In this document: in pieces, positions 1 to 64,000 of the stretch
Layout: each line of letters opens with the position of its first letter
Numbering within the stretch: the stretch's first letter is position 1
NCBI GenBank assembly: GCA_022844135.1
Contig: JALHMG010000003.1
Location: forward strand, 62,001-126,000
Origin: Lysobacterales bacterium
GTDB taxonomy: Bacteria; Pseudomonadota; Gammaproteobacteria; Xanthomonadales; SZUA-5
Length of the DNA stretch: 64,000 nucleotides
Reading direction: 5' to 3'
Position numbers and translations under genes: made by a program
The notes under the pieces: generated by a model
What the model was told of the DNA's origin: nothing
Seen by the model: the letters and a program-made list of their open reading frames with translations, nothing else
Databases searched by the model: none

Positions 1-71
1 GCCTTCGCGGAAGGTTTTCGCGGGGTTTTCTCGGTAGTCAAAAGCGGTTTTCTCCTGGGTAGGTCCAGCAA

Positions 72-713
72 TTATAGGCGCCGATACCAGCCGCGCTCAT
101 CGATCATTCGACATACAGGTTCAGGAACGAGATGTGCGATCGATCGTCCGGCGGCTAAACGCTCCCGTATCAGGCTGGAGGAAATCGGCAATAACGGAAT
201 TTGCAGTCGCAGAATGAGGCCATGGCTTTGCGTCCGCAGATCGAGAGGAGCAGAAGTGGCGCGATGCGCAAGCTCAAGCTCCAGCCGTGGATCGATCAGG
301 GCGTGCGCGTCTGGGCGCGTCAACACCACCAGATGGGCCAGCTCAAATAATGTTCGCCAGCGATGCCAGCTCGCCAACCCAGCAAAGGCATCGGCTCCGA
401 CGATCCAGATCAAAGGCGTACCGTTGCCGACTTCGTCGCGGACCGATTGCAGCGTATCGACCGTATACGATGGCCCCGGCCGGCTAAGTTCGCGACGATC
501 GCACCGCAGTACTCGCTGGCCCCATATTGCCGCATCGATCATCTCCGCGCGATCGGACGCCGAAACTCCAGGTATCGCGCGATGCGCGGGCAGCGCGCAA
601 GGCACAAACCGCAATTCGTCCAAAACGAGCGCTTCGGCGCTTTCGATGGCAGCACGCAAGTGACCAATATGTGGCGGGTCGAAGGTGCCGCCGAGTAGCG
701 CTAGACCAGGCAT
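72..713 (-). CDS. nadD: Nicotinate-nucleotide adenylyltransferase
   Basis: Adenylylates nicotinate mononucleotide with ATP to give deamido-NAD in cytosolic NAD synthesis. The N-terminus carries the nucleotidyltransferase signature GGTFDPPHIGHLR, whose histidines bind ATP, and the C-terminal part has the SSSLIRERL motif (family ISSTxIR). It ends with a typical ERGWY segment. The start is placed at the ATG giving MPGLALLGG, because family members begin just before GGTFDP. An upstream in-frame start at 767 would add 18 unconserved residues. It is the last gene of the minus-strand run after holA, as in many gammaproteobacteria. Confidence 0.93.
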   Translation of the reverse strand: MPGLALLGGTFDPPHIGHLRAAIESAEALVLDELRFVPCALPAHRAIPGVSASDRAEMIDAAIWGQRVLRCDRRELSRPGPSYTVDTLQSVRDEVGNGTPLIWIVGADAFAGLASWHRWRTLFELAHLVVLTRPDAHALIDPRLELELAHRATSAPLDLRTQSHGLILRLQIPLLPISSSLIRERLAAGRSIAHLVPEPVCRMIDERGWYRRL

Positions 714-875
714 TTCATGAGGTCGCAACGAATTGGCATAACTTGGTATCGATGGCGCTGGAAACATTGTGTCGCCCGGTGACGCTGACGAACCAGGGAG
801 ACCATTGCACTTTCTCGCGCCTCAAGTCCGTCGCAAGCATCCCCGTTCCCTCAGCAAACATCCGGGCGAGCGCAT

Positions 876-1880
876 TCACGCAGCGAAGCGCTCAACAAGC
901 TTCGGCGATGTCGCCCGAAGCAACCATCTTTCCAGCAGCACCCATGGGTCGCCCGCCTCGCGCCCCTTAGACGCCGCGTCCACCACACGCGCCTCGCGGA
1001 ATAGCCGCGCCCAAGGGCGATCAAGGGCACGCTGATAGAGCGCGGCGCGCGAGCCGAAAACCCCGCGCGTGGGCCAGAAGCTCGACAAGTTACCGCGCTG
1101 CTCGGACGCCAGCATCAGCGTCTGCATTTGTGCAATCGGATACCACAGAAAGCTGGCGGGCTCCTCGCCTTCGCCTCTCAAAGCACGCAAGATGTGCCGC
1201 ACGCGCTCTGGGTCGCCGCGTAGCACCGCGTCCCAGAGCGCCTGAACATCGTAGCGGGCGTGATCGGCGACAAGGTCGACCAGAGTAACCGCATCGATGA
1301 CCTGACCCGGCGCAAGTAATGCCAACTTCGCTAACTCCTGATCTGCGGCCAGCAAGTTACCTTCGGCGCGCGCGTTCAACTCTTCAAATGCGTCGCTCGT
1401 CAGTTGCACCTGATGTCTGGCTGCGCGGGTTCGAAGCCAGGGTACAAAGTCTTCCCGACTCATCGTGGACACTGGCACGACGACGCCGCTGGTGTCGATG
1501 GCCTGAACCCAATCCTGCCGCTCCAGCGACTTGTTCCATTCCGGCAGGGTCACCAGCAGCACATCCAATCCCGGATCGCGTGCGAACTCGGCGATAGACT
1601 CGGCTGCGCCCTGCGTGATTTTCAGAGAAGGGAAACGCACTTCGATGAGGCGAGTCTGCGCGAACAAGCCCAGCGAGCGCACGTCGACGCGCCAAGCATC
1701 CCAATCGAACCCGCTGGCCACATCGAATACCAAACGATCCGTTGCGCCCGAATCGCGAGCGACGGATCTCAGCAAGTCGCAAGCTTCCAACGCAATCAGC
1801 GGCTCATTGCCGGCGATCAGGTAGCAGGATTTGAGCCCGGATCGAAGGTGCTTGCCAAGTTGATCGGGACTAACGCGCAT
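876..1880 (-). CDS. holA: DNA polymerase III subunit delta
   Basis: Delta subunit of the clamp-loader complex, which opens the beta clamp during replication. The 334 residues match the usual size of about 340. It starts MRVSPDQLGKHLRSGLKSCYLIAGNEPLI, with the family YLIxGxEPLL motif, and contains a helical AAA+-like C-terminal part. The ATG at 1880 overlaps the TGA of chpC as ATGA, so translation is probably coupled to the pilus chemosensory operon. The usual upstream partner lptE is not there. Product assignment is firm; the operon placement is the unusual part. Confidence 0.93.
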   Translation of the reverse strand: MRVSPDQLGKHLRSGLKSCYLIAGNEPLIALEACDLLRSVARDSGATDRLVFDVASGFDWDAWRVDVRSLGLFAQTRLIEVRFPSLKITQGAAESIAEFARDPGLDVLLVTLPEWNKSLERQDWVQAIDTSGVVVPVSTMSREDFVPWLRTRAARHQVQLTSDAFEELNARAEGNLLAADQELAKLALLAPGQVIDAVTLVDLVADHARYDVQALWDAVLRGDPERVRHILRALRGEGEEPASFLWYPIAQMQTLMLASEQRGNLSSFWPTRGVFGSRAALYQRALDRPWARLFREARVVDAASKGREAGDPWVLLERWLLRATSPKLVERFAA

Positions 1881-2344
1881 CAGGCCGCAGCGAGCGATTG
1901 ACTGATCAGCAACTCAATTTGCCCAAGGTCAGGTATGACAGCCTGATCATCGCGAACCATGACGTTCATCAATACACCTGGGCGTGTCGGCATCGAGTCG
2001 GACGATGGGACCAGAACTTCAGGCGAAAGCGTAGTCAATCGCGGGAAGCCCTGTGCCAACATCGCAATGAACGGCATGCGCTGATAGCCGCCTAACGCTT
2101 TGAGGACAGTCACTCGGGTTCCGCGTGACCCTTCGTCGAGCGCCATGCCGGCGAGCAGCGAAAACGAGAACAAGGGAATGCGCCATCCGCGCCAGGCAAC
2201 CCGACCCATCAGCCATTCCGGCGCATTGGGAATCTTGTCCGGCGTCGACAGCGTGATCACTTCGGCGACGCTGGCGTTGGGCAACAGCACGCGGCCGTTA
2301 GTGACTGGAATCATGAGGCCGCGGATCTCGCGTTGGTCGATCAT
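1880..2344 (-). CDS. chpC: CheW-like scaffold protein ChpC
   Basis: CheW-domain protein of 154 residues, seventh gene of the Pil-Chp chemosensory operon. CheW-type scaffolds link the receptor (PilJ) to the histidine kinase (ChpA). The sequence shows the CheW pattern: a strand-rich start with IPVTNGRVLLPNASVAEVI, then WLMGRVAWRGWRIPLFSF (family GxxxWRGxxIPL), then VMVRDDQAVIPDLGQIE near the end. It follows chpB by 12 bases. In Pseudomonas aeruginosa ChpC is an accessory second CheW of the same system. PilI, upstream in the operon, is the other CheW here. Confidence 0.82.
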   Translation of the reverse strand: MIDQREIRGLMIPVTNGRVLLPNASVAEVITLSTPDKIPNAPEWLMGRVAWRGWRIPLFSFSLLAGMALDEGSRGTRVTVLKALGGYQRMPFIAMLAQGFPRLTTLSPEVLVPSSDSMPTRPGVLMNVMVRDDQAVIPDLGQIELLISQSLAAA

Positions 2345-2356
2345 CGATACGTCCCG

Positions 2357-4360
2357 TCAGCTCAAAACGCTTAGCACACGCTCGGCCAATTCCGCAGGCG
2401 AGCCTTCGAATCTCACTACACCTTGCGCCTTTGCGGCCTCGATCATCGTCGCAATCACGCAGCTCTTTCGGTCTTGTACCCAGACCTCGCCGCCGCGTTG
2501 CGCGAGATAACGCGCTCCCTCGACAGCGTCGCCACCCATACCGCTAAACAGCACCAGTTTGGCTTGATCCCCGAAGCGGTCGGCGACATCGCGCACGATC
2601 TGATCGATCGAGGGCGAGTAGGGCGAATTCGATTGCGCGGGAGATAGGCGGATGCAGCCACTGTCGTCGATCTTCAATTCCTCGCCCGCTGGCGCCACGA
2701 TGACCTCGCCGTGCTTGAGTCGCTCGCCGGATTTCGGATAGCGCACGCTCAACTTGGACGCTCCGTCGAGTTGCATCGCCATCATTTCCAGGAACTCAGC
2801 GCCCATGTGCTGCGCAACGATGAAGGCAGCCGCCGTATTCGCCGGCAGACCAGCAAGGAACGCCTTGATCGACTCCGGGCCACCGATCGACGCGCCAAGG
2901 ACATAAACGCGACTCAGGTCGGGCAACGAAAGGCCAAACACTGGCGTCGGTGCATTGCTCTCGAATAGCCCATCGAAATCATCGGTCAATGCCTGATTGC
3001 CCGCACTCGACTCGTCGGCACTGAAATCGAGCGCAAAGTCGAGATCGGACAATGCAATTTCATCCGCCGCTGTCGCCACAGGAGCAGCAGCGGGCGTATC
3101 GAAACCGAAATCGGTATTGAAATCCAGGGAATCGATGCTGAAGTCGTCCGCACCCGGCGACGCGGGCGCGCTCGCTGCAGCCGTAATCTCGTCATCAAGC
3201 AGTTTGAGGTCCGCCATGGCCAATGACGCCTCGAACTCAGGCGGCAAAGTCTTTTCTGCCGGCTTGGCAGGCGCTTTAGCCGCTTCCTCGCGCTCCACAG
3301 CCAGCGGCTTGGCCGGCGCATCCAACCGCCATTCGGCGACCGTCTTGCCAATGTTCGACGTGGGAACGACCTCCGGGATGTCGACCGGTTCCAATGACCA
3401 CTCCATGGGCGCCTCGACGACCTTGGGCTTGTTGCTTGCCGCGGCCGGGACTGGCGGAGCTGGTCTTTCCACAGCAGTCTCTGGGGCGAGTTCCGCGAAC
3501 AAGGCGTCAAGGTCGGCAAGCTCAGTGCTGCTGATCGGACCAGGTTGCGTCACGTCGACCAATGGTGCCGGCGCTTCAAACAACGCCGGATCAATGTCTG
3601 TGCTCTGTGGTGCGGCATCCACAGGTTCGGCAAACAACGCATCCAGATCGGCGAGATCGTCGCCGACGGTCAGCGTCTGCGAGGACGCTGGCGGCGGGGC
3701 TGCGGTTGGACTGGGTCCAAACAAAAACTCATCAAGCGGAACATCTTGATGTACTGCGTCTGCAGCCGGCAGTTTGACAATGGGCACCTCACGCGTGATC
3801 GGCAATTCGGAGGGTGCATCAAACTGCAGCTCAGGTATTGAGGCGAACACATCGTCGCCGAGTTCAACGCTCGGCGATGCAGCCTGGGGCGCCACGACCG
3901 TCTCTGCAACTATGACTGCCGCTGGCTTTGCAGCGGATGTAGCGACCGGAGCGGGCGCAGTAACCTGAGGCGGCGTGCGCTTCGGGCTTGGTATGCCTTT
4001 CGCGTCCGGCGGCGCCGGCGGTGTAACGTTGGTACCGCCCTTCAGCTTAGCCGACAAGTGCCGCATCCAGCGTGCGCGATCCCACCCGCTCAGATCGCTG
4101 GACGCCTCCGGATCGTTGAAAATGACCGGCTGGGTTGCGCTGTCCAATGCTTCGGTCACTTGATCGAGTAAGTCGTCGAGTTCCGAATCGAGATTGACCA
4201 CGATTGCGTCAACGCCGCTGTTCAAGATGCTCGCCGAATCGATGGCATCCGCGCGCGATTCGATCGCCACGCGCACGCCCGCGTTAGCCAGAGCAGCGCG
4301 CAACGCGGCCGAGCTCTCGGCATGTTGGTAGACCAAAGCGACGGAGATCTCAGTGGACAT
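2357..4360 (-). CDS. chpB: CheB-type protein-glutamate methylesterase ChpB
   Basis: Removes methyl groups from glutamates of the receptor PilJ during adaptation. The C-terminal CheB domain spans about residues 485-667. The catalytic triad is visible: Ser491 in GASIGGPES, His518 in VAQHMG, and Asp611 in FSGMGGDAVEG. The first 110 residues resemble a receiver fold but lack a convincing acidic pocket. Between them lies a roughly 370-residue Ala/Pro/Asp-rich linker with two near-identical LADLDALFAE blocks and related ALFEAP and DLDFALDF pieces. At 667 residues it is much longer than ordinary CheB (about 350). Its start overlaps the chpA end by 11 bases. Confidence 0.88.
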   Translation of the reverse strand: MSTEISVALVYQHAESSAALRAALANAGVRVAIESRADAIDSASILNSGVDAIVVNLDSELDDLLDQVTEALDSATQPVIFNDPEASSDLSGWDRARWMRHLSAKLKGGTNVTPPAPPDAKGIPSPKRTPPQVTAPAPVATSAAKPAAVIVAETVVAPQAASPSVELGDDVFASIPELQFDAPSELPITREVPIVKLPAADAVHQDVPLDEFLFGPSPTAAPPPASSQTLTVGDDLADLDALFAEPVDAAPQSTDIDPALFEAPAPLVDVTQPGPISSTELADLDALFAELAPETAVERPAPPVPAAASNKPKVVEAPMEWSLEPVDIPEVVPTSNIGKTVAEWRLDAPAKPLAVEREEAAKAPAKPAEKTLPPEFEASLAMADLKLLDDEITAAASAPASPGADDFSIDSLDFNTDFGFDTPAAAPVATAADEIALSDLDFALDFSADESSAGNQALTDDFDGLFESNAPTPVFGLSLPDLSRVYVLGASIGGPESIKAFLAGLPANTAAAFIVAQHMGAEFLEMMAMQLDGASKLSVRYPKSGERLKHGEVIVAPAGEELKIDDSGCIRLSPAQSNSPYSPSIDQIVRDVADRFGDQAKLVLFSGMGGDAVEGARYLAQRGGEVWVQDRKSCVIATMIEAAKAQGVVRFEGSPAELAERVLSVLS

Positions 4361-7300
4361 GCGCGTGGCCCGCTGTCAGTGCTTCCTGGACATTCTTCAA
4401 CAGATCGTTTTCCTGATACGGCTTTCCAAGGTAACGATCGACGCCGATTTCCATCGCACGCTGGCGGTGTTTGTCGCCAGTGCGCGAAGTGATCATGATG
4501 ATCGGGATGTGCTTCAAGCGCTGATCGTTGCGGATGTAGGTGGCCACTTCATAGCCATCCATGCGCGGCATTTCGATATCCAGCAAGATGACGTCTGGCA
4601 TCCGGTCTTGCAGTTGCTCGACTGCATCCAAGCCATCCTTTGCCGTAAACACATCGAAGTCGGCACGTTCGAGCACGCGCGTAGTGACCTTGCGCATCGT
4701 GATGGAGTCGTCGACCACCATGACCAGTGGTTGACGTCGCATCGTTGGTTCGGGCAACGGTTCCAGCAAATCGAGCTCTGCGGCAAGCTCCGGCGCCTGT
4801 CGCAATGCCACGCCGTGACGAACCAGCGGCGCCAAGTCAAGAATCACCAGAACGCGTCCGTCGCCCATGATGGTGGCGCCGAAGATGCCCGGCACTGAGC
4901 TCAACTGTACGCCCGCAGATTTGACGACGACTTCCTTGGAACCGATGACCTGGCTGACGCGGATCGCCGCGCGCTGATCGCCGGTGCGGCTCATCAGCAA
5001 CGGCACCTGCGTTTCGTCTGTCGAATGATTGACTGGCGAGCGCAACAAGTCGCCCAAATCGTAGATCTGGTACGACTCGCCGCCGTAGATGATTTCGAGC
5101 TGCTTCTGCTCAAGCCGACGGTCCATTTCCTTGCGCGGCATGCGCGTCACGCCGGTGATCGACGTCATTGGAATGGCGTACGAGCTTTCGCCCAATCGCA
5201 CCAAGACCGCCTGAGCAACGGCCAGCGTGAATGGGAGGCGAATCGTAATGCGCGTGCCATTGCCGGGGTCGGAATCCATTTCCAACGAACCGCCCAACTG
5301 CTTGACCTCGCTGGCAACGACGTCCATGCCCACACCGCGGCCCGCGACTTTGCTGACTTCGGCCGCGGTGGAAAAGCCGGCTTCCAGCACAAACTGATAA
5401 ATGTCGCGATCGCTCAACTGCGCGTCCGGATTCATCAGCCCGCGCTCAATGGCTTTGCGACGAATCGCGTCGCGATTCATACCAGCGCCATCATCGGTGA
5501 CCTGGATCAGGACTTCGGTCGCCTCGCGCGAGACGCGAATGCTGACTGCTCCTTCCTCTGACTTGCCCCGCACCCTTCGTACGTCCGGCAGCTCGATACC
5601 ATGGGCGAGCGAATTGCGCAGCATGTGCTCGAAGGGCGCCGTCATGCGCTCGAGCACCGTTCGGTCCATTTCGCCCTGCGTGCCTTCGACTTTCAGCTGC
5701 GCTTTCTTTCCAAGCTCCGCCGCCGTTTGCCGCAGGATGCGGCGCAGGCGCGGCACGAGGCTCTCGAACGGCACCATGCGCGTACGCATGAGGCCCTCTT
5801 GCAAATCGGAACTGACGCGCGACTGTTGCAAGAGCAAGGTTTCCGATTGCCGGGCGATATCGTCCAGCAAGTTCTGAATCGAAACCAAGTCCGAAACCGA
5901 TTCGGCGAGTGCTCGCGACAGTTGTTGCAGCGTCGAGAAGCGGTCCAGCTCCAAAGGATCGAACTGCGTACCGCCAGACTGCTCGCTCTCACGCTGAAAG
6001 CGCGACAGGATCTGCGCTTCGGTTTCCATTTCCAGTTTACGCAACTGCTCTCGCAAACGCAGAACGGTTTGTTCGAACTCGACGAGGTTGAAGCGGAATC
6101 CTCCCATCTGCGCTTCCAGGCGCGAACGATAGATGGAGACCTCGCCAGCGAAATTCACCAGATTATCGAGCAAATCGGCGCGGACGCGAATCAGTTCCTG
6201 CTGAGCGGCGCGGGCCGACGCCTCGTCTTCATCCAACTGAGTCTTGCGTTGCGTTCGCGGAGCCGGCGCTGGCGCCACGCGCTCGGGCGCGCTTTCAGGA
6301 GCTGTCGGTGTCGCAATTTCAACTGGCTCGGGGGCTTCGCTGACCGGACCCGTTTCGACCGGCGCTGCGATGAGCTCGGCCTCTCGGCCTTCCAGAACCA
6401 ATTCGATGCGCGCAATGATTTGTTCCGGCAGACCTATCGCCTGTCGGGCGCGGACTCGCTGGACCATCCCATGAAGGCGGTCGAACGCACGCTCCAATGA
6501 TTCGATGGCTGGGCGCGATGCCTGACGCTCGCCTTGAACGATCGCCTCGAAGAGCGATTCCATAGCGTGGCTGAGATCACCGATTGGCGTTAAACCTGCC
6601 ATTCGCGCGCCACCCTTGAGGGTGTGCAGATCGCGCTGCAGTGAAGACACTGTTTCGCGGTCGCTCGGGTTTTCGCGCAGCTTCGCCATCATGCCGTCGG
6701 CGTGATCGAGGATGTCGACGCCCTCCTCGACAAAAATGTCGAGCAGTTCCAAATCCATATCGGGCAGGTCGAGCGCGCCGGGTGGATCGAGGTCGACGCC
6801 CGAACTTCCGGCATCTACGGGTGCCGCAGCCTCGAGTACCACCGCGTTTGATGCGGCCGTCTGTTCCAGCACCGGCGTACTGACATCGTCGGAATGAACA
6901 TATTGCTGAGAGGACGACGGCTCTTCGGGCATCGCCTCCGCAATCGAAAGTTCTTCTCGCATCTCCCCCACAACCAACGGCTCTTCATCTGTCGGCTGCG
7001 CAAAAGAACCAACCTCGGGTTCTCTGACGGCCACGTTCTCAAGAGCGGCCGCAGCTTCCTCTTCCGGCGTGGAATCCTCGACATCAATCGTCGAGATGGG
7101 GGAATCAAGCGCCGCAACAGGCATCGGTTCCACGTCATCGACCACTGTTTCAATGGCCAGAACGTCATCCAAGGAAACCGCGTCCTCACGAGTATCTTGT
7201 AACTGGCCCGAAACGATCAGCTCGCCGATCTCGTCAGCCATCGATTGCTCTGCCGCATCGAAGCTGCTGTCGCTCAGCCAACGGTCCAGCTCGGCTTCTG

Positions 7301-10300
7301 CCGAGGCCCGCAAATCGCTGACGGCAATCGCCTCCTCGTTCGCGGTCACTTCACCATTGACGTTCGACGACTCGATCCCTTCCGACGCTTGAAGCACCAT
7401 CGCCGGCCGGTCGTCGGCATTTGAGCTTGCCAACTCGTCGAGAATTCCGAGGTCTTCAAGGCTGTGTGCCAGCGAAACATCAAGACCGGGCTCGGTGGCT
7501 TCCAGATCGATTTGCGCCAACGGCTCACTGGCATCCGGCGTTGCCAAGTCCAAAAGTGCCGCCAGGGACGACTCGTCGGCTGTCGGGGAGGTGGCGCTCC
7601 CGTCGATGTCCTGCAGAAAATCGAGATCGGTTGGTTCTAGTTCCAGGTCTGCTTCTACAGACGAACGTTCAAGGTCGCTGGCGTCGAACACCAGAGCCAC
7701 CGTCTCATCCGCCATTATCGGGTCAGCCTTTTCCGACGCATCACTGACGACCGGAAGTTCCGACGCATAACTGACGACTGGTAGGTCTTCGCCGGAGATC
7801 TCCAGCCAATCCGTTGCAAGCTCATCCTGACGATCTTCCAGGTCCCGCCCCGCACGTTCGATTGCCTCACTTTGGTGCGAAACATCGGGAGTGTCTGCGT
7901 GTGTTCTCTCCTCGGCCGCCAGATCCTTGAGCGACTCGCCAACCGTTGCTTCCGGCTCAATCCACGCAGCATCGGCGACGGGCATCGGTTCCTCGCGGAT
8001 CGAGTCAACGTCGGGACCAGCCACGTCCAGCGTCAACGCCAGATCGGCGGCAGGCAAGGCATCCTGGATGGCGGAAATGTCGACGGCGCCTTCCTCGACT
8101 GGGTTTAACGCCAGATCGACGCCCAGCTCGGCCACCTCCAGCGTCTCGTCGGCCTCGTACCATGGCTTGACCGGTTCCGGCTCAGGCGCATGCTGTTCAT
8201 CAAGCTCATGAATGCCGTAGCCGTGATAGGGGTGATCCGGTGCAGGCAAGTCGTCGCGCAGCGCGATCACGCGCTCGGCCAAATACTCTGTGGACGAAAC
8301 TGGTGTTTGGGCCTCGATCGCGAGCATTGTCTGTTCGATACAGACAGCCGCATCGTGAAGCGCTTGCAATCCCTCATCGCTAGGCTCGCGGCCCTGTGCG
8401 CGCAGGCGTTTCAAGTACCCTTCAAGCGGGCCGACAAAGCGCGTCAAGACGGGCAGGTCGACCATCGACAGCGCACCGTTGAGCGTATGCACGGCGCGCA
8501 ATAGCTCTTCACTGACCGGCTGCGGAACAACCGCTGATTCGCTGTGTTTCAGATAGCGACGAATCGTCGCCACGTGCGCGGTGACCTCGCTGCTCAGAAT
8601 GTCCATCAACAATGGGTCGACATCGAGCGGCGAGCCTGCAGCGGGCGACACCAATGCATCGCCGCCAGAATGCTCTGGCACGTCGACCTGTACGTTGTCG
8701 ATCAGCTCAACGACACCGGGCGTGGGAATGTCGGCTGCTTCGACTGCGCCTACGCCGACCTCATCGGACCGGGTTACAGAGTCGGACCAGCTCGTGTTCT
8801 GGACACCGGTAGATTCCACCACCGCAAGCTCAATCTCTGCTCCCGCCGCGGCAGTCGGCTCATCAGCCGTGACCACCGGGGCGGGCGAGGATTTTGGGAG
8901 CCAAACCTCCTGGCCAGTGGCCAGTTGGTCGGCGACCCACATGATCGTTCCCAGATTGCTATTCGGCTGTCCCTCTCCCTTTAGCGCCGCCAACATCCCT
9001 GGAAGCGATCCAATGGCGTTGTCGAGTAGATCCAGGGCAGCTGGTGTCGGGTGAATGGTCTTATCGAGAATGCGATTGAGCATATTCTCGATCTTCCAGG
9101 CGAACTCACCAATCGCCAATGCGCCGACGAGCCGTCCGCTTCCTTTGAGAGTGTGGAAAGAGCGACGTACAGGCTTCAGTTTCTCAAGGTCGCCAAGGTC
9201 CGATTTCCAAAGCGGATATTGGCGGTTGAGGTTGTCAAGTTCGTCCTGTACTTCTTCGACGAATACCTCGCGGATTTCATCGTCGATCTCGTCAGACGGT
9301 ACCGAATGAAAGCCGACATCAGGCAACGCAAAGCCCGGCATCGGAGCCGGCTCGACGCGTGGAACGGGCGCGGATACCGACGGTACCGGCTCGATGACGG
9401 GAGGCTCAAGCGCGATGGGTTCAGCGATCGGCGCTGGCTCAAAAACCGGCGCTTCGAAACCCTCTCGCAACGACTCAGACAACGTCTCAGGTTCCCGGCC
9501 GACCTCGGGAATGTTCTGGCTTTCGTCTACCGCCTCGGCCAGCGGCTCGATGCCGATGACCTGATCACCCGACGTGCTCAGATCGATGTCAACCGAATCG
9601 CGCGGAGCAACGTCGGCGATCAAGTCGTCGAGATCGAGCGCTGTTTCGCTGCGGATCGATTCGGCAAATTGGACATCGGTTGCAAAATCCAGGCTATCGA
9701 ATTCGGTAAGCGTGCTGCTCACGCTGGGAGCCTGTACTTCCGCAGCGGTTACGTTCAATCCATCCAGGTCTACGCTCGCCGGCTCAGTAGCTGGTGCAGC
9801 TTCGCCGATAATCAACGATTCCAGACCATCCCCAGGCGCAATCTCCACAGGCGATGACGGGTCGATTTCCAGGGGCGCATCGAAACTCAAATCCACAACT
9901 TCCGACGAGCCCGAAATCATTGAATCGATTGTTGCGGCATCGGGCAATCCGACGCTTTCGGCCACGTCGGCTTGCGCTGCAGGCAAGTCTGGCGCCGGCA
10001 GCTCACTGGACGTCTCCAGTCGATCGGTCGCAAAGGTATCGGGGAACGTCGGAAAGTCGTTCGCTGCCGGTGCGGTATCGGCAATCTCTGCGACTTCCGG
10101 CGCCATTTCGGCCCCGTCCGCTGGCAATGGCCAGTATCCCAACGCTTCCAGACTTCTCCGCGTCACATCGAGGATTCTGTCGCGATTGCGCCGGCCTTCC
10201 TTTACCGCTTCAAGATAAAACTCAATGCTGGCAATGGCATCCGCCATCAAATCCAGTTGATCGCCAGACGGCACCCGACGGTGCTTCAACAACTCGACTT

Positions 10301-11828
10301 CGGCAAAGCGCACCACGCCGGTGAGAAGCTCGGCGGGCTCCGGAAGATTAAGCATCCGCATAGCGCCGCTGATCTCTTCCAATAGCCGCGGGATCTGCTC
10401 AATCTTGCTGTGATCCCAAGGCGATTCGATAAATGCGACGATGTCTTGTTTGGCTTGCTGGATGTTGGCCGAGGCTTCTTTGGTCGTGGCATCCAGAATC
10501 TTGCGTACTTCGGCCTGCGGCAACTCGAAACCGCTGCTCGGAACCGATTCCTGCTTCTGTTCTGCGCCAAGTCGCTCGATGTGGTCGTCGAGCGAACTTT
10601 CCACGTACAGCAGAGATCCGGCGATGTCGAGCAACGTGCTCTCTTCGGCGGCCTGCCGGCCTTGGACGATGCGCTCCAGGACTTCCTTCTGATCGAGCAC
10701 TACGCGCCGCGGAACGCCAAGGCCCAACATGCCGAGTGTGTCGGCAACGCGATGCAACGCGTCGCCCTGAGGCGCCAGCTCCTCGACGTTGCTGCTACCC
10801 GTCCGCAAATGCAGATCGAAGGCATCCTTGATACGCAGCAAATCTTCCTTGATCGCCGTACCGACGGTGTCCAAGAGTGCGCGGTTGTGGCCACTCAATG
10901 CGCCGCGTGCGTGTTCAAGTTCGGCCTGACTCGGGATCAGTTTGTCGAGCCGATAGACTTGCTTCAGTTCGGCGACGCGTTGAGAACTTGCCGACGATTG
11001 AGCGACGTAATACAGCAGTCCTTTGGTCAGTTCATTGGGCGGCTGCGCCGAAAATGCCGCTTCACCGCCATCGATGAGTCGCTTGATCTCGCGATCGACG
11101 CGACCGATCAGCAGCTTTAGGGCAACCGAAGCCTCAACGCCCTTGACCAGCACAGCCTCAAGTACACCGCCAGCCACCCAGAACAGGCGTCGTGCGTCGA
11201 GTTGCACACACATCGAGCGTAAACGATCGATTGCGGCAATCAGCCGCGTCAGATTGCCATCGATATCTTCGCCCTTGAACCACTTCAACAGGCCAAACTG
11301 AAATGCCAACCGCAATCGCCCGCCGTTGGCCGACATCAGCGGCTGCGGCGTCGGCAGTTTGGCGCCATTGGCGCTCGCCGGCAGAGCGGCGCTAAGGTCA
11401 GGCGAAAACAGTGCCGTCTCGCTGAGCAACTTCTCGCCACGACAGGCACGCAAGTCGTTCAAAAGCGGCAGCAGCACGATGGGGATATCGCGATGGCCGC
11501 TCTGCAACCGCTCCAAATAATCGGGTAACTGAACCATGCCGCGCATGAGCACGGTGTAAGCATCTTCGGCCTGCTTGATCTGCCCGTCGAGCAGTCCCAG
11601 CGCGAGGCGTTCCATCTCCTCAACAACCATCGCCGCGCCATACAGTTCGACCATGCGCAGGGTGCCCTGCACTTGATGTAAATAGCTGGCGCAGAAGCGC
11701 ATCTGGCTTTTGTCGGAGCTGTCCTCGACAAAGGCTTCCAGCGCTTGCTGAGCTTGCTTGAGCGTGTCGTCCAGCTCCTGCTTAACCCAGGTCAGCGTGG
11801 TGAAATCGATGTCGTCTTGAAGCCTCAT
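4350..11828 (-). CDS. chpA: Chemotaxis-type hybrid histidine kinase ChpA (PilL)
   Basis: Giant CheA-type kinase (2492 residues) of the twitching-motility system. It phosphorylates PilG and PilH and tunes PilB/PilT motor activity and cAMP in relatives. Hpt-like sites: His51 (HQVQGTLRMV) and His359 (HRVADTLGML) in diverged domains, a site near 485-493 without histidine (EISGAMRML), then canonical His892 (HTLKGSGRLVG), His1114 (HTLNGALSMV) and His1735 (HTLKGGARMAG). The kinase ATP-binding domain has its N-box near residue 2070 (RNSLAHG), followed by a CheW domain and a C-terminal receiver (phospho-Asp2417, Lys2469). Long acidic linkers fill the rest. AAAGGAG lies 7 bases before the ATG. Confidence 0.95.
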   Translation of the reverse strand: MRLQDDIDFTTLTWVKQELDDTLKQAQQALEAFVEDSSDKSQMRFCASYLHQVQGTLRMVELYGAAMVVEEMERLALGLLDGQIKQAEDAYTVLMRGMVQLPDYLERLQSGHRDIPIVLLPLLNDLRACRGEKLLSETALFSPDLSAALPASANGAKLPTPQPLMSANGGRLRLAFQFGLLKWFKGEDIDGNLTRLIAAIDRLRSMCVQLDARRLFWVAGGVLEAVLVKGVEASVALKLLIGRVDREIKRLIDGGEAAFSAQPPNELTKGLLYYVAQSSASSQRVAELKQVYRLDKLIPSQAELEHARGALSGHNRALLDTVGTAIKEDLLRIKDAFDLHLRTGSSNVEELAPQGDALHRVADTLGMLGLGVPRRVVLDQKEVLERIVQGRQAAEESTLLDIAGSLLYVESSLDDHIERLGAEQKQESVPSSGFELPQAEVRKILDATTKEASANIQQAKQDIVAFIESPWDHSKIEQIPRLLEEISGAMRMLNLPEPAELLTGVVRFAEVELLKHRRVPSGDQLDLMADAIASIEFYLEAVKEGRRNRDRILDVTRRSLEALGYWPLPADGAEMAPEVAEIADTAPAANDFPTFPDTFATDRLETSSELPAPDLPAAQADVAESVGLPDAATIDSMISGSSEVVDLSFDAPLEIDPSSPVEIAPGDGLESLIIGEAAPATEPASVDLDGLNVTAAEVQAPSVSSTLTEFDSLDFATDVQFAESIRSETALDLDDLIADVAPRDSVDIDLSTSGDQVIGIEPLAEAVDESQNIPEVGREPETLSESLREGFEAPVFEPAPIAEPIALEPPVIEPVPSVSAPVPRVEPAPMPGFALPDVGFHSVPSDEIDDEIREVFVEEVQDELDNLNRQYPLWKSDLGDLEKLKPVRRSFHTLKGSGRLVGALAIGEFAWKIENMLNRILDKTIHPTPAALDLLDNAIGSLPGMLAALKGEGQPNSNLGTIMWVADQLATGQEVWLPKSSPAPVVTADEPTAAAGAEIELAVVESTGVQNTSWSDSVTRSDEVGVGAVEAADIPTPGVVELIDNVQVDVPEHSGGDALVSPAAGSPLDVDPLLMDILSSEVTAHVATIRRYLKHSESAVVPQPVSEELLRAVHTLNGALSMVDLPVLTRFVGPLEGYLKRLRAQGREPSDEGLQALHDAAVCIEQTMLAIEAQTPVSSTEYLAERVIALRDDLPAPDHPYHGYGIHELDEQHAPEPEPVKPWYEADETLEVAELGVDLALNPVEEGAVDISAIQDALPAADLALTLDVAGPDVDSIREEPMPVADAAWIEPEATVGESLKDLAAEERTHADTPDVSHQSEAIERAGRDLEDRQDELATDWLEISGEDLPVVSYASELPVVSDASEKADPIMADETVALVFDASDLERSSVEADLELEPTDLDFLQDIDGSATSPTADESSLAALLDLATPDASEPLAQIDLEATEPGLDVSLAHSLEDLGILDELASSNADDRPAMVLQASEGIESSNVNGEVTANEEAIAVSDLRASAEAELDRWLSDSSFDAAEQSMADEIGELIVSGQLQDTREDAVSLDDVLAIETVVDDVEPMPVAALDSPISTIDVEDSTPEEEAAAALENVAVREPEVGSFAQPTDEEPLVVGEMREELSIAEAMPEEPSSSQQYVHSDDVSTPVLEQTAASNAVVLEAAAPVDAGSSGVDLDPPGALDLPDMDLELLDIFVEEGVDILDHADGMMAKLRENPSDRETVSSLQRDLHTLKGGARMAGLTPIGDLSHAMESLFEAIVQGERQASRPAIESLERAFDRLHGMVQRVRARQAIGLPEQIIARIELVLEGREAELIAAPVETGPVSEAPEPVEIATPTAPESAPERVAPAPAPRTQRKTQLDEDEASARAAQQELIRVRADLLDNLVNFAGEVSIYRSRLEAQMGGFRFNLVEFEQTVLRLREQLRKLEMETEAQILSRFQRESEQSGGTQFDPLELDRFSTLQQLSRALAESVSDLVSIQNLLDDIARQSETLLLQQSRVSSDLQEGLMRTRMVPFESLVPRLRRILRQTAAELGKKAQLKVEGTQGEMDRTVLERMTAPFEHMLRNSLAHGIELPDVRRVRGKSEEGAVSIRVSREATEVLIQVTDDGAGMNRDAIRRKAIERGLMNPDAQLSDRDIYQFVLEAGFSTAAEVSKVAGRGVGMDVVASEVKQLGGSLEMDSDPGNGTRITIRLPFTLAVAQAVLVRLGESSYAIPMTSITGVTRMPRKEMDRRLEQKQLEIIYGGESYQIYDLGDLLRSPVNHSTDETQVPLLMSRTGDQRAAIRVSQVIGSKEVVVKSAGVQLSSVPGIFGATIMGDGRVLVILDLAPLVRHGVALRQAPELAAELDLLEPLPEPTMRRQPLVMVVDDSITMRKVTTRVLERADFDVFTAKDGLDAVEQLQDRMPDVILLDIEMPRMDGYEVATYIRNDQRLKHIPIIMITSRTGDKHRQRAMEIGVDRYLGKPYQENDLLKNVQEALTAGHAHVH

Positions 11829-11884
11829 CCGCGGACTCCTTTGTCCCGGCTATGTGATGGACGACCGAAAGGTCGACCGCCAGA

Positions 11885-12067
11885 CTGGTTGTCGGTTGTT
11901 AGTTGTGGGTTGTCAAAGAAACCGCTCAGCGGTTCACCAACACCCACAACTGCGAACCCGCAACCCAAGCTATCCATAGCTTTAAATACCTAACAGCAAA
12001 CCGATTGCCGAAAGGCCTACGCCTTTCCAACAACCAAACACCAACAACCGACTACCACGAACCAACG
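11885..12067. repeat. GTTG-type inverted-repeat element in the pilJ-chpA gap
   Basis: The gap between pilJ and chpA is filled by an imperfect inverted repeat. The left arm (about 11885-11914) is rich in GTTGTCGGTTGTTAGTTG. The right arm (about 12028-12066) is CAACAACC-rich and starts immediately after the pilJ stop. The core match is GTCGGTTGTT (11891-11900) against AACAACCGAC (12043-12052). Between the arms lie three small perfect hairpins: AACCGCT/AGCGGTT (11919-11934), AAGCTAT/ATAGCTT (11967-11982) and GAAAGGC/GCCTTTC (12010-12027). No coding potential is evident. Confidence 0.6.
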
Positions 12068-14104
12068 TCAACTCGGCAACTTGAAGTCGGCAACCGAGCG
12101 ACGCAGGTCGGCGGCCAACTGCGCCAGATTTCCAATCGACTCTGCCGTTTGGCTCGCGCCAACCGAAGTCTGGGTGGTAATTTCCTGAATCACGTTCATT
12201 GTTGCTGAGATGTTGGTCGCAGCTGCCGACTGCTGACGCGCGGCTTGAGAGATGTTTTGAATCAAATCCGCCAAGTCGTTCGAGACCTTCTCAATCTCGC
12301 CCAGCGCCAAGCCCGCGTCTTCGGCAAGGCGCGCACCCGCTACCACCTCGGCGGTGGTTTGCTCCATGGAGCTGACCGCTTCGTTAGTGTCGGACTGAAT
12401 GGTTTGGACCAGCGTTTCGATACGTTTCGTAGCGTTGGAAGCGCGTTCTGCAAGGCGCTGCACTTCGTCCGCCACGACCGCGAATCCACGACCGGCTTCA
12501 CCTGCTGAGGCCGCTTGAATAGCGGCGTTCAGCGCGAGAATGTTGGTTTGCTCGGCGATGTCGTTAATCAGTTCGACGATCGATCCGATTTCTTGCGAGG
12601 ACTCGCCCAGACGCTTAATACGCTTGGAGGTTTCCTGGATCTGGTCGCGGATGTTGTCCATGCCTTGAATCGTCTGACGCACGATCGCCGCGCCTTTGCC
12701 TGCGATCTGCACCGAGCGCTGCGCAACGTCCGCGCTTTCGGCGGAGTTGCGCGACACCTCGTCAATGGACACGGCGATTTCATTGATCGCCGCCGACGCC
12801 GAAGTGATCTGTTGTGCCTGATGTTCGGCGGCTTCGGCCAGATGCATTGCAGTCGCCTGAGTTTCCTGGGCGGCGGCTGCGACCTGCACGGCGGTTTCGT
12901 TAATCGTGGTTACCAGGCTGCGCAATGCTTCAACTGCGAAATTGATGGAGTCCGCGATCGCGCCGGTGATGTCTTCGGTGACGGTGGCCTTTACCGTCAG
13001 GTCGCCCTCTGCGAGCGATCCCATTTCGTCCAGAAGGCGCAAAATAGCTTCCTGGTTACGCTGATTCAGATCGGCGGTGATCTTGTAGCGTTTGGCCTGG
13101 TCGCGATAGATCAAAATCGCCAACAACACCAACGCGATGGCAGCGAGCGCTCCGAACAGGACAGCGGCCTGCACGGACGGGAAGTTGCGGCGATTGACCT
13201 GCTCGGCGTATTCGGCGGAGAGAACTTCAGCGTCTGTCAGCAGCTGCTCGCTGTCCAGGGACACGGTATTTGAAGCTTCGCGGACGTCGATCAAGTCGAC
13301 CGAACCCGTCGTGATTGCTTCGACGAACTGTCCGAGTTCCTGGAATGTGGTGTAGATGTCCGCCAACAGGTTGCGGATCTGCGGCGCCTCGACGGGGCGG
13401 ATGCCGGTGTTCGCATCGCCGTTCTGCAATCCATCCAACACTTGGCCGAACAAAGCAGCGTCGCGATTGAAGCCATCGGCGGCGGTGGAAGCCGTTTGTC
13501 CGCCCTGGAGTACTTCATTCAAGCGACGCAGCATTCGGTCGGCCAGCGTGACTTGACGACCAGCGACGTAGATCTGGTCCTGCCCGGCACCGCGATCCGC
13601 GAGCAACTGCGCGACCTGATCGGAACGAGACTGCAAAAGCGGGATCTTGGTCTGAAACTCAGCAGCCGTTGCGTTCAACTGCTCGATAACGTCCCGGCGC
13701 GCCAAAATCACATCGGCGGCTTCCTGAATCGGGCCCCAGGTTGTCTTGACCTGATCGAGCGCGGTCTGAACCTCTGGATTCTTGCGAATCGACGGCACGC
13801 CTTCCTGCGGATCGCCATCCTCGAGCTTTTTCAAGTGCGACTGAATCGTGCCCTTGATATCGCTGAGCTCGTCGAAGGCCTCGTCTCGGCCCCCGGCCGC
13901 TTCAGCCGCGAACTTCGCCAATTGCTGAGAAAGCACGCGAATGTCGGTCGACAGGCTGATCGCCGCGCGGTCCTCGTTGTTGTTCACGTTGGAAAAAATG
14001 AAGTTCGCGATCAAGCCGATAAGGCCCACCAGCAACACCACCACGAGGATGGCTAGCATGGTTGAAGATTCGCGCTGTTGGATTCCGCCGGCCGCCGCAC
14101 TCAT
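12068..14104 (-). CDS. pilJ: Type IV pilus methyl-accepting chemotaxis protein PilJ
   Basis: Receptor of the Pil-Chp system, in the inner membrane, thought to sense pilus-surface interaction. Of 678 residues, a first membrane segment lies at about 16-38 ([20 protein letters not shown]). A periplasmic region with PilJ-type helices follows to about 310. The second membrane segment is near 310-335 ([21 protein letters not shown]), then HAMP, then the MCP signalling domain with the hairpin tip region [28 protein letters not shown] in its usual place. GGGGAG lies 6 bases before the ATG. It sits between pilI and chpA in the operon. Confidence 0.95.
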
Positions 14105-14154
14105 CCGAAGCTCCCCTACTCTATTGGCCCATCAAACCACCAAAACGCAAAGCG

Positions 14155-14709
14155 TCACGCCGACGCTTGCATGAAATCTGGTGCGCGCATCAGCTCCGTC
14201 ATACTGAACACGCCCCAAACCGATTGTCCCACTCGATACTCATTCTCGATGAAGCGACTGACCGGCGAATCCGCATAGACGTCCATGCCGCGCAACTGCT
14301 CATCGACAAAACTGCGTTGACCCAATACTTCATCGACGACAAGGCCTGTGGCCCCCGAGGCCTGACGTACAACCAAAACTCGCGTTCGCTCGGTGACACG
14401 GAAAGGCTCGCCCTCCAAGAAACCACGCAAGTGCACCACCGTGACCAGGTTGCCGCGCACATTGGCGATTCCCAGCATCCACGCTTTGGTGCCCGGCACT
14501 GGAGTGATCGCCGGGAACATCAAGATTTCGTTCACTTCGCTGATCGAGCTGACAAGAAATGCATCACCCAATCGATACGCAATCCCGCGCCATAGTCCAG
14601 GCGCATCCAATTGCTCGGGCAAACCTGCCACATGCGCAAGGGAACGCTTCTCGTAATCGAGCAAGATCTCGAAAGGGTTCAGCGCAGCGATTTCTGGCAG
14701 ATCGATCAC
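14155..14709 (-). CDS. pilI: CheW-like protein PilI
   Basis: CheW-domain adaptor coupling PilJ to ChpA. Visible family features are YRLGDAFLVSSISEVNEIL, then GIANVRGNLVTVVHLRGFL (the CheW GxxxxRGxxxPxxDL site), and a C-terminal FSMTELM. The start is set at a GTG (14709) preceded by GGGGGAG at 8 bases. An upstream in-frame TTG at 14730 would add seven residues and overlap that ribosome site. The stop of pilH is 25 bases upstream. Length of 184 residues is close to the Pseudomonas protein. Confidence 0.9.
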   Translation of the reverse strand: MIDLPEIAALNPFEILLDYEKRSLAHVAGLPEQLDAPGLWRGIAYRLGDAFLVSSISEVNEILMFPAITPVPGTKAWMLGIANVRGNLVTVVHLRGFLEGEPFRVTERTRVLVVRQASGATGLVVDEVLGQRSFVDEQLRGMDVYADSPVSRFIENEYRVGQSVWGVFSMTELMRAPDFMQASA

Positions 14710-14734
14710 AACTGACGCTCCCCCTGACAACGAG

Positions 14735-15103
14735 TCATGCCGCAGCGATAAGGTTCTGTATGCGTTGCACCAAGTCGCGTTCGACGGGCGGCTTGGAAAT
14801 AAAATCCTTCGCGCCCTGACGCATGCCCCAAATGCGGTCTGTTTCCATGTTCTTGGTGGTCACGATAATGACGGGAATCATCGACGTCTCGGCATCGCGG
14901 CTCAGGGTCCGCGTTGCCTGGAAGCCATTGGTGCCAGGCATGATCACATCCATCAGAATCAAATCGGGTCGCTCAGCCCTCGCCTTGGCGATTCCCTCTT
15001 CGGCACTCGAGGCGCTGCTGGTCTGAAATCCGGCGCGCTCCAACATTGCGCTGAGCACGCGCACATCGGTAGGAGAGTCGTCGACAATCAGAATACGTGC
15101 CAT
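14735..15103 (-). CDS. pilH: Single-domain response regulator PilH
   Basis: CheY-like receiver of 122 residues, a phosphorylation target of ChpA. In Pseudomonas PilH favours pilus retraction or acts as a phosphate sink. It starts MARILIVDDSPTDVRVL with the acidic pair, has the phospho-acceptor aspartate in LILMDVIMPGTNGFQA, and the conserved Thr/Lys in IPVIIVTTKN and FISKPPVERDL. The chosen ATG has AAGGA nine bases upstream. Longer in-frame starts would only add residues overlapping the end of pilG. Confidence 0.93.
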   Translation of the reverse strand: MARILIVDDSPTDVRVLSAMLERAGFQTSSASSAEEGIAKARAERPDLILMDVIMPGTNGFQATRTLSRDAETSMIPVIIVTTKNMETDRIWGMRQGAKDFISKPPVERDLVQRIQNLIAAA

Positions 15104-15116
15104 GAGCGCTCGTCCT

Positions 15117-15536
15117 TCAACTTTCCGGAGCTGCCACGCGTCCATCCACATAACGCCGAATTGCGCCAAGCAACTCCTCGCGGGTGAAGGGTTTGGTCAA
15201 GTACTGTTCGGAACCCACGATCCGCCCGCGCGCTTTGTCGAACAGGCCATCCTTACTCGACAACATAATCACGGGCGTGGTCTTGAACACCTGATTGTTC
15301 TTGATCAGTGCACAAGTCTGATATCCGTCGAGCCGCGGCATCATGATGTCGACGAAAATGATTTGTGGATGGTGGTCCGAAATCTTCGCCAGAGCTTCGA
15401 ATCCGTCGGTCGCGGTGACAACATCGCACCCTTCTTTCTTGAGCAGTGTTTCGGCGGTCCGACGAATGGTCTTGCTATCATCAATGACCATGACACGCAT
15501 GCCTGCCAGGCTGCCCTTTTGCTGCAAATCGTCCAC
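15117..15536 (-). CDS. pilG: Single-domain response regulator PilG
   Basis: CheY-like receiver, first gene of the Pil-Chp operon. PilG promotes pilus extension and adenylate cyclase activation in Pseudomonas. The core VMVIDDSKTIRRTAETLLKK and IIFVDIMMPRLDGYQTCALIKNN are almost identical to known PilG. The start is uncertain: a TTG at 15551 opens the frame, a GTG at 15536 has GGAGG five bases upstream, and an ATG at 15500 lies two codons before VMVIDD. The GTG is chosen because of its ribosome site and because it gives an N-terminal tail close to that of the Pseudomonas protein. Confidence 0.93.
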   Translation of the reverse strand: MDDLQQKGSLAGMRVMVIDDSKTIRRTAETLLKKEGCDVVTATDGFEALAKISDHHPQIIFVDIMMPRLDGYQTCALIKNNQVFKTTPVIMLSSKDGLFDKARGRIVGSEQYLTKPFTREELLGAIRRYVDGRVAAPES

Positions 15537-15551
15537 GTCCACCTCCGCCAA

Positions 15552-16086
15552 TTCAATGGCTTTGACATTAGTCTGAAAAACGCAAGTCCTATGCGTCTTT
15601 CAAGTTGCGAGCCCGTACACGCCGCTCTCGCTCCCCATGGCTCATGCGCTCGATCAATGAGCCGACCGTCCCCAGTTCGCACCGGCAGGGCGGTTTAGCT
15701 CGCGCCGGGCAGACATCGAACGATCTGCTCGAACGCTTGTATCCCCAGGCGGCAAAACATCGCGCCGCCCAATTAAGCTCTCTAGCCAACCCTAAATCGG
15801 TTGTCAAGTTTGTGTTGTAAGTATTTGTGCTCGCAAGAGTTGCAAGCATCGATCAGCGCCCCTTAGCGCGCGGTCGCGCGCAGATGACGCATCATACACG
15901 AGCGCCTTGGAAGGCCATCAACGTTAGTCATCAGGAGCGAAGCAGCCTGATGGTGCGAACCATGGCTGGTTCGAAAGCGGGTCGAGAACGTAAGTATCTG
16001 ATCCACAATGAGCGAGTTCTGACGCGCGAGGGGAAAACGCCCGCCAGGTTCGTTTCTCAATAGACTGTTACCGATAAGGAGTTTTC
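15552..16086. other. Divergent pilG/gshB intergenic region
   Basis: About 540 bases separate the two divergent operons. No gene is convincing here; a 78-codon frame at 15827-16063 looks like chance. Two adjacent perfect hairpins are visible: CATCAGG/CCTGATG (15929-15952) and CGAACCA/TGGTTCG with a four-base loop (15956-15973). They could belong to the gshB leader or to a small RNA. A minus-strand promoter candidate is listed separately. Confidence 0.4.
15779..15807 (-). promoter_or_regulatory. Candidate sigma-70 promoter of the pil-chp operon
   Basis: On the minus strand a perfect -35 box TTGACA (15807-15802) is followed after 17 bases by a weak -10 box TAGAGA (15784-15779). This would give a leader of roughly 235 bases before pilG. 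Only the -35 is strong. Confidence 0.4.
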
Positions 16087-17031
16087 GTGCAACGACGACT
16101 TGCGGTGCTCATGGACCCGATCGAGCACATCAAACCGTACAAGGATTCGACTTTTGCCATGCTGTTGGAAGCGCAGCGGCGCGGCTACGCCGTACACGTG
16201 CTCACTCAAGATGGCTTATCGATGCGCGACGGCGATCCCTGGGTGAAATCACGCCCAGTGCGGGTATTCGATAGCCGCGAGCATTGGTTCGAAGCTGAGC
16301 CTCCGGAGAACGCCGACGCTGCGTCTTTCGACTTCATCTTCCTTCGTAAAGACCCGCCGTTCGACGCCGATTATCTCTACGACACGCAAATCCTGGATCG
16401 CGCCGAGGCCCGTGGCGTTCGGGTCGTCAATCGTCCATCGGGCTTGCGCGACTTCAATGAAAAGCTGGCAACCAGCTGGTTCCCAAGCGTCTGCCCGCCG
16501 ACCCTGGTATCGCGCCGCAGCGACGAGCTTCGGGCGTTCGTCACAGAACATCAGCATTGCGTTGCCAAGGTGCTGGATGCCATGGGCGGGGCATCCATTT
16601 TCAGGGTTGAGTTGGGAGATCCCAATACCAACGTGATCGTCGAGACCCTCACACAAGAAGGCCGTCGCGCGGCAATGATCCAGCGCTACATCCCAGAAAT
16701 CGCAGATGGCGACAAGCGCATTTTGATGATCAATGGCGAGCCTGTGGACTACGCTTTGGCGCGCATTCCTGCCAGCGGCGAATTCCGCGGCAACCTGGCG
16801 CGAGGTGGAAGCGGTCGCGGGCAGCCGTTGTCCGAAAGCGATCGCGAGATTTGCGCAGTTGTCGGCCCCGAATTGCGCCGACGCGGTCTGTGGTTCGTCG
16901 GTCTCGATGTGATCGGCCGATACCTGACGGAGGTCAACGTGACGTCGCCGACCTGCATCCGCGAACTCGATGCGCAGTTCGGCTTGAACATTGCCGGGAA
17001 GTTGTTCGATTTCCTGGAGGAGCGCGCGTGA
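16087..17031 (+). CDS. gshB: Glutathione synthetase
   Basis: Joins gamma-glutamylcysteine and glycine with ATP to form glutathione. The 314-residue protein has the family start LAVLMDPIEHIKPYKDSTFAML, substrate site FIFLRKDPPFDADYLY, and ATP-grasp features including VAKVLDAMGGASIFR and the metal-binding LTEVNVTSPTCIRELD. It starts with GTG preceded by AAGGAG at 6-7 bases. It is divergent from pilG and overlaps tonB3 as GTGA, the same neighbourhood as in Pseudomonas. Confidence 0.97.
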   Translation: MQRRLAVLMDPIEHIKPYKDSTFAMLLEAQRRGYAVHVLTQDGLSMRDGDPWVKSRPVRVFDSREHWFEAEPPENADAASFDFIFLRKDPPFDADYLYDTQILDRAEARGVRVVNRPSGLRDFNEKLATSWFPSVCPPTLVSRRSDELRAFVTEHQHCVAKVLDAMGGASIFRVELGDPNTNVIVETLTQEGRRAAMIQRYIPEIADGDKRILMINGEPVDYALARIPASGEFRGNLARGGSGRGQPLSESDREICAVVGPELRRRGLWFVGLDVIGRYLTEVNVTSPTCIRELDAQFGLNIAGKLFDFLEERA

Positions 17032-17879
17032 GCGAGCCTGGCCACGATCGATTGTCGATGACGTTGACGTTTGCCGCGATTGTGCACGCGGTGGCGATTT
17101 TCGGAATTGGCTTCCAAGCCGATCGCGATCCAGGGTCGGTGTTGCCGTCTCTCGACGTCATTCTGGTCCAATCGGCGACATCGGAGAAACCCGACAAGGC
17201 CGACTTCCTGGCGAACGCCGCGCAAGCTGGCGGGGGCAACAGCGACGAGGCCAAACGGCCGACGGAAGTCTTTTCATCGCCACTGCCCAAGCCCGAGGAA
17301 GGGGTTGCCCCGGTTCCGATCAAAGCAGGCGCACCCGATCCGCTGGTAGCGCCGCAAACAACGCCAGTTCTTACCTCAACTGAGTCGGCAATGACCGTAG
17401 CGCGCGTCGAACCGGATGCGAGCAAACCCAGGCGCACCTTGCCCAAAGCCGATACGCTCATGGAGCGCAGCGCGGATGTGGCGCGGCTCGCGGCGGAACT
17501 CGATAGGCGCACACAGGCTTATGCCAAGCGCCCGAAGCGCAAATTCATTTCGGTCAACACGCAGGAATACGTGTACGCCAATTACATGGCTGCCTGGGAA
17601 GCTTTGGTCAAGCGTGTCGGAACGCTCAATGCGGGCGAACTCGATCGCCGCAAACTGCGCGGCGATCTCGTGGTCACCGTCGCGATTCGCCGCGACGGCA
17701 CGCTGGAAAGCGTCGACATCATTCGCTCTTCGGGACAGACGTTGATCGACGAGACTGCGCTGAAAACCATCGAGCTGTCAGCGCCGTTCTCGCCCCTGCC
17801 GCGCGTCGCCGATGAAATCGACGTCCTCCACATCACGCGCACCTATGTGTTTTCGGATGGCGACCTGACGATGAAGTGA
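17028..17879 (+). CDS. tonB3: TonB-family energy transducer (TonB3-like)
   Basis: 283-residue TonB-like protein. One N-terminal membrane anchor (about 11-29, MTLTFAAIVHAVAIFGIGF) is followed by a Pro/Ala-rich periplasmic stretch. The C-terminal TonB fold includes LRGDLVVTVAIRRDGTLESVDIIRSSGQTLIDETALKTI. The start is a GTG overlapping the gshB stop (GTGA). In P. aeruginosa the TonB3 protein, encoded next to gshB and pilG, is needed for normal twitching motility, so this copy probably serves pilus assembly and not siderophore uptake. No exbB/exbD lies nearby. The role is inferred from synteny. Confidence 0.85.
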   Translation: MSEPGHDRLSMTLTFAAIVHAVAIFGIGFQADRDPGSVLPSLDVILVQSATSEKPDKADFLANAAQAGGGNSDEAKRPTEVFSSPLPKPEEGVAPVPIKAGAPDPLVAPQTTPVLTSTESAMTVARVEPDASKPRRTLPKADTLMERSADVARLAAELDRRTQAYAKRPKRKFISVNTQEYVYANYMAAWEALVKRVGTLNAGELDRRKLRGDLVVTVAIRRDGTLESVDIIRSSGQTLIDETALKTIELSAPFSPLPRVADEIDVLHITRTYVFSDGDLTMK

Positions 17880-17977
17880 CGTGCTGCTTTTTGGTGGCAA
17901 GTAGTTTGTTGATTTCGCTAATCGAAAGCGCCAACGCGTCTCTCCAGGAACCAGCAACCTACAACCAGCCACCTGCG

Positions 17978-19375
17978 TCAACGCAGCCACATCCTCGCCG
18001 TCCTTGCCGGCAAGCTGAAGGTATAGTTGGACGAGGTAATGCGCACAACGCTTGTGCTCAGGACGTCCCGGTAGTCGGTGTTCCACCACAGCACGCTGCC
18101 GCTCATGCCGACGTTTGCAGTCACGGTCGAGCCGCACTTGTTGATGCCGACGATGCCGCGGTTGCCACGTCGGAAAATCAAATGGCAATCGCTATAGGAC
18201 AAAACTTGCTGATCGAGGCCCTGCGCGGCGTTGTGAAAACGAATCATGGCGGTCAAATCGGTTCGCTTGTACGCATCTACCCAGCGATTATCGCCGCTCT
18301 CGTTGTTATCCGAGTACAGGAGCGGTACACCGCCGTTGCGACCCATCACATAAGCGTATGCAAGCTTCTCGTCGGTGGGATCGAGTATCAGATAGCGAAA
18401 GCCGCTGTTATTGGGAATATCGTGGGTCACCGTGAATGTTACGGCTCGCGACGACGCAAGCGCCTGACCATAGGCACCTGGATCGACCAGCCGGTTCATG
18501 CTGCCGCCGAATCCCAACGCCGCCCTGATCTGCGCAAATAGTGGGAAGTCGTAAGCGCCATGGTCGGTGCCATCAAGATAAGGTTTCAAAAAGCGCTCGT
18601 ACTCCGATTCGCCGGCACCACCGCCAGTGATCACTTCGCCGAACACATGGACACCACTTTTGATCGCGGGCGTCAGCACATTGTTCACGTGACTCAAGCT
18701 CATATGCTTGGCGGCGTCGATGCGAAATCCGGTCACGCCCAGCGTTTTCAACGCATTGAGATACGATTGCTGCTGCTGCACCACCCAGGTGTTAGGCACC
18801 AGATCAGGCAAGCCAACATCGCCGCCGCCGCACAAGCGCCAGTTCTGGACTTGCCAGACATTGTTGTAATCGTTGATGCATTGCGCAGGACCAAAGTCCC
18901 ATTGCGACAGGAAATTGCTCGTAAGCGTTCCGAACAGGCGCTGCTGATTCCAATAACTCTGATTGCTGGCGTAGGTATTGAGAATTCGCTGACCGGGGTA
19001 ATTGAGATCGCTGCGCTGGGCCGCTTCATTGGCCATGTGGTTCAACACGATGTCGGCGTACACCTTAACACCCTGGCCGCGCAGCGCGTTCGACATCGCA
19101 CGAAAGCTGTCGGTATTGCCAAGCGGGTGTTCGATGACGCGATAGTCCTGAGGCTGATATCGCGCCCACCAGGCGCTGCCCTCGCTTTTCAGCGGCGGCG
19201 CAACCAACACACTGGCATAGCCGAGCTGCTTTATCTCTTGGGCCCGCGCTTGAATGCGCGAGTACGGCCAATTGAATGCGTGCAGCACAACTTCGGCCTG
19301 TGCCGCGCTGGCGCCCAACAGACTTGCGGCAACAAGCCACCGAGACCGCTGCGCGGTCTTCAAACTAGAAAGCAT
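17978..19375 (-). CDS. Secreted alpha-amylase (GH13)
   Basis: Endo-hydrolysis of alpha-1,4 glucans outside the cell. A signal peptide ends near residue 27 (WLVAASLLGASAAQA). The four GH13 regions are readable: DIVLNHMA (I), GFRIDAAKH with the nucleophile Asp (II), HVFGEVITGG with the acid Glu (III) and FTVTHDIPNN (IV; family FxxNHD, here THD). The C-terminal beta domain ends NYTFSLPARTARMWL. The start is fixed by GGGGAGGA 5-6 bases before the ATG, with 465 residues. It stands alone between tonB3 and the hybrid kinase. Confidence 0.92.
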   Translation of the reverse strand: MLSSLKTAQRSRWLVAASLLGASAAQAEVVLHAFNWPYSRIQARAQEIKQLGYASVLVAPPLKSEGSAWWARYQPQDYRVIEHPLGNTDSFRAMSNALRGQGVKVYADIVLNHMANEAAQRSDLNYPGQRILNTYASNQSYWNQQRLFGTLTSNFLSQWDFGPAQCINDYNNVWQVQNWRLCGGGDVGLPDLVPNTWVVQQQQSYLNALKTLGVTGFRIDAAKHMSLSHVNNVLTPAIKSGVHVFGEVITGGGAGESEYERFLKPYLDGTDHGAYDFPLFAQIRAALGFGGSMNRLVDPGAYGQALASSRAVTFTVTHDIPNNSGFRYLILDPTDEKLAYAYVMGRNGGVPLLYSDNNESGDNRWVDAYKRTDLTAMIRFHNAAQGLDQQVLSYSDCHLIFRRGNRGIVGINKCGSTVTANVGMSGSVLWWNTDYRDVLSTSVVRITSSNYTFSLPARTARMWLR

Positions 19376-19539
19376 GTGAATCCTCCCCAGGACAGTTGCG
19401 CGGACACCATCGCGCCGCGCGCATTGGCGACGCTCCCCGGCTGCCAACGCGGTGCAAAGCCTATGCGGGAATTGCAACAAACGGCGATAGGTTGCAATCG
19501 TATTCAGGTGCGATGCGCTCAGTTTCGCGCGAAAGCGAA

Positions 19540-19573
19540 TTTAGCCGGGCGCCGGAATCGGCGCCCGGCTAAA
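19540..19573 (-). terminator. Strong hairpin after the hybrid kinase gene
   Basis: A perfect 14-bp stem (TTTAGCCGGGCGCC with its complement GGCGCCCGGCTAAA) and a six-base loop sits seven bases past the kinase stop. It lacks a clean T-run on either side apart from the AAA/TTT at the stem base, so it could be a terminator or RNA-stabilising structure. Confidence 0.5.
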
Positions 19574-19579
19574 CATTCG

Positions 19580-22369
19580 TCACGCGGTCAGCAAACGCTG
19601 CAACTCGTCGGCCGCTCGACGGAACTCGATACTGGCTTGCCGAGCCATGCCCGCCGTATCGCGCAATGTTCCGGATCGAGCGCCGTGCTCGATCAGTTTG
19701 GCGAGGTCCGATAGCGCCATCGCGCCCAGATTGGCACTCGTAGACTTGAGCGAATGCGCTGGCGCGATCATCGCCTGGACGTCGCCCCGCTCAGCCGCAC
19801 TGTTGAGAATCTGCAGGTTCTTCGGCGTGTCTTCCAGGTACACCTTGACCAAGGACGTAAATTCGCTACCCATCACATCGATCAATTCGTTGACGATGCT
19901 TTCGTTAATCGCCGGCGCTTGGGGCGTCAGCCGCACGGGTTCGCTAAGGCGCGTTGGTACGGGCGCCGATGCGGCCTGCTGCGGCGGCGTTGCGGGAGCT
20001 GGCGTTGGTAAGGGCGAGACCGGCGCCGACATAGGCTGCTGGAGAGGCGCCGCTGCTGGTTCGGCACGTTTACCCTTAGGCATCCACTTGCGAATGGTCT
20101 GCTCAAGCAAACCGCGATTGAGCGGCTTGCTCATGTAGTCGTCCATGCCGGACGCCAGGCATTTTTCGCGGTCGCCCGCCATCGCGTTGGCGGTCATCGC
20201 GATGATTGGGATTCGCGGCAGATTCTTTTCCTGTTCCAAGGTGCGCCGCGAACGCGTTGCGGTGTAGCCATCCATCACCGGCATCTGGCAATCCATCAAC
20301 ACGACATCGAAGCCGCCCCGACCCATCAGATCGAAAGCCTCCTTGCCGTTCTCGGCAACTTCGAGCGTGATTCCGATCAATCCCAACAAACGCTGCGCGA
20401 CTTGACGATTGACCGGATTGTCCTCAACCAGGAGCGCATGACCGCCAAGCTTGGCGGTTTCGCCGGTCGACGGTGCAACCTCGACATTCGGCGCGGGCTC
20501 CTTGCCCAGTCGCGCGGCTTCCTCCAACAGATTGAAGCGACGTTCGCCACCCGCATCCACCTGGAGAACTTTGTTCAGCGCCGACATCATATCGGCGTCG
20601 CTGTACTGACGCTTGACCGCAATGCTGCGCGCCGCGTCGCCTGCCAATTCTGCAGGCGTGGTCTCTTCGCCCTCGATATGGACCATCTTCAGCCGCTCCA
20701 ACGTCGGCTCGCGTCCAACGTTGCGATACAGCGCCGGAGCGGTGGTGCGCATGCTGCCGAGATCGACGATGGCAACGTCGAAGGCCCAGTTCTCTCCCAA
20801 GGTGGCCGACGACTTGAGCTTGCTCAAAGCATCGGCAGTGGTGTTCGTCGAAATCTGACTCATGCCCCACATCTGGCACTGGCCGCTCAAACGCTGCGTC
20901 AGGCGCTGATCGCTGCTGACGATGAGCGCACGCGCGCCGGTGAGATCGCGGCGATGCGTATTCACATCGCCGAGGGCTTTCAACATCGGCACGCTGAACC
21001 AGAACACCGAGCCCTTACCGAGTTCGCTCTTTAGCCCTATCTTGCCGCCCATCAATTCGATGATGCGCTTGCAAATGACGAGTCCGAGCCCGGTACCTCC
21101 ATAATTGCGTGTCGTCGAGGTGTCGGCCTGCGAAAACGGCTGGAACAACTTTTCAGCTTTCTCGGGCGAAATCCCGACACCCGTGTCGCGTACGGCAAAC
21201 AAAATTTCGCTATGCGTGCGCGTTTCGCCGCGTTTGCTGATCTGGATGGCGATCGATCCCTTCTCGGTAAACTTCACCGCATTACTGACGAGATTCGAGA
21301 GCACCTGGCGCAGTCGAACCGGGTCGCCGCGGCAGGCAAGCCGAACGTTAGGATCGAAGCTCACAGAGATCTTCAGGCCCTTGTTGTCGGCCGACCGCTC
21401 CATCAGCCGGAACACCGAATCGACGACTTCCTTGAGATTTAATCCAACGGTTTCGAGTTCCAGCTTGTTGGCCTCGATCTTTGAGTAATCGAGGATGTCG
21501 TCGATGATCCGAAGCAGATGCCGCGCGGAGGTGTAGGCGGTGTTGAGGTACTCGCGCTGGTCGACTTCGAGTTTGGTATCGCGCAAGATTTCGAGCAACG
21601 GGATGATGCCGTTGAGGGGCGTGCGCATCTCGTGGCTCATCGTTGCGAGAAACTCGCCCTTGGCCATATTCGCGGCCTCGGCCGACTGTTTGGCCAATTC
21701 CATTTCCTTCTCGAGATTGCGATGCCGCTCGAGTTCGCCACGCAGTTGCAAAAGCTCGCTGTCCGGAGAGGGCGCCTCAACGGCGCGCACCAAGAGCGAG
21801 GGCGCAGGGTTAGCTGTTGGCAGAGGCCCGGCGTCTGGCTCGGCATCGGACTCGTCGCGGGCAACGAACCAATTGCCGACGACCATCAGAACGGCAAGCG
21901 CCGCAGCTGCGATACCACCGCGCGCACCGAACAGTTGCACCAGGGTCGGCAACAGCATCACCACGAGCACGCCGCCCATCAGCAAGCGCTCGGCGCGGAA
22001 CATCCAGACGGCGGCAACAGCCAGGCCAACGATGGTGATCGCGAGCGGTAAATTGAAGTCGTTCTGCACAATGCCGAACGCCACCGCTGCCCCACCCCAC
22101 ATCAATGCGCTGAGGATCAACAGCGCCTGGGCGATCAGGAACGCAAGCTCATTGTCGCGATCGGCCAGACCGCGCACCCAGGCTGCGCCACCGGCGAGGC
22201 CCAACTGCAGAACTATCCATACGGCGATCGTCGGCACGGCCGCCAGATTCATCGATCCGTAAGCTGCGGCAAGCGTCAACGCCGCGCTACCAAAACACCA
22301 CGCCGCAACGGCGCGCACTATCGCCAATCGCCTCTGTTCAGCGATGGCTCGCGTCTTCGATGGATCCAT
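19580..22369 (-). CDS. RpfC-like hybrid sensor histidine kinase
   Basis: Membrane sensor kinase of 929 residues from the ATG at 22369 (an upstream start at 22456 adds 29 residues). About six membrane segments (roughly residues 20-165) precede a linker. Next come HisKA (phospho-His in [15 protein letters not shown]) and HATPase ([23 protein letters not shown]). A first receiver lacks the acidic pair (LIVSSDQ). The second is canonical ([30 protein letters not shown]), and an Hpt domain ([15 protein letters not shown]) is C-terminal. The architecture resembles RpfC, but no rpfF/rpfG adjoins. It follows the FimX-like gene by 129 bases and probably works with it. Confidence 0.88.
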
Positions 22370-22498
22370 TGTCGCCCCCGTATTCTTCTTGCCGCGAACC
22401 CAAAAACCTCGTGCATCTGTGCCATCGCCAGCCCGCCGCAATCGGACCCTGGTCATCTCCGGACCAACGACAGCGACAGGCCGTATCTGACTTGCCCG

Positions 22499-25207
22499 TT
22501 AGAGCGCCGACGCGCTGAAATCGAACCCCAGATCGGTGCCGGGCTGTTGCACGAAGTTGCCTTGAATCAAGTCCACACCCAAGGTCCAGAGCGATGCCGC
22601 ACTCTGCGCATTCTCGACCTTGGCTGCGATTACGTACTTGCCGCCATCGTGCGCGGCGCGAATCAACGTTCGCAGCTCATCCGGCGCATGATTTCCATTG
22701 CCCTTGGTGTATTTGTCCGCCAGCTTCAGGAAATCGGCGCTGAGCACGCTGAGCAACTGCAACGCTGTCAAACTGCCATCGTATTCGTCGACCACCACGC
22801 GCACGCCAAGCTTGCGCACGGCCTCGAAGAACGCCAGCGCCTCGCGCATGCTCGACAGCACATCGCTCAGTTTGACTTCCAGCGTCACCGCATCGGGCGA
22901 TATGCGCCGTGTTTCCAACTGCTGCTTCAGCCACGGAATGCGCTCAGCATCCATGGTGCTTTCGACGCATTGGTTGATGAACAGCCGCACCGGTCGGCCC
23001 TGGCGCTTGCGGTCTTCGATGATCCGCAAGCATTGCGCCAGACACCAGCGATCGACGGCTGCGACCAGGCCCGCCGAGCGCGCTGCTTCCAGCACCTGCG
23101 CCGCGCCGATGATCTCGCCGGACTCGCCGCGCATACGCAACAACACTTCGTACTGCTCTTCGCCCGTTGAATGCAGCGAAACGATGGGCTGGAAAAGCAA
23201 CTGCAATTGATCGTCTTCGAGCGCGCGCCGAACCGCATCGGCGAGCGAAGTGCCCTCGCCTACCGCCTGCGCCTCGTGCAAGGCAATGTGTCCCGGCTGT
23301 TGGCGAGCCCGCGCCGATGCGCGCTCGGCAGCATTCAACATATCGCTGGCGTCGGCCATGTGCACCGAGAACGGTGCGATCCCGACGCGCGCAGCGACGC
23401 GCACACTGTGCTTCTCGGCTTCGATCAGGTCTTGGGCCAGTCGAGCGATCATGGCCGCCCCCAGACCCTTCAGCGCGGCAACCTCGCGCACGCCGCTCAG
23501 CAGTATGAAGCTGGAATCGCCATACCGCGCAGCCAATTCATCCTCTTGGGCGAAACTGGCGATCGTTGCCCCGAGCTGCTTCATCACCGGCTCGTAGACC
23601 GCCAATCCGCGCTGCTCGCGAAGATTCTGAGCGCCGTCGATTTCGATAAACAATACGCCGCCTCGCTGCTGGCTGCGGTCGTCCACGGCCAGCAGGTCGT
23701 TCAAACAATCGATAACATACGTGCGGTGGTACAGCCCTGTGGTGCTGTCGCGCGGGTCGAGCACGCGCTTGCGCGCGATCTGACGAGCTCGGCGTGCGCG
23801 GTTGTTCACAGCAGAAATCAAATGCTTGGGTCGAATCGGTTTGGCGAGGAAGTCGTCCCCTCCTGCCGACAGCGCTTCGAAGTGCTTTTCGGAATCCTGC
23901 TCGCCTGAGAGAAAAACGATCGGCGTGTTGATGAACTGATCGCGCTCGCGAATGATCGAGGTCAGCTCCATGCCAGAGATATTCGGCATGTACAAATCCA
24001 TCAGGATCAGATCCGGCTTGAAACGCTCCAGTCGATCCAGCGTTTCCAATGGATCGGTGATAGCCAGGGTGTCGAAACCGGCTTTGCGTAGCACCGACTC
24101 GGCAAATATGGCCTGACTGCGATCGTCCTCGACGATCATCACTTTGAAGGGTTCGGCGCTCGGCAATTCCATCAGATCGCGAATTCGCGCCGCAGCGTCC
24201 TTGACCGGCATGGGCAAGGTGACGAAGGCATCGGCGCCTGCACGCATCGCTTTTAGCCGCGACGCCAGATCGTTGGCCGAGGAAAACGCCAGCAACGGAA
24301 TCTTCAGCTGCGTGCGCGCACGGACACGCTTGATGAACTCGCCCAGGTGCTCGATCTGTTCGAAAAACGTACCGTCGGTGACGATCGCCTCGGGCGACAA
24401 CGAGCCCAGCATTTCCTTGAGTTCTTCGGGCGAATCGACACGCTCGACCTGAAATTTCATGCCCAGCAACTGTTGCGTCAACTCGCGCGCGAAGGGCGCG
24501 ATGTCGGCGAGGTAGAACACCCGCCCGGTTGCCAATCGGGGCGCTTCTTTCTCGATCGCGACCGGGGCTTTCGGTACCGGCGGCGACGGGGCCGGCTGAT
24601 CGAGCCCGAAAACACTGGTCGAGTTAACGATTTGCGCTGGCGCATCCAGGCGCAGCCCAGGCGGAACCGGATCGCCCAGAGCCCATTCTTTCGGCGCCGC
24701 AATCGTCATCTGCGCGGGCGCCTTGCCGTGCGTCTCGCTGCTGATCGGCGCAACGTCGTGCTGGCTGAAGCGCCGCCAGTAATCCTCCGGCGCGCGCAGG
24801 AACATCGGCACATTGGCGCCGGCCAGCTTGTCTGCAGGCGCAACGATGAAGTCGCGAACGGTGCGGATTTGCGGCGCTGGCGGGTTCGCCACTTCGATCA
24901 GCGCATCGAGCAGGCCCTCGATGCGCTGCCGATCGCCATCATCGGGCAAGCGCAAATGCTTGATCAGCGGCTCAAGCGCGCGTTCGATCTGAAACAGCTT
25001 CTCGCTGGCATCCACCAGACCATAACGGCCCGCAGCGCCGGCCAGGCCTTGTACGTCCTGATACAGCAACGTGACGGTATTGACGTCCCAGTCGCCCTTG
25101 CACACGCGGAGGCCGCGCTTGCGAACGGCTTCGGCGCGGCGCGGCAGGTGCTTGAGAAACGCTTGCCGGAGCTCGGCGTTGTGTTGGGATTCGTCCTTCG
25201 GGAGCAC
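22499..25207 (-). CDS. FimX/Filp-like degenerate GGDEF-EAL response regulator
   Basis: 902-residue cytoplasmic protein starting with GTG; a stop lies 11 codons upstream. Order: an Hpt-like helical domain without a clear histidine (to about 110), a receiver-like domain with no acidic pair, a canonical receiver (MIVEDDRSQ, LILMDLYMPNISG), GGDEF domain, EAL domain. The GGDEF motif is YGDSSF (near residue 560) and the EAL motif is EVLLR (near 686), so neither cyclase nor phosphodiesterase activity is expected. Pseudomonas FimX and Xanthomonas Filp are degenerate in the same manner, bind c-di-GMP through the EAL domain and control type IV pili. Function is inferred by that likeness. Confidence 0.72.
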   Translation of the reverse strand: MLPKDESQHNAELRQAFLKHLPRRAEAVRKRGLRVCKGDWDVNTVTLLYQDVQGLAGAAGRYGLVDASEKLFQIERALEPLIKHLRLPDDGDRQRIEGLLDALIEVANPPAPQIRTVRDFIVAPADKLAGANVPMFLRAPEDYWRRFSQHDVAPISSETHGKAPAQMTIAAPKEWALGDPVPPGLRLDAPAQIVNSTSVFGLDQPAPSPPVPKAPVAIEKEAPRLATGRVFYLADIAPFARELTQQLLGMKFQVERVDSPEELKEMLGSLSPEAIVTDGTFFEQIEHLGEFIKRVRARTQLKIPLLAFSSANDLASRLKAMRAGADAFVTLPMPVKDAAARIRDLMELPSAEPFKVMIVEDDRSQAIFAESVLRKAGFDTLAITDPLETLDRLERFKPDLILMDLYMPNISGMELTSIIRERDQFINTPIVFLSGEQDSEKHFEALSAGGDDFLAKPIRPKHLISAVNNRARRARQIARKRVLDPRDSTTGLYHRTYVIDCLNDLLAVDDRSQQRGGVLFIEIDGAQNLREQRGLAVYEPVMKQLGATIASFAQEDELAARYGDSSFILLSGVREVAALKGLGAAMIARLAQDLIEAEKHSVRVAARVGIAPFSVHMADASDMLNAAERASARARQQPGHIALHEAQAVGEGTSLADAVRRALEDDQLQLLFQPIVSLHSTGEEQYEVLLRMRGESGEIIGAAQVLEAARSAGLVAAVDRWCLAQCLRIIEDRKRQGRPVRLFINQCVESTMDAERIPWLKQQLETRRISPDAVTLEVKLSDVLSSMREALAFFEAVRKLGVRVVVDEYDGSLTALQLLSVLSADFLKLADKYTKGNGNHAPDELRTLIRAAHDGGKYVIAAKVENAQSAASLWTLGVDLIQGNFVQQPGTDLGFDFSASAL

Positions 25208-25370
25208 GGCGATCTCGGTCAGCGCATCAGCGCAAAACTATAACGCGCCAAGCCGTTGGGATGGCGGGGAAATGGGCCTCAAGTGTTGCAACGACACAGG
25301 AATTTTGATGGTCGTCGAACCGACAGCGCACTCTCCGCCAATTTTTTTTTTGCCTCCTCACTTGGCAAGC

Positions 25371-28300
25371 TCAACCGTCCACCTTCGCCCGCTGCTCCGC
25401 CAACACCCTGCGTGCCGACTCGATTTTTGCCTGCGCATACGCCACGGCGCGCGTCGCGTACTGACGCGCAGCGGGCGTGGGGACATCCATCGCCGCGCCC
25501 AGCATCCATTGCGCCTCAGCGACGCGGTCCAGGGCGGCGTTCGGCGCGGTGTAACCTTTGACCACTTGCGGGTTCTGCCACAGCGTGAGGGCCGCCGCGT
25601 CGATGGCTTTAGTGGCCTCGGCGATGGTTTTCAGACGGCGCTTGAGGGGATGCTCGTCATCCAACACCAGGGTCGGATCGGCGCGCAGCAACGCCGCCTG
25701 CTCGGCCTCGATCTGCGTTTTCGCCAGCGCCCAGAGCGCCTTCGCCGCGTTCAACTCGTCGAGCAGGTCGACGACACTCGATTGCAGTTTGCCGATATCG
25801 ACCAAGGCCGCCTGCCGCGCCGCCAACGCCTCAATCGACGCCTTCGAACGCGGATCGAGGCGCACGTCGAGGCTTCCTTCGGCGCGCGCCTCGCCATAGC
25901 GCAGCTTGACGACATAGCTGCCCGGCAGAACCGATGGCCCAGCCGGATCGAACAGGCCCGGCGGTGCTGGCGATCGCGGCGGCGTCATTGCCAGATCCCA
26001 GACCCAGCGATTGATGCCCTGTTTAGGTTCGATCTCGACAAAGCGCATCAAGGCACCGCTGCGGTCGCGAATTTCGATACCGAGCTTCGCCGCAGGCCTG
26101 GCCGGATCGGGCGGCGGCGCGTTGGCCTTGCGCACGCGCTCCGCATCGATATCCGGGTGCGGCAGATTCGGATCGTTGAGCGCAAAGGTCAGCACGCCGC
26201 CCGGGCTCTGGTTCTCGCCCATGTACGCGGAGTTACCGCCGAAACGTGGTCCAGCTGGCTGCTGGATGGAGACCAGCGTGCCGGGCGTGGTGTCCACCAG
26301 CGCCAACGGCGTCGTCGGCAGGCCGCGGATCATCGCGCGCAAAGCGCCAACGTCGTCGATCACGAAGAACCCGCGGCCATGCGTTCCGAGCACCAGATCG
26401 TCTTCGCGCCGCTGGAACGCCAGATCCATCACCGATACCGAGTTCGGCAGTCCGTGCGTGAAACGCTGCCACGTCTCGCCCGCATCGAAGGACAGAAAAA
26501 AACCCAGCTCCGTGCCCAGGTACAGCAGTTTCGATTCGACGGGATCCTCCATCAATGCCAGCGCGTAGCCGGTGACGCCCTTGACCGGCAACTGCGTTGA
26601 ACGAGCGCCGAAATCGTCGACACGCCAGGCATACGGCGCCATGTCGCCATTGCGATGATTATCGATGACGACGTACGCGCGCCCGGCCACTTGCTGCGAG
26701 GGGAAGATGTGCGCCAGGTAGCCATCGCCCGGCGCGCCGCGGAGCGACACCTCCTTCCAGTCGCCGCCGCCGTTGCGCGTCACGTGCAATCGCCCATCGT
26801 CGCTGCCGGCCCAGATCGCACCCTGCGTCAGCTCGCTGGTCGCCAACGCAATCAACGCGTTGTGATTTTCAGCGCCAGTGATATCGGGGGTCAGGCCGCC
26901 GTTTTTGCTTTGATCCTGGCGCGCCTTGTCGTTGCGGGTGAGGTCCGGCGAGATCGTTCGCCAGGTTTCGCCGCGATCATCGCTCTGATGAACGAACTGG
27001 CTGCCGAAATAAATGGTGCCGCTCGCGAAGGGGTCTTGCGCCAGCGCCGCGTTCCAATGGAAACGCAACGGCACGGCTTCGTCGTCGGCTGCCGGTCGAA
27101 TCATGCGCTTGGATCCGGCCTTCAGGTCGTAGCGCACGATGTAGCCTTCCTGGCTCATCGCATAGCCGCGCGAAGCGTCGTCCGGATCCGGCATGGTGTC
27201 GAATCCATCGCCGAAATTGACCTCTCGCCAGTGGTGATTCTGAATCCCGCCGGCTTCCCAAACCGCGCTCGGGCCTTGCCATGAGCCGTTGTCCTGCAGG
27301 CCGCCGTAGATGTTGTACGGCTGCTCGTTATCCACGCGCACGTGGTAAAACTGGCTGAGCGGCAGGTTGGTGACGAAACGCCAGGTGGCGCCGCGATCGT
27401 AGGAAAATCCGACGCCGCCGTCATTGCCGTTGATCAGCAGTTCGCCGCGTTCCGGATGTACCCACAGCGCGTGATGATCGGGGTGCAGGTCATCCCAGCC
27501 GATGAAGGTCTCGAACGTCTTGCCGCCGTCGTTCGACACCTCGCCGACGACAGCGAGTTTGTAGATGCGCTCAGGCCGTTCGGGGTCGACGATCAGATCG
27601 GAGAAATAGAACGGCCGCGGATGGATGTTGACGCTCTCGTTGACCTTGGCAAAGGATTCGCCGCCATTGTCCGAGCGCATCAGCAGATTGGCCTCGGCCT
27701 CTACGAGCGCGTAAATGCGATTGGGTTCGCTCGGAGCCAGTGCCAGCGCGATGCGCCCCAGCTCGCCGGTCGGCAAGCCCTCGGCGACGCCCAGCTTCTG
27801 CCAGCTTTCGCCGCCATCCACCGAGCGATACAAAGCCGATCCAGGACCACCGGACTTGAACGAATACGGCGTGCGCGCAAATTCCCAAAGCGATGCGTAC
27901 AAACGATTTGGATTGTGTGGATCGATGATCAACTCGCTGGCGCCGGTGCGTTCGTTGCCGGTGAGCACAGCGCGCCAGGACTTGCCACCGTCCGTCGACT
28001 TGTACACGCCCCGCTCGCCACCGCCGCTCCACAAGCGCCCCAACGCCGCAACCCAAATCGTCTGACTGTCCTGAGGGTGCACAACGATGCGATGAATACG
28101 CTCGGACGATTCGAGACCCATCAGCTGCCAGGTCTGACCGGCGTCCGTCGAGCGATAGACGCCGCCGCCGATGGAGGCCGAGTTGCGCACGTTGCCCTCG
28201 CCCGTTCCCACCCATACCGTGTTTGCGTTCTGCGGATCGATCTCGATGGCGCCGATCGCGTGCACCGCTTCTTTGTCGAATACGGCGCTCCAGGTGATTC

Positions 28301-28508
28301 CGCTATTGGTGCTCTTGAACACACCGCCGGTAGCGCCGCCGATGTAGACCACGTTTGGATTGGCCGGATCCGCCGCGATCGCCGCTACGCGTCCGCTCAT
28401 TGCCGCCGGCCCGATCGAGCGTGCTTTCATGCCAGCCAGCAGACGCATATCCACGCTCGCGTGCGCGGCTGAAGCCAACAACAATCCAGTGAGCAAAAGC
28501 GCGCGCAT
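25371..28508 (-). CDS. Secreted sortilin/VPS10-like beta-propeller protein
   Basis: 1045 residues with a signal peptide (MRALLLTGLLLASAAHA). The body has many BNR/sortilin repeats of the form S-x-D-x-G-x-T-W (STNSGITW, STDAGQTW, STDGGKSW, SVDGGESW, SFDAGETW), typical of a ten-bladed propeller. A beta-sandwich and a helical tail from about residue 880 follow. Such proteins are often labelled glycosyl hydrolases, but no catalytic residues can be named here. The start is set by GAGGAG seven bases before the ATG, which overlaps the yidD stop (TGATG). It probably acts in the periplasm or outside. Confidence 0.85.
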   Translation of the reverse strand: MRALLLTGLLLASAAHASVDMRLLAGMKARSIGPAAMSGRVAAIAADPANPNVVYIGGATGGVFKSTNSGITWSAVFDKEAVHAIGAIEIDPQNANTVWVGTGEGNVRNSASIGGGVYRSTDAGQTWQLMGLESSERIHRIVVHPQDSQTIWVAALGRLWSGGGERGVYKSTDGGKSWRAVLTGNERTGASELIIDPHNPNRLYASLWEFARTPYSFKSGGPGSALYRSVDGGESWQKLGVAEGLPTGELGRIALALAPSEPNRIYALVEAEANLLMRSDNGGESFAKVNESVNIHPRPFYFSDLIVDPERPERIYKLAVVGEVSNDGGKTFETFIGWDDLHPDHHALWVHPERGELLINGNDGGVGFSYDRGATWRFVTNLPLSQFYHVRVDNEQPYNIYGGLQDNGSWQGPSAVWEAGGIQNHHWREVNFGDGFDTMPDPDDASRGYAMSQEGYIVRYDLKAGSKRMIRPAADDEAVPLRFHWNAALAQDPFASGTIYFGSQFVHQSDDRGETWRTISPDLTRNDKARQDQSKNGGLTPDITGAENHNALIALATSELTQGAIWAGSDDGRLHVTRNGGGDWKEVSLRGAPGDGYLAHIFPSQQVAGRAYVVIDNHRNGDMAPYAWRVDDFGARSTQLPVKGVTGYALALMEDPVESKLLYLGTELGFFLSFDAGETWQRFTHGLPNSVSVMDLAFQRREDDLVLGTHGRGFFVIDDVGALRAMIRGLPTTPLALVDTTPGTLVSIQQPAGPRFGGNSAYMGENQSPGGVLTFALNDPNLPHPDIDAERVRKANAPPPDPARPAAKLGIEIRDRSGALMRFVEIEPKQGINRWVWDLAMTPPRSPAPPGLFDPAGPSVLPGSYVVKLRYGEARAEGSLDVRLDPRSKASIEALAARQAALVDIGKLQSSVVDLLDELNAAKALWALAKTQIEAEQAALLRADPTLVLDDEHPLKRRLKTIAEATKAIDAAALTLWQNPQVVKGYTAPNAALDRVAEAQWMLGAAMDVPTPAARQYATRAVAYAQAKIESARRVLAEQRAKVDG

Positions 28509-28774
28509 CAGCCATCTCCTCGTTCGGGCGGCCGTGGTCGCCACGGCGTCAGGGTAAAATTCTCAGGCACCGGATCATGCCCTCCTTGGCAGCCAGGATG
28601 ACATCGTCCAAGCCGACAAATCGTCAAATAGCTGCCGCGCAATGCGCCAAAGCGGGCAATCGCATGCGCTGAGTAGCGCGAGCAGGTTGGGTAGAAACGG
28701 CATTGCGCGCCAATCAGCGGACTCAGAAACCGCTGGTACTGGCGAATCAGAATTATAAGCGCGCGATCGAGCAT
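28508..28774 (-). CDS. yidD: Membrane protein insertion efficiency factor YidD
   Basis: Small (88 residues) amphipathic protein that helps YidC insert membrane proteins. The hallmark CRFYPTCSRYSAHAI and the conserved CHPGCQGGHDPVP are both present. The start is the ATG before LDRALIILIRQYQRFLSP, matching family length. It usually lies between rnpA and yidC; here it stands apart and its TGA overlaps the ATG of the sortilin-like gene. Confidence 0.93.
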   Translation of the reverse strand: MLDRALIILIRQYQRFLSPLIGAQCRFYPTCSRYSAHAIARFGALRGSYLTICRLGRCHPGCQGGHDPVPENFTLTPWRPRPPERGDG

Positions 28775-28829
28775 CGCAGGACGATAGCCGATCAGCGATG
28801 ATCGCGAGTCCACCCCTGATCGCATTGCA

Positions 28830-29384
28830 ATGGCCCGCGCCCGAAAGCCCAAGAAAAAAAAGCGTCCACCGCTGCCGATTGCCAGCAAGCCTTCGCTGAT
28901 CGTGGCGAACGGCGACGGCGTTGAGGCCTTGGCGATGCGAGCGGCGCTGGCTTGCGATTGGCCTGTGCTCGGCTACGTGCCGCGCGGCCACAGCGGCAGC
29001 GCGCTGCGGCCGGGAACCCTGAGCGATCATCCGTTGCAAGCTGTCAAATGGAACGCGCGTGCTGCGGATCTGACGATCGTCGTGACCGCCAGCGCTGCGC
29101 TTCATGGCCGAGCGCAATGGGCAACGCGTTGGGCTCAGCGCTATCGAAAACCGACACTGCACTGGTGGCCGGGCAACGCCGACACTTCGCGATTACATGT
29201 CTGGCTGACCACCTACCGCTGGCGCAGCGTGCACATCACCGGCGCCGCCGCGCATCAGTTGGGCCGCGCGGCCGACTTGATCGAACTGCTGATCGCCAGC
29301 ATTCAACGGCACGCTTGCGGTAGAGTTATCGAATCCTCCAGCGCGGACCACGGCGATGTCCATCAAACCGAAGAGCCACATTGA
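28830..29384 (+). CDS. SLOG-like (YpsA/molybdenum-carrier-like) hypothetical protein
   Basis: 184 residues beginning with a Lys-rich tail (MARARKPKKKKRPP). The body has the layout of YpsA-type SLOG nucleotide-binding folds: a strand and glycine turn (SLIVANGDGVEALAMRAAL), then WPVLGYVPRG (family GGWCPKG), a strand ADLTIVVTAS, KPTLHWWPGNA, and a final VHITGAAAHQLGR (family LNVAGPRAS). The first glycine loop is weaker than in known members, so ligand binding may differ. It is divergent from yidD and overlaps the next small gene by 29 bases. The fold is inferred; the function is unknown. Confidence 0.55.
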   Translation: MARARKPKKKKRPPLPIASKPSLIVANGDGVEALAMRAALACDWPVLGYVPRGHSGSALRPGTLSDHPLQAVKWNARAADLTIVVTASAALHGRAQWATRWAQRYRKPTLHWWPGNADTSRLHVWLTTYRWRSVHITGAAAHQLGRAADLIELLIASIQRHACGRVIESSSADHGDVHQTEEPH

Positions 29385-29598
29385 AATCACCATCCACTCG
29401 ATGAAGGTGTTCCTCAACGACGGCAAGCTCGACATCGCCGAGCTGAACTTCCTGTTGGGACTGGCCATGCGCGACAACGGCATCGACGAAGACGAACGCC
29501 GCGTGTTGAAGAACATCCTGTCTCAAGCCGAGAAAAGCGAACTCGATCCGAGCACGCGCGCGCATATCGAACAGGTGCGGTTGGAGTACAACCTTTGA
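29356..29598 (+). CDS. Small acidic helical protein
   Basis: 80-residue protein, MSIKPKSHIEITIHSMKVFLNDGKLDIAELNFLL in its first half, then a second helix pair with NGIDEDERRVLKNIL. The DGKLDIAE and NGIDEDE loops recall TerB or EF-hand-like metal-binding helices, but the likeness is weak. It overlaps the SLOG-like gene in another frame, which suggests translational coupling. No function can be assigned. Confidence 0.65.
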   Translation: MSIKPKSHIEITIHSMKVFLNDGKLDIAELNFLLGLAMRDNGIDEDERRVLKNILSQAEKSELDPSTRAHIEQVRLEYNL

Positions 29599-29659
29599 CC
29601 GTTTCGAGCCAGGGTTTCCTGTGGAGACTTTGGCTCGATGATTGAGCTCAGGCCCGCGG

Positions 29660-29692
29660 AGCGAATAAGTGGTTCTCGCTGCGCGACGGCCA
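29660..29692. repeat. Short dispersed repeat, copy 1
   Basis: The stretch GGCCCGCGGAGCGAATA, then a gap, then TGGTTCTCGCTGCGCGA resembles a second copy at 39598-39631 (AGCCCGCGGTGCGAAAA then TGGTTTTCGCTGCGCGA). The two lie downstream of stop codons. The base-pairing of this copy is weaker than that of the second. Confidence 0.4.
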
Positions 29693-29748
29693 TTGGTCTT
29701 CGAACTCAAATCCACCATCCTAACGAAAACCGCTCTTCGCCGTTCCGC

Positions 29749-31152
29749 CTAGCGCTTCTTCCCCAGCTTACGTGTCAACGTATTGCGCCCGCAGCCTAAA
29801 CGCCTGGCGGCCTGCTGACGATCGCCGCCGGTGAGTTTGAGCGCCTCATCGAACAGCGTGCGCTCTACGGCTTCTTTGGCGCTGTCGAGCAGATGCGGTG
29901 CATCGGCAATAAGCTGGCCACGTGTCCATTCGGCGAGCGCGCGGGTCCATTGCGTTTCGCTCGATGCGCTTGGTACAGACGAATCGCTGCGAATCTCGTC
30001 GGGCAAATCGGCATTCAGAATGACCGCGCCCGGCGCCATCAGCGCCAACCGCTGGCATAAGTTACGCAGCTCGCGCACATTGCCCGGCCACGCATAGCGG
30101 GCCAGCGCCGCGACTGCATCGGACGACAACTGCTTGGGCGTCACGCGCATCTCGCGCGCTGCTTCGCCGAGGAAGCGCTCGGCGAGCCGCGCCACATCCG
30201 AGAGCCGTTCGCGCAACGGCGGCAAGTGGATGCGCACCACATCGAGCCGATGCAAGAGATCGGCTCGGAACTCGCCCTTGGCGGCCTTGGCGCGCAAATC
30301 CTGATGGGTTGCGGCGATCACGCGCACATCGCTCTTCATCAATTCGCGTCCGCCGACGCGGTAGAACTCGCCCTCCGCCAGCACGCGCAGCAGGCGCGTT
30401 TGCAGGCCCAACGGCATGTCGCCGATTTCATCGAGAAACAACACGCCGCGCTGCGCCTGCTCGAAGCGTCCCTGATGGCGCCGATGCGCGCCAGTGAACG
30501 CGCCCTGCTCGTGACCGAATAGCTCGCTTTCCAGCAATTCCGGGGCGATCGCTGCGGTGTTGAGCGCGATGAACGGCCCGCCGGCGCGCGTCGAATGCCG
30601 ATGCAGTGCGCGCGCGATCAACTCTTTGCCGGTGCCGGTTTCGCCGGTGATCAGCACCGACAAGTCGGCGCGCGACAAACGGCCGATGGTACGGAATATT
30701 TCGCGCATCGCCGGGGTATCGCCGACCAGCCCCTCGTCCAACCAGTCGGTCTCCGGCATCGGCACTTCGCGCGCGGTGGCGCGGCGGGCCATGTCGATGG
30801 CTTGATCGAGTTCAAAAGGCTTAGGCAAATAATCGAATGCTCCGCGATGAAATGCGGCCACCGTGCTCGGTAGATCGGTGTAGGCGCTCATGATCACCAC
30901 CGGCAAGCCGTTGGCACGCTCGCCGAGCTTCTCGAGAAAGCGCATTCCGTCCATGCCGGGCATGCGCACATCCGAAAAAATCAGATCGGGCCGGCGCTCA
31001 GCGAGCGCGCGCAGCGCCGGCTCGGCGGCGTCGAAACTCTCAACCGCAAACCCCGCGCTCGCCAGCGCTTTTTCCAGAACGAAACGAATCGAGCGATCGT
31101 CGTCGACCAGCCACACCAGCCGTCGATCGATCGCGGGCGCCGGCACGCTCAT
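29749..31152 (-). CDS. ntrC: Nitrogen regulation response regulator NtrC
   Basis: Sigma-54-dependent activator of 467 residues. The N-terminal receiver has VWLVDDDRSIRFVLEKAL, phospho-Asp in LIFSDVRMPGMDG and the conserved Lys in YLPKPFEL. The AAA+ domain has GETGTGKELIARA, the sigma-54 contact loop GAFTGA and LFLDEIGDMP. The C-terminal Fis-type helix-turn-helix is GDRQQAARRLGCGRNTLTRKL. It overlaps ntrB as ATGA. The likely target is the sigma-54 promoter seen upstream of glnA. Confidence 0.96.
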   Translation of the reverse strand: MSVPAPAIDRRLVWLVDDDRSIRFVLEKALASAGFAVESFDAAEPALRALAERRPDLIFSDVRMPGMDGMRFLEKLGERANGLPVVIMSAYTDLPSTVAAFHRGAFDYLPKPFELDQAIDMARRATAREVPMPETDWLDEGLVGDTPAMREIFRTIGRLSRADLSVLITGETGTGKELIARALHRHSTRAGGPFIALNTAAIAPELLESELFGHEQGAFTGAHRRHQGRFEQAQRGVLFLDEIGDMPLGLQTRLLRVLAEGEFYRVGGRELMKSDVRVIAATHQDLRAKAAKGEFRADLLHRLDVVRIHLPPLRERLSDVARLAERFLGEAAREMRVTPKQLSSDAVAALARYAWPGNVRELRNLCQRLALMAPGAVILNADLPDEIRSDSSVPSASSETQWTRALAEWTRGQLIADAPHLLDSAKEAVERTLFDEALKLTGGDRQQAARRLGCGRNTLTRKLGKKR

Positions 31153-32207
31153 GCGTTCACCGGCAGCAGCAACGAGAAGGTTGTGGCGCCAGGGCGCGAA
31201 GTGAATGCCAACGTGCCGCCATGCTCGCGGGCAATCGCCAGTGCCACCGGCAAACCCAGACCGGTGCCTTCTTCGCGGCCGGTCACAAACGGCAGAAACA
31301 AGTGGTCGCGAACGTCTTCGGGCACGCCACTGCCATCGTCCATGACATCGATGCGAATCGCCAAACGCTCGACTCGCTCGCCAATGCGCACGCGATGCTC
31401 GGCGCGCGTGCGCAGTCGAATATGCGCGGCGCCAGCCTGCAGCGCATTGCGCGCCAGGTTGAGTAGCGCCTGATGCAGACGATCGGCGTGCCCGGTGATG
31501 TCGGGCAAACTTGGGTCGTAGTCGCGCTCCACACGCGCGCCGCCTTCGGCTTCCGTCAGTGTGCGTACGCGCTCAAGCACCTCATGCACATTGAACAGTT
31601 CGCCGGTGCGCACCAGTTCTGGCGCCAGCAACAAACGATCGACGAGCCGCCGAATGCGATCGACTTCGGTGCGGATGACTTGCGTGTATTCGGCGAGCGC
31701 GCGATTGGGCAATTCGCGCTCCAGCAATTGCGCTGCGCCATGCAAACCGGCCAGGGGATTCTTGATTTCATGCGCCAGCGCTCGCGCCATTTGTTGCGCC
31801 GCTGGCTCGGGTGCAGGCAAGGCGCCCTCTCCCAGATCCTGATCGGCCTCAGCGACCAGATGGAACTCGACGATCACCTCGCCCGAACGTAGCGGGCTGA
31901 CTTGCACATCGAAACGCCGCGGATGGCTGCGCTTCATTTCCAGCAGCATGCGCCTCGCGACCAACTGCTCGCCGCCTTCGATGGCGCGATCGACCAAATC
32001 CAGCAGCGCGCCCGCGCCGAACGCCAACGCCGCAACCGATTGCTGCAGCAGGCGGCGCTCGCACAAGCCTTCGACGAGCGCCGCGTTGGCCCTGACGATG
32101 ACCCGCTGACGGTTGACCACCGCCAGCGGGGTTTGCATCGAGTCGAGCAAATCCTCCGCGCCAATCGCCGATTCGTCGCCCTTGCGAATGGCGCGGAGCA
32201 AACGCAT
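31149..32207 (-). CDS. ntrB: Nitrogen regulation sensor kinase NtrB
   Basis: 352-residue cytosolic kinase/phosphatase that controls NtrC, normally through PII. The start is taken as the ATG at 32207, which overlaps the glnA stop as TGATG; no ribosome site is visible before it, which fits re-initiation. A PAS-like N-terminus (DLLDSMQTPLAVVNRQRVIVRAN) precedes HisKA (phospho-His in ALAHEIKNPLAGLHGAAQLL) and HATPase (DDGSGVPEDVRDHLF, GTGLGLPVALAIA). A longer open frame extends into glnA but is not conserved. Confidence 0.92.
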   Translation of the reverse strand: MRLLRAIRKGDESAIGAEDLLDSMQTPLAVVNRQRVIVRANAALVEGLCERRLLQQSVAALAFGAGALLDLVDRAIEGGEQLVARRMLLEMKRSHPRRFDVQVSPLRSGEVIVEFHLVAEADQDLGEGALPAPEPAAQQMARALAHEIKNPLAGLHGAAQLLERELPNRALAEYTQVIRTEVDRIRRLVDRLLLAPELVRTGELFNVHEVLERVRTLTEAEGGARVERDYDPSLPDITGHADRLHQALLNLARNALQAGAAHIRLRTRAEHRVRIGERVERLAIRIDVMDDGSGVPEDVRDHLFLPFVTGREEGTGLGLPVALAIAREHGGTLAFTSRPGATTFSLLLPVNA

Positions 32208-33616
32208 CAGATCGAGTAGTACTGGTTGATTTCGATCGGGTGCGTGTGCATGCGCAACGCGGTGACTTCCTTCATCTTCAGCTCGATGTAGCCATCGATA
32301 AAGTCGTCGTTCATCACGCCGCCGGCCTTCAGGAACTCGCGGTCGGCATCGAGCGCATCCAGCGCCTGATCGAGCGAGTGGCACACCGTCGGGATCAGTT
32401 TCTCTTCCTCTGGCGGCAGATCGTACAAATCCTTATCCGACGGCGCACCCGGATCGAGCTTGTTCTTGATGCCATCGAGGCCGGCCATCATCAGCGCGGT
32501 GAACGTCAGATAGCCGGTGTTGATCGCGTCCGGGAAGCGCACTTCGATGCGCCGCGCTTTCGGGTTCGACACCCAGGGAATGCGGCACGACGCCGAGCGA
32601 TTGCGTGCCGAATAGGCCAGCAGTACTGGCGCCTCAAAGCCCGGCACCAGGCGCTTGTAACTATTGGTCGTAGAGTTGCTGAAGGCGTTGATTGCGCGGG
32701 CATGCTTGAACACGCCTGCAATGTAATGCAGCGCAAGCTTCGATAAGCCGCCGTACTCGTTGCCGCTGAAGAGATTCTTGCCGCCCTTGCTGATCGACTG
32801 ATGCACGTGCATGCCAGAACCGTTGTCGCCAACGATCGGCTTGGGCATGAAGGTTGCGGTGTGGCCGTGCTGGTGGGCGATGTTTTTGACCACGTACTTG
32901 AGCGTGAGCAGCTCGTCGGCCTTCTTCACCAAGGTGTTGAAGCGTGTGCCGATTTCGCACTGGCCGGCGGTGGCCACCTCATGGTGATGCACCTCCACCG
33001 GGATGCCTAGCGCCTCCAGCGTCAAGCACATCGCCGAGCGCAAGTCCTGGAACGCATCGACGGGCCCAGTTGGAAAATAACCACCCTTGATGCCGGGGCG
33101 ATGACCGGTATTGCCATGCTCGTACACTTTGCCCGAATTCCATGCAGCTTCTTCCGAGTCGATCTCGTAAAAGCTGCCCTTCATCGAGACTTCCGAACGT
33201 ACGCTGTCGAAGATGAAGAATTCCGGCTCCGGACCAAAAAACGCGGTGTCGCCCACGCCGCTGGCTTTCAAGTAAGCTTCGGCGCGTTTGGCGATGCCGC
33301 GTGGGCAGCGGCCGTAAGGTTGCATCGTAGACGGCTCAAGCACATCGCAGCGCAGCACCAACGTCGCCTCATCCGCAAACGGGTCCATGAACACGGTGGA
33401 AGCATCCGGCAACAGCACCATGTCCGACTCATTGATGCCTTTCCAGCCGGCAATCGACGAGCCGTCGAACATCTTGCCGTCTTCGAAGCAGGCTTCGTCG
33501 AGCGTGGAGGCTGGGATCGACAAGTGCTGCTCGCGGCCCGACATATCGGCAAATCTGAGATCAGCAAACTTGACGCCGTTATCCTTAATCAGCTTTTTGA
33601 CTTTTTCGATCGACAT
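32207..33616 (-). CDS. glnA: Type I glutamine synthetase
   Basis: Makes glutamine from glutamate, ammonia and ATP in the cytosol as a dodecamer. 469 residues, the normal GSI-beta size. Visible: [68 protein letters not shown] and the adenylylation tyrosine in [11 protein letters not shown]. The start is the ATG with GGAGG five bases upstream; longer frames reach into the promoter. It heads glnA-ntrB-ntrC. Confidence 0.97.
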
Positions 33617-33661
33617 TGAGGCCTCCGTGGGGCGCGAATTGAAATGGTGCACGAGCGGCAC

Positions 33662-33677
33662 AGCAATCGTTGTGCCA
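33662..33677 (-). promoter_or_regulatory. Sigma-54 promoter of glnA
   Basis: Minus strand reads TGGCAC-AACGA-TTGCT, an exact fit to the sigma-54 consensus TGGCAC-N5-TTGCW. Transcription would start about 35 bases before the glnA ATG. NtrC encoded in the same operon is the expected activator. Confidence 0.85.
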
Positions 33678-33726
33678 CGCACAAATGCGCGAGATAGCGG
33701 GTCATTGTGGCATGCGTGTGATCGTA

Positions 33727-33758
33727 TTTGGTGCAAATCGGATCGAGAATGCACCAAA
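33727..33758. promoter_or_regulatory. Candidate NtrC enhancer (inverted repeat)
   Basis: TTTGGTGCA (33727-33735) and TGCACCAAA (33750-33758) form a perfect 9-bp inverted repeat with a 14-base spacer, 50-95 bases upstream of the sigma-54 promoter. The half-sites match the NtrC core GGTGCA/TGCACC, but their orientation is outward compared with the classical TGCACC-N5-GGTGCA dyad. Confidence 0.5.
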
Positions 33759-33811
33759 ACCGTGATTTCGCCGTTGGCACGCAAAGGGATTCAACCGTGC
33801 GGGCATCGCCG

Positions 33812-34453
33812 ATGAGCACCCTGCTTGCGCATTTACAGTCCCGCCTCTCTGCGCTGGAACTTGACCTGCCTGCCGACGTCCAGGCGCGCCTGATCAAGTA
33901 CATCGACCTGCTCGCGCGTTGGAACAAGGCGTACAACCTCACCGCCATTCGCGATCCGATAGCGATGATCGATCGGCATCTTGTCGATGCGCTGGCCGTG
34001 CTGCCGCACTGTCGCGGACCTGATTTGGCAGATATCGGCACCGGTCCGGGCATACCAGGCCTGGTTCTGGCGCTGGTCCATCCTTATGAGCGCGTTTGGC
34101 TGGTCGACAGCAACGGCAAGAAGGCGCGTTTTCTGCGCGAATGCCTGCGGCAATTCGACCTGCCGCAGGTCGTGGTTCATGAGGCGCGCGCCGAGGCGCT
34201 GGCTGCGGCGGCGTTTCGCCAGGTGATATCGCGCGCCTATAGCGACCTGGCAACATTCGTTTCGAGCACAAGACAACTGCTTGCGCCGGAAGGTCGCTGG
34301 CTGGCGATGAAGGGCAAAGTGCCCGGCAGCGAAATCGAAGCGCTACCGGACGATGTGATCGTCGAGCGCATTGATGTGCTCAAGGTTCCGGGAGCCGATG
34401 GCGAACGCTGCCTGGTGACGCTTTGTCGCGCCATTTCGTCAAGTGGTAGCTAA
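33812..34453 (+). CDS. rsmG: 16S rRNA (guanine-527-N7) methyltransferase
   Basis: SAM-dependent methylation of G527 in 16S rRNA. Typical segments: YIDLLARWNKAYNLTAIRDP, HLVDALAVLPHC, the SAM loop LADIGTGPGIPGLVLAL, VDSNGKKARFLREC and ISRAYSDLATFV. The ATG gives 213 residues, the family length. An in-frame GTG five codons upstream (33797) has AAAGGGA before it and is a possible alternative. It shares its upstream region with divergent glnA and is not in the usual mnmG-rsmG-parA setting. Confidence 0.95.
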   Translation: MSTLLAHLQSRLSALELDLPADVQARLIKYIDLLARWNKAYNLTAIRDPIAMIDRHLVDALAVLPHCRGPDLADIGTGPGIPGLVLALVHPYERVWLVDSNGKKARFLRECLRQFDLPQVVVHEARAEALAAAAFRQVISRAYSDLATFVSSTRQLLAPEGRWLAMKGKVPGSEIEALPDDVIVERIDVLKVPGADGERCLVTLCRAISSSGS

Positions 34454-34547
34454 CGAGTCGCGCCCCCGGATTTTCTGCAACGCGGACCCACGATCCGCAG
34501 CTTTGGCCTGGAAACCATGCGAACCGCGGGTCCGCGCACCGCTTCAT

Positions 34548-35447
34548 TCACCCACGCGGTTTGAAGCCCGCAAACTGCGCACGCAGCGCTTCGTACGCCG
34601 CACGATCGGCGTCGGTCACAGGAACCGGTGCCTGGATCTGCAGCACCACAAACTGATCGCCCGCCTCCTTACCCGGCATCCCACGACCTTTCAATCGCAT
34701 CTTGCGCCCCGATTGCGAACCGGCAGGAATCGATAACTCGACCTCGCCGGCCAAAGTTGGCACAGCGACCTTAGCCCCAAGCGCCGCCTCCCAAGGTGCA
34801 AGCGCAACGTTCACGGTGACATCTTTGCCGTCGAGCGCGAACACCGGATGCGGGCGAATCTTGACTTCCAACAGCAAGTCGCCCGGCTCACCATCGGCGC
34901 CCATATTTCCTTGGCCGGCCAGACGAATGGTCTTGCCGCTTTGGATGCCGGCGGGAATCTTCACCTCCAGGGTGCGCACGCCGCGCGCGCCCTGCACACT
35001 GATGCGTTGTTTGCCCCCTCGATACGCCGACTCGAGATCGATCTCGATGCTGGCGCGCACCTCGCCCATCGATGCACCGGCCGAACGCCTGGGCCCACCG
35101 CGCATGCGTCCGAACAGCGATTCGAAGAAATCGCTGAACTGACCGCCGCCATCGCCGCCCAGGTCGAATTCGAAACCGCCGCCGCCAGCGCCGAACGGGC
35201 CGTGCGGTCGCACTTCATCGCCAGGCCGATAGCCACCCGCGCGCAACTGATCGAATGCCGCACGGCGTTCGGGATCCTTGAGCGCCTCGAAGGCCTCATT
35301 GATGTCCTTGAAACGGTCTTCGGCGTTCTTCTCTTTGCTCACGTCCGGATGGAACTTGCGCGCAAGCTTGCGATATGCCGATTTGATCTCGTCATTGCTC
35401 GCATCGGGCTTTACGCCCAGCACATCGTAGTAATCCTTAAAGCGCAT
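34548..35447 (-). CDS. cbpA: CbpA-type DnaJ co-chaperone
   Basis: J-protein of 299 residues that stimulates DnaK and lacks the zinc-finger of DnaJ. The J-domain (residues 1-68) starts RFKDYYDVLGV and keeps the HPD triad in RKFHPDVSKE. A Gly/Phe-rich linker follows (PFGAGGGGFEFDLGG), then two beta-sandwich client domains (LEVKIPAGIQSGKTIRLAGQG; VELSIPAGSQSGRKMRLKGRG). The start is the ATG with GGAG upstream; a TTG four codons earlier is unlikely. It follows the heat-shock gene with a terminator-like hairpin in between. Confidence 0.92.
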   Translation of the reverse strand: MRFKDYYDVLGVKPDASNDEIKSAYRKLARKFHPDVSKEKNAEDRFKDINEAFEALKDPERRAAFDQLRAGGYRPGDEVRPHGPFGAGGGGFEFDLGGDGGGQFSDFFESLFGRMRGGPRRSAGASMGEVRASIEIDLESAYRGGKQRISVQGARGVRTLEVKIPAGIQSGKTIRLAGQGNMGADGEPGDLLLEVKIRPHPVFALDGKDVTVNVALAPWEAALGAKVAVPTLAGEVELSIPAGSQSGRKMRLKGRGMPGKEAGDQFVVLQIQAPVPVTDADRAAYEALRAQFAGFKPRG

Positions 35448-35460
35448 CCATGACTCCAAT

Positions 35461-35490
35461 GAAAAAGGGCGAAGCTCGCGCGTCGCCCTT
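35461..35490 (-). terminator. Intrinsic terminator/attenuator before cbpA
   Basis: On the minus strand AAGGGCGA (35490-35483), a ten-base loop, TCGCCCTT (35472-35465) and then TTTT form a good Rho-independent terminator. It ends only about ten bases before the cbpA ribosome site, so it may limit read-through from the heat-shock promoter into cbpA. Confidence 0.7.
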
Positions 35491-35558
35491 CGATCATAAG
35501 CCCAAGCCCCGAGCCGGGCGCGAAGTCCGGCTCAAGGCGTCATCGGACAATCAACGCG

Positions 35559-36005
35559 TCAATGTGAAATCGAGATGCGACGCGGCGTGGTCTCCGGTCG
35601 CTTCGGAATGACGATCTCGAGCACACCGTGCTTGCCGTGCGCGCTGATGCCATCGGCATCGGCGCTGTCGGGCAGCGCGAAGCGCCGATAAAAGGTGCCG
35701 TGCGTACGCTCCACGCGCGTGAACTTCTCGTTCTCGGTCTTGGTTTCGACCTTGCGCTCGCCCTTGATGGACAAGATCCCTTTCTCCATATGGATCTCGA
35801 TGTCGTTCGGATCGACGCCCGGAATATCGGCCAGGATCACGAAGCGATTGGTCTCTTCGCGGATGTCCACGCGCGGCGCCCACTGACTGGTCACCACATT
35901 GGATTGATCGGTCTCGTCGATGTTGAAAAACTTCTCGATCAAATCGCGAAATTCATTCGGCGATCGAGCAGCGGCCGGAAACGGATTGAATCGTGCGATA
36001 GTCAT
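35559..36005 (-). CDS. Small heat-shock protein (Hsp20/IbpA family)
   Basis: 148-residue ATP-independent holdase. The alpha-crystallin domain (about 42-140) shows WAPRVDIREETNRFVILADIPGVDPNDIEIHMEKGIL, RVERTHGTFYRRFALP and GVLEIVIPKR, and the C-terminal tail has the I-x-I motif in RRISISH. GGGAG lies seven bases before the ATG. A sigma-32-type promoter is 50-80 bases upstream. It is paired with cbpA downstream. Confidence 0.95.
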   Translation of the reverse strand: MTIARFNPFPAAARSPNEFRDLIEKFFNIDETDQSNVVTSQWAPRVDIREETNRFVILADIPGVDPNDIEIHMEKGILSIKGERKVETKTENEKFTRVERTHGTFYRRFALPDSADADGISAHGKHGVLEIVIPKRPETTPRRISISH

Positions 36006-36054
36006 GGCATTGCTCCCAAGTTTGGATGGCGAACCTCATGTCGCCGTGGTCCAA

Positions 36055-36082
36055 AAATGTGGTTGCCATGTGGATTTTCAAG
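36055..36082 (-). promoter_or_regulatory. Sigma-32 (heat-shock) promoter of hsp20
   Basis: Minus strand: CTTGAAA (36082-36076), 13-base spacer, CCACATTT (36062-36055). The consensus is CTTGAAA-N13-15-CCCCATNT, so only one -10 position differs. The remaining sequence between this site and hemB (36083-36335) shows no other clear feature. Confidence 0.8.
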
Positions 36083-36167
36083 TGCGGGGCGAAGCGCGAA
36101 AGCGTCAAGATTCAGCATCAAACGGCAACGCCTGAGCTGGAGGTTGGCCGAAACCCGAAGGCGCTGA

Positions 36168-37325
<1,158 letters not shown>

Positions 37326-37342
37326 CGAACGGTCAGCGCCAT

Positions 37343-37409
37343 TTCACACGAAGGCACGAAGACACGAAGAAAGGGAGGCGTAACTTCGTAACTTCGTGTC
37401 TCGTGTGAA
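37343..37409. repeat. CACGAAG-type inverted-repeat element (hemB-ispE gap)
   Basis: Left arm 37343-37369 is made of tandem 8-mers (CACACGAAGGCACGAAGACA); right arm 37384-37409 reads CTTCGTAACTTCGTGTCTCG and so on. The arms pair at about 24 of 27 positions with a 14-base loop. It starts 17 bases after the hemB stop. A related but diverged element is at 53511-53628. Confidence 0.65.
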
Positions 37410-37496
37410 CTGAACGCTCTTCGCCCTTGGCTGGCTGTCCAAGATTTGGAAGCCATTGCAAACAGCTTCGCGCCAAGGCGCGCCCAAAGGAGAAAG

Positions 37497-38342
37497 GTGG
37501 TTATCCAAAGCCCAGCCAAACTCAATCGCTTCCTGCACATCATCGGGCGTCGGAGCGATGGCTATCACTTGCTGCAGACGGCGTTCGAGCTGATCGATTG
37601 GTGCGATGAGATCGAGCTGGAAGCGACCAGCGACGGGATCGTCGAACGTGTCGATGGACCGGGCGATATCGATCCCAACGCAGACTTATGTGCGCGCGCC
37701 GCAAACGCTTTGCGGCGTTTCGCGCCAGCACGCGGCTGTCGCATCCGCTTGCGCAAATCGATTCCGCAGGGAGCGGGGCTGGGCGGCGGCAGTGGCAATG
37801 CGGCGATGGTGTTGCGCGCACTGAATCGGCTTTGGGACTTGAAACTGCCAGCTCAAGCGCTGGCCGATATTGGCCTTGAACTGGGCGCCGATGTGCCGAT
37901 TTTCGTTCGCGGCGTTCCGGCCTGGGCGGAAGGCGTCGGTGAACGACTGACACCGCTGCCGTTCGTCGCGCGTCGCTATCTGGTGGTCTTTCCTGGCATC
38001 GCCACTCCCACTGCACCGATGTTCGCGCATGCGGATTTGCCGCGCGCCACAGCGGCCATTGCGATTGCCGACTATCAAGCTGGTACCGCTACGCAGAACG
38101 ACTTCGAATCGCTCGCGTGCCGACTGTACCCGGCGATTGCAGAAGCCCGAGGCTTCCTCGAACAGATTGGCCCGGCGCGCCTGACGGGCAGCGGAAGCGC
38201 GCTTTTTGTCGAGAATCCGCCGCCCACGGTTGAGGCCGTGATGACTGGCGCGCCGCTGAACTGGCGCTGGAAGATATGCAATTCGCTACAAATCCCGTTT
38301 GACAGCGTAAACAAACAGCCGCCAGAATTACCGGCTCCGTAG
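37497..38342 (+). CDS. ispE: 4-diphosphocytidyl-2-C-methyl-D-erythritol kinase
   Basis: Fourth step of the MEP isoprenoid pathway, a GHMP kinase. The start is a GTG four bases after AAGGAG, giving MVIQSPAKLNRFLHIIGRRSDGYHLLQT, the normal family beginning; the frame stays open further upstream from a TTG at 37446. The ATP loop PQGAGLGGGSGNAA and LTGSGSALF near the end are typical. 281 residues. It is followed by tRNA-Gln and prs, as in many gammaproteobacteria, but hemB and not lolB lies upstream. Confidence 0.95.
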   Translation: MVIQSPAKLNRFLHIIGRRSDGYHLLQTAFELIDWCDEIELEATSDGIVERVDGPGDIDPNADLCARAANALRRFAPARGCRIRLRKSIPQGAGLGGGSGNAAMVLRALNRLWDLKLPAQALADIGLELGADVPIFVRGVPAWAEGVGERLTPLPFVARRYLVVFPGIATPTAPMFAHADLPRATAAIAIADYQAGTATQNDFESLACRLYPAIAEARGFLEQIGPARLTGSGSALFVENPPPTVEAVMTGAPLNWRWKICNSLQIPFDSVNKQPPELPAP

Positions 38343-38399
38343 CTGCTGCCCCTGATTCGTCAGGAAGATGTCTCAACGGGCGGCGGCGGCGGATCGGTT

Positions 38400-38475
38400 T
38401 GGGGTGTCGCCAAGTTGGTAAGGCACGGGATTTTGATTCCCGCATTCCTAGGTTCGAGTCCTAGCACCCCAGCCA
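38400..38475 (+). tRNA. tRNA-Gln (anticodon TTG)
   Basis: Cloverleaf by eye: acceptor TGGGGTG/CACCCCA, D-arm with GTTGGTAAGGC, anticodon stem CGGGA/TCCCG with loop TTTTGAT (anticodon TTG), T-arm CTAGG-TTCGAGT-CCTAG, discriminator G and an encoded CCA end at 38473-38475. It lies in the conserved ispE-tRNA-Gln-prs arrangement. Confidence 0.96.
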
Positions 38476-38508
38476 GTTCTATGGGCCGCGAGCGGTCGAT
38501 AGAACTGG
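38473..38508 (+). terminator. Long hairpin starting at the tRNA-Gln CCA end
   Basis: CCAGTTCTAT (38473-38482) pairs perfectly with ATAGAACTGG (38499-38508), and an inner GGCCGC/GCGGTC pairs with one G-U. The stem includes the tRNA CCA. No clear T-run follows. It may be a terminator or a 3'-processing signal. Confidence 0.5.
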
Positions 38509-38605
38509 TTCCGCTTTGATTCTCGCAATCCCGCTCAGCGCCTGGCGCCCTGCCCCCTTGGTGGCGAGTTCGCCCTGGTCTTAAATCGCCTTTTGGTCTG
38601 AAGCC

Positions 38606-39583
38606 ATGAGCTCAAAGCTGTCCGATCTCAGCGCACCGGGTTTGATGATCTTCTCCGGCAACGCACATCCGCGACTGGCGGGCTCCATCGCGTTCGAGCT
38701 CGGTGTGCCGCTTGGAAAGATCAACTGCGGACGATTCTCCGATGGCGAAGTCGCCGTCGAGATTCTCGAAAATGTGCGCAACCAGCACGTTTATCTGATC
38801 CAGCCGACCAGTCCGCCGACTGCGGATAATCTGATGGAACTGCTGGTGATGGTGGATGCGTTCAAACGCGCCTCTGCGGCTTCAGTCACCGCAGTCATGC
38901 CGTACTTCGGTTACGCCCGCCAAGACCGTCGCGCGCGGAATGCGCGCGTGCCGATCACCGCGAAAGTGGCTGCCGACATCATCGGCACGGTCGGCACAGA
39001 TCGCGTGCTCACGGTGGATTTGCACGCCGATCAGATTCAAGGCTTCTTCGATGTACCGCTCGACAATGTGTACGCCTCGCCGGTGTTGCTGGCGGACATG
39101 TGGCGCCACTACTCAGGGGAAGATCTGATCGTTGTTGCGCCGGACGTTGGCGGCGTGGTGCGCGCTCGGGCGATCGCCAAGCGCTTGGATGACGCGGACT
39201 TGGCGATCATCGATAAGCGTCGGCCAAAGGCCAACGAATCGGTGGTAATGAACGTCATCGGCGACGTCACCGGCAAGACCTGCATCCTGATCGACGACAT
39301 CGTCGATACCGCCGGCACGCTGTGCTCTGCGGCCAAGGCGCTCAAGGAGCGCGGCGCCAGACGCGTCGTCGCCTATTGTGTGCATCCGGTGCTGTCGGGT
39401 GGCGCGATCGACAATCTCAACAACTCCGTGCTCGATGAGATGGTCGTCACCGACACCATCGCGCTGCGCCCCGAAGCGCGCGCATGCACACGATTGCGGC
39501 AGTTGTCGGTTGCCGAGCTGCTGGCCGAGACCATTCGTCGTATCGCTGGCGGGGAGAGCGTAAGTTCGTTGTACGTAGATTAG
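38606..39583 (+). CDS. prs: Ribose-phosphate pyrophosphokinase
   Basis: Makes PRPP from ribose 5-phosphate and ATP for nucleotide, histidine and tryptophan synthesis. 325 residues. Family blocks: [70 protein letters not shown], and the PRPP loop [14 protein letters not shown]. The ribosome site is weak. The N-terminal extension of about ten residues is longer than in E. coli. Usual operon context with tRNA-Gln and rplY. Confidence 0.97.
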
Positions 39584-39597
39584 TTTTGGGGCCAGAA

Positions 39598-39631
39598 GCC
39601 CGCGGTGCGAAAACCTGGTTTTCGCTGCGCG
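39598..39631. repeat. Short dispersed repeat, copy 2 (after prs)
   Basis: Contains the palindrome GCGAAAACC-T-GGTTTTCGC (39607-39625), able to form a 7-bp stem, within a sequence resembling that at 29660-29692. It lies 15 bases past the prs stop and might serve as a terminator-like structure. Confidence 0.4.
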
Positions 39632-39797
39632 AGAAGTTGGCTGATTCGTTTCGGGCGTCGATGCACTTTGCGCCCTGACCGCCTTATCGAACGCTGAGCC
39701 GTGCGATCTCGATCGAGACCGCAGCGCTCATCGCTCGAAGCCCCTGGTCGCGGGTGGCTTATGGATCGGCGGTGACGCGTACGCAGGATGCGTATGC

Positions 39798-39820
39798 GAT
39801 GGAAATAACGCGTTTCCATC
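39798..39820 (+). promoter_or_regulatory. Leader hairpin upstream of rplY
   Basis: GATGGAAA (39798-39805) and TTTCCATC (39813-39820) form a perfect 8-bp stem with a seven-base loop, about 20 bases before the rplY ribosome site (AAGGGATG). It could be a translational control element; evidence is structural only. Confidence 0.3.
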
Positions 39821-39850
39821 CATGGAACGCATAACAAGGGATGAAAAATC

Positions 39851-40585
39851 ATGGCCAAAGTACACAAAGTGCCGGTGGAATTCCGAGCCGACAACGGGAA
39901 GGGTGCGAGCCGCCGCCTGCGTCGTTCGGGCAAAGTGCCGGCAATTCTCTACGGCGGCGATCTGCCGCCGCGCGCGTTGCAACTGGACCAGCTGCTTGCA
40001 TATCGCTATGCCGGAAACGAATGGTTCTACACGTCGATTCTGGAACTCGATGTCGGTGCCGAGACCCAGAAAGCGCTGGTGCGCGACTTGCAGCGTCATC
40101 CGTACAAGCCGCTGCTCACGCACATCGATTTCCAGCGCGTGCTGGAAAACGAGATCCTGCGTCTGCGCGTGCCGCTGCACTTCTTGAATCAAGAGAAGTC
40201 GCCGGCCGGCAAGACCGGTGGCGCGTTGATCCTGCACGAATTGAACGACATCGAAATTGCGTGCTTGCCCAAAGACCTGCCGGAATTCCTCGAGATCGAC
40301 TTGATCGAGCTCAAAGTGGGCGACACGATCCACGTCTCCGACATCAAGCTGCCGGCTGGCGTTGAAATCCCGTCGCTGAAATTGGGTCGCGAGCACGATC
40401 TGGCGGTGGTGGTTGCACGCATGACGGTGGAAGAGCAGCCCGAAGCTGCGGCCGAAGGTGCTGCTGCCACACCGGCCCCGGCGGCTGGCAAGAAAGCTGC
40501 TGCCGCGCCGGCCAAAGCCGCTGCGGCCGCACCGGCGAAAGCCGCTCCGGCGAAGGCTGCTGCCAAGCCGGCTGCGAAGAAGTAA
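39851..40585 (+). CDS. rplY: 50S ribosomal protein L25 (Ctc type) with histone-H1-like tail
   Basis: Binds 5S rRNA in the large subunit. Residues 1-95 are the L25 domain (FRADNGKGASRRLRRSGKVPAILYGG; HIDFQRV), and residues 100-195 the extra Ctc beta domain (PLHFLNQEKSPAGKTGG, PEFLEIDLIELKVGDTIHVSDIKLP). The last 45 residues are almost only Ala, Lys and Pro, with repeated AAAPAKAA units similar to histone H1 or AlgP-type tails. 244 residues, longer than usual Ctc proteins (about 200). Between prs and pth as expected. Confidence 0.95.
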   Translation: MAKVHKVPVEFRADNGKGASRRLRRSGKVPAILYGGDLPPRALQLDQLLAYRYAGNEWFYTSILELDVGAETQKALVRDLQRHPYKPLLTHIDFQRVLENEILRLRVPLHFLNQEKSPAGKTGGALILHELNDIEIACLPKDLPEFLEIDLIELKVGDTIHVSDIKLPAGVEIPSLKLGREHDLAVVVARMTVEEQPEAAAEGAAATPAPAAGKKAAAAPAKAAAAAPAKAAPAKAAAKPAAKK

Positions 40586-40594
40586 GCACTCGTC

Positions 40595-40623
40595 GTTGCG
40601 CTGGCGCTTGGCGCCAGCGCAAC
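40595..40623 (+). terminator. Hairpin after rplY
   Basis: A perfect 13-bp stem GTTGCGCTGGCGC / GCGCCAGCGCAAC with a TTG loop begins nine bases past the rplY stop. No T-run follows, so it may be a Rho-independent terminator variant or an mRNA 3'-end stabiliser between rplY and pth. Confidence 0.5.
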
Positions 40624-40742
40624 GGGAAGCGGGGCCTGGGGCACACGGCACGAATAGGCGCTGCTTCCTGCTGCCACTACTCATTGACATCGGTCGCCGA
40701 TCCCCGTCCCTCCAGTGCCCCGTCACACGTGCGCAGTAAGCT

Positions 40743-41321
40743 ATGCCCATCCGTCTCATCGTCGGCCTCGGGAATCCGGGTCGAGAACATGCCGAGCAAC
40801 GGCATAACGCTGGCTTCTGGTTCGCCGATGCCTTGGCGGACAATCTTTCTCTGCGTTTTTCGCTCGAAAGCAAACTCAACGCCGAAGTTGCCCGCCTCAC
40901 TGGTCGCGATGAGCCGCTGTGGCTCGTCAAGCCGACCACCTACATGAACAAGAGCGGCCTCGCAGTCAGCGCGGTTCTCAATTACTACAAAATCGATCCG
41001 GCCGATGCGCTGATTGCGCACGACGAACTGGACTTGCCCGTCGGCGTCGCGCGCTTGAAATTCGACGGCGGCCACGGCGGCCAGAACGGCATCCGCGACA
41101 CCATCGCGCAGCTGGGCCACGGCAAGTTCCATCGGCTGCGTATCGGCATCGGTCATCCGGGGCGCAAGGATCTGGTTACTCCCTGGGTACTCGGCCGCGC
41201 GTCGATAGCAGACGAAAAACTCATTCGCACATCGATTGCCAATGCACTCGATGTGGTGCCGCTGCTACGCGCCGGGCACATCGACAAGGCCACCCAAACC
41301 TTGCACACGCCGCAGCCCTGA
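40743..41321 (+). CDS. pth: Peptidyl-tRNA hydrolase
   Basis: Releases peptides from prematurely dropped peptidyl-tRNAs. 192 residues with LIVGLGNPGREHAEQRHNAGFWFAD (catalytic His in RHNAG), KPTTYMNKSG, HDELDLPVG and GGHGGQNGIRD. The expected neighbour ychF is absent; instead the gene converges with an unknown minus-strand gene 24 bases away. Confidence 0.97.
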   Translation: MPIRLIVGLGNPGREHAEQRHNAGFWFADALADNLSLRFSLESKLNAEVARLTGRDEPLWLVKPTTYMNKSGLAVSAVLNYYKIDPADALIAHDELDLPVGVARLKFDGGHGGQNGIRDTIAQLGHGKFHRLRIGIGHPGRKDLVTPWVLGRASIADEKLIRTSIANALDVVPLLRAGHIDKATQTLHTPQP

Positions 41322-41345
41322 GCTTGCGGCACGAGCGCTAGATCA

Positions 41346-42317
41346 CTATGTGACCACGATCGCGATCTGATGCGTACCGGATCGCGTAACGGCCAGCACC
41401 TTGCCGTTCTCAGCGACGCTGGTGATGTCGCCTTGTCCGGCCATGGGAACTTTATGAGCGCCAATCTGCAGGTCGTCTCCGACCATTCGTACGCCATTCG
41501 ATGAAGCGTGACTGTCTCCAGGCCATAGCTCACTCGCCACCGCGTGGAAACTGCTACCGAACGCATCGGCATGGACGAGAAACACCTGATCGCCGGATCG
41601 CGCCAGCCATTCGCCGCTAACAGCCGCCACGCGCGGCGGCGCGATGAATGGACCACCCAGACCACGAAACCGACCGACGCGTGCGACGATGCGTGGACCG
41701 CGACCCGGGACACCATGCCAGCGATCAGCAACCTGCGCCGACAGTTCCGCCTGCGCACGCTCCGGCGGCACCTCCAGCGCAAGCCCTAAGGCGATGCTGT
41801 CGAGATGCCGCGCCACAGCCAGCGCACTAGCGCGATAGTGCGCCAAACCCGAGCGCCATGCCGCCACTTGCCCAGCGCGGAGAAAACTGTCGACATCCGA
41901 AACCGACGTCAACGCCAGCAGGCGCCGATGGAACTCGGGATAACAACCATGATCGGCGACGTGGATGCAGGCATTGGCGAGAGCGGACAAAACCCGTTGC
42001 GGCGATTGCGCCATCAGCCGCGGCGCACGCAACGCTAGCTCGTGCCACAGCGGCACGATCATCGGATAGCGTGCGCCGGCTCCAATGACAGCTTGGCCGA
42101 TCAGCTTCAGGCCAAGCTCGTAGAGCGATTCGAAAAGCTCGCCGAAGACGCCCTCCGGCGCGCCGTTCAGCGCCGATGCCAGCGCATCGACATCGGTTCT
42201 CAAGTACGCCAGAAATGCATCGCTATCCAACGCCGCAAACCGTCGCCGCGCATTTGCGAAACGCGCGTTCAATACGGGGCGGTGGGACTGAAGCCAGGTG
42301 GCGAGTTTGGGGTGCAT
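41346..42317 (-). CDS. Unknown protein in MoxR-like cluster
   Basis: 323 residues, not recognised. The first two thirds look helical (LNARFANARRRFAALDSDAFLAYL, VFGELFESLYELGLKLIGQAV, VLSALANACIHVADHGC). The last third looks beta-rich (FRGLGGPFIAPPRVAAVSGEWLARSGDQVFLVHADAFG; GTHQIAIVVT), possibly a small propeller or beta-sandwich with GPFIAPP and WLARSGDQVFLVHAD as candidate signatures. No signal peptide or membrane segment. It is the last gene of the accessory cluster and starts directly beside an inverted-repeat element. Accessory proteins of this general position occur beside MoxR ATPases. Confidence 0.7.
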   Translation of the reverse strand: MHPKLATWLQSHRPVLNARFANARRRFAALDSDAFLAYLRTDVDALASALNGAPEGVFGELFESLYELGLKLIGQAVIGAGARYPMIVPLWHELALRAPRLMAQSPQRVLSALANACIHVADHGCYPEFHRRLLALTSVSDVDSFLRAGQVAAWRSGLAHYRASALAVARHLDSIALGLALEVPPERAQAELSAQVADRWHGVPGRGPRIVARVGRFRGLGGPFIAPPRVAAVSGEWLARSGDQVFLVHADAFGSSFHAVASELWPGDSHASSNGVRMVGDDLQIGAHKVPMAGQGDITSVAENGKVLAVTRSGTHQIAIVVT

Positions 42318-42501
42318 CTGGTTGTTGGTTGTTGGTTGTTGGTTGCCGCAGCAAAATTGCCATCGTCAATCCCCGCGAAGGCGGGAATCCGGTGAATTCT
42401 TGTCGTGACGCATCGGGCGCAACTATCAAAGCCAAGACGCTGGGTTCCCGCTTTCGCGGGGATGACACAATCATCAACCGCAGAACCAACAACCAACAAC
42501 C
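42318..42501. repeat. Nested inverted-repeat element filling an intergenic gap
   Basis: The element occupies the gap between two minus-strand genes almost exactly. Outer arms: GGTTGTTGGTTGTTGGTT (42320-42337) is the perfect complement of AACCAACAACCAACAACC (42484-42501). Inner arms: a 22-base AATCCCCGCG...GGAATCC copy (42369-42390) pairs with GGTTCCCGCTTTCGCGGGGA (42443-42462), a dispersed repeat type common in Xanthomonadales-like genomes. The right arm ends at the stop codon of the MoxR-like gene. Confidence 0.75.
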
Positions 42502-44067
42502 CTACCCCAACCACCGCAAATAATTCCCATAGCGTTGATGCAGAGACTTCAGCAGCAGCAAATCGTCATGTAACGGGCCATACAACTTTCCGCCCTTGGC
42601 GATCGCCTGAATATGCCGCTCTATCGCTGCCAGCCGCTTGCGCGCCTCCGCAGCGGTGACGCCATCGAGGCCGGCGGCAAGCTCGGCGGCCAGATCGCGC
42701 ACCGGATCGCGACGATCCAGATCGAGTCGGTCGTAGTCGAAGCAACTCTGATCGAACAGCGATCGCAGCCAGCCGATTCGATCGCTCTTCTGCGCCGCAT
42801 TCGCGGGGCTTTGGAAATACGGCGCGTCGAGATCCGCCTTGAGTTTGTCGTGCAACACGAACGGCAGCGTCTGGCGCACATCCTCCAATTCCACCTCGGT
42901 ACTGCCGCGAAAAAAGGCCATCGCCTTGGCGTACACCAGCAGCGTCATCAGATTGCGCACCGATAAGCCGTTGACCGTCTGGCAGCCCAAATCCTTGAGC
43001 CGATCGCGGCCATCGTCCTGGGCGCTGAGCCACGCCCAATCGGTGCCCGCCAGGCGCGCGGTGTCCTTGCTTTTGTACTCGAACTGCTCGCCGGCAAGGT
43101 CGTTGAACTCGAATTGGCTGGCGAAATACTCGATGCGCCGACGCAACGGCTCTGGCAAAGGCATGGCGCGAATGCGTTGGCCGAGCGCCTTGATTTCAGC
43201 CTCGCTGAAGATAATCTCCGGCGGCACGAAATCTTCCGGGCGCGCATCCTCTTCGATACGCGTCAGCAACTCGCCCAAAAAGCGCGGATTGAACGGCAGC
43301 GCCTGCACGATCACATCGATGCGATCGCGCAGCGCTTCGATCACCTGATAGGTGCCGCCGCCCTGATCGTCGTTCGCGGTGAGATACCACGCGGCCGGCG
43401 GGCACTCGTACACCTGGTCGAACAACTCGGCGTAGTTATCGCCCATCAGCGTCAGCAACGCGCTTTGCGTACGCGTCGGGATGCGGTTGTACTCGTCGAC
43501 GATTTTCACGCGCATCGACAGCCAGCTGCGCCATGCGATCCGCACCGCATCGATGCGCTGCGCCGAGACCAAATCGGCCGGCAACGGGCTGCCCAGCAGA
43601 TCGGCTGTGGTCATCTGCGGATGACCACGCTGCATGCCGCGCTTGACCTCGCGGACCGGATAACCGGCCAGCACACCCATCAGCAATGCGCTCGCCGTCT
43701 TGCCGCGCCCAGGCCCGCCGATGAACAAACACTTGCGTTGCGCGGCGAAGGTCAGCAGCGGCAGCAGCACGAAGCTCGAATAGCTCTGCGCGCTCGGCAA
43801 TTTCAGCGCACTTTTGCGATCGCCCAGCGCAAACTCCGCGCCCGGTCCATCGTTGTATTCGATGTCGTAATGCGGGCTGATGATCGCGGTGTTGACGATC
43901 CAGAAGTACGCCTGACGCAACTTCTCATCCAGCGCCGCCGATACCTCAGCCACCGGCGCCGCATCCGCCGGCCCCTGATACAAGGCCGCGACATCGAACT
44001 GCGGCAGCACCGCCGCAGGTTTAGGATTCGTCGGCGCCGCCGACACGCGCTGGAATAGTTTGAACAT
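42502..44067 (-). CDS. MoxR-like AAA+ ATPase
   Basis: 521-residue cytosolic AAA+ protein. Walker A GGPGRGKT at 117-124, Walker B KIVDEYNRIP with Asp191-Glu192, then TQSALLTLMGD and YLTANDD (sensor 1), AL-RDRID (arginine finger region), all in the MoxR pattern. The C-terminal 200 residues are helical and not standard for MoxR. MoxR ATPases usually act as chaperones with a von Willebrand A partner; no vWA gene is seen in this window. It follows the iSTAND-like gene by 64 bases and precedes the unknown gene. Confidence 0.8.
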   Translation of the reverse strand: MFKLFQRVSAAPTNPKPAAVLPQFDVAALYQGPADAAPVAEVSAALDEKLRQAYFWIVNTAIISPHYDIEYNDGPGAEFALGDRKSALKLPSAQSYSSFVLLPLLTFAAQRKCLFIGGPGRGKTASALLMGVLAGYPVREVKRGMQRGHPQMTTADLLGSPLPADLVSAQRIDAVRIAWRSWLSMRVKIVDEYNRIPTRTQSALLTLMGDNYAELFDQVYECPPAAWYLTANDDQGGGTYQVIEALRDRIDVIVQALPFNPRFLGELLTRIEEDARPEDFVPPEIIFSEAEIKALGQRIRAMPLPEPLRRRIEYFASQFEFNDLAGEQFEYKSKDTARLAGTDWAWLSAQDDGRDRLKDLGCQTVNGLSVRNLMTLLVYAKAMAFFRGSTEVELEDVRQTLPFVLHDKLKADLDAPYFQSPANAAQKSDRIGWLRSLFDQSCFDYDRLDLDRRDPVRDLAAELAAGLDGVTAAEARKRLAAIERHIQAIAKGGKLYGPLHDDLLLLKSLHQRYGNYLRWLG

Positions 44068-44131
44068 CGCGGGTTCGCAAACTCAGCATCGACGAGGCGA
44101 CGATAGCGCGCGCTGCGCGTTTTGGGCGGCC

Positions 44132-45487
44132 CTAACCGCTCGCGTCTGGGTTCGCTAACTCGTTCGCGACAGGTGAGCGGCAATTCTCCTGAAAACGCAG
44201 AAGCTCCGGCACTGGCCCCAACTCCTCGATAGCGTGGGCAAGATAACGATCGATATTGTGCCGCTCAGGATCGCCGCGCAATTGATCGATCGAGTTTTGG
44301 ATTCGCATCAGCTTTGCGTGGCGAAGCGCGCGAATGGGCTTCAGCCCGCGCTTTTCTATTCGTGCGGCGGATTGGACCAAGCCACGTTCGGCGAAGAGAT
44401 TGGCTTCGCTGATGCGATGAGATTGCGTCCGGTAAATGATCGCCAAGCCAGACAATGCCCTGACTTCCAATGCATTGGCGCGTTGCAGATTGGCCTTCCA
44501 AATTGCGATAAAGAGTGCCTGCGAACCCTGGTAGTCGCCCTGCGCAAGACGGATTTCTGCGGTTAGCAGCTCTAACATCTGTCGCTCTCGCAATGGGGCC
44601 TTCGATTGATAGCGTAGGCCATGATCCAAGGCCAAAGCTGCATTCGACGGTTGACGATCAGCCAAAAGGTTCTCGCCTAGCTTTCGAGCAACTCGGGACG
44701 CATGTTCAAGATCGACAATTGTCAGCAGATTTCGATACGCAAACACTGCGAACTTGTAAACGAGCAACTCGTCGAAAAGATCTGCGGCTCTGTTGAGTGC
44801 CAGAAGGTCGTCCTCACGATCGATGCCAGCAAATTGGCTGGCCGTAACTGCCAGGCTGCTCGCCAATTCGATTGCTTCAGCAGGATTGCGATGCCGACGA
44901 GCAAGTTCTTCCGCGCGCCTTGCAACTGCAATTAGTCCACCTGGCGTGGCAGAGGGAGCGGTGGCGGAGACAGCAACACCGGTCTGCGGCCCATCCGCCA
45001 CGTCGGCGACACGGCCAGCTTCGGTTGTCGAAACGGCCATGGCGAAACTACGAACTGACCACAGATCCGGTGCGATCGCTCTCACATCACTGTCGTAAGG
45101 ATTGCGCATTGCCAATATCAATAGTCCGCGAACGCGCTTCGATAGCTCGCCACGGCATTCGTTCAGCAACACCAGGAACTTTCGAAGCTCATTCAACCGC
45201 ATCGAGTGCAAGTCGCACCAGATCAATTGCATCGGGCCATTCGCCCGGATTGCGGTCAGCAGCTGCTCGGCACTTGCCCGCCCGCTCGCTCGATGTAAAG
45301 TTGCCAGAGCTCGAGGAATACGAAATTCAAGTTCACCGAACAATCGATGCTGGAACTCCAACATGTCCTTGAACGATTCGCCAAAGACGAATCCAAGCTG
45401 GAACTGACCGACGCCAAATTCGATCCGAGTCAGCAGATCCCGGATCAATTCGTCTGTTTGGTCCTCATTGACCAGCGGCTGGCTCAT
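44132..45487 (-). CDS. Inactive-STAND-like domain fused to TPR repeats
   Basis: 451 residues. The first 155 look like a P-loop NTPase fold without Walker motifs: QLGFVFGES where a nucleotide loop would be, MQLIWCDLHSM in the Walker B place, then LLNECRGELSK and APDLWSVRSFAM (139-150). The APDLWS block recalls the inactive STAND (iSTAND) domains known from bacterial conflict proteins. A Ser/Pro/Ala linker and helical TPR-like repeats (about 185-430) follow. It overlaps the ATPase gene by 23 bases, so the two are probably co-translated partners. The family call is inference. Confidence 0.65.
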   Translation of the reverse strand: MSQPLVNEDQTDELIRDLLTRIEFGVGQFQLGFVFGESFKDMLEFQHRLFGELEFRIPRALATLHRASGRASAEQLLTAIRANGPMQLIWCDLHSMRLNELRKFLVLLNECRGELSKRVRGLLILAMRNPYDSDVRAIAPDLWSVRSFAMAVSTTEAGRVADVADGPQTGVAVSATAPSATPGGLIAVARRAEELARRHRNPAEAIELASSLAVTASQFAGIDREDDLLALNRAADLFDELLVYKFAVFAYRNLLTIVDLEHASRVARKLGENLLADRQPSNAALALDHGLRYQSKAPLRERQMLELLTAEIRLAQGDYQGSQALFIAIWKANLQRANALEVRALSGLAIIYRTQSHRISEANLFAERGLVQSAARIEKRGLKPIRALRHAKLMRIQNSIDQLRGDPERHNIDRYLAHAIEELGPVPELLRFQENCRSPVANELANPDASG

Positions 45488-46739
45488 CGATGATCTGGCT
45501 CAACAGCGGATGCACATCGTACCAGTCGAACCCATTCCGGTAGTTCATCACATACTTGCCGTTCAACAACCGCGCCAGTTCAAGTACCTGATCCCGGGTC
45601 GGTAGATTGCATTGCTTGGTTTTCGCAATGGTCCGAAGCCATTGGATTTCGTCATCCGCCAATGGCAGCAAATCATTGCGGGCATCGCTAAGCACCTTGT
45701 CGATAACACTTTGCGTCAGCGGTGGCTGAAGTTGCCGTGACCCTGCCAACACGGCTGTGTTGCGAACGAGCTTGAAGTATTCGCGCAGATCGCCCCCGGA
45801 CATCAGGGCCAACTGGCTGAGCAGCGGCGATGGAATCAGTTCGAACACATTGGCCTGTCGTGCCTGCGCGATGTCGAGAAGAATCCGAATGCGATCAGGA
45901 TCGGCATGGCCCTCACGAGTTCGCACTCGAATCGTTGGCAGGAACGTAGCGCTGTCCTCTTGCATCGCTGCGCCAACGGCTGAGCCAAGCCAGGGATGGA
46001 CCACAGCAACAGTCTGCACGCCAGCGAATCGAAGCTTGTCGGCGTGCAAACTGAAGAGCATAACGACACTGTCAGCCACGGCCTTCGCGTTGTCGTAGCG
46101 CCCAGACAAACGATCGATCGAGTCCATGATCCACACCACGCGTTTGCACCGCGAGGCGGCTAACTGCTCCACGTAATCGGCTGTCTGGCGCCATACTGCG
46201 TCGATGCGTGCGCGGAGCTTCTCGCGGAGTTTCTCGCGAAAGCTTGGGTTGCTGCGGAACGCGACACCGAATTCAGCCTGAAATCCATCCGGGCCCACGC
46301 CGATCTTGAACTCGCGCTCGACGTCGATCTCGGTTCTTAAGAAGTTGCCAAGCCGTTCAAAAAAGCTGGCGTTCTCTAACTTGAGATGCCCTATCAGTTC
46401 GCTGGCCGCTCCTATCAAGAACTCGCCAATTTCGATGGGTTCGCTGTGCTCGAAGATGCCTTCGAGATTGGTTAGCCAAACTTCGTAGCCATCTTCCTCA
46501 AGCATGGCTTTGAGGCGGAGCAACTCGCTGCTCTTCCCTGTGCCTCGTTGACCGGACACCAAGTGCAATGCCGAACCCTCGGTCTGCCCGAACGAAATGC
46601 CGGTTGCAAGCTGACGAATGGGATCGTCCGCAATTCCGTACTTCTCGCCCATGCCGTAGTAGTTGACGTATCCGGGCTGGTCTGGGCCGATGGCTTGATC
46701 GAGCTGAAGTGCTCGAAAAAGGCTTCTAAAGTCGTTCAC
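45465..46739 (-). CDS. P-loop ATPase, STAND/KAP-like, of accessory cluster
   Basis: 424 residues, first gene of the cluster, GTG start with AAAGGA seven bases upstream. Walker A GQRGTGKS at 63-70 and Walker B VVWIMDSIDRL with Asp206 and Asp209. Other blocks: NYYGMGEKYGIADDPIRQL near the start, SGGDLREYFKLVRNTAVLA (sensor-2/winged-helix-like) and a C-terminal helix-rich part ending WYDVHPLL, typical of winged-helix tails. Base composition of this gene and the next looks clearly lower in GC than the surroundings (one sampled 60-base line is 52 percent). Not assigned to a named system. Confidence 0.75.
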   Translation of the reverse strand: MNDFRSLFRALQLDQAIGPDQPGYVNYYGMGEKYGIADDPIRQLATGISFGQTEGSALHLVSGQRGTGKSSELLRLKAMLEEDGYEVWLTNLEGIFEHSEPIEIGEFLIGAASELIGHLKLENASFFERLGNFLRTEIDVEREFKIGVGPDGFQAEFGVAFRSNPSFREKLREKLRARIDAVWRQTADYVEQLAASRCKRVVWIMDSIDRLSGRYDNAKAVADSVVMLFSLHADKLRFAGVQTVAVVHPWLGSAVGAAMQEDSATFLPTIRVRTREGHADPDRIRILLDIAQARQANVFELIPSPLLSQLALMSGGDLREYFKLVRNTAVLAGSRQLQPPLTQSVIDKVLSDARNDLLPLADDEIQWLRTIAKTKQCNLPTRDQVLELARLLNGKYVMNYRNGFDWYDVHPLLSQIIDEPAAGQ

Positions 46740-46809
46740 GTTCGAATCCTTTTGCTATGAATGTCAGCATAGACCGATCGCTGCTGGTTGAAATGGCGTC
46801 TAACATAGT

Positions 46810-49800
46810 TCAATGAAAATCCCGCGAGCGGATGCCGGTGCCTTCCAGGAGATGCGTGAGGTTATCGAGCCGCTTGGCCAGCAAGTGCGTAACGCCCTCG
46901 GCTTTTTGTAGCTCGCCGGTGACGCCGAGCAGTTGCGATTCGAGGACGACGCGGCGTTCGCGGTCGGCGAGATCGCGCCAGATGATCAGGTTCAGCCAGC
47001 CGCTCTCGTCTTCCAGGGTGACGAACATCACGCCCGAGGCGGTGCCGGGGCGCTGGCGCAGTTTCACGAGGCCCGCCACGCGCATGCGCGTGCCGTGGCT
47101 GGCGGCCATGGCCTCGTCGACGCGACGCATGCGCAACGATTTGAGTTTGCCACGCAGCAGTTTCAGCGGATGGTCGACGAGCGTAAGCTGCGTGCTTTGG
47201 TAGTCGGCGAGCGTGTTCTCGGCGGGCGTCGGCAGCCGCAATTGCGCAGGCTCCTCCTTGATCTGTGCGGATGCCAGAAGTTCGGGCATTTTCTCGATGC
47301 CGGTGACTGCCCATTGCGCACGATGGCGATGTCCGGTCAGGCCACGCAATGCGCCAGCATGGCTCAAGATTTCCAGCTCGGAGCGTTCGAGTTCGGCGCG
47401 CGTGGCGAGATCCTGTACGGACGAGAACGCGCGCTCGCTGCGTGTGGCGATCAGGCGCTGCGCGCTGTCGATTCTAAAGCCCTGGATTTCGCGAAAACCT
47501 AAACGGATCGCGATCTGGCGTTCGTGCTCCAGACTCGCGTCCCAGTTCGAGAAACGCACGTCGATCGGCCGCACCTCCACGCCATGACGGCGCACGTCCT
47601 GGACGATCTGGTCGACCGAATAAAAACCCATCGGCTGCGAGTTGATCAGCGCCACTGCGAATGCCGCCGGGTGATGGCATTTGAACCATGCCGAGGCGTA
47701 CACCAAGAGCGCAAAACTGGCGGCGTGCGATTCTGGGAACCCATAGGAGCCAAAGCCTTTGATCTGCTCGAACACCTGCTCGGCGAAGCTGGTTTCGTAG
47801 CCGCGCTCGGCCATGCCGGCGATGATCCGCTGGCGATAATGTTCAAGCCCGCCGCGGCGCTTCCAGGCTGCCATCGAACGACGCAACTGGTCGGCCTCGC
47901 CCGGCGTGAATCCAGCAGCAACGATGGCGAGCTGCATGACCTGTTCCTGGAAAATCGGAATGCCGAGCGTGCGCTCGAACACGCGCTTTAAGTCCTCCGA
48001 TGGATAGCTGACCGGCTCTAAACCTTGGCGACGCCGCAAATACGGATGCACCATCTTGCCGGTGATGGGGCCGGGGCGAACGATGGCGACTTCGATCACC
48101 AGATCGTAGTAGTTCTCCGGCTTCAGGCGCGGCAGCATCGACATCTGCGCGCGCGACTCGACCTGGAACACGCCCACCGAATCGCTCGTTTGCAGCATCG
48201 CGTAAGTGGCCGGGTCTTCGGCTGGAATCGATGCCAAAGACAGCGGTGCATCGGCTTTGTAGCTGGCGACCAGATCGATGCAGCGGCGCAGACAACTCAG
48301 CATGCCGAGCGCCAGGCAATCGACTTTCAGCAGGCCCAAGGTATCGAGATCGTCCTTGTCCCACTGGATGATGGTGCGATCCGGCATCGCCGCATTTTCC
48401 ACTGGAACAAGCTCGCTCAGCGGGCGCTCGGAAATGACAAAACCGCCGACATGCTGCGAGAGATGGCGCGGGAAACCCAAGAGATCGGCGGTGAGCTTAA
48501 GCAGTTTTTTGATCTTGGCATTCGAGGGATCGAAACCGCGCTCGATCAGGCGCTCCTCCACCGCGCCAAAGCCATCCCACCAGGTCAGCGCGCCGGTGAT
48601 TTCCTCGACCTGATCGATGCTCATACCCAGCGCCTTGCCGACATCGCGCAGCGCGCTCTTGGGCCGATAGCAGGCCACCGTAGCGGTGAGCGCCGCGCGG
48701 TCGCGGCCGTATTTGGCGTAAACGTATTGGATGACTTCTTCGCGGCGCTCGTGCTCGAAGTCGACATCGATATCCGGCGGCTCATTGCGCTCGCGCGAGA
48801 TGAAGCGTTCGAACAGCAAATTGCCGCGCGCCGGATCGACCTCGGTGATGCCGAGCGCGTAACACACGGCCGAATTCGCCGCCGAGCCGCGGCCCTGGCA
48901 CAAGATGCGCCGCAAACGCGCGAACTCGACGATGTCGTGTACGGTGAGGAAGTATGACTCGTACTTGAGATCGGCGATCAGCGTCAGCTCGTGCTCGATT
49001 TGTGCGCGCACCGGCTGAGGCTCGCCGCGCGGCCAGCGACGGCGCAGGCCATCTTCGGTCAAGCGGCGCAAATGCTCGGTGGCCGTGCAGCCGCCGGGCA
49101 CTACTTCATGCGGATACTGATAGCGCAGCTCAGCCAACGAAAAGCGGCAGCGTGCGGCGATACGCAACGTTTCATCGAGCAGCGCCTGCGGATACAGCGC
49201 GCGTAACTGCTGGAGACTGCGCAAATGCTGCTCGCCATTCGATGCCAGATGAAAGCCGGCTTCAGCGACGCTGCTGTGCGCGGCAATCGCCGCGAGCACA
49301 TCGTGCAACGCGCGCCGTCCGCGTACGTGCATCTCGGCGCTGCCGATCGCCGTCAACCGGATATCAAGCGCTTCCGCCAACGCTTGCGCGTACGCCAGCC
49401 GGCGCTCATCGCCATGCTGGCGATGCAGCGCCACGCCAATCCAGCGCTCTGCGAAATGCGCAGCGAGCCAATGGCCGGTGGCGAGCGTCTCGGGCGAGGG
49501 CGCGAGCGGGTCTTCAGCAGGCGGCTCGCCTGGCAGCCAGATCGCCAGCACCCCAGACATCGCTGCCCGCACATCCGCTCGCGTCAGCGCGTACTCGCCT
49601 TTCTCGGCATTGCGCCGCGCGTGCGTGATCAGGCCGCAGATCGCCGTGTAGCCCTCGTGATCAGCCGCAAGCAGCAGCAGCTTGAGCCCGCACGCGAGGC
49701 GAAACTCCGAGCCCAGAATCAAGTGGATGCCGACATCCTTCGCCGCTTCATACGCACGCACCGCACCGGCCATGGTGCACTCATCCGTGATCGCGAGCGC

Positions 49801-49899
49801 CGCATAGCCCAGCTCCTTCGCTCGCACACACAACTCCGCCGCAGTCGATGCGCCGCGCTGAAAACTGAAATTTGAGAGGCAGTGGAGTTCGGCGTACAT
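46810..49899 (-). CDS. dnaE2: Error-prone DNA polymerase DnaE2 (ImuC)
   Basis: C-family polymerase used in damage tolerance. 1029 residues: PHP domain ([34 protein letters not shown]), polymerase core with [19 protein letters not shown] and [18 protein letters not shown], and a C-terminal OB domain ([25 protein letters not shown]). No ribosome site is evident before the ATG. It normally follows imuA and imuB; here lexA and an inverted-repeat element lie directly upstream and imuA/imuB are missing from the window. Confidence 0.95.
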
Positions 49900-49990
49900 G
49901 GCGCATTGCTATTCGCTCGCGGGCTACGCTAAAGCCATGCTCGCCGTCGAAACACTGATGCCCGCCTTAAACGAATGTTGGAGCGATCGA

Positions 49991-50213
49991 CTCAAAGAGC
50001 GAGGGCACGAGAGCACGAGGGCACGAGGGCACGTGCTTCGTTCGAGGCCATCGCATGTAGTGCGTCGCAGACTTTCAACGCCTGAGTTCGAAGGTACCTG
50101 TTGTGACCAGGCGTAATAAGGCCAGGACGATGGTCTTACTGGCAATAACACTGAGCAATTCGAACGAAGCACGTGCTCTCGTGCCCTCGTGCCCTCGTGC
50201 CCTCGCTCTTGAG
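49991..50213. repeat. GAGGGCAC-type inverted-repeat element between lexA and dnaE2
   Basis: Left arm 49991-50045 is built from tandem GAGGGCAC/GAGAGCAC units and ends GTGCTTCGTTCGA. Right arm 50160-50213 is its near-perfect complement (TCGAACGAAGCACGTGCTCT at its start). The arms are about 54 bases each, separated by about 114 bases of non-repeated sequence. The whole lexA-dnaE2 gap (49900-50291) holds nothing else recognisable. It is MITE-sized but no target duplication was identified. Confidence 0.7.
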
Positions 50214-50291
50214 TCATCAAAGTCTTTTCCGTCCTTTCTCAAGTCAATAACTTGATTCCGTCAAAACGGAAGCGCCATCTCTCAGGCACCC

Positions 50292-50900
50292 TCAATACCG
50301 CCGCATCAACCCCACCAGCGCGCCCTGGATCTGCACGCGCGCCGGCGTGTAGCGCTGCACGGGGAAGTTTTGATTTTCGCTGTGCAATTCGATCTCGCCG
50401 CTGCGCCGATACAGGCGCTTCAGCGTGGCGTTTTCGCCATCGATCAGCGCCACCACCACCTCGCCGTTGCGCGCGTTGTCGCGCGGCTCGATGAGCACAG
50501 TGTCGCCATCGAGAATCCCGGCATCGATCATCGAATCGCCGCGCACCTTGAGTGCGTAGCACTCGCCGCGACCGCGAAGGTGCGGCGGCACGGCGATGCG
50601 CTCGTGCCCGGAAATGGCTTCGATCGGTCGTCCGGCAGCGATGCGTCCGAGCAGCGGCACGCTGCCATCGTCGAGCGCCGTTGATGTGAGGCGCACACCG
50701 CGCTGCTTGCCATCCATCGGCGCCACCAATCCGGCATCGATCAATGCCGTGATGTGTTTATGCAATGAACCGCGCGAGGCCAGGCCCAGCTCAGAGCACA
50801 GCTCATCGAGGCTGGGCGCATCGTGTCCCTCGCGCTGGCGCTCGATCAGGTGATCGAGGACGCGCTGTTGTGCATGTGTTAGTGCTTGCATGTTTTCCAT
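50292..50900 (-). CDS. lexA: SOS repressor LexA
   Basis: 202 residues. The winged helix-turn-helix (about 1-70) has APSLDELCSELGLASRGSLHKHITALIDAGLV. The autocleavage site is Ala89-Gly90 (RIAAGRP), the catalytic Ser123 (RGDSMIDAG) and Lys161 (NATLKRLYR). Start ATG at 50900; an ATG three codons in is possible. It is divergent from the mrfA-like helicase with only 43 bases between them, so both probably share an operator. Confidence 0.96.
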   Translation of the reverse strand: MENMQALTHAQQRVLDHLIERQREGHDAPSLDELCSELGLASRGSLHKHITALIDAGLVAPMDGKQRGVRLTSTALDDGSVPLLGRIAAGRPIEAISGHERIAVPPHLRGRGECYALKVRGDSMIDAGILDGDTVLIEPRDNARNGEVVVALIDGENATLKRLYRRSGEIELHSENQNFPVQRYTPARVQIQGALVGLMRRY

Positions 50901-50902
50901 TG

Positions 50903-50939
50903 GTTCTCTACGCTAGTCACAGGAGAACGAAACGAGAAC
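50903..50939. promoter_or_regulatory. Candidate shared LexA operator (lexA/mrfA)
   Basis: In the 43-base divergent gap, GTTCTC (50903-50908) and GAGAAC (50923-50928) form an inverted repeat with a 14-base spacer, and GAGAAC recurs at 50934-50939. It does not match the published CTGT-N8-ACAG or TTAGTA-type boxes, so the assignment rests on position and symmetry only. Confidence 0.3.
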
Positions 50940-50943
50940 AACG

Positions 50944-53466
50944 ATGAGCTTAGCGCAGCTTGCGGTGAAGGTCGAGTGTTCAAACAATGCGTCGCCTCAG
51001 ACCGACGAGCGATCCTGGCCTCGCTCCTCGACAACCAGCGTATCTCCACAACCCCCATCGACTGCTGCGCAGTCGATAGCGCCCTTGACTCAAGGGGGCG
51101 GTCAGACGTCATCTGATGACGTTGACGTCGCACACCAATGGGTGAGCCGGATCAAGCGTAAGTACAAGTCCTGCATCACCGGCGAGGCAGTGGTCGCTGC
51201 GCGCGCCGCGCGCTTCGCGCCGATGCCAGATCTTGATCCGCGCCTGCAGGCGGCCCTGCGCGCACGCGGTATCACGCAGCTCTACAGTCATCAGGCCGAA
51301 GCCTGGGCGGCGCTGCGCGACGGCGCCGATATCGTCGTCGCCACGCCCACCGCCAGCGGCAAGACGCTGTGCTTCAACGGCCCGGTGCTCGATGCGGCGC
51401 TCAAATCCGGCGCCAAGGCGATGTATCTCTTCCCCACCAAAGCGCTGGCGCAGGACCAGGTCGCGGAGTTGCTGGAACTCAATCGCGCCGAAGATCTGGG
51501 CGTGCGCGCCTACACCTTCGATGGCGACACGCCGTCGGATGCACGCCAGGCCGTGCGCACCAAGGGCGATGTGGTGGTCACCAACCCGGACATGCTGCAT
51601 CAGGCGATCTTGCCGCATCACACCAAGTGGGCGCAGTTCTTCAGCGCGCTGCGCTTCATCGTCATCGACGAGGTGCACACCTATCGCGGCGTATTCGGCT
51701 CGCACGTGGCCAATGTGCTGCGCCGCTTGCATCGCGTTTGCGCGTTTTATGGCGTGCGCCCACAAATCATCTGCTGCTCGGCAACCATCGGCAATCCGCG
51801 CGAACATGCCACCGAGTTGGTGGGCCGGCCGATGCGCGCCATCTTGAACAGCGGCGCGCCGAGCGGCGAGCAGCATTTGTTGTTCTGGAACCCGCCGCCG
51901 ATTAATCCCGACTTGGGCATCCGCGCCTCGGCACGCTCGCAAGTCAGCAAACTCGCGCGCCTTGCGGTGAAGGCGGGTTTGAAGTCGATTCTGTTTGCGC
52001 AGTCGCGGTTGATGGTCGAGGTGCTCACCAAGTATTTGAAAGACATATTCGACCGCGATCCACGCAAGCCGGCGCGCGTACGCGCCTATCGCGGCGGCTA
52101 TCTGCCCGACGAACGCCGGCTCACCGAAAAACTGATGCGCGCTGGCGCCATCGATGCGATCGTCAGCACTTCCGCGCTGGAGTTGGGCGTCGACATCGGC
52201 GCGCTCGATGTGAGTTTGCTGTGCGGCTATCCGGGCAGCGTTGCGGCCACGCGCCAACGCTTGGGCCGCGCGGGCCGACGACAACAAACGGCGGTCGGCG
52301 TGCTCGTTGCCGGCAGCGATGCCCTCGATCAGTTCGTGGTGCGCAACCCGCAATACTTTCTTGAGCAATCTCCGGAACATGCACGCATCGACAAGGAGCA
52401 GCTGCTGATCCTGCTCGACCATATCCGCTGCGCATCGTTCGAATTGCCGTTTTCTGAGAACGACACCTTCGGCGAGCGCGATGTTCGCGAGTTCCTGGAC
52501 TATCTGGTCGACGAGGGCGTGTTGCATCGCAACGGCAGTCGCTGGCACTGGATCGACGACAGTTATCCGGCCAATGCCGTGAGTTTGCGCAGCGTCGCCG
52601 ACGGCAATTTCGTCGTGGTCGATCGAACCGGCGGCAAGCAAACCATTCTTGCCGAAGTCGATTTCTCATCCGCTGCGCTGACCCTGTACGAGGGCGCGAT
52701 CTACATGATCCAGTCCATCCCCTGGCAGGTGGAGAAGCTCGACTGGACCGGGCGCAAGGCTTACGTCACGCGCACGCATGTCGATTACTACACCGATGCG
52801 ATCGACTACACGCGCCTCAAACCTTTGAGCCAGTTCGAGTCGGCCAAAAGCAGATGCGGCGAGGCGCAGCTCGGCGAGGTTCACGTGGTGCGCCGTGTCG
52901 CGGGGTACAAGAAAATCCGCTACTACAGCCACGAAAACATCGGCTACGGGCCGGTGAATCTGCCTGATCAGGAACTGCAAACCACGGCGCTCTGGTGGCG
53001 TGTCGAACCCGGCGCGCTCGATGAAGCCTTCCCGATGCGCTTTGAAGCGCTCGATGGATTTCTGGGTGCCTCCTATGCGCTGCACACCGTCGCTACGCTG
53101 CTATCGATGTGCGAGCCTCGCGACTTGGGTAAGGCCGTGGGCAGCGGCGACAGCGAATGGTCGGCAACGGTCAGCGGCAAGGGCCGCGGCGAGTTGCGCA
53201 ATGCCGCAGGCGAGCCGGTGGACTTGCAAGCCATGGCCGAGTTCTCGCCCGCCGTGTACTTGTACGACAACTATCCGGGCGGCATCGGACAATCCAGGCC
53301 GCTGTACGAGCGCCGCCAGGAGCTGTTGAGCGGCGCACTGAATCTGGTGCGCAATTGCCGCTGCAGCGCCGGCTGCCCGGCGTGCGTTGGGCCCATTTTG
53401 CAGAGCGACGAGCAACGCCAACCGAAGGCGAGCGCGTTGAAGGTGTTGGGGTTGTTGGTGGCGTGA
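50944..53466 (+). CDS. mrfA: MrfA/YprA-like DEAD/H helicase with DUF1998 zinc site
   Basis: 840 residues. Helicase motifs: Q-like YSHQAEAW, motif I TPTASGKTL, Ia FPTKALAQDQ, II IDEVH, III CSATIG, and domain 2 with STSALELGVDIGALD and QRLGRAGRR. The C-terminus carries the four-cysteine DUF1998 site NCRCSAGCPACVGP. In Bacillus MrfA (YprA) acts with the nuclease MrfB to repair mitomycin lesions; the downstream gene is MrfB-like. The first 60 residues are low-complexity and unlike relatives, so a later start such as the GTG at 51142 is possible. Divergent from lexA. Confidence 0.82.
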   Translation: MSLAQLAVKVECSNNASPQTDERSWPRSSTTSVSPQPPSTAAQSIAPLTQGGGQTSSDDVDVAHQWVSRIKRKYKSCITGEAVVAARAARFAPMPDLDPRLQAALRARGITQLYSHQAEAWAALRDGADIVVATPTASGKTLCFNGPVLDAALKSGAKAMYLFPTKALAQDQVAELLELNRAEDLGVRAYTFDGDTPSDARQAVRTKGDVVVTNPDMLHQAILPHHTKWAQFFSALRFIVIDEVHTYRGVFGSHVANVLRRLHRVCAFYGVRPQIICCSATIGNPREHATELVGRPMRAILNSGAPSGEQHLLFWNPPPINPDLGIRASARSQVSKLARLAVKAGLKSILFAQSRLMVEVLTKYLKDIFDRDPRKPARVRAYRGGYLPDERRLTEKLMRAGAIDAIVSTSALELGVDIGALDVSLLCGYPGSVAATRQRLGRAGRRQQTAVGVLVAGSDALDQFVVRNPQYFLEQSPEHARIDKEQLLILLDHIRCASFELPFSENDTFGERDVREFLDYLVDEGVLHRNGSRWHWIDDSYPANAVSLRSVADGNFVVVDRTGGKQTILAEVDFSSAALTLYEGAIYMIQSIPWQVEKLDWTGRKAYVTRTHVDYYTDAIDYTRLKPLSQFESAKSRCGEAQLGEVHVVRRVAGYKKIRYYSHENIGYGPVNLPDQELQTTALWWRVEPGALDEAFPMRFEALDGFLGASYALHTVATLLSMCEPRDLGKAVGSGDSEWSATVSGKGRGELRNAAGEPVDLQAMAEFSPAVYLYDNYPGGIGQSRPLYERRQELLSGALNLVRNCRCSAGCPACVGPILQSDEQRQPKASALKVLGLLVA

Positions 53467-53510
53467 GGGCCTTCACTCGCTGACGCCTGGCCGATGAAGG
53501 AGCCAAAGAG

Positions 53511-53628
53511 CTTTTCATACGAAGCACGAAGGCACGAAGATACGAAGAAGGAAATGATGACCGCATATCTCTTGCGACTTGCCACTTCTTGTCTTCTTGT
53601 CTTCGTGTCTTCGTGTAAGGCGCTTTTG
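53511..53628. repeat. CACGAAG-type inverted-repeat element inside mrfAB
   Basis: Left arm about 53511-53552 has tandem units (CGAAGCACGAAGGCACGAAG); right arm about 53586-53628 has TCTTCTTGTCTTCGTGTCTT. Pairing is imperfect. Its unit is the same as that of the element at 37343-37409. It separates mrfA from mrfB and may weaken their co-expression. Confidence 0.6.
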
Positions 53629-53693
53629 CTTAGTCTACAGATTGGGCGACGCCCAAAAGCTGCTGCGTGATCGACGGGTCGAGGAACGCATTG

Positions 53694-54554
53694 ATGCATG
53701 GCATTGCAGATCAACCGAATCCCTCCTCTGCGACTCTGGCCCATCGACTCGGCCTGCTGCGCGGTCGCGATGTGCGCCCTGCCTCACCCGATTCCGACAT
53801 TGCCCAACGCATTGCACGGTTGAAGCTGCTCGCTACCGAAGCACGACCCAGCACGCCGCGCGGGGACGGGCGCTTGCCCGGCGAAACCATTGCGCCGGGG
53901 CTGGTTCTTATCGAACGAAAACTCGGCGCGCTGCAGGCGCTCAAGCTGCGCCTCGATCTGCCGGAAACGCTGCTACCCGATTGGCACGAACACAACCCGG
54001 TGCCGCGCGAGCGGCTGCTGTTCTTCGATACCGAAACCAGCGGTCTCAACGGTGGCGCCGGCTTGAAGGTGTTCATGCTCGGTGTGTTGCGCTGGCGCGA
54101 TGGCTGGACGCTCAAGCAATACATCCTGAGCGATCCCGATGGCGAAGGCGCTCTCGTAGAGGCGTGGCTGGCCGAAGTGAGCGACCAGCCCGTGCTCGTC
54201 AGCTACAACGGCAAACGTTTCGATATCCCGGCACTCGCAACACTGGAGCGATTGCATGGCGAGAGCAGCGGCGCTGCCGAGTTCGCGCACTGGGATTTGT
54301 TGTATCCCGTGCGCCGCCGCTTTCGCAAGGTCTGGCCGAACTGCCGTCTGCAAACCGCCGAACGCTTACTTCTGAATAAACATCGCGTCGACGATATGCC
54401 CGGCAGCGAAGCCCCGCGCGCATGGCGGGATTTCCTGCGCTTCGGACACACGCACGCGCTGCTTGAGATAGCGCGCCACAATCGCAGTGATTTGGAGTCG
54501 CTGATTGCGCTGCTGCGCCAAATCGGCACGCATGGCCCATGGACTCTTCCATAG
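53694..54554 (+). CDS. mrfB: MrfB/YprB-like DnaQ-fold exonuclease
   Basis: 286-residue RNase H-like 3'-5' exonuclease. DEDDh residues: Asp112 and Glu114 in LFFDTETSGLN, the middle Asp in SYNGKRFDIPAL, and His/Asp in ARHNRSDLESL. Bacillus MrfB (YprB) has the same core with C-terminal TPRs; the TPR part is not seen here. The ATG has GAGGA eight bases upstream; an in-frame GTG at 53667 is less likely. It follows the helicase gene across a repeat element. Confidence 0.8.
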   Translation: MHGIADQPNPSSATLAHRLGLLRGRDVRPASPDSDIAQRIARLKLLATEARPSTPRGDGRLPGETIAPGLVLIERKLGALQALKLRLDLPETLLPDWHEHNPVPRERLLFFDTETSGLNGGAGLKVFMLGVLRWRDGWTLKQYILSDPDGEGALVEAWLAEVSDQPVLVSYNGKRFDIPALATLERLHGESSGAAEFAHWDLLYPVRRRFRKVWPNCRLQTAERLLLNKHRVDDMPGSEAPRAWRDFLRFGHTHALLEIARHNRSDLESLIALLRQIGTHGPWTLP

Positions 54555-54589
54555 TAAGTGGCAAGCTCGGTTCGGAATCACTTGCTTTT
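54554..54589 (+). terminator. Possible terminator after mrfB
   Basis: GTAAGTG (54554-54560) can pair with CACTTGC (54579-54585) using one G-U, followed directly by TTTT. The loop is long (18 bases), so strength is uncertain. It lies between convergent genes. Confidence 0.35.
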
Positions 54590-54654
54590 CGCCAATGTCC
54601 AGTACCGTCCAACCGAATGGCCGTCGAGAGTTCGAGCGTGTTCGTTTTTCTAAC

Positions 54655-55200
54655 TCATTCATGAACCAGTGATTCGGCGACCGCGAATGGCAGCCCGGCG
54701 GCAAAACGCTCAGCGTCAGAGATTTGCGGAAGCTTCAAAACGACCCGAGCCTTGCCATCGCGGCTGTCAATCCAAACACCCAACTCCCTGTCAATTCCAG
54801 ACACTTGCAACCATCGATCCAGGCAAACCGTCATCAACCACGCGCCGTCTTTGTGACCCAGGCGATAAGCGCGTCGGGCAAGAAAGTAGGCGAAAATGTG
54901 ATTGTCTTGCGACCGTGGCGGCTCGTTCTGACCAGCATTGATGCCATTGGAATGTTGCAAAATGGTCGCAGCTTGAGCGAACTCGGTAGCAGTCCAGCTC
55001 AAGCTTTCCGCCGTGATTTCGAACAACCGAGCACGGAGCCGAGCATCACTGACCGCCTCCGAGCGACGATCGTAAGCCTGACCTTCCTTCCATGCTGACC
55101 GCGTTTTCTGGTCGATCTGATAAAGCGTATTAATGTCCGATGCGCCAACTGCCTTCGCGCTGAAGGCGCAGAACGCTAGGAACGCGAGAAAAATTCTCAT
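54655..55200 (-). CDS. Secreted hypothetical protein
   Basis: 181 residues from the ATG with GAGG seven bases upstream (a TTG one codon before is possible). The signal peptide MRIFLAFLAFCAFSAKA suggests a periplasmic location. The mature part is helical with NTLYQIDQKTRSAWK, HIFAYFLARRAYRLGHKDGAWLM, and a beta end ELGVWIDSRDGKARVVLKLP. The family is not recognised. It has a lower GC look than its neighbours and lies in a small accessory stretch with the DUF2314 gene. Confidence 0.65.
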   Translation of the reverse strand: MRIFLAFLAFCAFSAKAVGASDINTLYQIDQKTRSAWKEGQAYDRRSEAVSDARLRARLFEITAESLSWTATEFAQAATILQHSNGINAGQNEPPRSQDNHIFAYFLARRAYRLGHKDGAWLMTVCLDRWLQVSGIDRELGVWIDSRDGKARVVLKLPQISDAERFAAGLPFAVAESLVHE

Positions 55201-55257
55201 CAATCGGCCTCAGATGAAGCGGGTTTCGTCAAACCGATATCATCAAGGGTTGACTTC

Positions 55258-55365
55258 AACGAAGCCACGCAAACGCTCCCAAAAACCCTGGACGAACTCG
55301 TCGAGCGCATCGGCGCTGGCCAGGCGACAGATTCGGACATCGATTGCCGGCGTTTGAGCATCGAC
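55258..55365 (+). pseudogene. Remnant of a Ser/Thr kinase gene N-terminus
   Basis: Bases 55291-55323 are identical to 56041-56073 (33 of 33), inside the start of the membrane kinase gene. The frame here reads TQTLPKTLDELVERIGAG then QATDSD, against MALPPQSFDELVERIGAG then QTIDPD in the intact gene. The likeness fades after about 25 codons and no kinase domain follows. It appears to be a truncated duplicate. Confidence 0.6.
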
Positions 55366-55378
55366 AAGAGGACCAACA

Positions 55379-55876
55379 TCAACCGAATTCGCCCAATTGC
55401 TTCAAGAGCTCCGATGGAAGTTGAACACCGTCGCGTTGAGCGATTGCCAACATGGCTCTTTGTGTATACCCGCCGTGCAATAGACCCTCAGCATCGCGAA
55501 CAAACCAGTCTTCGATATCGTCCAACGAGCAACGCCAAAGCCGTTCGAGCTGGCCCGAATGCGTCACCGGCGGTGCCAAAAGACGTACGCCAAATTCTCC
55601 ATCGTCTAGCACTTCCAAGACTTCCGCCCACAGATGCTCCGAATCGCCCGAGTTCGAGGCAAACTCCAGTTTGATTTGAGCGCCTTGATGCGGTTTCGTG
55701 ACCAACCGTTGGAACTGGCCAATCGAAGCTTTGGCGAGACTCAGTGCTTCCATCATTATCGGATCGTCTTGCGCAACCTCTAGCGGCCCGAAGACCGGTT
55801 GATACGCGCGCTGGCGCTGGTAAATCCAAAGCGCCAGTGCGGCAACACATGCGCTGGCGAACAGATAGATCTCCAC
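55379..55876 (-). CDS. DUF2314 (YegJ-like) membrane-anchored protein
   Basis: 165 residues. One N-terminal membrane helix (IYLFASACVAALALWIY) and a soluble domain with the DUF2314 pattern: FQRLVTKPHQGAQIKLEF, EHLWAEVLEVLDDGEFGVRL, CSLDDIEDWFVRDAEGLLHGGYTQRAM. The family function is unknown. The ATG has a strong GGGAGGAGG just upstream. It is divergent from the membrane kinase gene. Confidence 0.75.
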   Translation of the reverse strand: MEIYLFASACVAALALWIYQRQRAYQPVFGPLEVAQDDPIMMEALSLAKASIGQFQRLVTKPHQGAQIKLEFASNSGDSEHLWAEVLEVLDDGEFGVRLLAPPVTHSGQLERLWRCSLDDIEDWFVRDAEGLLHGGYTQRAMLAIAQRDGVQLPSELLKQLGEFG

Positions 55877-56016
55877 GGCCTCCTCCCGTCAGCTTTTCGC
55901 AGCCACAGAAAACGCGCCAGAGCAACGTCATACGGACGCTAACGTTCGTCCTTGTTCACCCGTCCCAAGGACCACGGTTGGGGCGCTAGCATCGCCGTCA
56001 AACACCGGGCGACGCA

Positions 56017-58761
56017 ATGGCACTACCCCCGCAATCTTTTGACGAACTCGTCGAGCGCATCGGCGCTGGCCAGACGATAGATCCCGACAGCCTGCCAGAA
56101 GCGCTACGCGCGCTGCCCGAAGTGCAGCGTTTACTGGCCTTCGCACGCGTCGCGCAAGGCTTGAGCCAGGCAACGCCGCCGGCCGCAGAGAATCAGCAAC
56201 TGGGGCCGTGGGTCTGCGTGCGCGCACTGGGCAGCGGCGGCATGGGGGATGTGTGGCTGGGCGAGCGCCGCGATGGTGTGGTCACGCAACAGGTGGCAAT
56301 CAAACGCCTGCGGGTCGACACCGAACGTTTCCGCGCGCGGCTGCGGGCGGAGCGGCAAATCCTGGCGCGCCTGGAGCATCCCGGCATTGCGCGCTTTATC
56401 GACGCCGGCGTCGATGAGCGTGGCGCACCCTGGATGGCCATCGAGTACGTGTCGGGCGTAACGCTGACGCAATGGGCGCGCGGCCGCAGCCTGCGTGAGC
56501 GACTCACCTTGTTCCAGCGCATTTGCGCGGCAGTGGCGTACGCGCACCGACACCTCATCGTGCATCGCGATCTGAAGCCCGCCAACGTGCTGGTCAATAA
56601 CGAAGGCGAACCGAAACTGCTGGATTTCGGTATCGCCAAACTGCTCGACGATACGCAGCGCGAATCCACGCTCGCGTCGATGACGCCGGCCTACGCGGCC
56701 CCTGAGCAATTGCGCGGCGAGCCAATCTCCACGGCCACCGATGTTTACGCGCTAGGCCTGATGCTGTTCGAGTTGCTCGCCGGGCGTCTGCCAGACAGCC
56801 GCACCGGGTCGGCGATGGCGCTGGCGGTTTCCGTCGACGCCGAAGAGACGCAACGCGTCAGTCAGGCAGCAAGCACCGAGCTTCCCTATCTTGGCCAGAC
56901 TTTGAGCGGCGATCTCGATGCGATCGTCGCCGGGGCGCTGCGCGCCGAGCCGCAGCGGCGTTATCCGAGCGCCACGGCGCTGAGCGAGGATATCGATCGC
57001 TTTCTGCGTAACGAACCGGTGCAGGCACGAAGACCGACGCGCCGATACCTGTTCGCCAAGTTCCTCTCGCGCAATCGTTACGCTGCGGCCTTCGCTCTAG
57101 TGGCGGCGCTGGCGCTGGTTGCGGGCAGTGCGCTGGCGCTGCAGGAAGCGAGGCGCGCCGATCGGCAGGCGCAGATCGCGCGCGACGAGGCGGCGCGCGC
57201 CATAGCGCAATCGGAGCGCGCCCTGAAGGTCAAGGACTTCGTGATACAGATCTTCGGCGAAAGCGATGGCATCAATCGGACCGGCGAAAAGGCTCGATCG
57301 CCCCTGGATATGGTGCAGGCCGGCATCGAAGGCGCCGAACGGGATCTGGCCGACGATGATGAACTGCGCGATGCGATTATCGGCGATCTGGTCGATCTCG
57401 AAATCCGCCTTGGCAGGAACGACCCAGAACTGAAGCGGATCAACGCCGTCGTCGCATTTCGCGAGCAGCGCTACGGCAACGACGCACGCTTGGCGGACGC
57501 ATTGATTACCCGCGTGCTTGCGCAGTTCCAACTCGGACGCTTTGTCGAATCTGAGGCCGACATCGCTCGCGCCCGCGCAATTTACGCGCAGGTCGAGGGC
57601 GATCATGATTTGAAGGTAGCAAGTTTGGATGCGCAGCTCGCGCGCGTTCGATTCGCACAGACCCAATATGCCGACGCCGTGGCGCTGATGCGACAGGTAG
57701 TCGCCAGTTTTGAGCGCATTCGCGGCCCCAACCACGCCGATACTGCGCTGCGCTTATCCAATCTCGCGGGCTTCCTGTCGCGCATGAACCAATACGACGA
57801 GGCGCGCGATATCAGCGAGCGAGCGCTCGCCATTCTGGAGAAGGCGCGCGGCGAGAACCATGCGATCTTGCTGTTCCCCTTGCAGAATCTCGGCGATATC
57901 GAGCGCAACACTTTTCATTACGACAAGGCATTGGTGCATTACCAACGCATGCGCGACATTTTGCGCAAGGAAGTCGGCGAGAATCATCCGCGCTACGCGA
58001 TGTCGTTGCAGCGTATCGGCTCGGTGCATCGTCAGCTTGGGCAGCTCGATGAGGCGCGCGCGATCACCGACGCCGCACGGATCATCCAGGCGCAAGGCGG
58101 CTATGCCGAGTTGGGCGAAAGCCTGTTCACGCTTGGAATGCTGGCGATGGACCGCGACCGACCCGAAGAGGCTTTGGACTGGTTCACCCAGGCACAGCGC
58201 TTCACTGAGCAGCGGCAGGGTCCGCAGCACATCCAGACCTGGCTAAGGCTCGGGGCGATGGCCAACGCTCTGGCGGCGTCGGGGCGTCACGCCGAGGCGC
58301 GGAAGGCACGCGAGCGCACGATCGCCGGACTTTCCGCCCTGGGTCCGAGCGCCAGGATCGAACTGGCCTTTCAAGACATCAACGCGGGCTTAGCCGAGCG
58401 CCTGGCAGGCGATGCGGATCGCGCCATCGAGCTGCTTTCCAAGGGCAATGAGGAGCTGGATTCTCTATTGCCGGCGGGCAACCCCATCCGCATGGCGGCC
58501 GCGATTCAGCTGATGTCAACGCTCGCCCGACGTGGCGACCCCGGCGACGCAGAACGCGTCGATCGACTGATGGCAGCGCTCCCATCACCTGTCGCTAACT
58601 TGTCGCCGCTGGCGCAGGCTCATTGGCACTTCGCACGCGCCATGCGCAGCGAAGACCCGGAGCGCGCCGTCGCGTTGGGGATGGCACGCGAGCAAGCGGC
58701 CAAGTCCGGTGCCGACGGCCGTTGGCTGCGAGCAGAGCTGGCCGCCGACCGCCGCCAATGA
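56017..58761 (+). CDS. Membrane Ser/Thr protein kinase with TPR-like sensor domain
   Basis: 914 residues. N-terminal kinase (about 63-345): glycine loop LGSGGMGDVW, Lys96 in VAIKRL, catalytic HRDLKPANVL (Asp185), DFG (Asp203), APEQLRGEPIS. One membrane helix near 355-375 (YAAAFALVAALALVAGSALAL). The remainder is a chain of TPR-like helical repeats predicted to be periplasmic (AVALMRQVVASFERIRGPNHADT, AREISER-type units). It probably senses an envelope signal. No phosphatase gene adjoins; a related kinase is at the window end. Confidence 0.9.
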   Translation: MALPPQSFDELVERIGAGQTIDPDSLPEALRALPEVQRLLAFARVAQGLSQATPPAAENQQLGPWVCVRALGSGGMGDVWLGERRDGVVTQQVAIKRLRVDTERFRARLRAERQILARLEHPGIARFIDAGVDERGAPWMAIEYVSGVTLTQWARGRSLRERLTLFQRICAAVAYAHRHLIVHRDLKPANVLVNNEGEPKLLDFGIAKLLDDTQRESTLASMTPAYAAPEQLRGEPISTATDVYALGLMLFELLAGRLPDSRTGSAMALAVSVDAEETQRVSQAASTELPYLGQTLSGDLDAIVAGALRAEPQRRYPSATALSEDIDRFLRNEPVQARRPTRRYLFAKFLSRNRYAAAFALVAALALVAGSALALQEARRADRQAQIARDEAARAIAQSERALKVKDFVIQIFGESDGINRTGEKARSPLDMVQAGIEGAERDLADDDELRDAIIGDLVDLEIRLGRNDPELKRINAVVAFREQRYGNDARLADALITRVLAQFQLGRFVESEADIARARAIYAQVEGDHDLKVASLDAQLARVRFAQTQYADAVALMRQVVASFERIRGPNHADTALRLSNLAGFLSRMNQYDEARDISERALAILEKARGENHAILLFPLQNLGDIERNTFHYDKALVHYQRMRDILRKEVGENHPRYAMSLQRIGSVHRQLGQLDEARAITDAARIIQAQGGYAELGESLFTLGMLAMDRDRPEEALDWFTQAQRFTEQRQGPQHIQTWLRLGAMANALAASGRHAEARKARERTIAGLSALGPSARIELAFQDINAGLAERLAGDADRAIELLSKGNEELDSLLPAGNPIRMAAAIQLMSTLARRGDPGDAERVDRLMAALPSPVANLSPLAQAHWHFARAMRSEDPERAVALGMAREQAAKSGADGRWLRAELAADRRQ

Positions 58762-58889
58762 TCCGGTCAGAGTAACCCCGCAGTTCGGGTTTGCGGCTTG
58801 AGCAGATGCCGGAGACGAGCTTGTACCACGACACTGTCCCAGTCGCGAACCGGCATACTTGGCAGGACTGCGCTTTGAGATCGACGGCC

Positions 58890-59891
58890 ATGCTGCGAGC
58901 TTGCCTGCTACTCCTTTGCCTTGCGATCGCCATTCCGGCGATGGCCGATCTCTACAGCGGCGAGGTCGCGGTTGCCGATCAATCCGAAGCTGAGCGCACG
59001 GCGGCCAATGCCGAGGCGCTGAAGCAAGTGCTGGTCAAAGTCTCGGGCGACCAAGCCGCCGCCGAGCGGCCGCAGGTGGCGGGGGCGTTGAAAGACCCGA
59101 CACCATTGGTGCAAGCCTTTTACTATCGCCAGGAAGTCGATCGCAGCGGCGCCACGCCGCAGCTCAAGCTCTATTACGTCGCCAATTTCGAACCCCGCGC
59201 GATCACTCGCCTGCTGTCGTCGAGCGGACTGGCGCAGTGGGCCCGCGAGCGACCAACCTTAATGGTGTGGATCGCCATGGCAGAGTCCAGCGCAGCGCTG
59301 AGCGAAAGCGAACTGCAGCCGCTGCTGCGCCGCGCCTCCGAGCGCGGCATCGTCCTGAAGCGCGGGCTCGACGAAGACGCAGCGGCAAGCGGCAATCTCG
59401 ACACGCGCGACGTCGATGTGCTCAAGCAGATTGCTTCGCGCGCCGGTGTGCCGGGCGTGCTGGCCGGGCGCCTGTTTCCATCCAGCGACAATGTGATCGG
59501 CCGCTTCGCATTCAATGACGGCGAAAGAACCGAGAGCTTCGAGGTCTCTGGCGCAAGTCCGATCGATGCGCTGCGCGCCGCAGCCGACGAAACCGCCAAT
59601 CGCCTCGCGAGTCGCTATGCCTTCGATGCCGCCGACTCGACGCCCGAACCGGTGCGTGCGGTGATCCGCAACATCGGCGATGCTGGCGATTACGCGCGCG
59701 CCCAGAGCTATCTGGCGTCGCTGTCGATCGTGCGCGAACTGCGTCAGAGCGCAGCGGCGGGCAACACGCTGACGCTCGACATGAGCGTGTCCGGCGGCAG
59801 CGAGCGACTCAAGAGTATCGTCGGCCTGGGCGATGTGATGAGTGCGGCCGGCGAGTCGATCGATGGCGAGGTCGTGCTTGATTTACGCTGA
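58890..59891 (+). CDS. DUF2066 exported protein
   Basis: 333 residues starting MLRACLLLLCLAIAIPAMA, a signal peptide. The body has the DUF2066 pattern: AVADQSEAERTAANAEALKQVLVKVSGD near the start, VQAFYYRQEVDRSGATPQLKLYYVANFE, RPTLMVWIAM, and a C-terminal beta domain (NTLTLDMSVSGGSERL). The family lies upstream of perM/hda in many gammaproteobacteria, as here. Its role is unknown. Upstream in-frame ATGs lack conservation. Confidence 0.85.
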   Translation: MLRACLLLLCLAIAIPAMADLYSGEVAVADQSEAERTAANAEALKQVLVKVSGDQAAAERPQVAGALKDPTPLVQAFYYRQEVDRSGATPQLKLYYVANFEPRAITRLLSSSGLAQWARERPTLMVWIAMAESSAALSESELQPLLRRASERGIVLKRGLDEDAAASGNLDTRDVDVLKQIASRAGVPGVLAGRLFPSSDNVIGRFAFNDGERTESFEVSGASPIDALRAAADETANRLASRYAFDAADSTPEPVRAVIRNIGDAGDYARAQSYLASLSIVRELRQSAAAGNTLTLDMSVSGGSERLKSIVGLGDVMSAAGESIDGEVVLDLR

Positions 59892-59915
59892 GGGCACTGC
59901 ATAGCGGCCGCATCC

Positions 59916-60470
59916 ATGCTCCGCCACCTGCCCAATGCGCTGACGCTCATGCGGCTCATCGCCGCAGTACCCATAGCGCTATTGATCGCGCATGAGCACG
60001 CCGGCCCGGCATTGTGGTTGTTCCTGGCGGCTGGGGTCACGGATGTGCTCGATGGCTTTCTCGCCAAGCGCTTTGGCTGGATCACGCGGCTGGGCGGGTG
60101 GCTCGATCCGCTCGCCGACAAAGTCCTGATCATTTGCGCGACCGCAGCGCTTGCGTGGCATGGCGATCTGCCGCTATGGCTGTTCGCACTGATCGCGATG
60201 CGCGATGTAGTGATCGTCGGCGGCGCCGTGGCCTTTCACTTCAACTACGCGCCGCTGCGCGCTGCGCCGACGCTGATCGGCAAAATGACGATGCTCACCC
60301 AGGTGCTGATGGTGCTGCTGCTCCTGGTCGCAAATGCTTATCCTTTGCTGATCCCGGCGCTCGCCGAGTCGGCAGCGTTTGCGATCACCGCAGCGCTACT
60401 GGTAGCGAGCGGCATCGACTATGTGCGACGCTGGAGCCGCAAAGCCCGGCGCTTGAAGGAAAAAACATGA
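59916..60470 (+). CDS. CDP-alcohol phosphatidyltransferase family protein
   Basis: 184-residue integral membrane enzyme of phospholipid synthesis (PgsA-like). The family motif D-G-x2-A-R-x8-G-x3-D-x3-D is present as DGFLAKRFGWITRL-G-GWLD-PLAD, with Lys where Arg is usual. About five membrane helices. It starts RHLPNALTLMRLIAAVPIALL, as in PgsA. A second, canonical pgsA may exist elsewhere, so the substrate is left open. Its stop overlaps the perM start (ATGA). Confidence 0.87.
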   Translation: MLRHLPNALTLMRLIAAVPIALLIAHEHAGPALWLFLAAGVTDVLDGFLAKRFGWITRLGGWLDPLADKVLIICATAALAWHGDLPLWLFALIAMRDVVIVGGAVAFHFNYAPLRAAPTLIGKMTMLTQVLMVLLLLVANAYPLLIPALAESAAFAITAALLVASGIDYVRRWSRKARRLKEKT

Positions 60471-61537
60471 CCTGGAGTTATCGCGCACAAATCGCGGCCA
60501 TTTTGGCGGCCGTCGGCCTGTTCTTGTATTTGTTGGGACCGATCCTGACGCCGTTCGCCGTCGCCGCGCTGCTCGCCTACCTGGGCGATCCGATTGTGGA
60601 TGCCCTGGAGCGCATGAAACTGTCGCGCAGCCTATCGGTGGGCATCGTCTTTACGGTGATGACACTAGTGCTGCTGTTGGTGCCCCTGGTTCTGGTGCCG
60701 CTGCTGGAAGACCAGATCCGAATCTTTGTCGAAAAGCTGCCGGCCTACATCAACTGGATTCGCGAGCGCCTGATGCCGATCCTGGTCGAGCGGCTGGGCG
60801 TTGATCCGAATCTGCTGTCCACCGATCAGATCATGGCCATGCTGCAAGCGCATTGGCAGCAGGCCGGCGGCATTGCCGCAACGGTGCTTGAGCATGTGTC
60901 CAAATCGGGGCTGGCGATCGTCGCGTTCGCGATGAACTTGCTGCTGATTCCGGTGGTCACGTTCTACTTCCTGCGCGACTGGGACACCATGATCGAACGC
61001 GTGCGCGAACTGCTGCCGCGGCATATCGAACCCAAAGTCGTCGAGATCGCACGCCAGTCCAACGATGTGCTCAGCGCTTTTTTGCGCGGCCAACTGGCGG
61101 TGATGCTGGCGCTGGGACTGATCTATTCGATCGGACTTTGGCTCGCCGGCATCAAGCTGGCGTTCCTCATCGGCATGTGCGCAGGGCTGTTGAGTTTCGT
61201 GCCGTACCTAGGCGGCATCCTGGGCGTCGGCGGCGCCGTCATCGCGGCGCTCGTCGAGCACCGCGACTTGATCCATGTGATGTACGTCTTGATTGTGTTC
61301 GGCGTTGGCCAGACGCTTGAAGGCTTCGTGCTCACGCCGTGGCTGGTCGGCGATCGCATCGGCCTGCATCCGGTGGCAGTGATCTTCGCGATACTTGCTG
61401 GCGGTCAATTGTTCGGCTTCGTCGGCGTGCTGCTGGCGCTGCCGGTGACCGCAGTGTTGATGGTGATCATGCGCCACGTCCACGAGCAGTATCTGCAAAG
61501 CCGCCTTTATCAGGACGGCGCACCGCCGCCGTCGTGA
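60467..61537 (+). CDS. perM: AI-2E/PerM family transporter
   Basis: 356-residue polytopic inner membrane protein. Family features: LTPFAVAALLAYLGDPIVDALE near the start, a soluble middle region, NLLLIPVVTFYFLRDWDTM, and the conserved GLLSFVPYLGGILGVGGAVIAAL and HPVAVIFAILAGGQLFGFVGVLLALPV. The ATG has AAGGA six bases before it and overlaps the stop of the preceding gene. Substrates of the PerM branch are not established. It is coupled to hda by GTGA. Confidence 0.9.
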   Translation: MTWSYRAQIAAILAAVGLFLYLLGPILTPFAVAALLAYLGDPIVDALERMKLSRSLSVGIVFTVMTLVLLLVPLVLVPLLEDQIRIFVEKLPAYINWIRERLMPILVERLGVDPNLLSTDQIMAMLQAHWQQAGGIAATVLEHVSKSGLAIVAFAMNLLLIPVVTFYFLRDWDTMIERVRELLPRHIEPKVVEIARQSNDVLSAFLRGQLAVMLALGLIYSIGLWLAGIKLAFLIGMCAGLLSFVPYLGGILGVGGAVIAALVEHRDLIHVMYVLIVFGVGQTLEGFVLTPWLVGDRIGLHPVAVIFAILAGGQLFGFVGVLLALPVTAVLMVIMRHVHEQYLQSRLYQDGAPPPS

Positions 61538-62187
61538 ACCAGCTGGCGCTGGCGCTGCCCGGCATCGGGGCGCCGACTTTCGATAACTACTACGGCGCTG
61601 CGGGCAACCTCGCGCCGTCGCGTCTGGTCGCCTTCGCGGTCGCTCCCGTCGATACCCAGATTGTGCTCCTGGGCGCGGCGCAGAGCGGCAAGTCGCATCT
61701 GCTGCAAGCGGTATGCGAACGCGCGCGCGAACATGGCATCGGCGCCCAATATGTGTCGCTGCGCCGCACCGATGCGACCGAGTGGCTGGATAACGCCAAC
61801 GGTACGCTGATCGCCGTCGACGATATCGATGCCATTTCCGAACCCGAGACGGCGCTGGCGCTTTTTGCCCTGCTCAACCGTCAACACGATGCGCGCCGCG
61901 CCATACTTTGCGCCGGCACCTCGCTGCCGACCGTGCTGCCCGATCTGCATTCGCGCCTGATGCGCGCAGAGCAACTGGCGCTGCCCGCCATGAGCGACGA
62001 TGACCGTCGCCTCATCCTGTCCCATCAAGCACGCCAGGCAGGCATACCGCTAGAACCTGGTGCCATCGAGTATCTGCTGCGCCACCATTCGCGCGATCTG
62101 CATGCGCTGATGACGCGCCTGGACCAATTGCACCGCTTGAGCCTTGAGGGCAAGCGGCGGATTACGGTAGCGATGGTACGCGGTTGA
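61534..62187 (+). CDS. hda: DnaA regulatory inactivator Hda
   Basis: 217 residues. Hda binds the beta clamp and stimulates hydrolysis of DnaA-bound ATP to prevent over-initiation. The clamp-binding motif is at the start (NQLALALPG, family QLxLxL/F). It lacks DnaA domain IV. P-loop AAQSGKSHLLQAV, Walker B LIAVDDIDAI, and sensor regions typical of DnaA homologues follow. The GTG start overlaps the perM stop. The perM-hda order is conserved. Confidence 0.95.
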   Translation: MNQLALALPGIGAPTFDNYYGAAGNLAPSRLVAFAVAPVDTQIVLLGAAQSGKSHLLQAVCERAREHGIGAQYVSLRRTDATEWLDNANGTLIAVDDIDAISEPETALALFALLNRQHDARRAILCAGTSLPTVLPDLHSRLMRAEQLALPAMSDDDRRLILSHQARQAGIPLEPGAIEYLLRHHSRDLHALMTRLDQLHRLSLEGKRRITVAMVRG

Positions 62188-62286
62188 CGCCGATACGCTG
62201 CGGCAGCGCGAGTGTGCGCGAAACGTAGCGTCAAACCGCGCACTGCTTTAGCAAAGGCGAACGAGCGAGGCTCTATTCTCTGCACC

Positions 62287-62796
62287 ATGAGTTTCTTCGA
62301 AACCGATCCCGAAACGCTGGCGCCGCTGATCACAGAGCTGCGCGCGCTCGCGCGCAGCGCGCGGCGGCGGCTGCCGCACGGCGAAACGTTGGCGACGACG
62401 GCGCTGGTGAACGAGGTGTATCTGAAACTCAGTCGCGAACGCAGCGCGGTGGCCGTGGATCGTCGCCACTTTTTCGCCCTTGCGGCCCGCGCGATGCGCG
62501 AAATCCTGATCGACGATGCGCGGCGCCGCAGCGCGCGCCACGCTGCGAGCACCAACGAAGACGACAACATCTCCCTCGCACCGGAACTCGACGCCGAACG
62601 CCTGGTGGACATCGATCAGACGCTGAAGGCGTTAGCTGACATCCAACCGCGACTGGCGGAGGTGGTGATGTGCCGCTTTTTTGCCGGCTACACCGAAGAA
62701 GAGACTGCCGACATCATCGGCGTGGATGTGCGGACCGTACAACGCGACTGGAAGCGCGCCAGGGCGTGGCTGGGCGAACTCACCGGCACTCGATGA
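62287..62796 (+). CDS. ECF-type sigma factor (TIGR02999/ECF43-like)
   Basis: 169 residues. Region 2: LPHGETLATTALVNEVYLKLSR, DRRHFFALAARAMREILIDDARRR; region 4: LAEVVMCRFFAGYTEEETADIIGVDVRTVQRDWKRARAWL. This group lacks an anti-sigma factor and is encoded beside Ser/Thr kinases; in Vibrio the pair EcfP/PknT works by kinase phosphorylation of region 2. Its stop overlaps the start of the kinase gene (ATGA), which supports that model here. The target promoters are unknown. Confidence 0.88.
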   Translation: MSFFETDPETLAPLITELRALARSARRRLPHGETLATTALVNEVYLKLSRERSAVAVDRRHFFALAARAMREILIDDARRRSARHAASTNEDDNISLAPELDAERLVDIDQTLKALADIQPRLAEVVMCRFFAGYTEEETADIIGVDVRTVQRDWKRARAWLGELTGTR

Positions 62797-64000
62797 ATCG
62801 AGATCTGGCGCGCATGCGGCGGCTGGATGAGCTGCTCGATGTAGCGCTCGGTGGATCGCTCGAAGAGCGCAACGCGCTGCTGAAGACGATCGATGGCGAA
62901 GATCCCACGCTGGCGCTGGAGTTGAAACAGTTGCTCGCCGCAGCCGAACAGGACGACCCGTTGCTCGACGGCAAACCATGGGCGCGCCTGGAACCGCAAC
63001 TGGGCACATCGCATGCCGCAGGCGACGCAATTGGGCCTTATCGCCTGCAGCGCCTGCTCGGCACAGGCGGCATGGGCGAAGTGTGGCTCGCCCACAACGA
63101 GGCGGGCATCGACGTTGCGCTGAAGCTGATTCGCAGCCATTTGTCGCAAGCGGTACTGAGCGAGCGTTTGCGCCGCGAGCGCGACATCCTGATGCGCCTC
63201 AAACATCCCAACATCGCGCGCTTGTTGGACAGCGGGTTGTCGGTCGCCGGCGAGCCCTACTTGATCATCGAGTATGTCGACGGCCAACCATTGCTCGATG
63301 CCGCTCACGCGGCAGGAATCGACGTACGTGGTCGCGTACGGTGGATGCACGCGATCTGCGAGGCCGTGGCCGCCGCGCAAGCGCAGCTCGTCGTTCATCG
63401 CGATATCAAACCAGCAAATGTCTTGGTCGATCGCACGGGTCTGCCCAAGCTACTGGATTTCGGCATTGCCAAACTGCTCGACAGCAGCGGCTTCGGCGGC
63501 AGCACCGAGCTTACCCATGCGCTGGGAGGAGCGCTGACTCCAGCGTATGCAGCGCCCGAGCAGTTGCGCGGCGAGCCGGTCAGCACCGCGAGCGATGTCT
63601 ACGCCCTCGGCGTGGTGCTACACGAACTGCTCGTCCAGCAACGACCGCAACGAGAAGGTGAGGAGCTCCTGGCACCTTCGCGAGTCGCTTTGCGCGCGTC
63701 CGACCCATCGGTACGGCAACGCGCGCGCGAGCTGCGCGGCGATCTGGACGCCATCCTGGAGCGTGCGCTGCAGACCGACCCTGCCCAACGTTATCCCAAT
63801 GCTCAGTCGCTGGCAGAGGAGCTGATCGCCTGGCTCGAAGGCCAGCCAGTGCGCGCCCGCGAAGGCGCAGCGTATCGGCTGGTGAAGCTGATCGCGCGCA
63901 ATCGAGTGGCGAGCATCGCCATTGCGCTGGGCATGATCGCGAGCACGGTCGGCGCCGTCGGCGCCTGGCAGCAGTCGCATATCGCACGCCGCGAGGCGCA
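62793..64000 (+). CDS. Ser/Thr protein kinase partnered with ECF sigma (partial)
   Basis: Truncated by the window end (about 402 residues visible). After a helical N-terminus (LDELLDVALGGSLEERNALL) comes a kinase domain: LLGTGGMGEVW, Lys111 in VALKLI, HRDIKPANVL (Asp204), DFGIAK, APEQLRGEPVS. A membrane helix starts near residue 370 (VASIAIALGMIASTVGAVGAW); a periplasmic TPR-type region is expected beyond. ATGA overlap with the ECF gene indicates a functional pair. It is homologous to the kinase at 56017. Confidence 0.9.
   Translation, partial: MNRDLARMRRLDELLDVALGGSLEERNALLKTIDGEDPTLALELKQLLAAAEQDDPLLDGKPWARLEPQLGTSHAAGDAIGPYRLQRLLGTGGMGEVWLAHNEAGIDVALKLIRSHLSQAVLSERLRRERDILMRLKHPNIARLLDSGLSVAGEPYLIIEYVDGQPLLDAAHAAGIDVRGRVRWMHAICEAVAAAQAQLVVHRDIKPANVLVDRTGLPKLLDFGIAKLLDSSGFGGSTELTHALGGALTPAYAAPEQLRGEPVSTASDVYALGVVLHELLVQQRPQREGEELLAPSRVALRASDPSVRQRARELRGDLDAILERALQTDPAQRYPNAQSLAEELIAWLEGQPVRAREGAAYRLVKLIARNRVASIAIALGMIASTVGAVGAWQQSHIARREA

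Follow-up and report, generated by a model that had tools for sequence, protein, structure and literature searches.

Among described systems, the nearest published kind is the nSTAND2 group of two-gene operons, in which both proteins are built on STAND/AAA+ cores, one of them has eroded NTP-binding motifs and the eroded protein carries a variable C-terminal part; in the sections of Kaur et al. (2021, PMC8195603) drawn on here, the inactive protein most commonly occurs with GT4 or HEPN, and an arginine finger is kept in both proteins. In the MoxR-vWA-iSTAND ternary systems (2020, PMC7159879), by the portion of that paper used, an inactive STAND protein partners a MoxR-vWA couple. In AVAST type 5, as in further STAND defence ATPases made of a single protein, the ATPase itself ends in a C-terminal TPR-type sensor, as set out in part of PMC12931631.

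We analysed a 64,000-nucleotide stretch of a Lysobacterales genome (the window), in which a sequence-only reading had taken four neighbouring genes for a single candidate system, serving conflict or stress, that has two distinct ATPases and lacks a vWA gene. All four minus-strand open reading frames lay where that reading had placed them, with intergene gaps of -23, 64 and 184 bases in order (Table 1). The first two genes, an ATPase and its partner (unit A), and the last two, a MoxR-like ATPase and a protein termed G4 (unit B), are different units, adjacent by chance.

Table 1. Features of units A and B and their surroundings, in window positions
Feature	Position	Strand	Evidence
Unit A gene 1, ORC/Cdc6/STAND-like AAA+ ATPase (predicted), 424 aa, GTG start	45465..46739	-	ORF list, family matches, predicted fold
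Unit A gene 2, degenerate AAA+ (iSTAND-like) and TPR-like helices (predicted), 451 aa	44132..45487	-	ORF, adjacency, conserved residues, fold
Residues 1-157 of gene 2, a predicted degenerate AAA+ domain lacking Walker A	45017..45487	-	AlphaFold2 model, VIA-align 2
APDLWSVR motif (residues 139-146 of gene 2), immediately ahead of strand 5, with R146 as candidate trans arginine finger	45050..45073	-	conservation
TPR-like helical hairpins in residues 180-444 of gene 2, presumably the sensor	44156..44950	-	block pLDDT 39-83; TPR families in relatives
Unit B gene 1, AAA+ ATPase of MoxR type (521 aa), with residues 117-124 as P-loop GGPGRGKT	42502..44067	-	Pfam, relatives
Unit B gene 2, G4 (323 aa), evolving fast and of no known family	41346..42317	-	relatives, identity to sister species
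Variable slot, dnaE2 stop to MoxR start, with unit A inside	44068..46809	-	DNA match to L030
Two 22-base repeats in inverted orientation (3 mismatches), between MoxR and G4	42371..42461	.	window sequence

In the sister species (G001) the gene order was dnaE2, a different gene (which we take to be of NYN type), MoxR and G4, and that species' own ATPase and partner pair was situated on a separate contig. A DNA match between the window and locus L030 ended one base past the dnaE2 stop codon and restarted 2 bases before the MoxR ATG, and the unit A genes had a GC content of 0.564 and 0.555 versus 0.59-0.65 in 14 other genes of the window. This MoxR was found in nine of 101 genomes (the window's own and 100 relatives), seven of which had MoxR and G4 without the ATPase pair. 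Across 369 genomes of the class, MoxR occurred in three and the ATPase in eight, and the window's own genome was the only one with both. Since the sister slot holds another gene, its pair lies elsewhere and MoxR with G4 mostly occurs without the pair, we separated the two units. The flanks of 98 other ATPase loci (a set that includes repeats) gave no match at E<=1e-5 to profiles of the window's MoxR and G4 or of the vWA protein from the same genome, so with these profiles the linkage that characterises MoxR-vWA-iSTAND systems was not seen there. With Pfam AAA_3, in the seven class genomes outside the genus, the nearest MoxR-type gene lay 13.5 kb from the ATPase (G275), and in the others such genes lay on a different contig or at a distance of >90 kb, several contigs being short. 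The shared strand and the short gaps speak for a single four-gene system with two ATPases, and the four families did occur together in one further genome, that of the sister species; however, they are unlinked there, and together with the counts above and a vWA gene in the window's own genome, synteny and co-occurrence led us to reject this candidate as highly improbable. What stands of the proposed conflict system is that the first two genes look like one by themselves. On balance, we think it probable that the cluster combines two unrelated units, a mobile two-gene STAND-type switch and part of a MoxR/G4/zincin-vWA set.

The MoxR-like character of the third protein was borne out by Pfam AAA_3 and AAA_lid_2, both above cut-offs. 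G4, which had been left without a family, had no Pfam match at E<=1 and a single NCBIfam match of 18.3 bits, far under the cut-off of 73.35; its identity to the sister-species protein was 63% versus 95% for MoxR. The vWA gene held to be missing was present in the same genome, on a different contig from MoxR and G4 (G000:C13:94536-96278). It encodes a protein with an N-terminal HEIGHH zincin-like region and an intact-looking MIDAS motif, DSSGS, read in alignment, and its match to VWA_2 was weak (two of eight, best E 0.04). MoxR, G4 and the zincin-like vWA protein occurred together in all nine MoxR-bearing genomes of the 101 (G4 matches at E 1e-5 to 1e-3 in G037 and G043, and a second one in G009, are doubtful). 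MoxR and G4 (41346-44067) thus belong to a MoxR/G4/zincin-vWA set, and by co-inheritance unit B is a MoxR-vWA couple. CoxD-CoxE and RavA-ViaA are reportedly couples of this sort. Unit B resembles them in pairing MoxR with a MIDAS-bearing vWA protein (as far as the part of PMC7159879 used here describes them), but differs in the HEIGHH region, in the fixed third protein G4 and in the radical SAM, AMP-ligase and NadR-like genes found beside unit B in some relatives. The ternary systems of that paper, in the portion used, are similar in having an inactive STAND protein, an ATPase of the MoxR kind and domains for effector or superstructure roles, among which FGS/FGE recur, whereas the inactive STAND protein of the window partners a Cdc6-like ATPase and the MoxR there has its own vWA elsewhere.

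In the first protein, the Walker A motif GQRGTGKS claimed earlier for a P-loop ATPase was located at residues 63-70 (46530-46553). No curated family cut-off was reached: the best Pfam match was AAA_16, with 22.3 bits where 32.6 are required, weak matches across the ATPase family were to AAA_22, AAA_16, ATPase_2, NACHT and ORC-CDC6-like families, and the best 60 of 248 rows of a PDB sequence search were generic P-loop matches. The predicted fold (pLDDT 91.4, pTM 0.91) aligned in VIA with an ORC-Cdc6 entry (one chain, 250 aligned, Z 16.2, rmsd 3.4), with TnsC (Z 15.3), with ORC2 (Z 15.2, 3-394), with Cdc6/Orc1 (Z 14.8, 3-424) and with a CED-4/CED-9 entry (Z 12.7, 16-424); the last three are near-full-chain alignments and place the modelled protein in the STAND/ORC-Cdc6 clade of AAA+. 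The ORC-Cdc6 and TnsC matches could point to a DNA-handling AAA+ pair engaged in TnsC-like targeting or replicon upkeep. Yet resistosomes, CED-4 and NRC, are also among these structural matches, at Z 12-13.5 and along almost the whole chain, no transposase or replication gene belonging to the pair was seen at the loci inspected, and the repeats and TIR, SIR2 and NACHT fusions of the family suit signalling; we judge DNA handling distinctly improbable. The Walker A pattern and D206 were present in 73/73 ATPases and R319, presumably sensor-2, in 72. Within positions 251-264, which we take to be the classical place of the AAA+ arginine finger, R or K reached at most 36 of the 73 ATPases at any one position, and R294, in the lid, was invariant.

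The second protein had been described as an inactive NTPase domain followed by TPRs. It had no Pfam family at E<=0.001, and its N-terminal domain gave no meaningful match in Pfam, NCBIfam or PADLOC and nothing below E 0.1 in a PDB sequence search. The AlphaFold2 model has an alpha/beta domain (block pLDDT >=86 over residues 11-150, except 61-70 with 61) followed by helical hairpins, and in VIA-align 2 residues 1-157 matched NSF D2 (Z 11.5, rmsd 2.9 over 143) and TnsC (Z 11.7, rmsd 3.8 over 149); the structure check suggested earlier therefore predicts an AAA+ fold and not an ordinary TPR protein. Since comparing the profiles of partner domain and ATPase gave no signal, the AAA+ assignment derives from this predicted fold. 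The Walker A pattern was found in 0/71 partner domains, and N109, R112, D141 and W143 were present in 71/71 and R146 in 70. TPR_12 was matched by 57 of 73 partners (among the 25 commonest of 123 families). None of the relatives' TPR families matched the window's own protein, for which the TPR part draws on lower-confidence helices and on the relatives. The models thus support the earlier description.

Searching genome contigs with the ATPase alignment recovered 99 relatives, 80 of which were kept, and the same search with the TPR protein alone confirmed nothing. The partner follows the ATPase at 75 of the 80 named loci (L118, L122 and L147 have the ATPase without it) and at all 14 loci inspected, two of them with a broken partner frame, of which L084 was weakly confirmed by profile (E 1e-6). 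Because contigs L085, L087 and L130 appear identical, by their lengths and the positions of the loci, to those of L029, L076 and L077, the 14 and 80 loci are not fully independent and repeats are included in the 98. The commonest spacing was a 4-base overlap (22/75), approximate as start codons were script-chosen. Among the 369 class genomes, the same eight had both proteins and none had one alone at the limits used; this co-presence is partly circular, the partner profile (A8) having been built beside ATPases in those genomes, whereas the absence in 361 is not. The two proteins co-vary (Mantel Spearman 0.67, with 0/2000 permutations as high). Alignments left out the partners of L083 and L084 (broken frames) throughout, the L084 ATPase (A7), partial partners of <150 aa from L086, L137 and L164 (A9 and A10), near-duplicates L115 and L158 (A10), and, from A11, the ATPases of L104 (a fusion), L145 and L152 (partial) and L112, with the near-duplicates L115, L126, L158 and L160.

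Several members carry exchanged domains. The L109 partner has TIR_2, NACHT and FGE, the L100 partner SIR2_2, nSTAND5 and TPR, and L106 NACHT with a borderline FGE; in L104 the ATPase is fused to AAA_15/21, and cyanobacterial plasmids encode an nSTAND1 and WD40 partner and an ATPase-TIR fusion. On plasmids, unit A has NB-ARC, TIR, NACHT, HicAB and integrase genes as neighbours. Outside defence, unit A could be read as an ordinary regulator, or as a switch in stress signalling, in bacteria with large genomes. Most partners are TPR-only, without an effector, which counts against a conflict switch; some chromosomal copies adjoin housekeeping genes (dnaE2 in the window, and a gene read as tyrS-like beside the C25 copy); and at the search sensitivity used the ATPase was found in 0/50,697 phage records and in no viral contigs. 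These points are set against a patchy spread (8/369 class genomes), multiple copies per genome (three in the window's own, four in G272), plasmid copies (6/72,556 records) and the TIR, SIR2, NACHT and FGE fusions, and we regard a non-defence regulator as unlikely, though deserving serious weight. The four window proteins had one match only in PADLOC-DB 2.0.0 at E<=1 (E 0.086), and no known system. Near the pair, 35 PADLOC families were matched versus five in a control (E<=1e-10; best 25 of the 35; 106 proteins each), a weak enrichment of defence genes, which had been proposed as a check and to which we give little weight as single proteins match several families, no model cut-offs were applied and the control comes from other organisms and itself has a strong Avs3a match (E 4e-88). 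The neighbours were 106 of 327 candidates, nearest first, from open reading frames >=170 aa and <3000 bases; the control was 106 of 117 proteins from relatives in the order.

We infer that unit A acts as a two-gene STAND-type conflict switch with a role in defence. Gene 1 would be the catalytically active ORC/Cdc6/STAND-like ATPase with its P-loop, and gene 2 an adaptor whose degenerate AAA+ domain may dock on it in a mixed AAA+ assembly, probably donating R146 in trans to the ATPase site. As an arginine before strand 5 is kept in the partner and none is conserved in the ATPase, the partner may complete the site, an idea suggested by secondary-structure position. Against it, some STAND ATPases function without a classical arginine finger, and the lid of the ATPase has the invariant R294. 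Sensing of a trigger, most probably a protein of foreign origin, would fall to the C-terminal repeats; the TPR-only form, with no obvious effector domain, might work via the ATPase or on a target encoded by another gene, and in a few members the effector (TIR or SIR2 with a second STAND module) would sit on the adaptor.

Unit A could instead be a TPR-bearing branch of the nSTAND2 family, with which, set side by side by description, it shares the plan of a mobile two-gene operon on (predicted) STAND/AAA+ cores, in which the NTP-binding motifs are intact in one protein but eroded in the other and the eroded protein varies in its C-terminal part; DAP3, a relative named in the part of PMC8195603 used here, was weakly matched by one of 13 ATPases (E 5e-4). 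In those sections of the paper, though, GT4 or HEPN prevails on the inactive protein, whereas unit A has mostly TPRs and sometimes WD40, TIR-NACHT-FGE or SIR2-STAND-TPR, and neither GT4 nor HEPN was found in 13 partners scanned singly (for three of them among the best 25 families). The finger-like arginine is also conserved only in the inactive protein of unit A, the ATPase having no conserved R or K at the classical place, though it does have the invariant R294 in its lid. We hold membership of nSTAND2 to be a minority possibility. Relative to AVAST type 5 (PMC12931631, in part), unit A would divide ATPase and repeat sensor between two proteins, joined on our reading by the degenerate AAA+ domain. 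We found no description of the pair in the main texts of the open-access papers searched, and nSTAND2 may be such a description. More tentatively than the division into two units, we suggest that unit A is an undescribed split immune ATPase, in which the arginine of a dead AAA+ adaptor is needed to complete the site and the adaptor serves as a universal plug linking one Cdc6-like ATPase to TPR, WD40, FGE, TIR, SIR2 and STAND modules; this fuller proposal may well prove wrong.

The comparison corrects a tempting error, as neighbours in a single genome are not the same as a system, and within the cluster there is what looks like a widespread, little noticed two-gene ATPase pair resembling an immune switch. 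If this is true, bacteria of presumably several phyla would carry an immune-type switch whose ATPase and sensor are separate proteins linked through a catalytically dead AAA+ domain, which would explain a set of gene pairs annotated as a hypothetical protein with a TPR protein. It would also offer a simple two-protein system for how inactive STAND domains work, and would show the swapping of sensors and NADase effectors.

The four genes lying between pth and dnaE2 formed two units: an ATPase with its TPR-bearing partner (unit A, genes 1 and 2), and a MoxR-type ATPase with the protein G4 (unit B, genes 3 and 4). The sequence-only reading had called the four reading frames correctly in strand and spacing and had taken them as one conflict or stress system with two ATPases and no vWA gene. 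That interpretation was partly supported: in the sister species (genome G001), the ATPase-TPR pair was on contig C50 and MoxR with G4 on C52, and the window's own genome (G000) possessed a vWA gene, on another contig. In Pfam searches gene 1 gave weak AAA matches and gene 3 MoxR-type matches, gene 2 had no meaningful match and G4 none, and none of the four proteins matched NCBIfam or PADLOC models close to any cut-off.

Coordinates of the genes discussed (G, genome; C, contig; L, locus)
Feature	Location	Strand	Remark
pth	window 40743-41321	+	Pfam domains; flanks the four genes on one side
G4 (gene 4)	window 41346-42317	-	unit B, 323 aa
MoxR (gene 3)	window 42502-44067	-	unit B, 521 aa
Partner (gene 2)	window 44132-45487	-	unit A, 451 aa
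ATPase (gene 1)	window 45465-46739	-	unit A, 424 aa
dnaE2	window 46810-49899	-	Pfam domains; gene name is our reading of the domain set; other flank
Unit B vWA gene, G000	C13:94536-96278		away from MoxR and G4
Unit B vWA gene, G001	C20:55463-57178		away from MoxR and G4
vWA-gene neighbours	L165:6998-10278 (G000:C13), L166, L034, L033, L035, L042

Among the window's genome and 100 relatives, the ATPase and TPR protein were present in two (G000 and the sister species) and MoxR in nine. Of 369 evenly sampled class genomes, three had this MoxR and eight the ATPase, with both only in G000, and profiles of the window's MoxR, G4 and vWA protein had no match in the sequence flanking 98 other ATPase loci. 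The broad MoxR model, Pfam AAA_3, found MoxR-type genes in all nine ATPase-bearing genomes; in the seven outside the genus, the closest such gene was 13.5 kb from an ATPase (G275). DNA comparison gave the order dnaE2, a single 288-aa gene, MoxR and G4 at the sister locus, where similarity on the dnaE2 side (84% identity) ended one base past the dnaE2 stop codon and restarted two bases ahead of the MoxR ATG (85% identity). The two sister species thus differ in the cargo of the dnaE2-MoxR slot, that of the sister (L030:6636-7502) being, by our own reading, presumably an NYN-domain nuclease. GC content was 0.564 and 0.555 in the window's two unit A genes and 0.542 in the sister slot, lower in both cargoes than in the window's MoxR, G4 and dnaE2 (0.62-0.63), and the slot is possibly a small hotspot of accessory genes. 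In window 46810-50900, and likewise in the sister species, a LexA gene was situated upstream of dnaE2 and no imuA/imuB gene was seen between the two, an arrangement that departs from the usual SOS mutagenesis cassette.

Unit A was a real and widespread gene pair. G000 encoded three copies (on C3, C25 and C68), each with the ATPase followed by a partner, and the three partners shared the N-terminal domain and differed in the length of their TPR-like repeats. Read from ORFs, a partner followed the ATPase at 14 of 14 loci; two of these partner frames were broken, both in the fragmented genome G272, and the broken partner at L084 matched the domain profile at just E 1e-6. A scan of named genomes returned 99 relatives, of which 80 were kept; by record title these belonged to Gamma-, Beta- and Alphaproteobacteria, Desulfobacterota, Myxococcota, Acidobacteriota, Planctomycetota, Fibrobacteres and one actinobacterium. 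Carriers include two cultured environmental strains, Zoogloea ramigera NBRC 15342 (L160) and Rheinheimera sp. A13L (L161). The partner came directly after the ATPase in 75 of these loci; among the other five, the contig ended at L104, a stretch of N interrupted L112, and no partner was seen at L118, L122 and L147. Any overlap between the two genes occurred in 51 of the 75, with a 4-base overlap the commonest spacing (22/75). Within the class sample the partner domain was found in the same eight genomes as the ATPase and no others, a match that is partly circular because the profile was built from ATPase-adjacent partners in those genomes. Distances among ATPases and among partner domains were correlated (Spearman 0.67, 67 pairs; reached by 0 of 2000 permutations, highest 0.23), and part of this signal can come from shared descent.

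The structural model of the ATPase was confident (pLDDT 91.4, pTM 0.91), and its predicted fold belongs to the ORC/Cdc6/STAND clade: VIA-align 2 matches included one chain from a Drosophila ORC-Cdc6 entry (Z 16.2, rmsd 3.4, 250 residues), TnsC (Z 15.3, rmsd 4.7, 285 residues), archaeal ORC2 (Z 15.2, rmsd 4.6, 269 residues) and, over nearly the full chain, the NRC4 resistosome (Z 13.5, rmsd 5.0, 280 residues) and a CED-4/CED-9 entry (Z 12.7, rmsd 5.3, 279 residues). For the partner, whole-chain values were lower (pLDDT 70.1, pTM 0.43); block pLDDT was at least 86 over residues 11-150, bar 61-70 (61), with lower values beyond. Residues 1-157 aligned in VIA-align 2 with TnsC (Z 11.7, rmsd 3.8, 149 residues), NSF D2 (Z 11.5, rmsd 2.9, 143 residues) and Cdc6/Orc1 (Z 11.1, rmsd 4.5, 150 residues); the top row, AVAST5, was unreliable (Z 11.8, rmsd 18.7). 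The best Foldseek match, at E 6.8e-4, was an ORC-complex chain, for which the TM scores over the whole chain were low, and neither a PDB sequence search nor profile comparison with the ATPase gave sequence-profile support to the AAA+ assignment. Since the second protein is predicted to begin with an AAA+ domain, it is not an ordinary TPR protein, and its earlier description as an inactive NTPase domain followed by TPRs is supported; a Walker A pattern occurred in none of 71 aligned partner domains.

In the partner domain, N109, R112, D141 and W143 were invariant across the 71 aligned rows, and R146 was present in 70 of them. R146 lies between helix 140-144 and strand 148-152 of the model, the place of the arginine finger in AAA+ proteins. 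The ATPase kept its P-loop in 73 of 73 rows; also kept were D206 and R319, the latter presumably part of a sensor-2-like GG-x-x-R motif. Between strands 4 and 5 of the ATPase (residues 251-264), R or K reached at most 36 of the 73 rows in any column; the invariant R294 lay further along, in the lid. On position and conservation, the simplest reading is a mixed assembly of ATPase and partner, where the dead domain would complete the live site.

Unit B is probably a new MoxR-vWA set of narrow spread. In five relatives (G004, G008, G009, G020, G094) the order was MoxR, G4 and a gene for an approximately 600-aa protein, which carried a HEIGHH motif in its N-terminal part and DSSGS in a vWA-like C-terminal region; in two further relatives DSSGS was replaced by DCSGS. 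Pfam saw the vWA part weakly (2/8, best E 0.04) and had no match to the zincin-like part. The vWA protein was found in 10 of the 101 genomes, including all nine with MoxR, and G4 in the same ten (E 2e-17 or better); the tenth, G003, was 86% complete and gave no MoxR match. MoxR lay on a different contig from G4 and the vWA gene in G002 and G007. This co-retention of the three genes, even where unlinked, argues for one function. Near the vWA gene were a radical SAM gene (G000, G001, G009), a 207-aa gene without a recognised family (G000, G001, G009, G002, G020, G094), an AMP-binding ligase with a weak DVU_1553 family match (G001, G002, G009, G020, G094) and a NadR-like gene (G009, G020, G094); the MoxR-vWA couple may use these in a maturation or peptide pathway that it drives. 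This MoxR was confined to the same order in our samples (3/369 class and 3/349 phylum genomes), and G4 was fast-changing, with 63% identity to the sister species versus 95% for MoxR. The MoxR-G4 gap measured 184 bases in the window, 474 in the sister, 241 in G008 and -4 to 1 in G004, G009, G020 and G094. In the window it held an inverted pair of 22-base repeats with three mismatches (42371-42392 and 42440-42461), REP-like in look, whose 17-base core had a single exact occurrence in the genome.

Several features argue for a conflict role for unit A. The partner's C-terminal part was swapped among members: it was mostly TPR (TPR_12 matched in 57 of 73), and the alternatives included TIR_2, NACHT and a C-terminal FGE-sulfatase domain (L109:7316-10702), SIR2_2 with nSTAND5 and TPR (L100), NACHT with a borderline FGE (L106) and, on cyanobacterial plasmids, nSTAND1 with WD40, and WD40. 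In Archangium violaceum (L104:5977-8046) the family ATPase was fused to a second ATPase of AAA_15/AAA_21 type, ended by the contig edge. A Calothrix plasmid (L172:6881-10336) encoded two family ATPases in tandem, the second with a C-terminal TIR, and then a WD40 protein, which is another layout of the unit A system. The ATPase occurred on six of 72,556 plasmid records, two typed as conjugative; the next gene matched the partner profile in five of the six, and NACHT, NB-ARC, TIR, HicAB, CHAT-STAND and integrase genes surrounded some copies. TIR, NACHT and FGS domains also belong to the repertoire of the conflict systems set out in PMC7159879 and PMC8195603. Against such a role count the lack of an effector domain in most members, the absence of the ATPase from the phage records and viral contigs searched, and a weak result in a PADLOC test of the neighbours.

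Judged by its published description, the nearest known system is nSTAND2, which section 15 of PMC8195603 presents as a mobile two-gene operon pairing an active STAND with an inactive one; the latter most commonly bears GT4 or HEPN, and both proteins have an arginine finger. Going by that section, unit A has the same two-gene plan, whereas its cargo differs and, as far as can be told, so does the finger. Unit A and the MoxR-vWA-iSTAND ternary systems, as outlined in section 20 of PMC7159879, have in common the concept of a sensor with an inactive STAND, whereas the partner is different. Because it shares its plan with nSTAND2 and differs in cargo and apparently in finger, unit A reads as a variant of a known two-gene STAND kind, and the part of real interest is this two-gene switch, which the sequence-only reading had taken for no more than one half of a bigger cluster.
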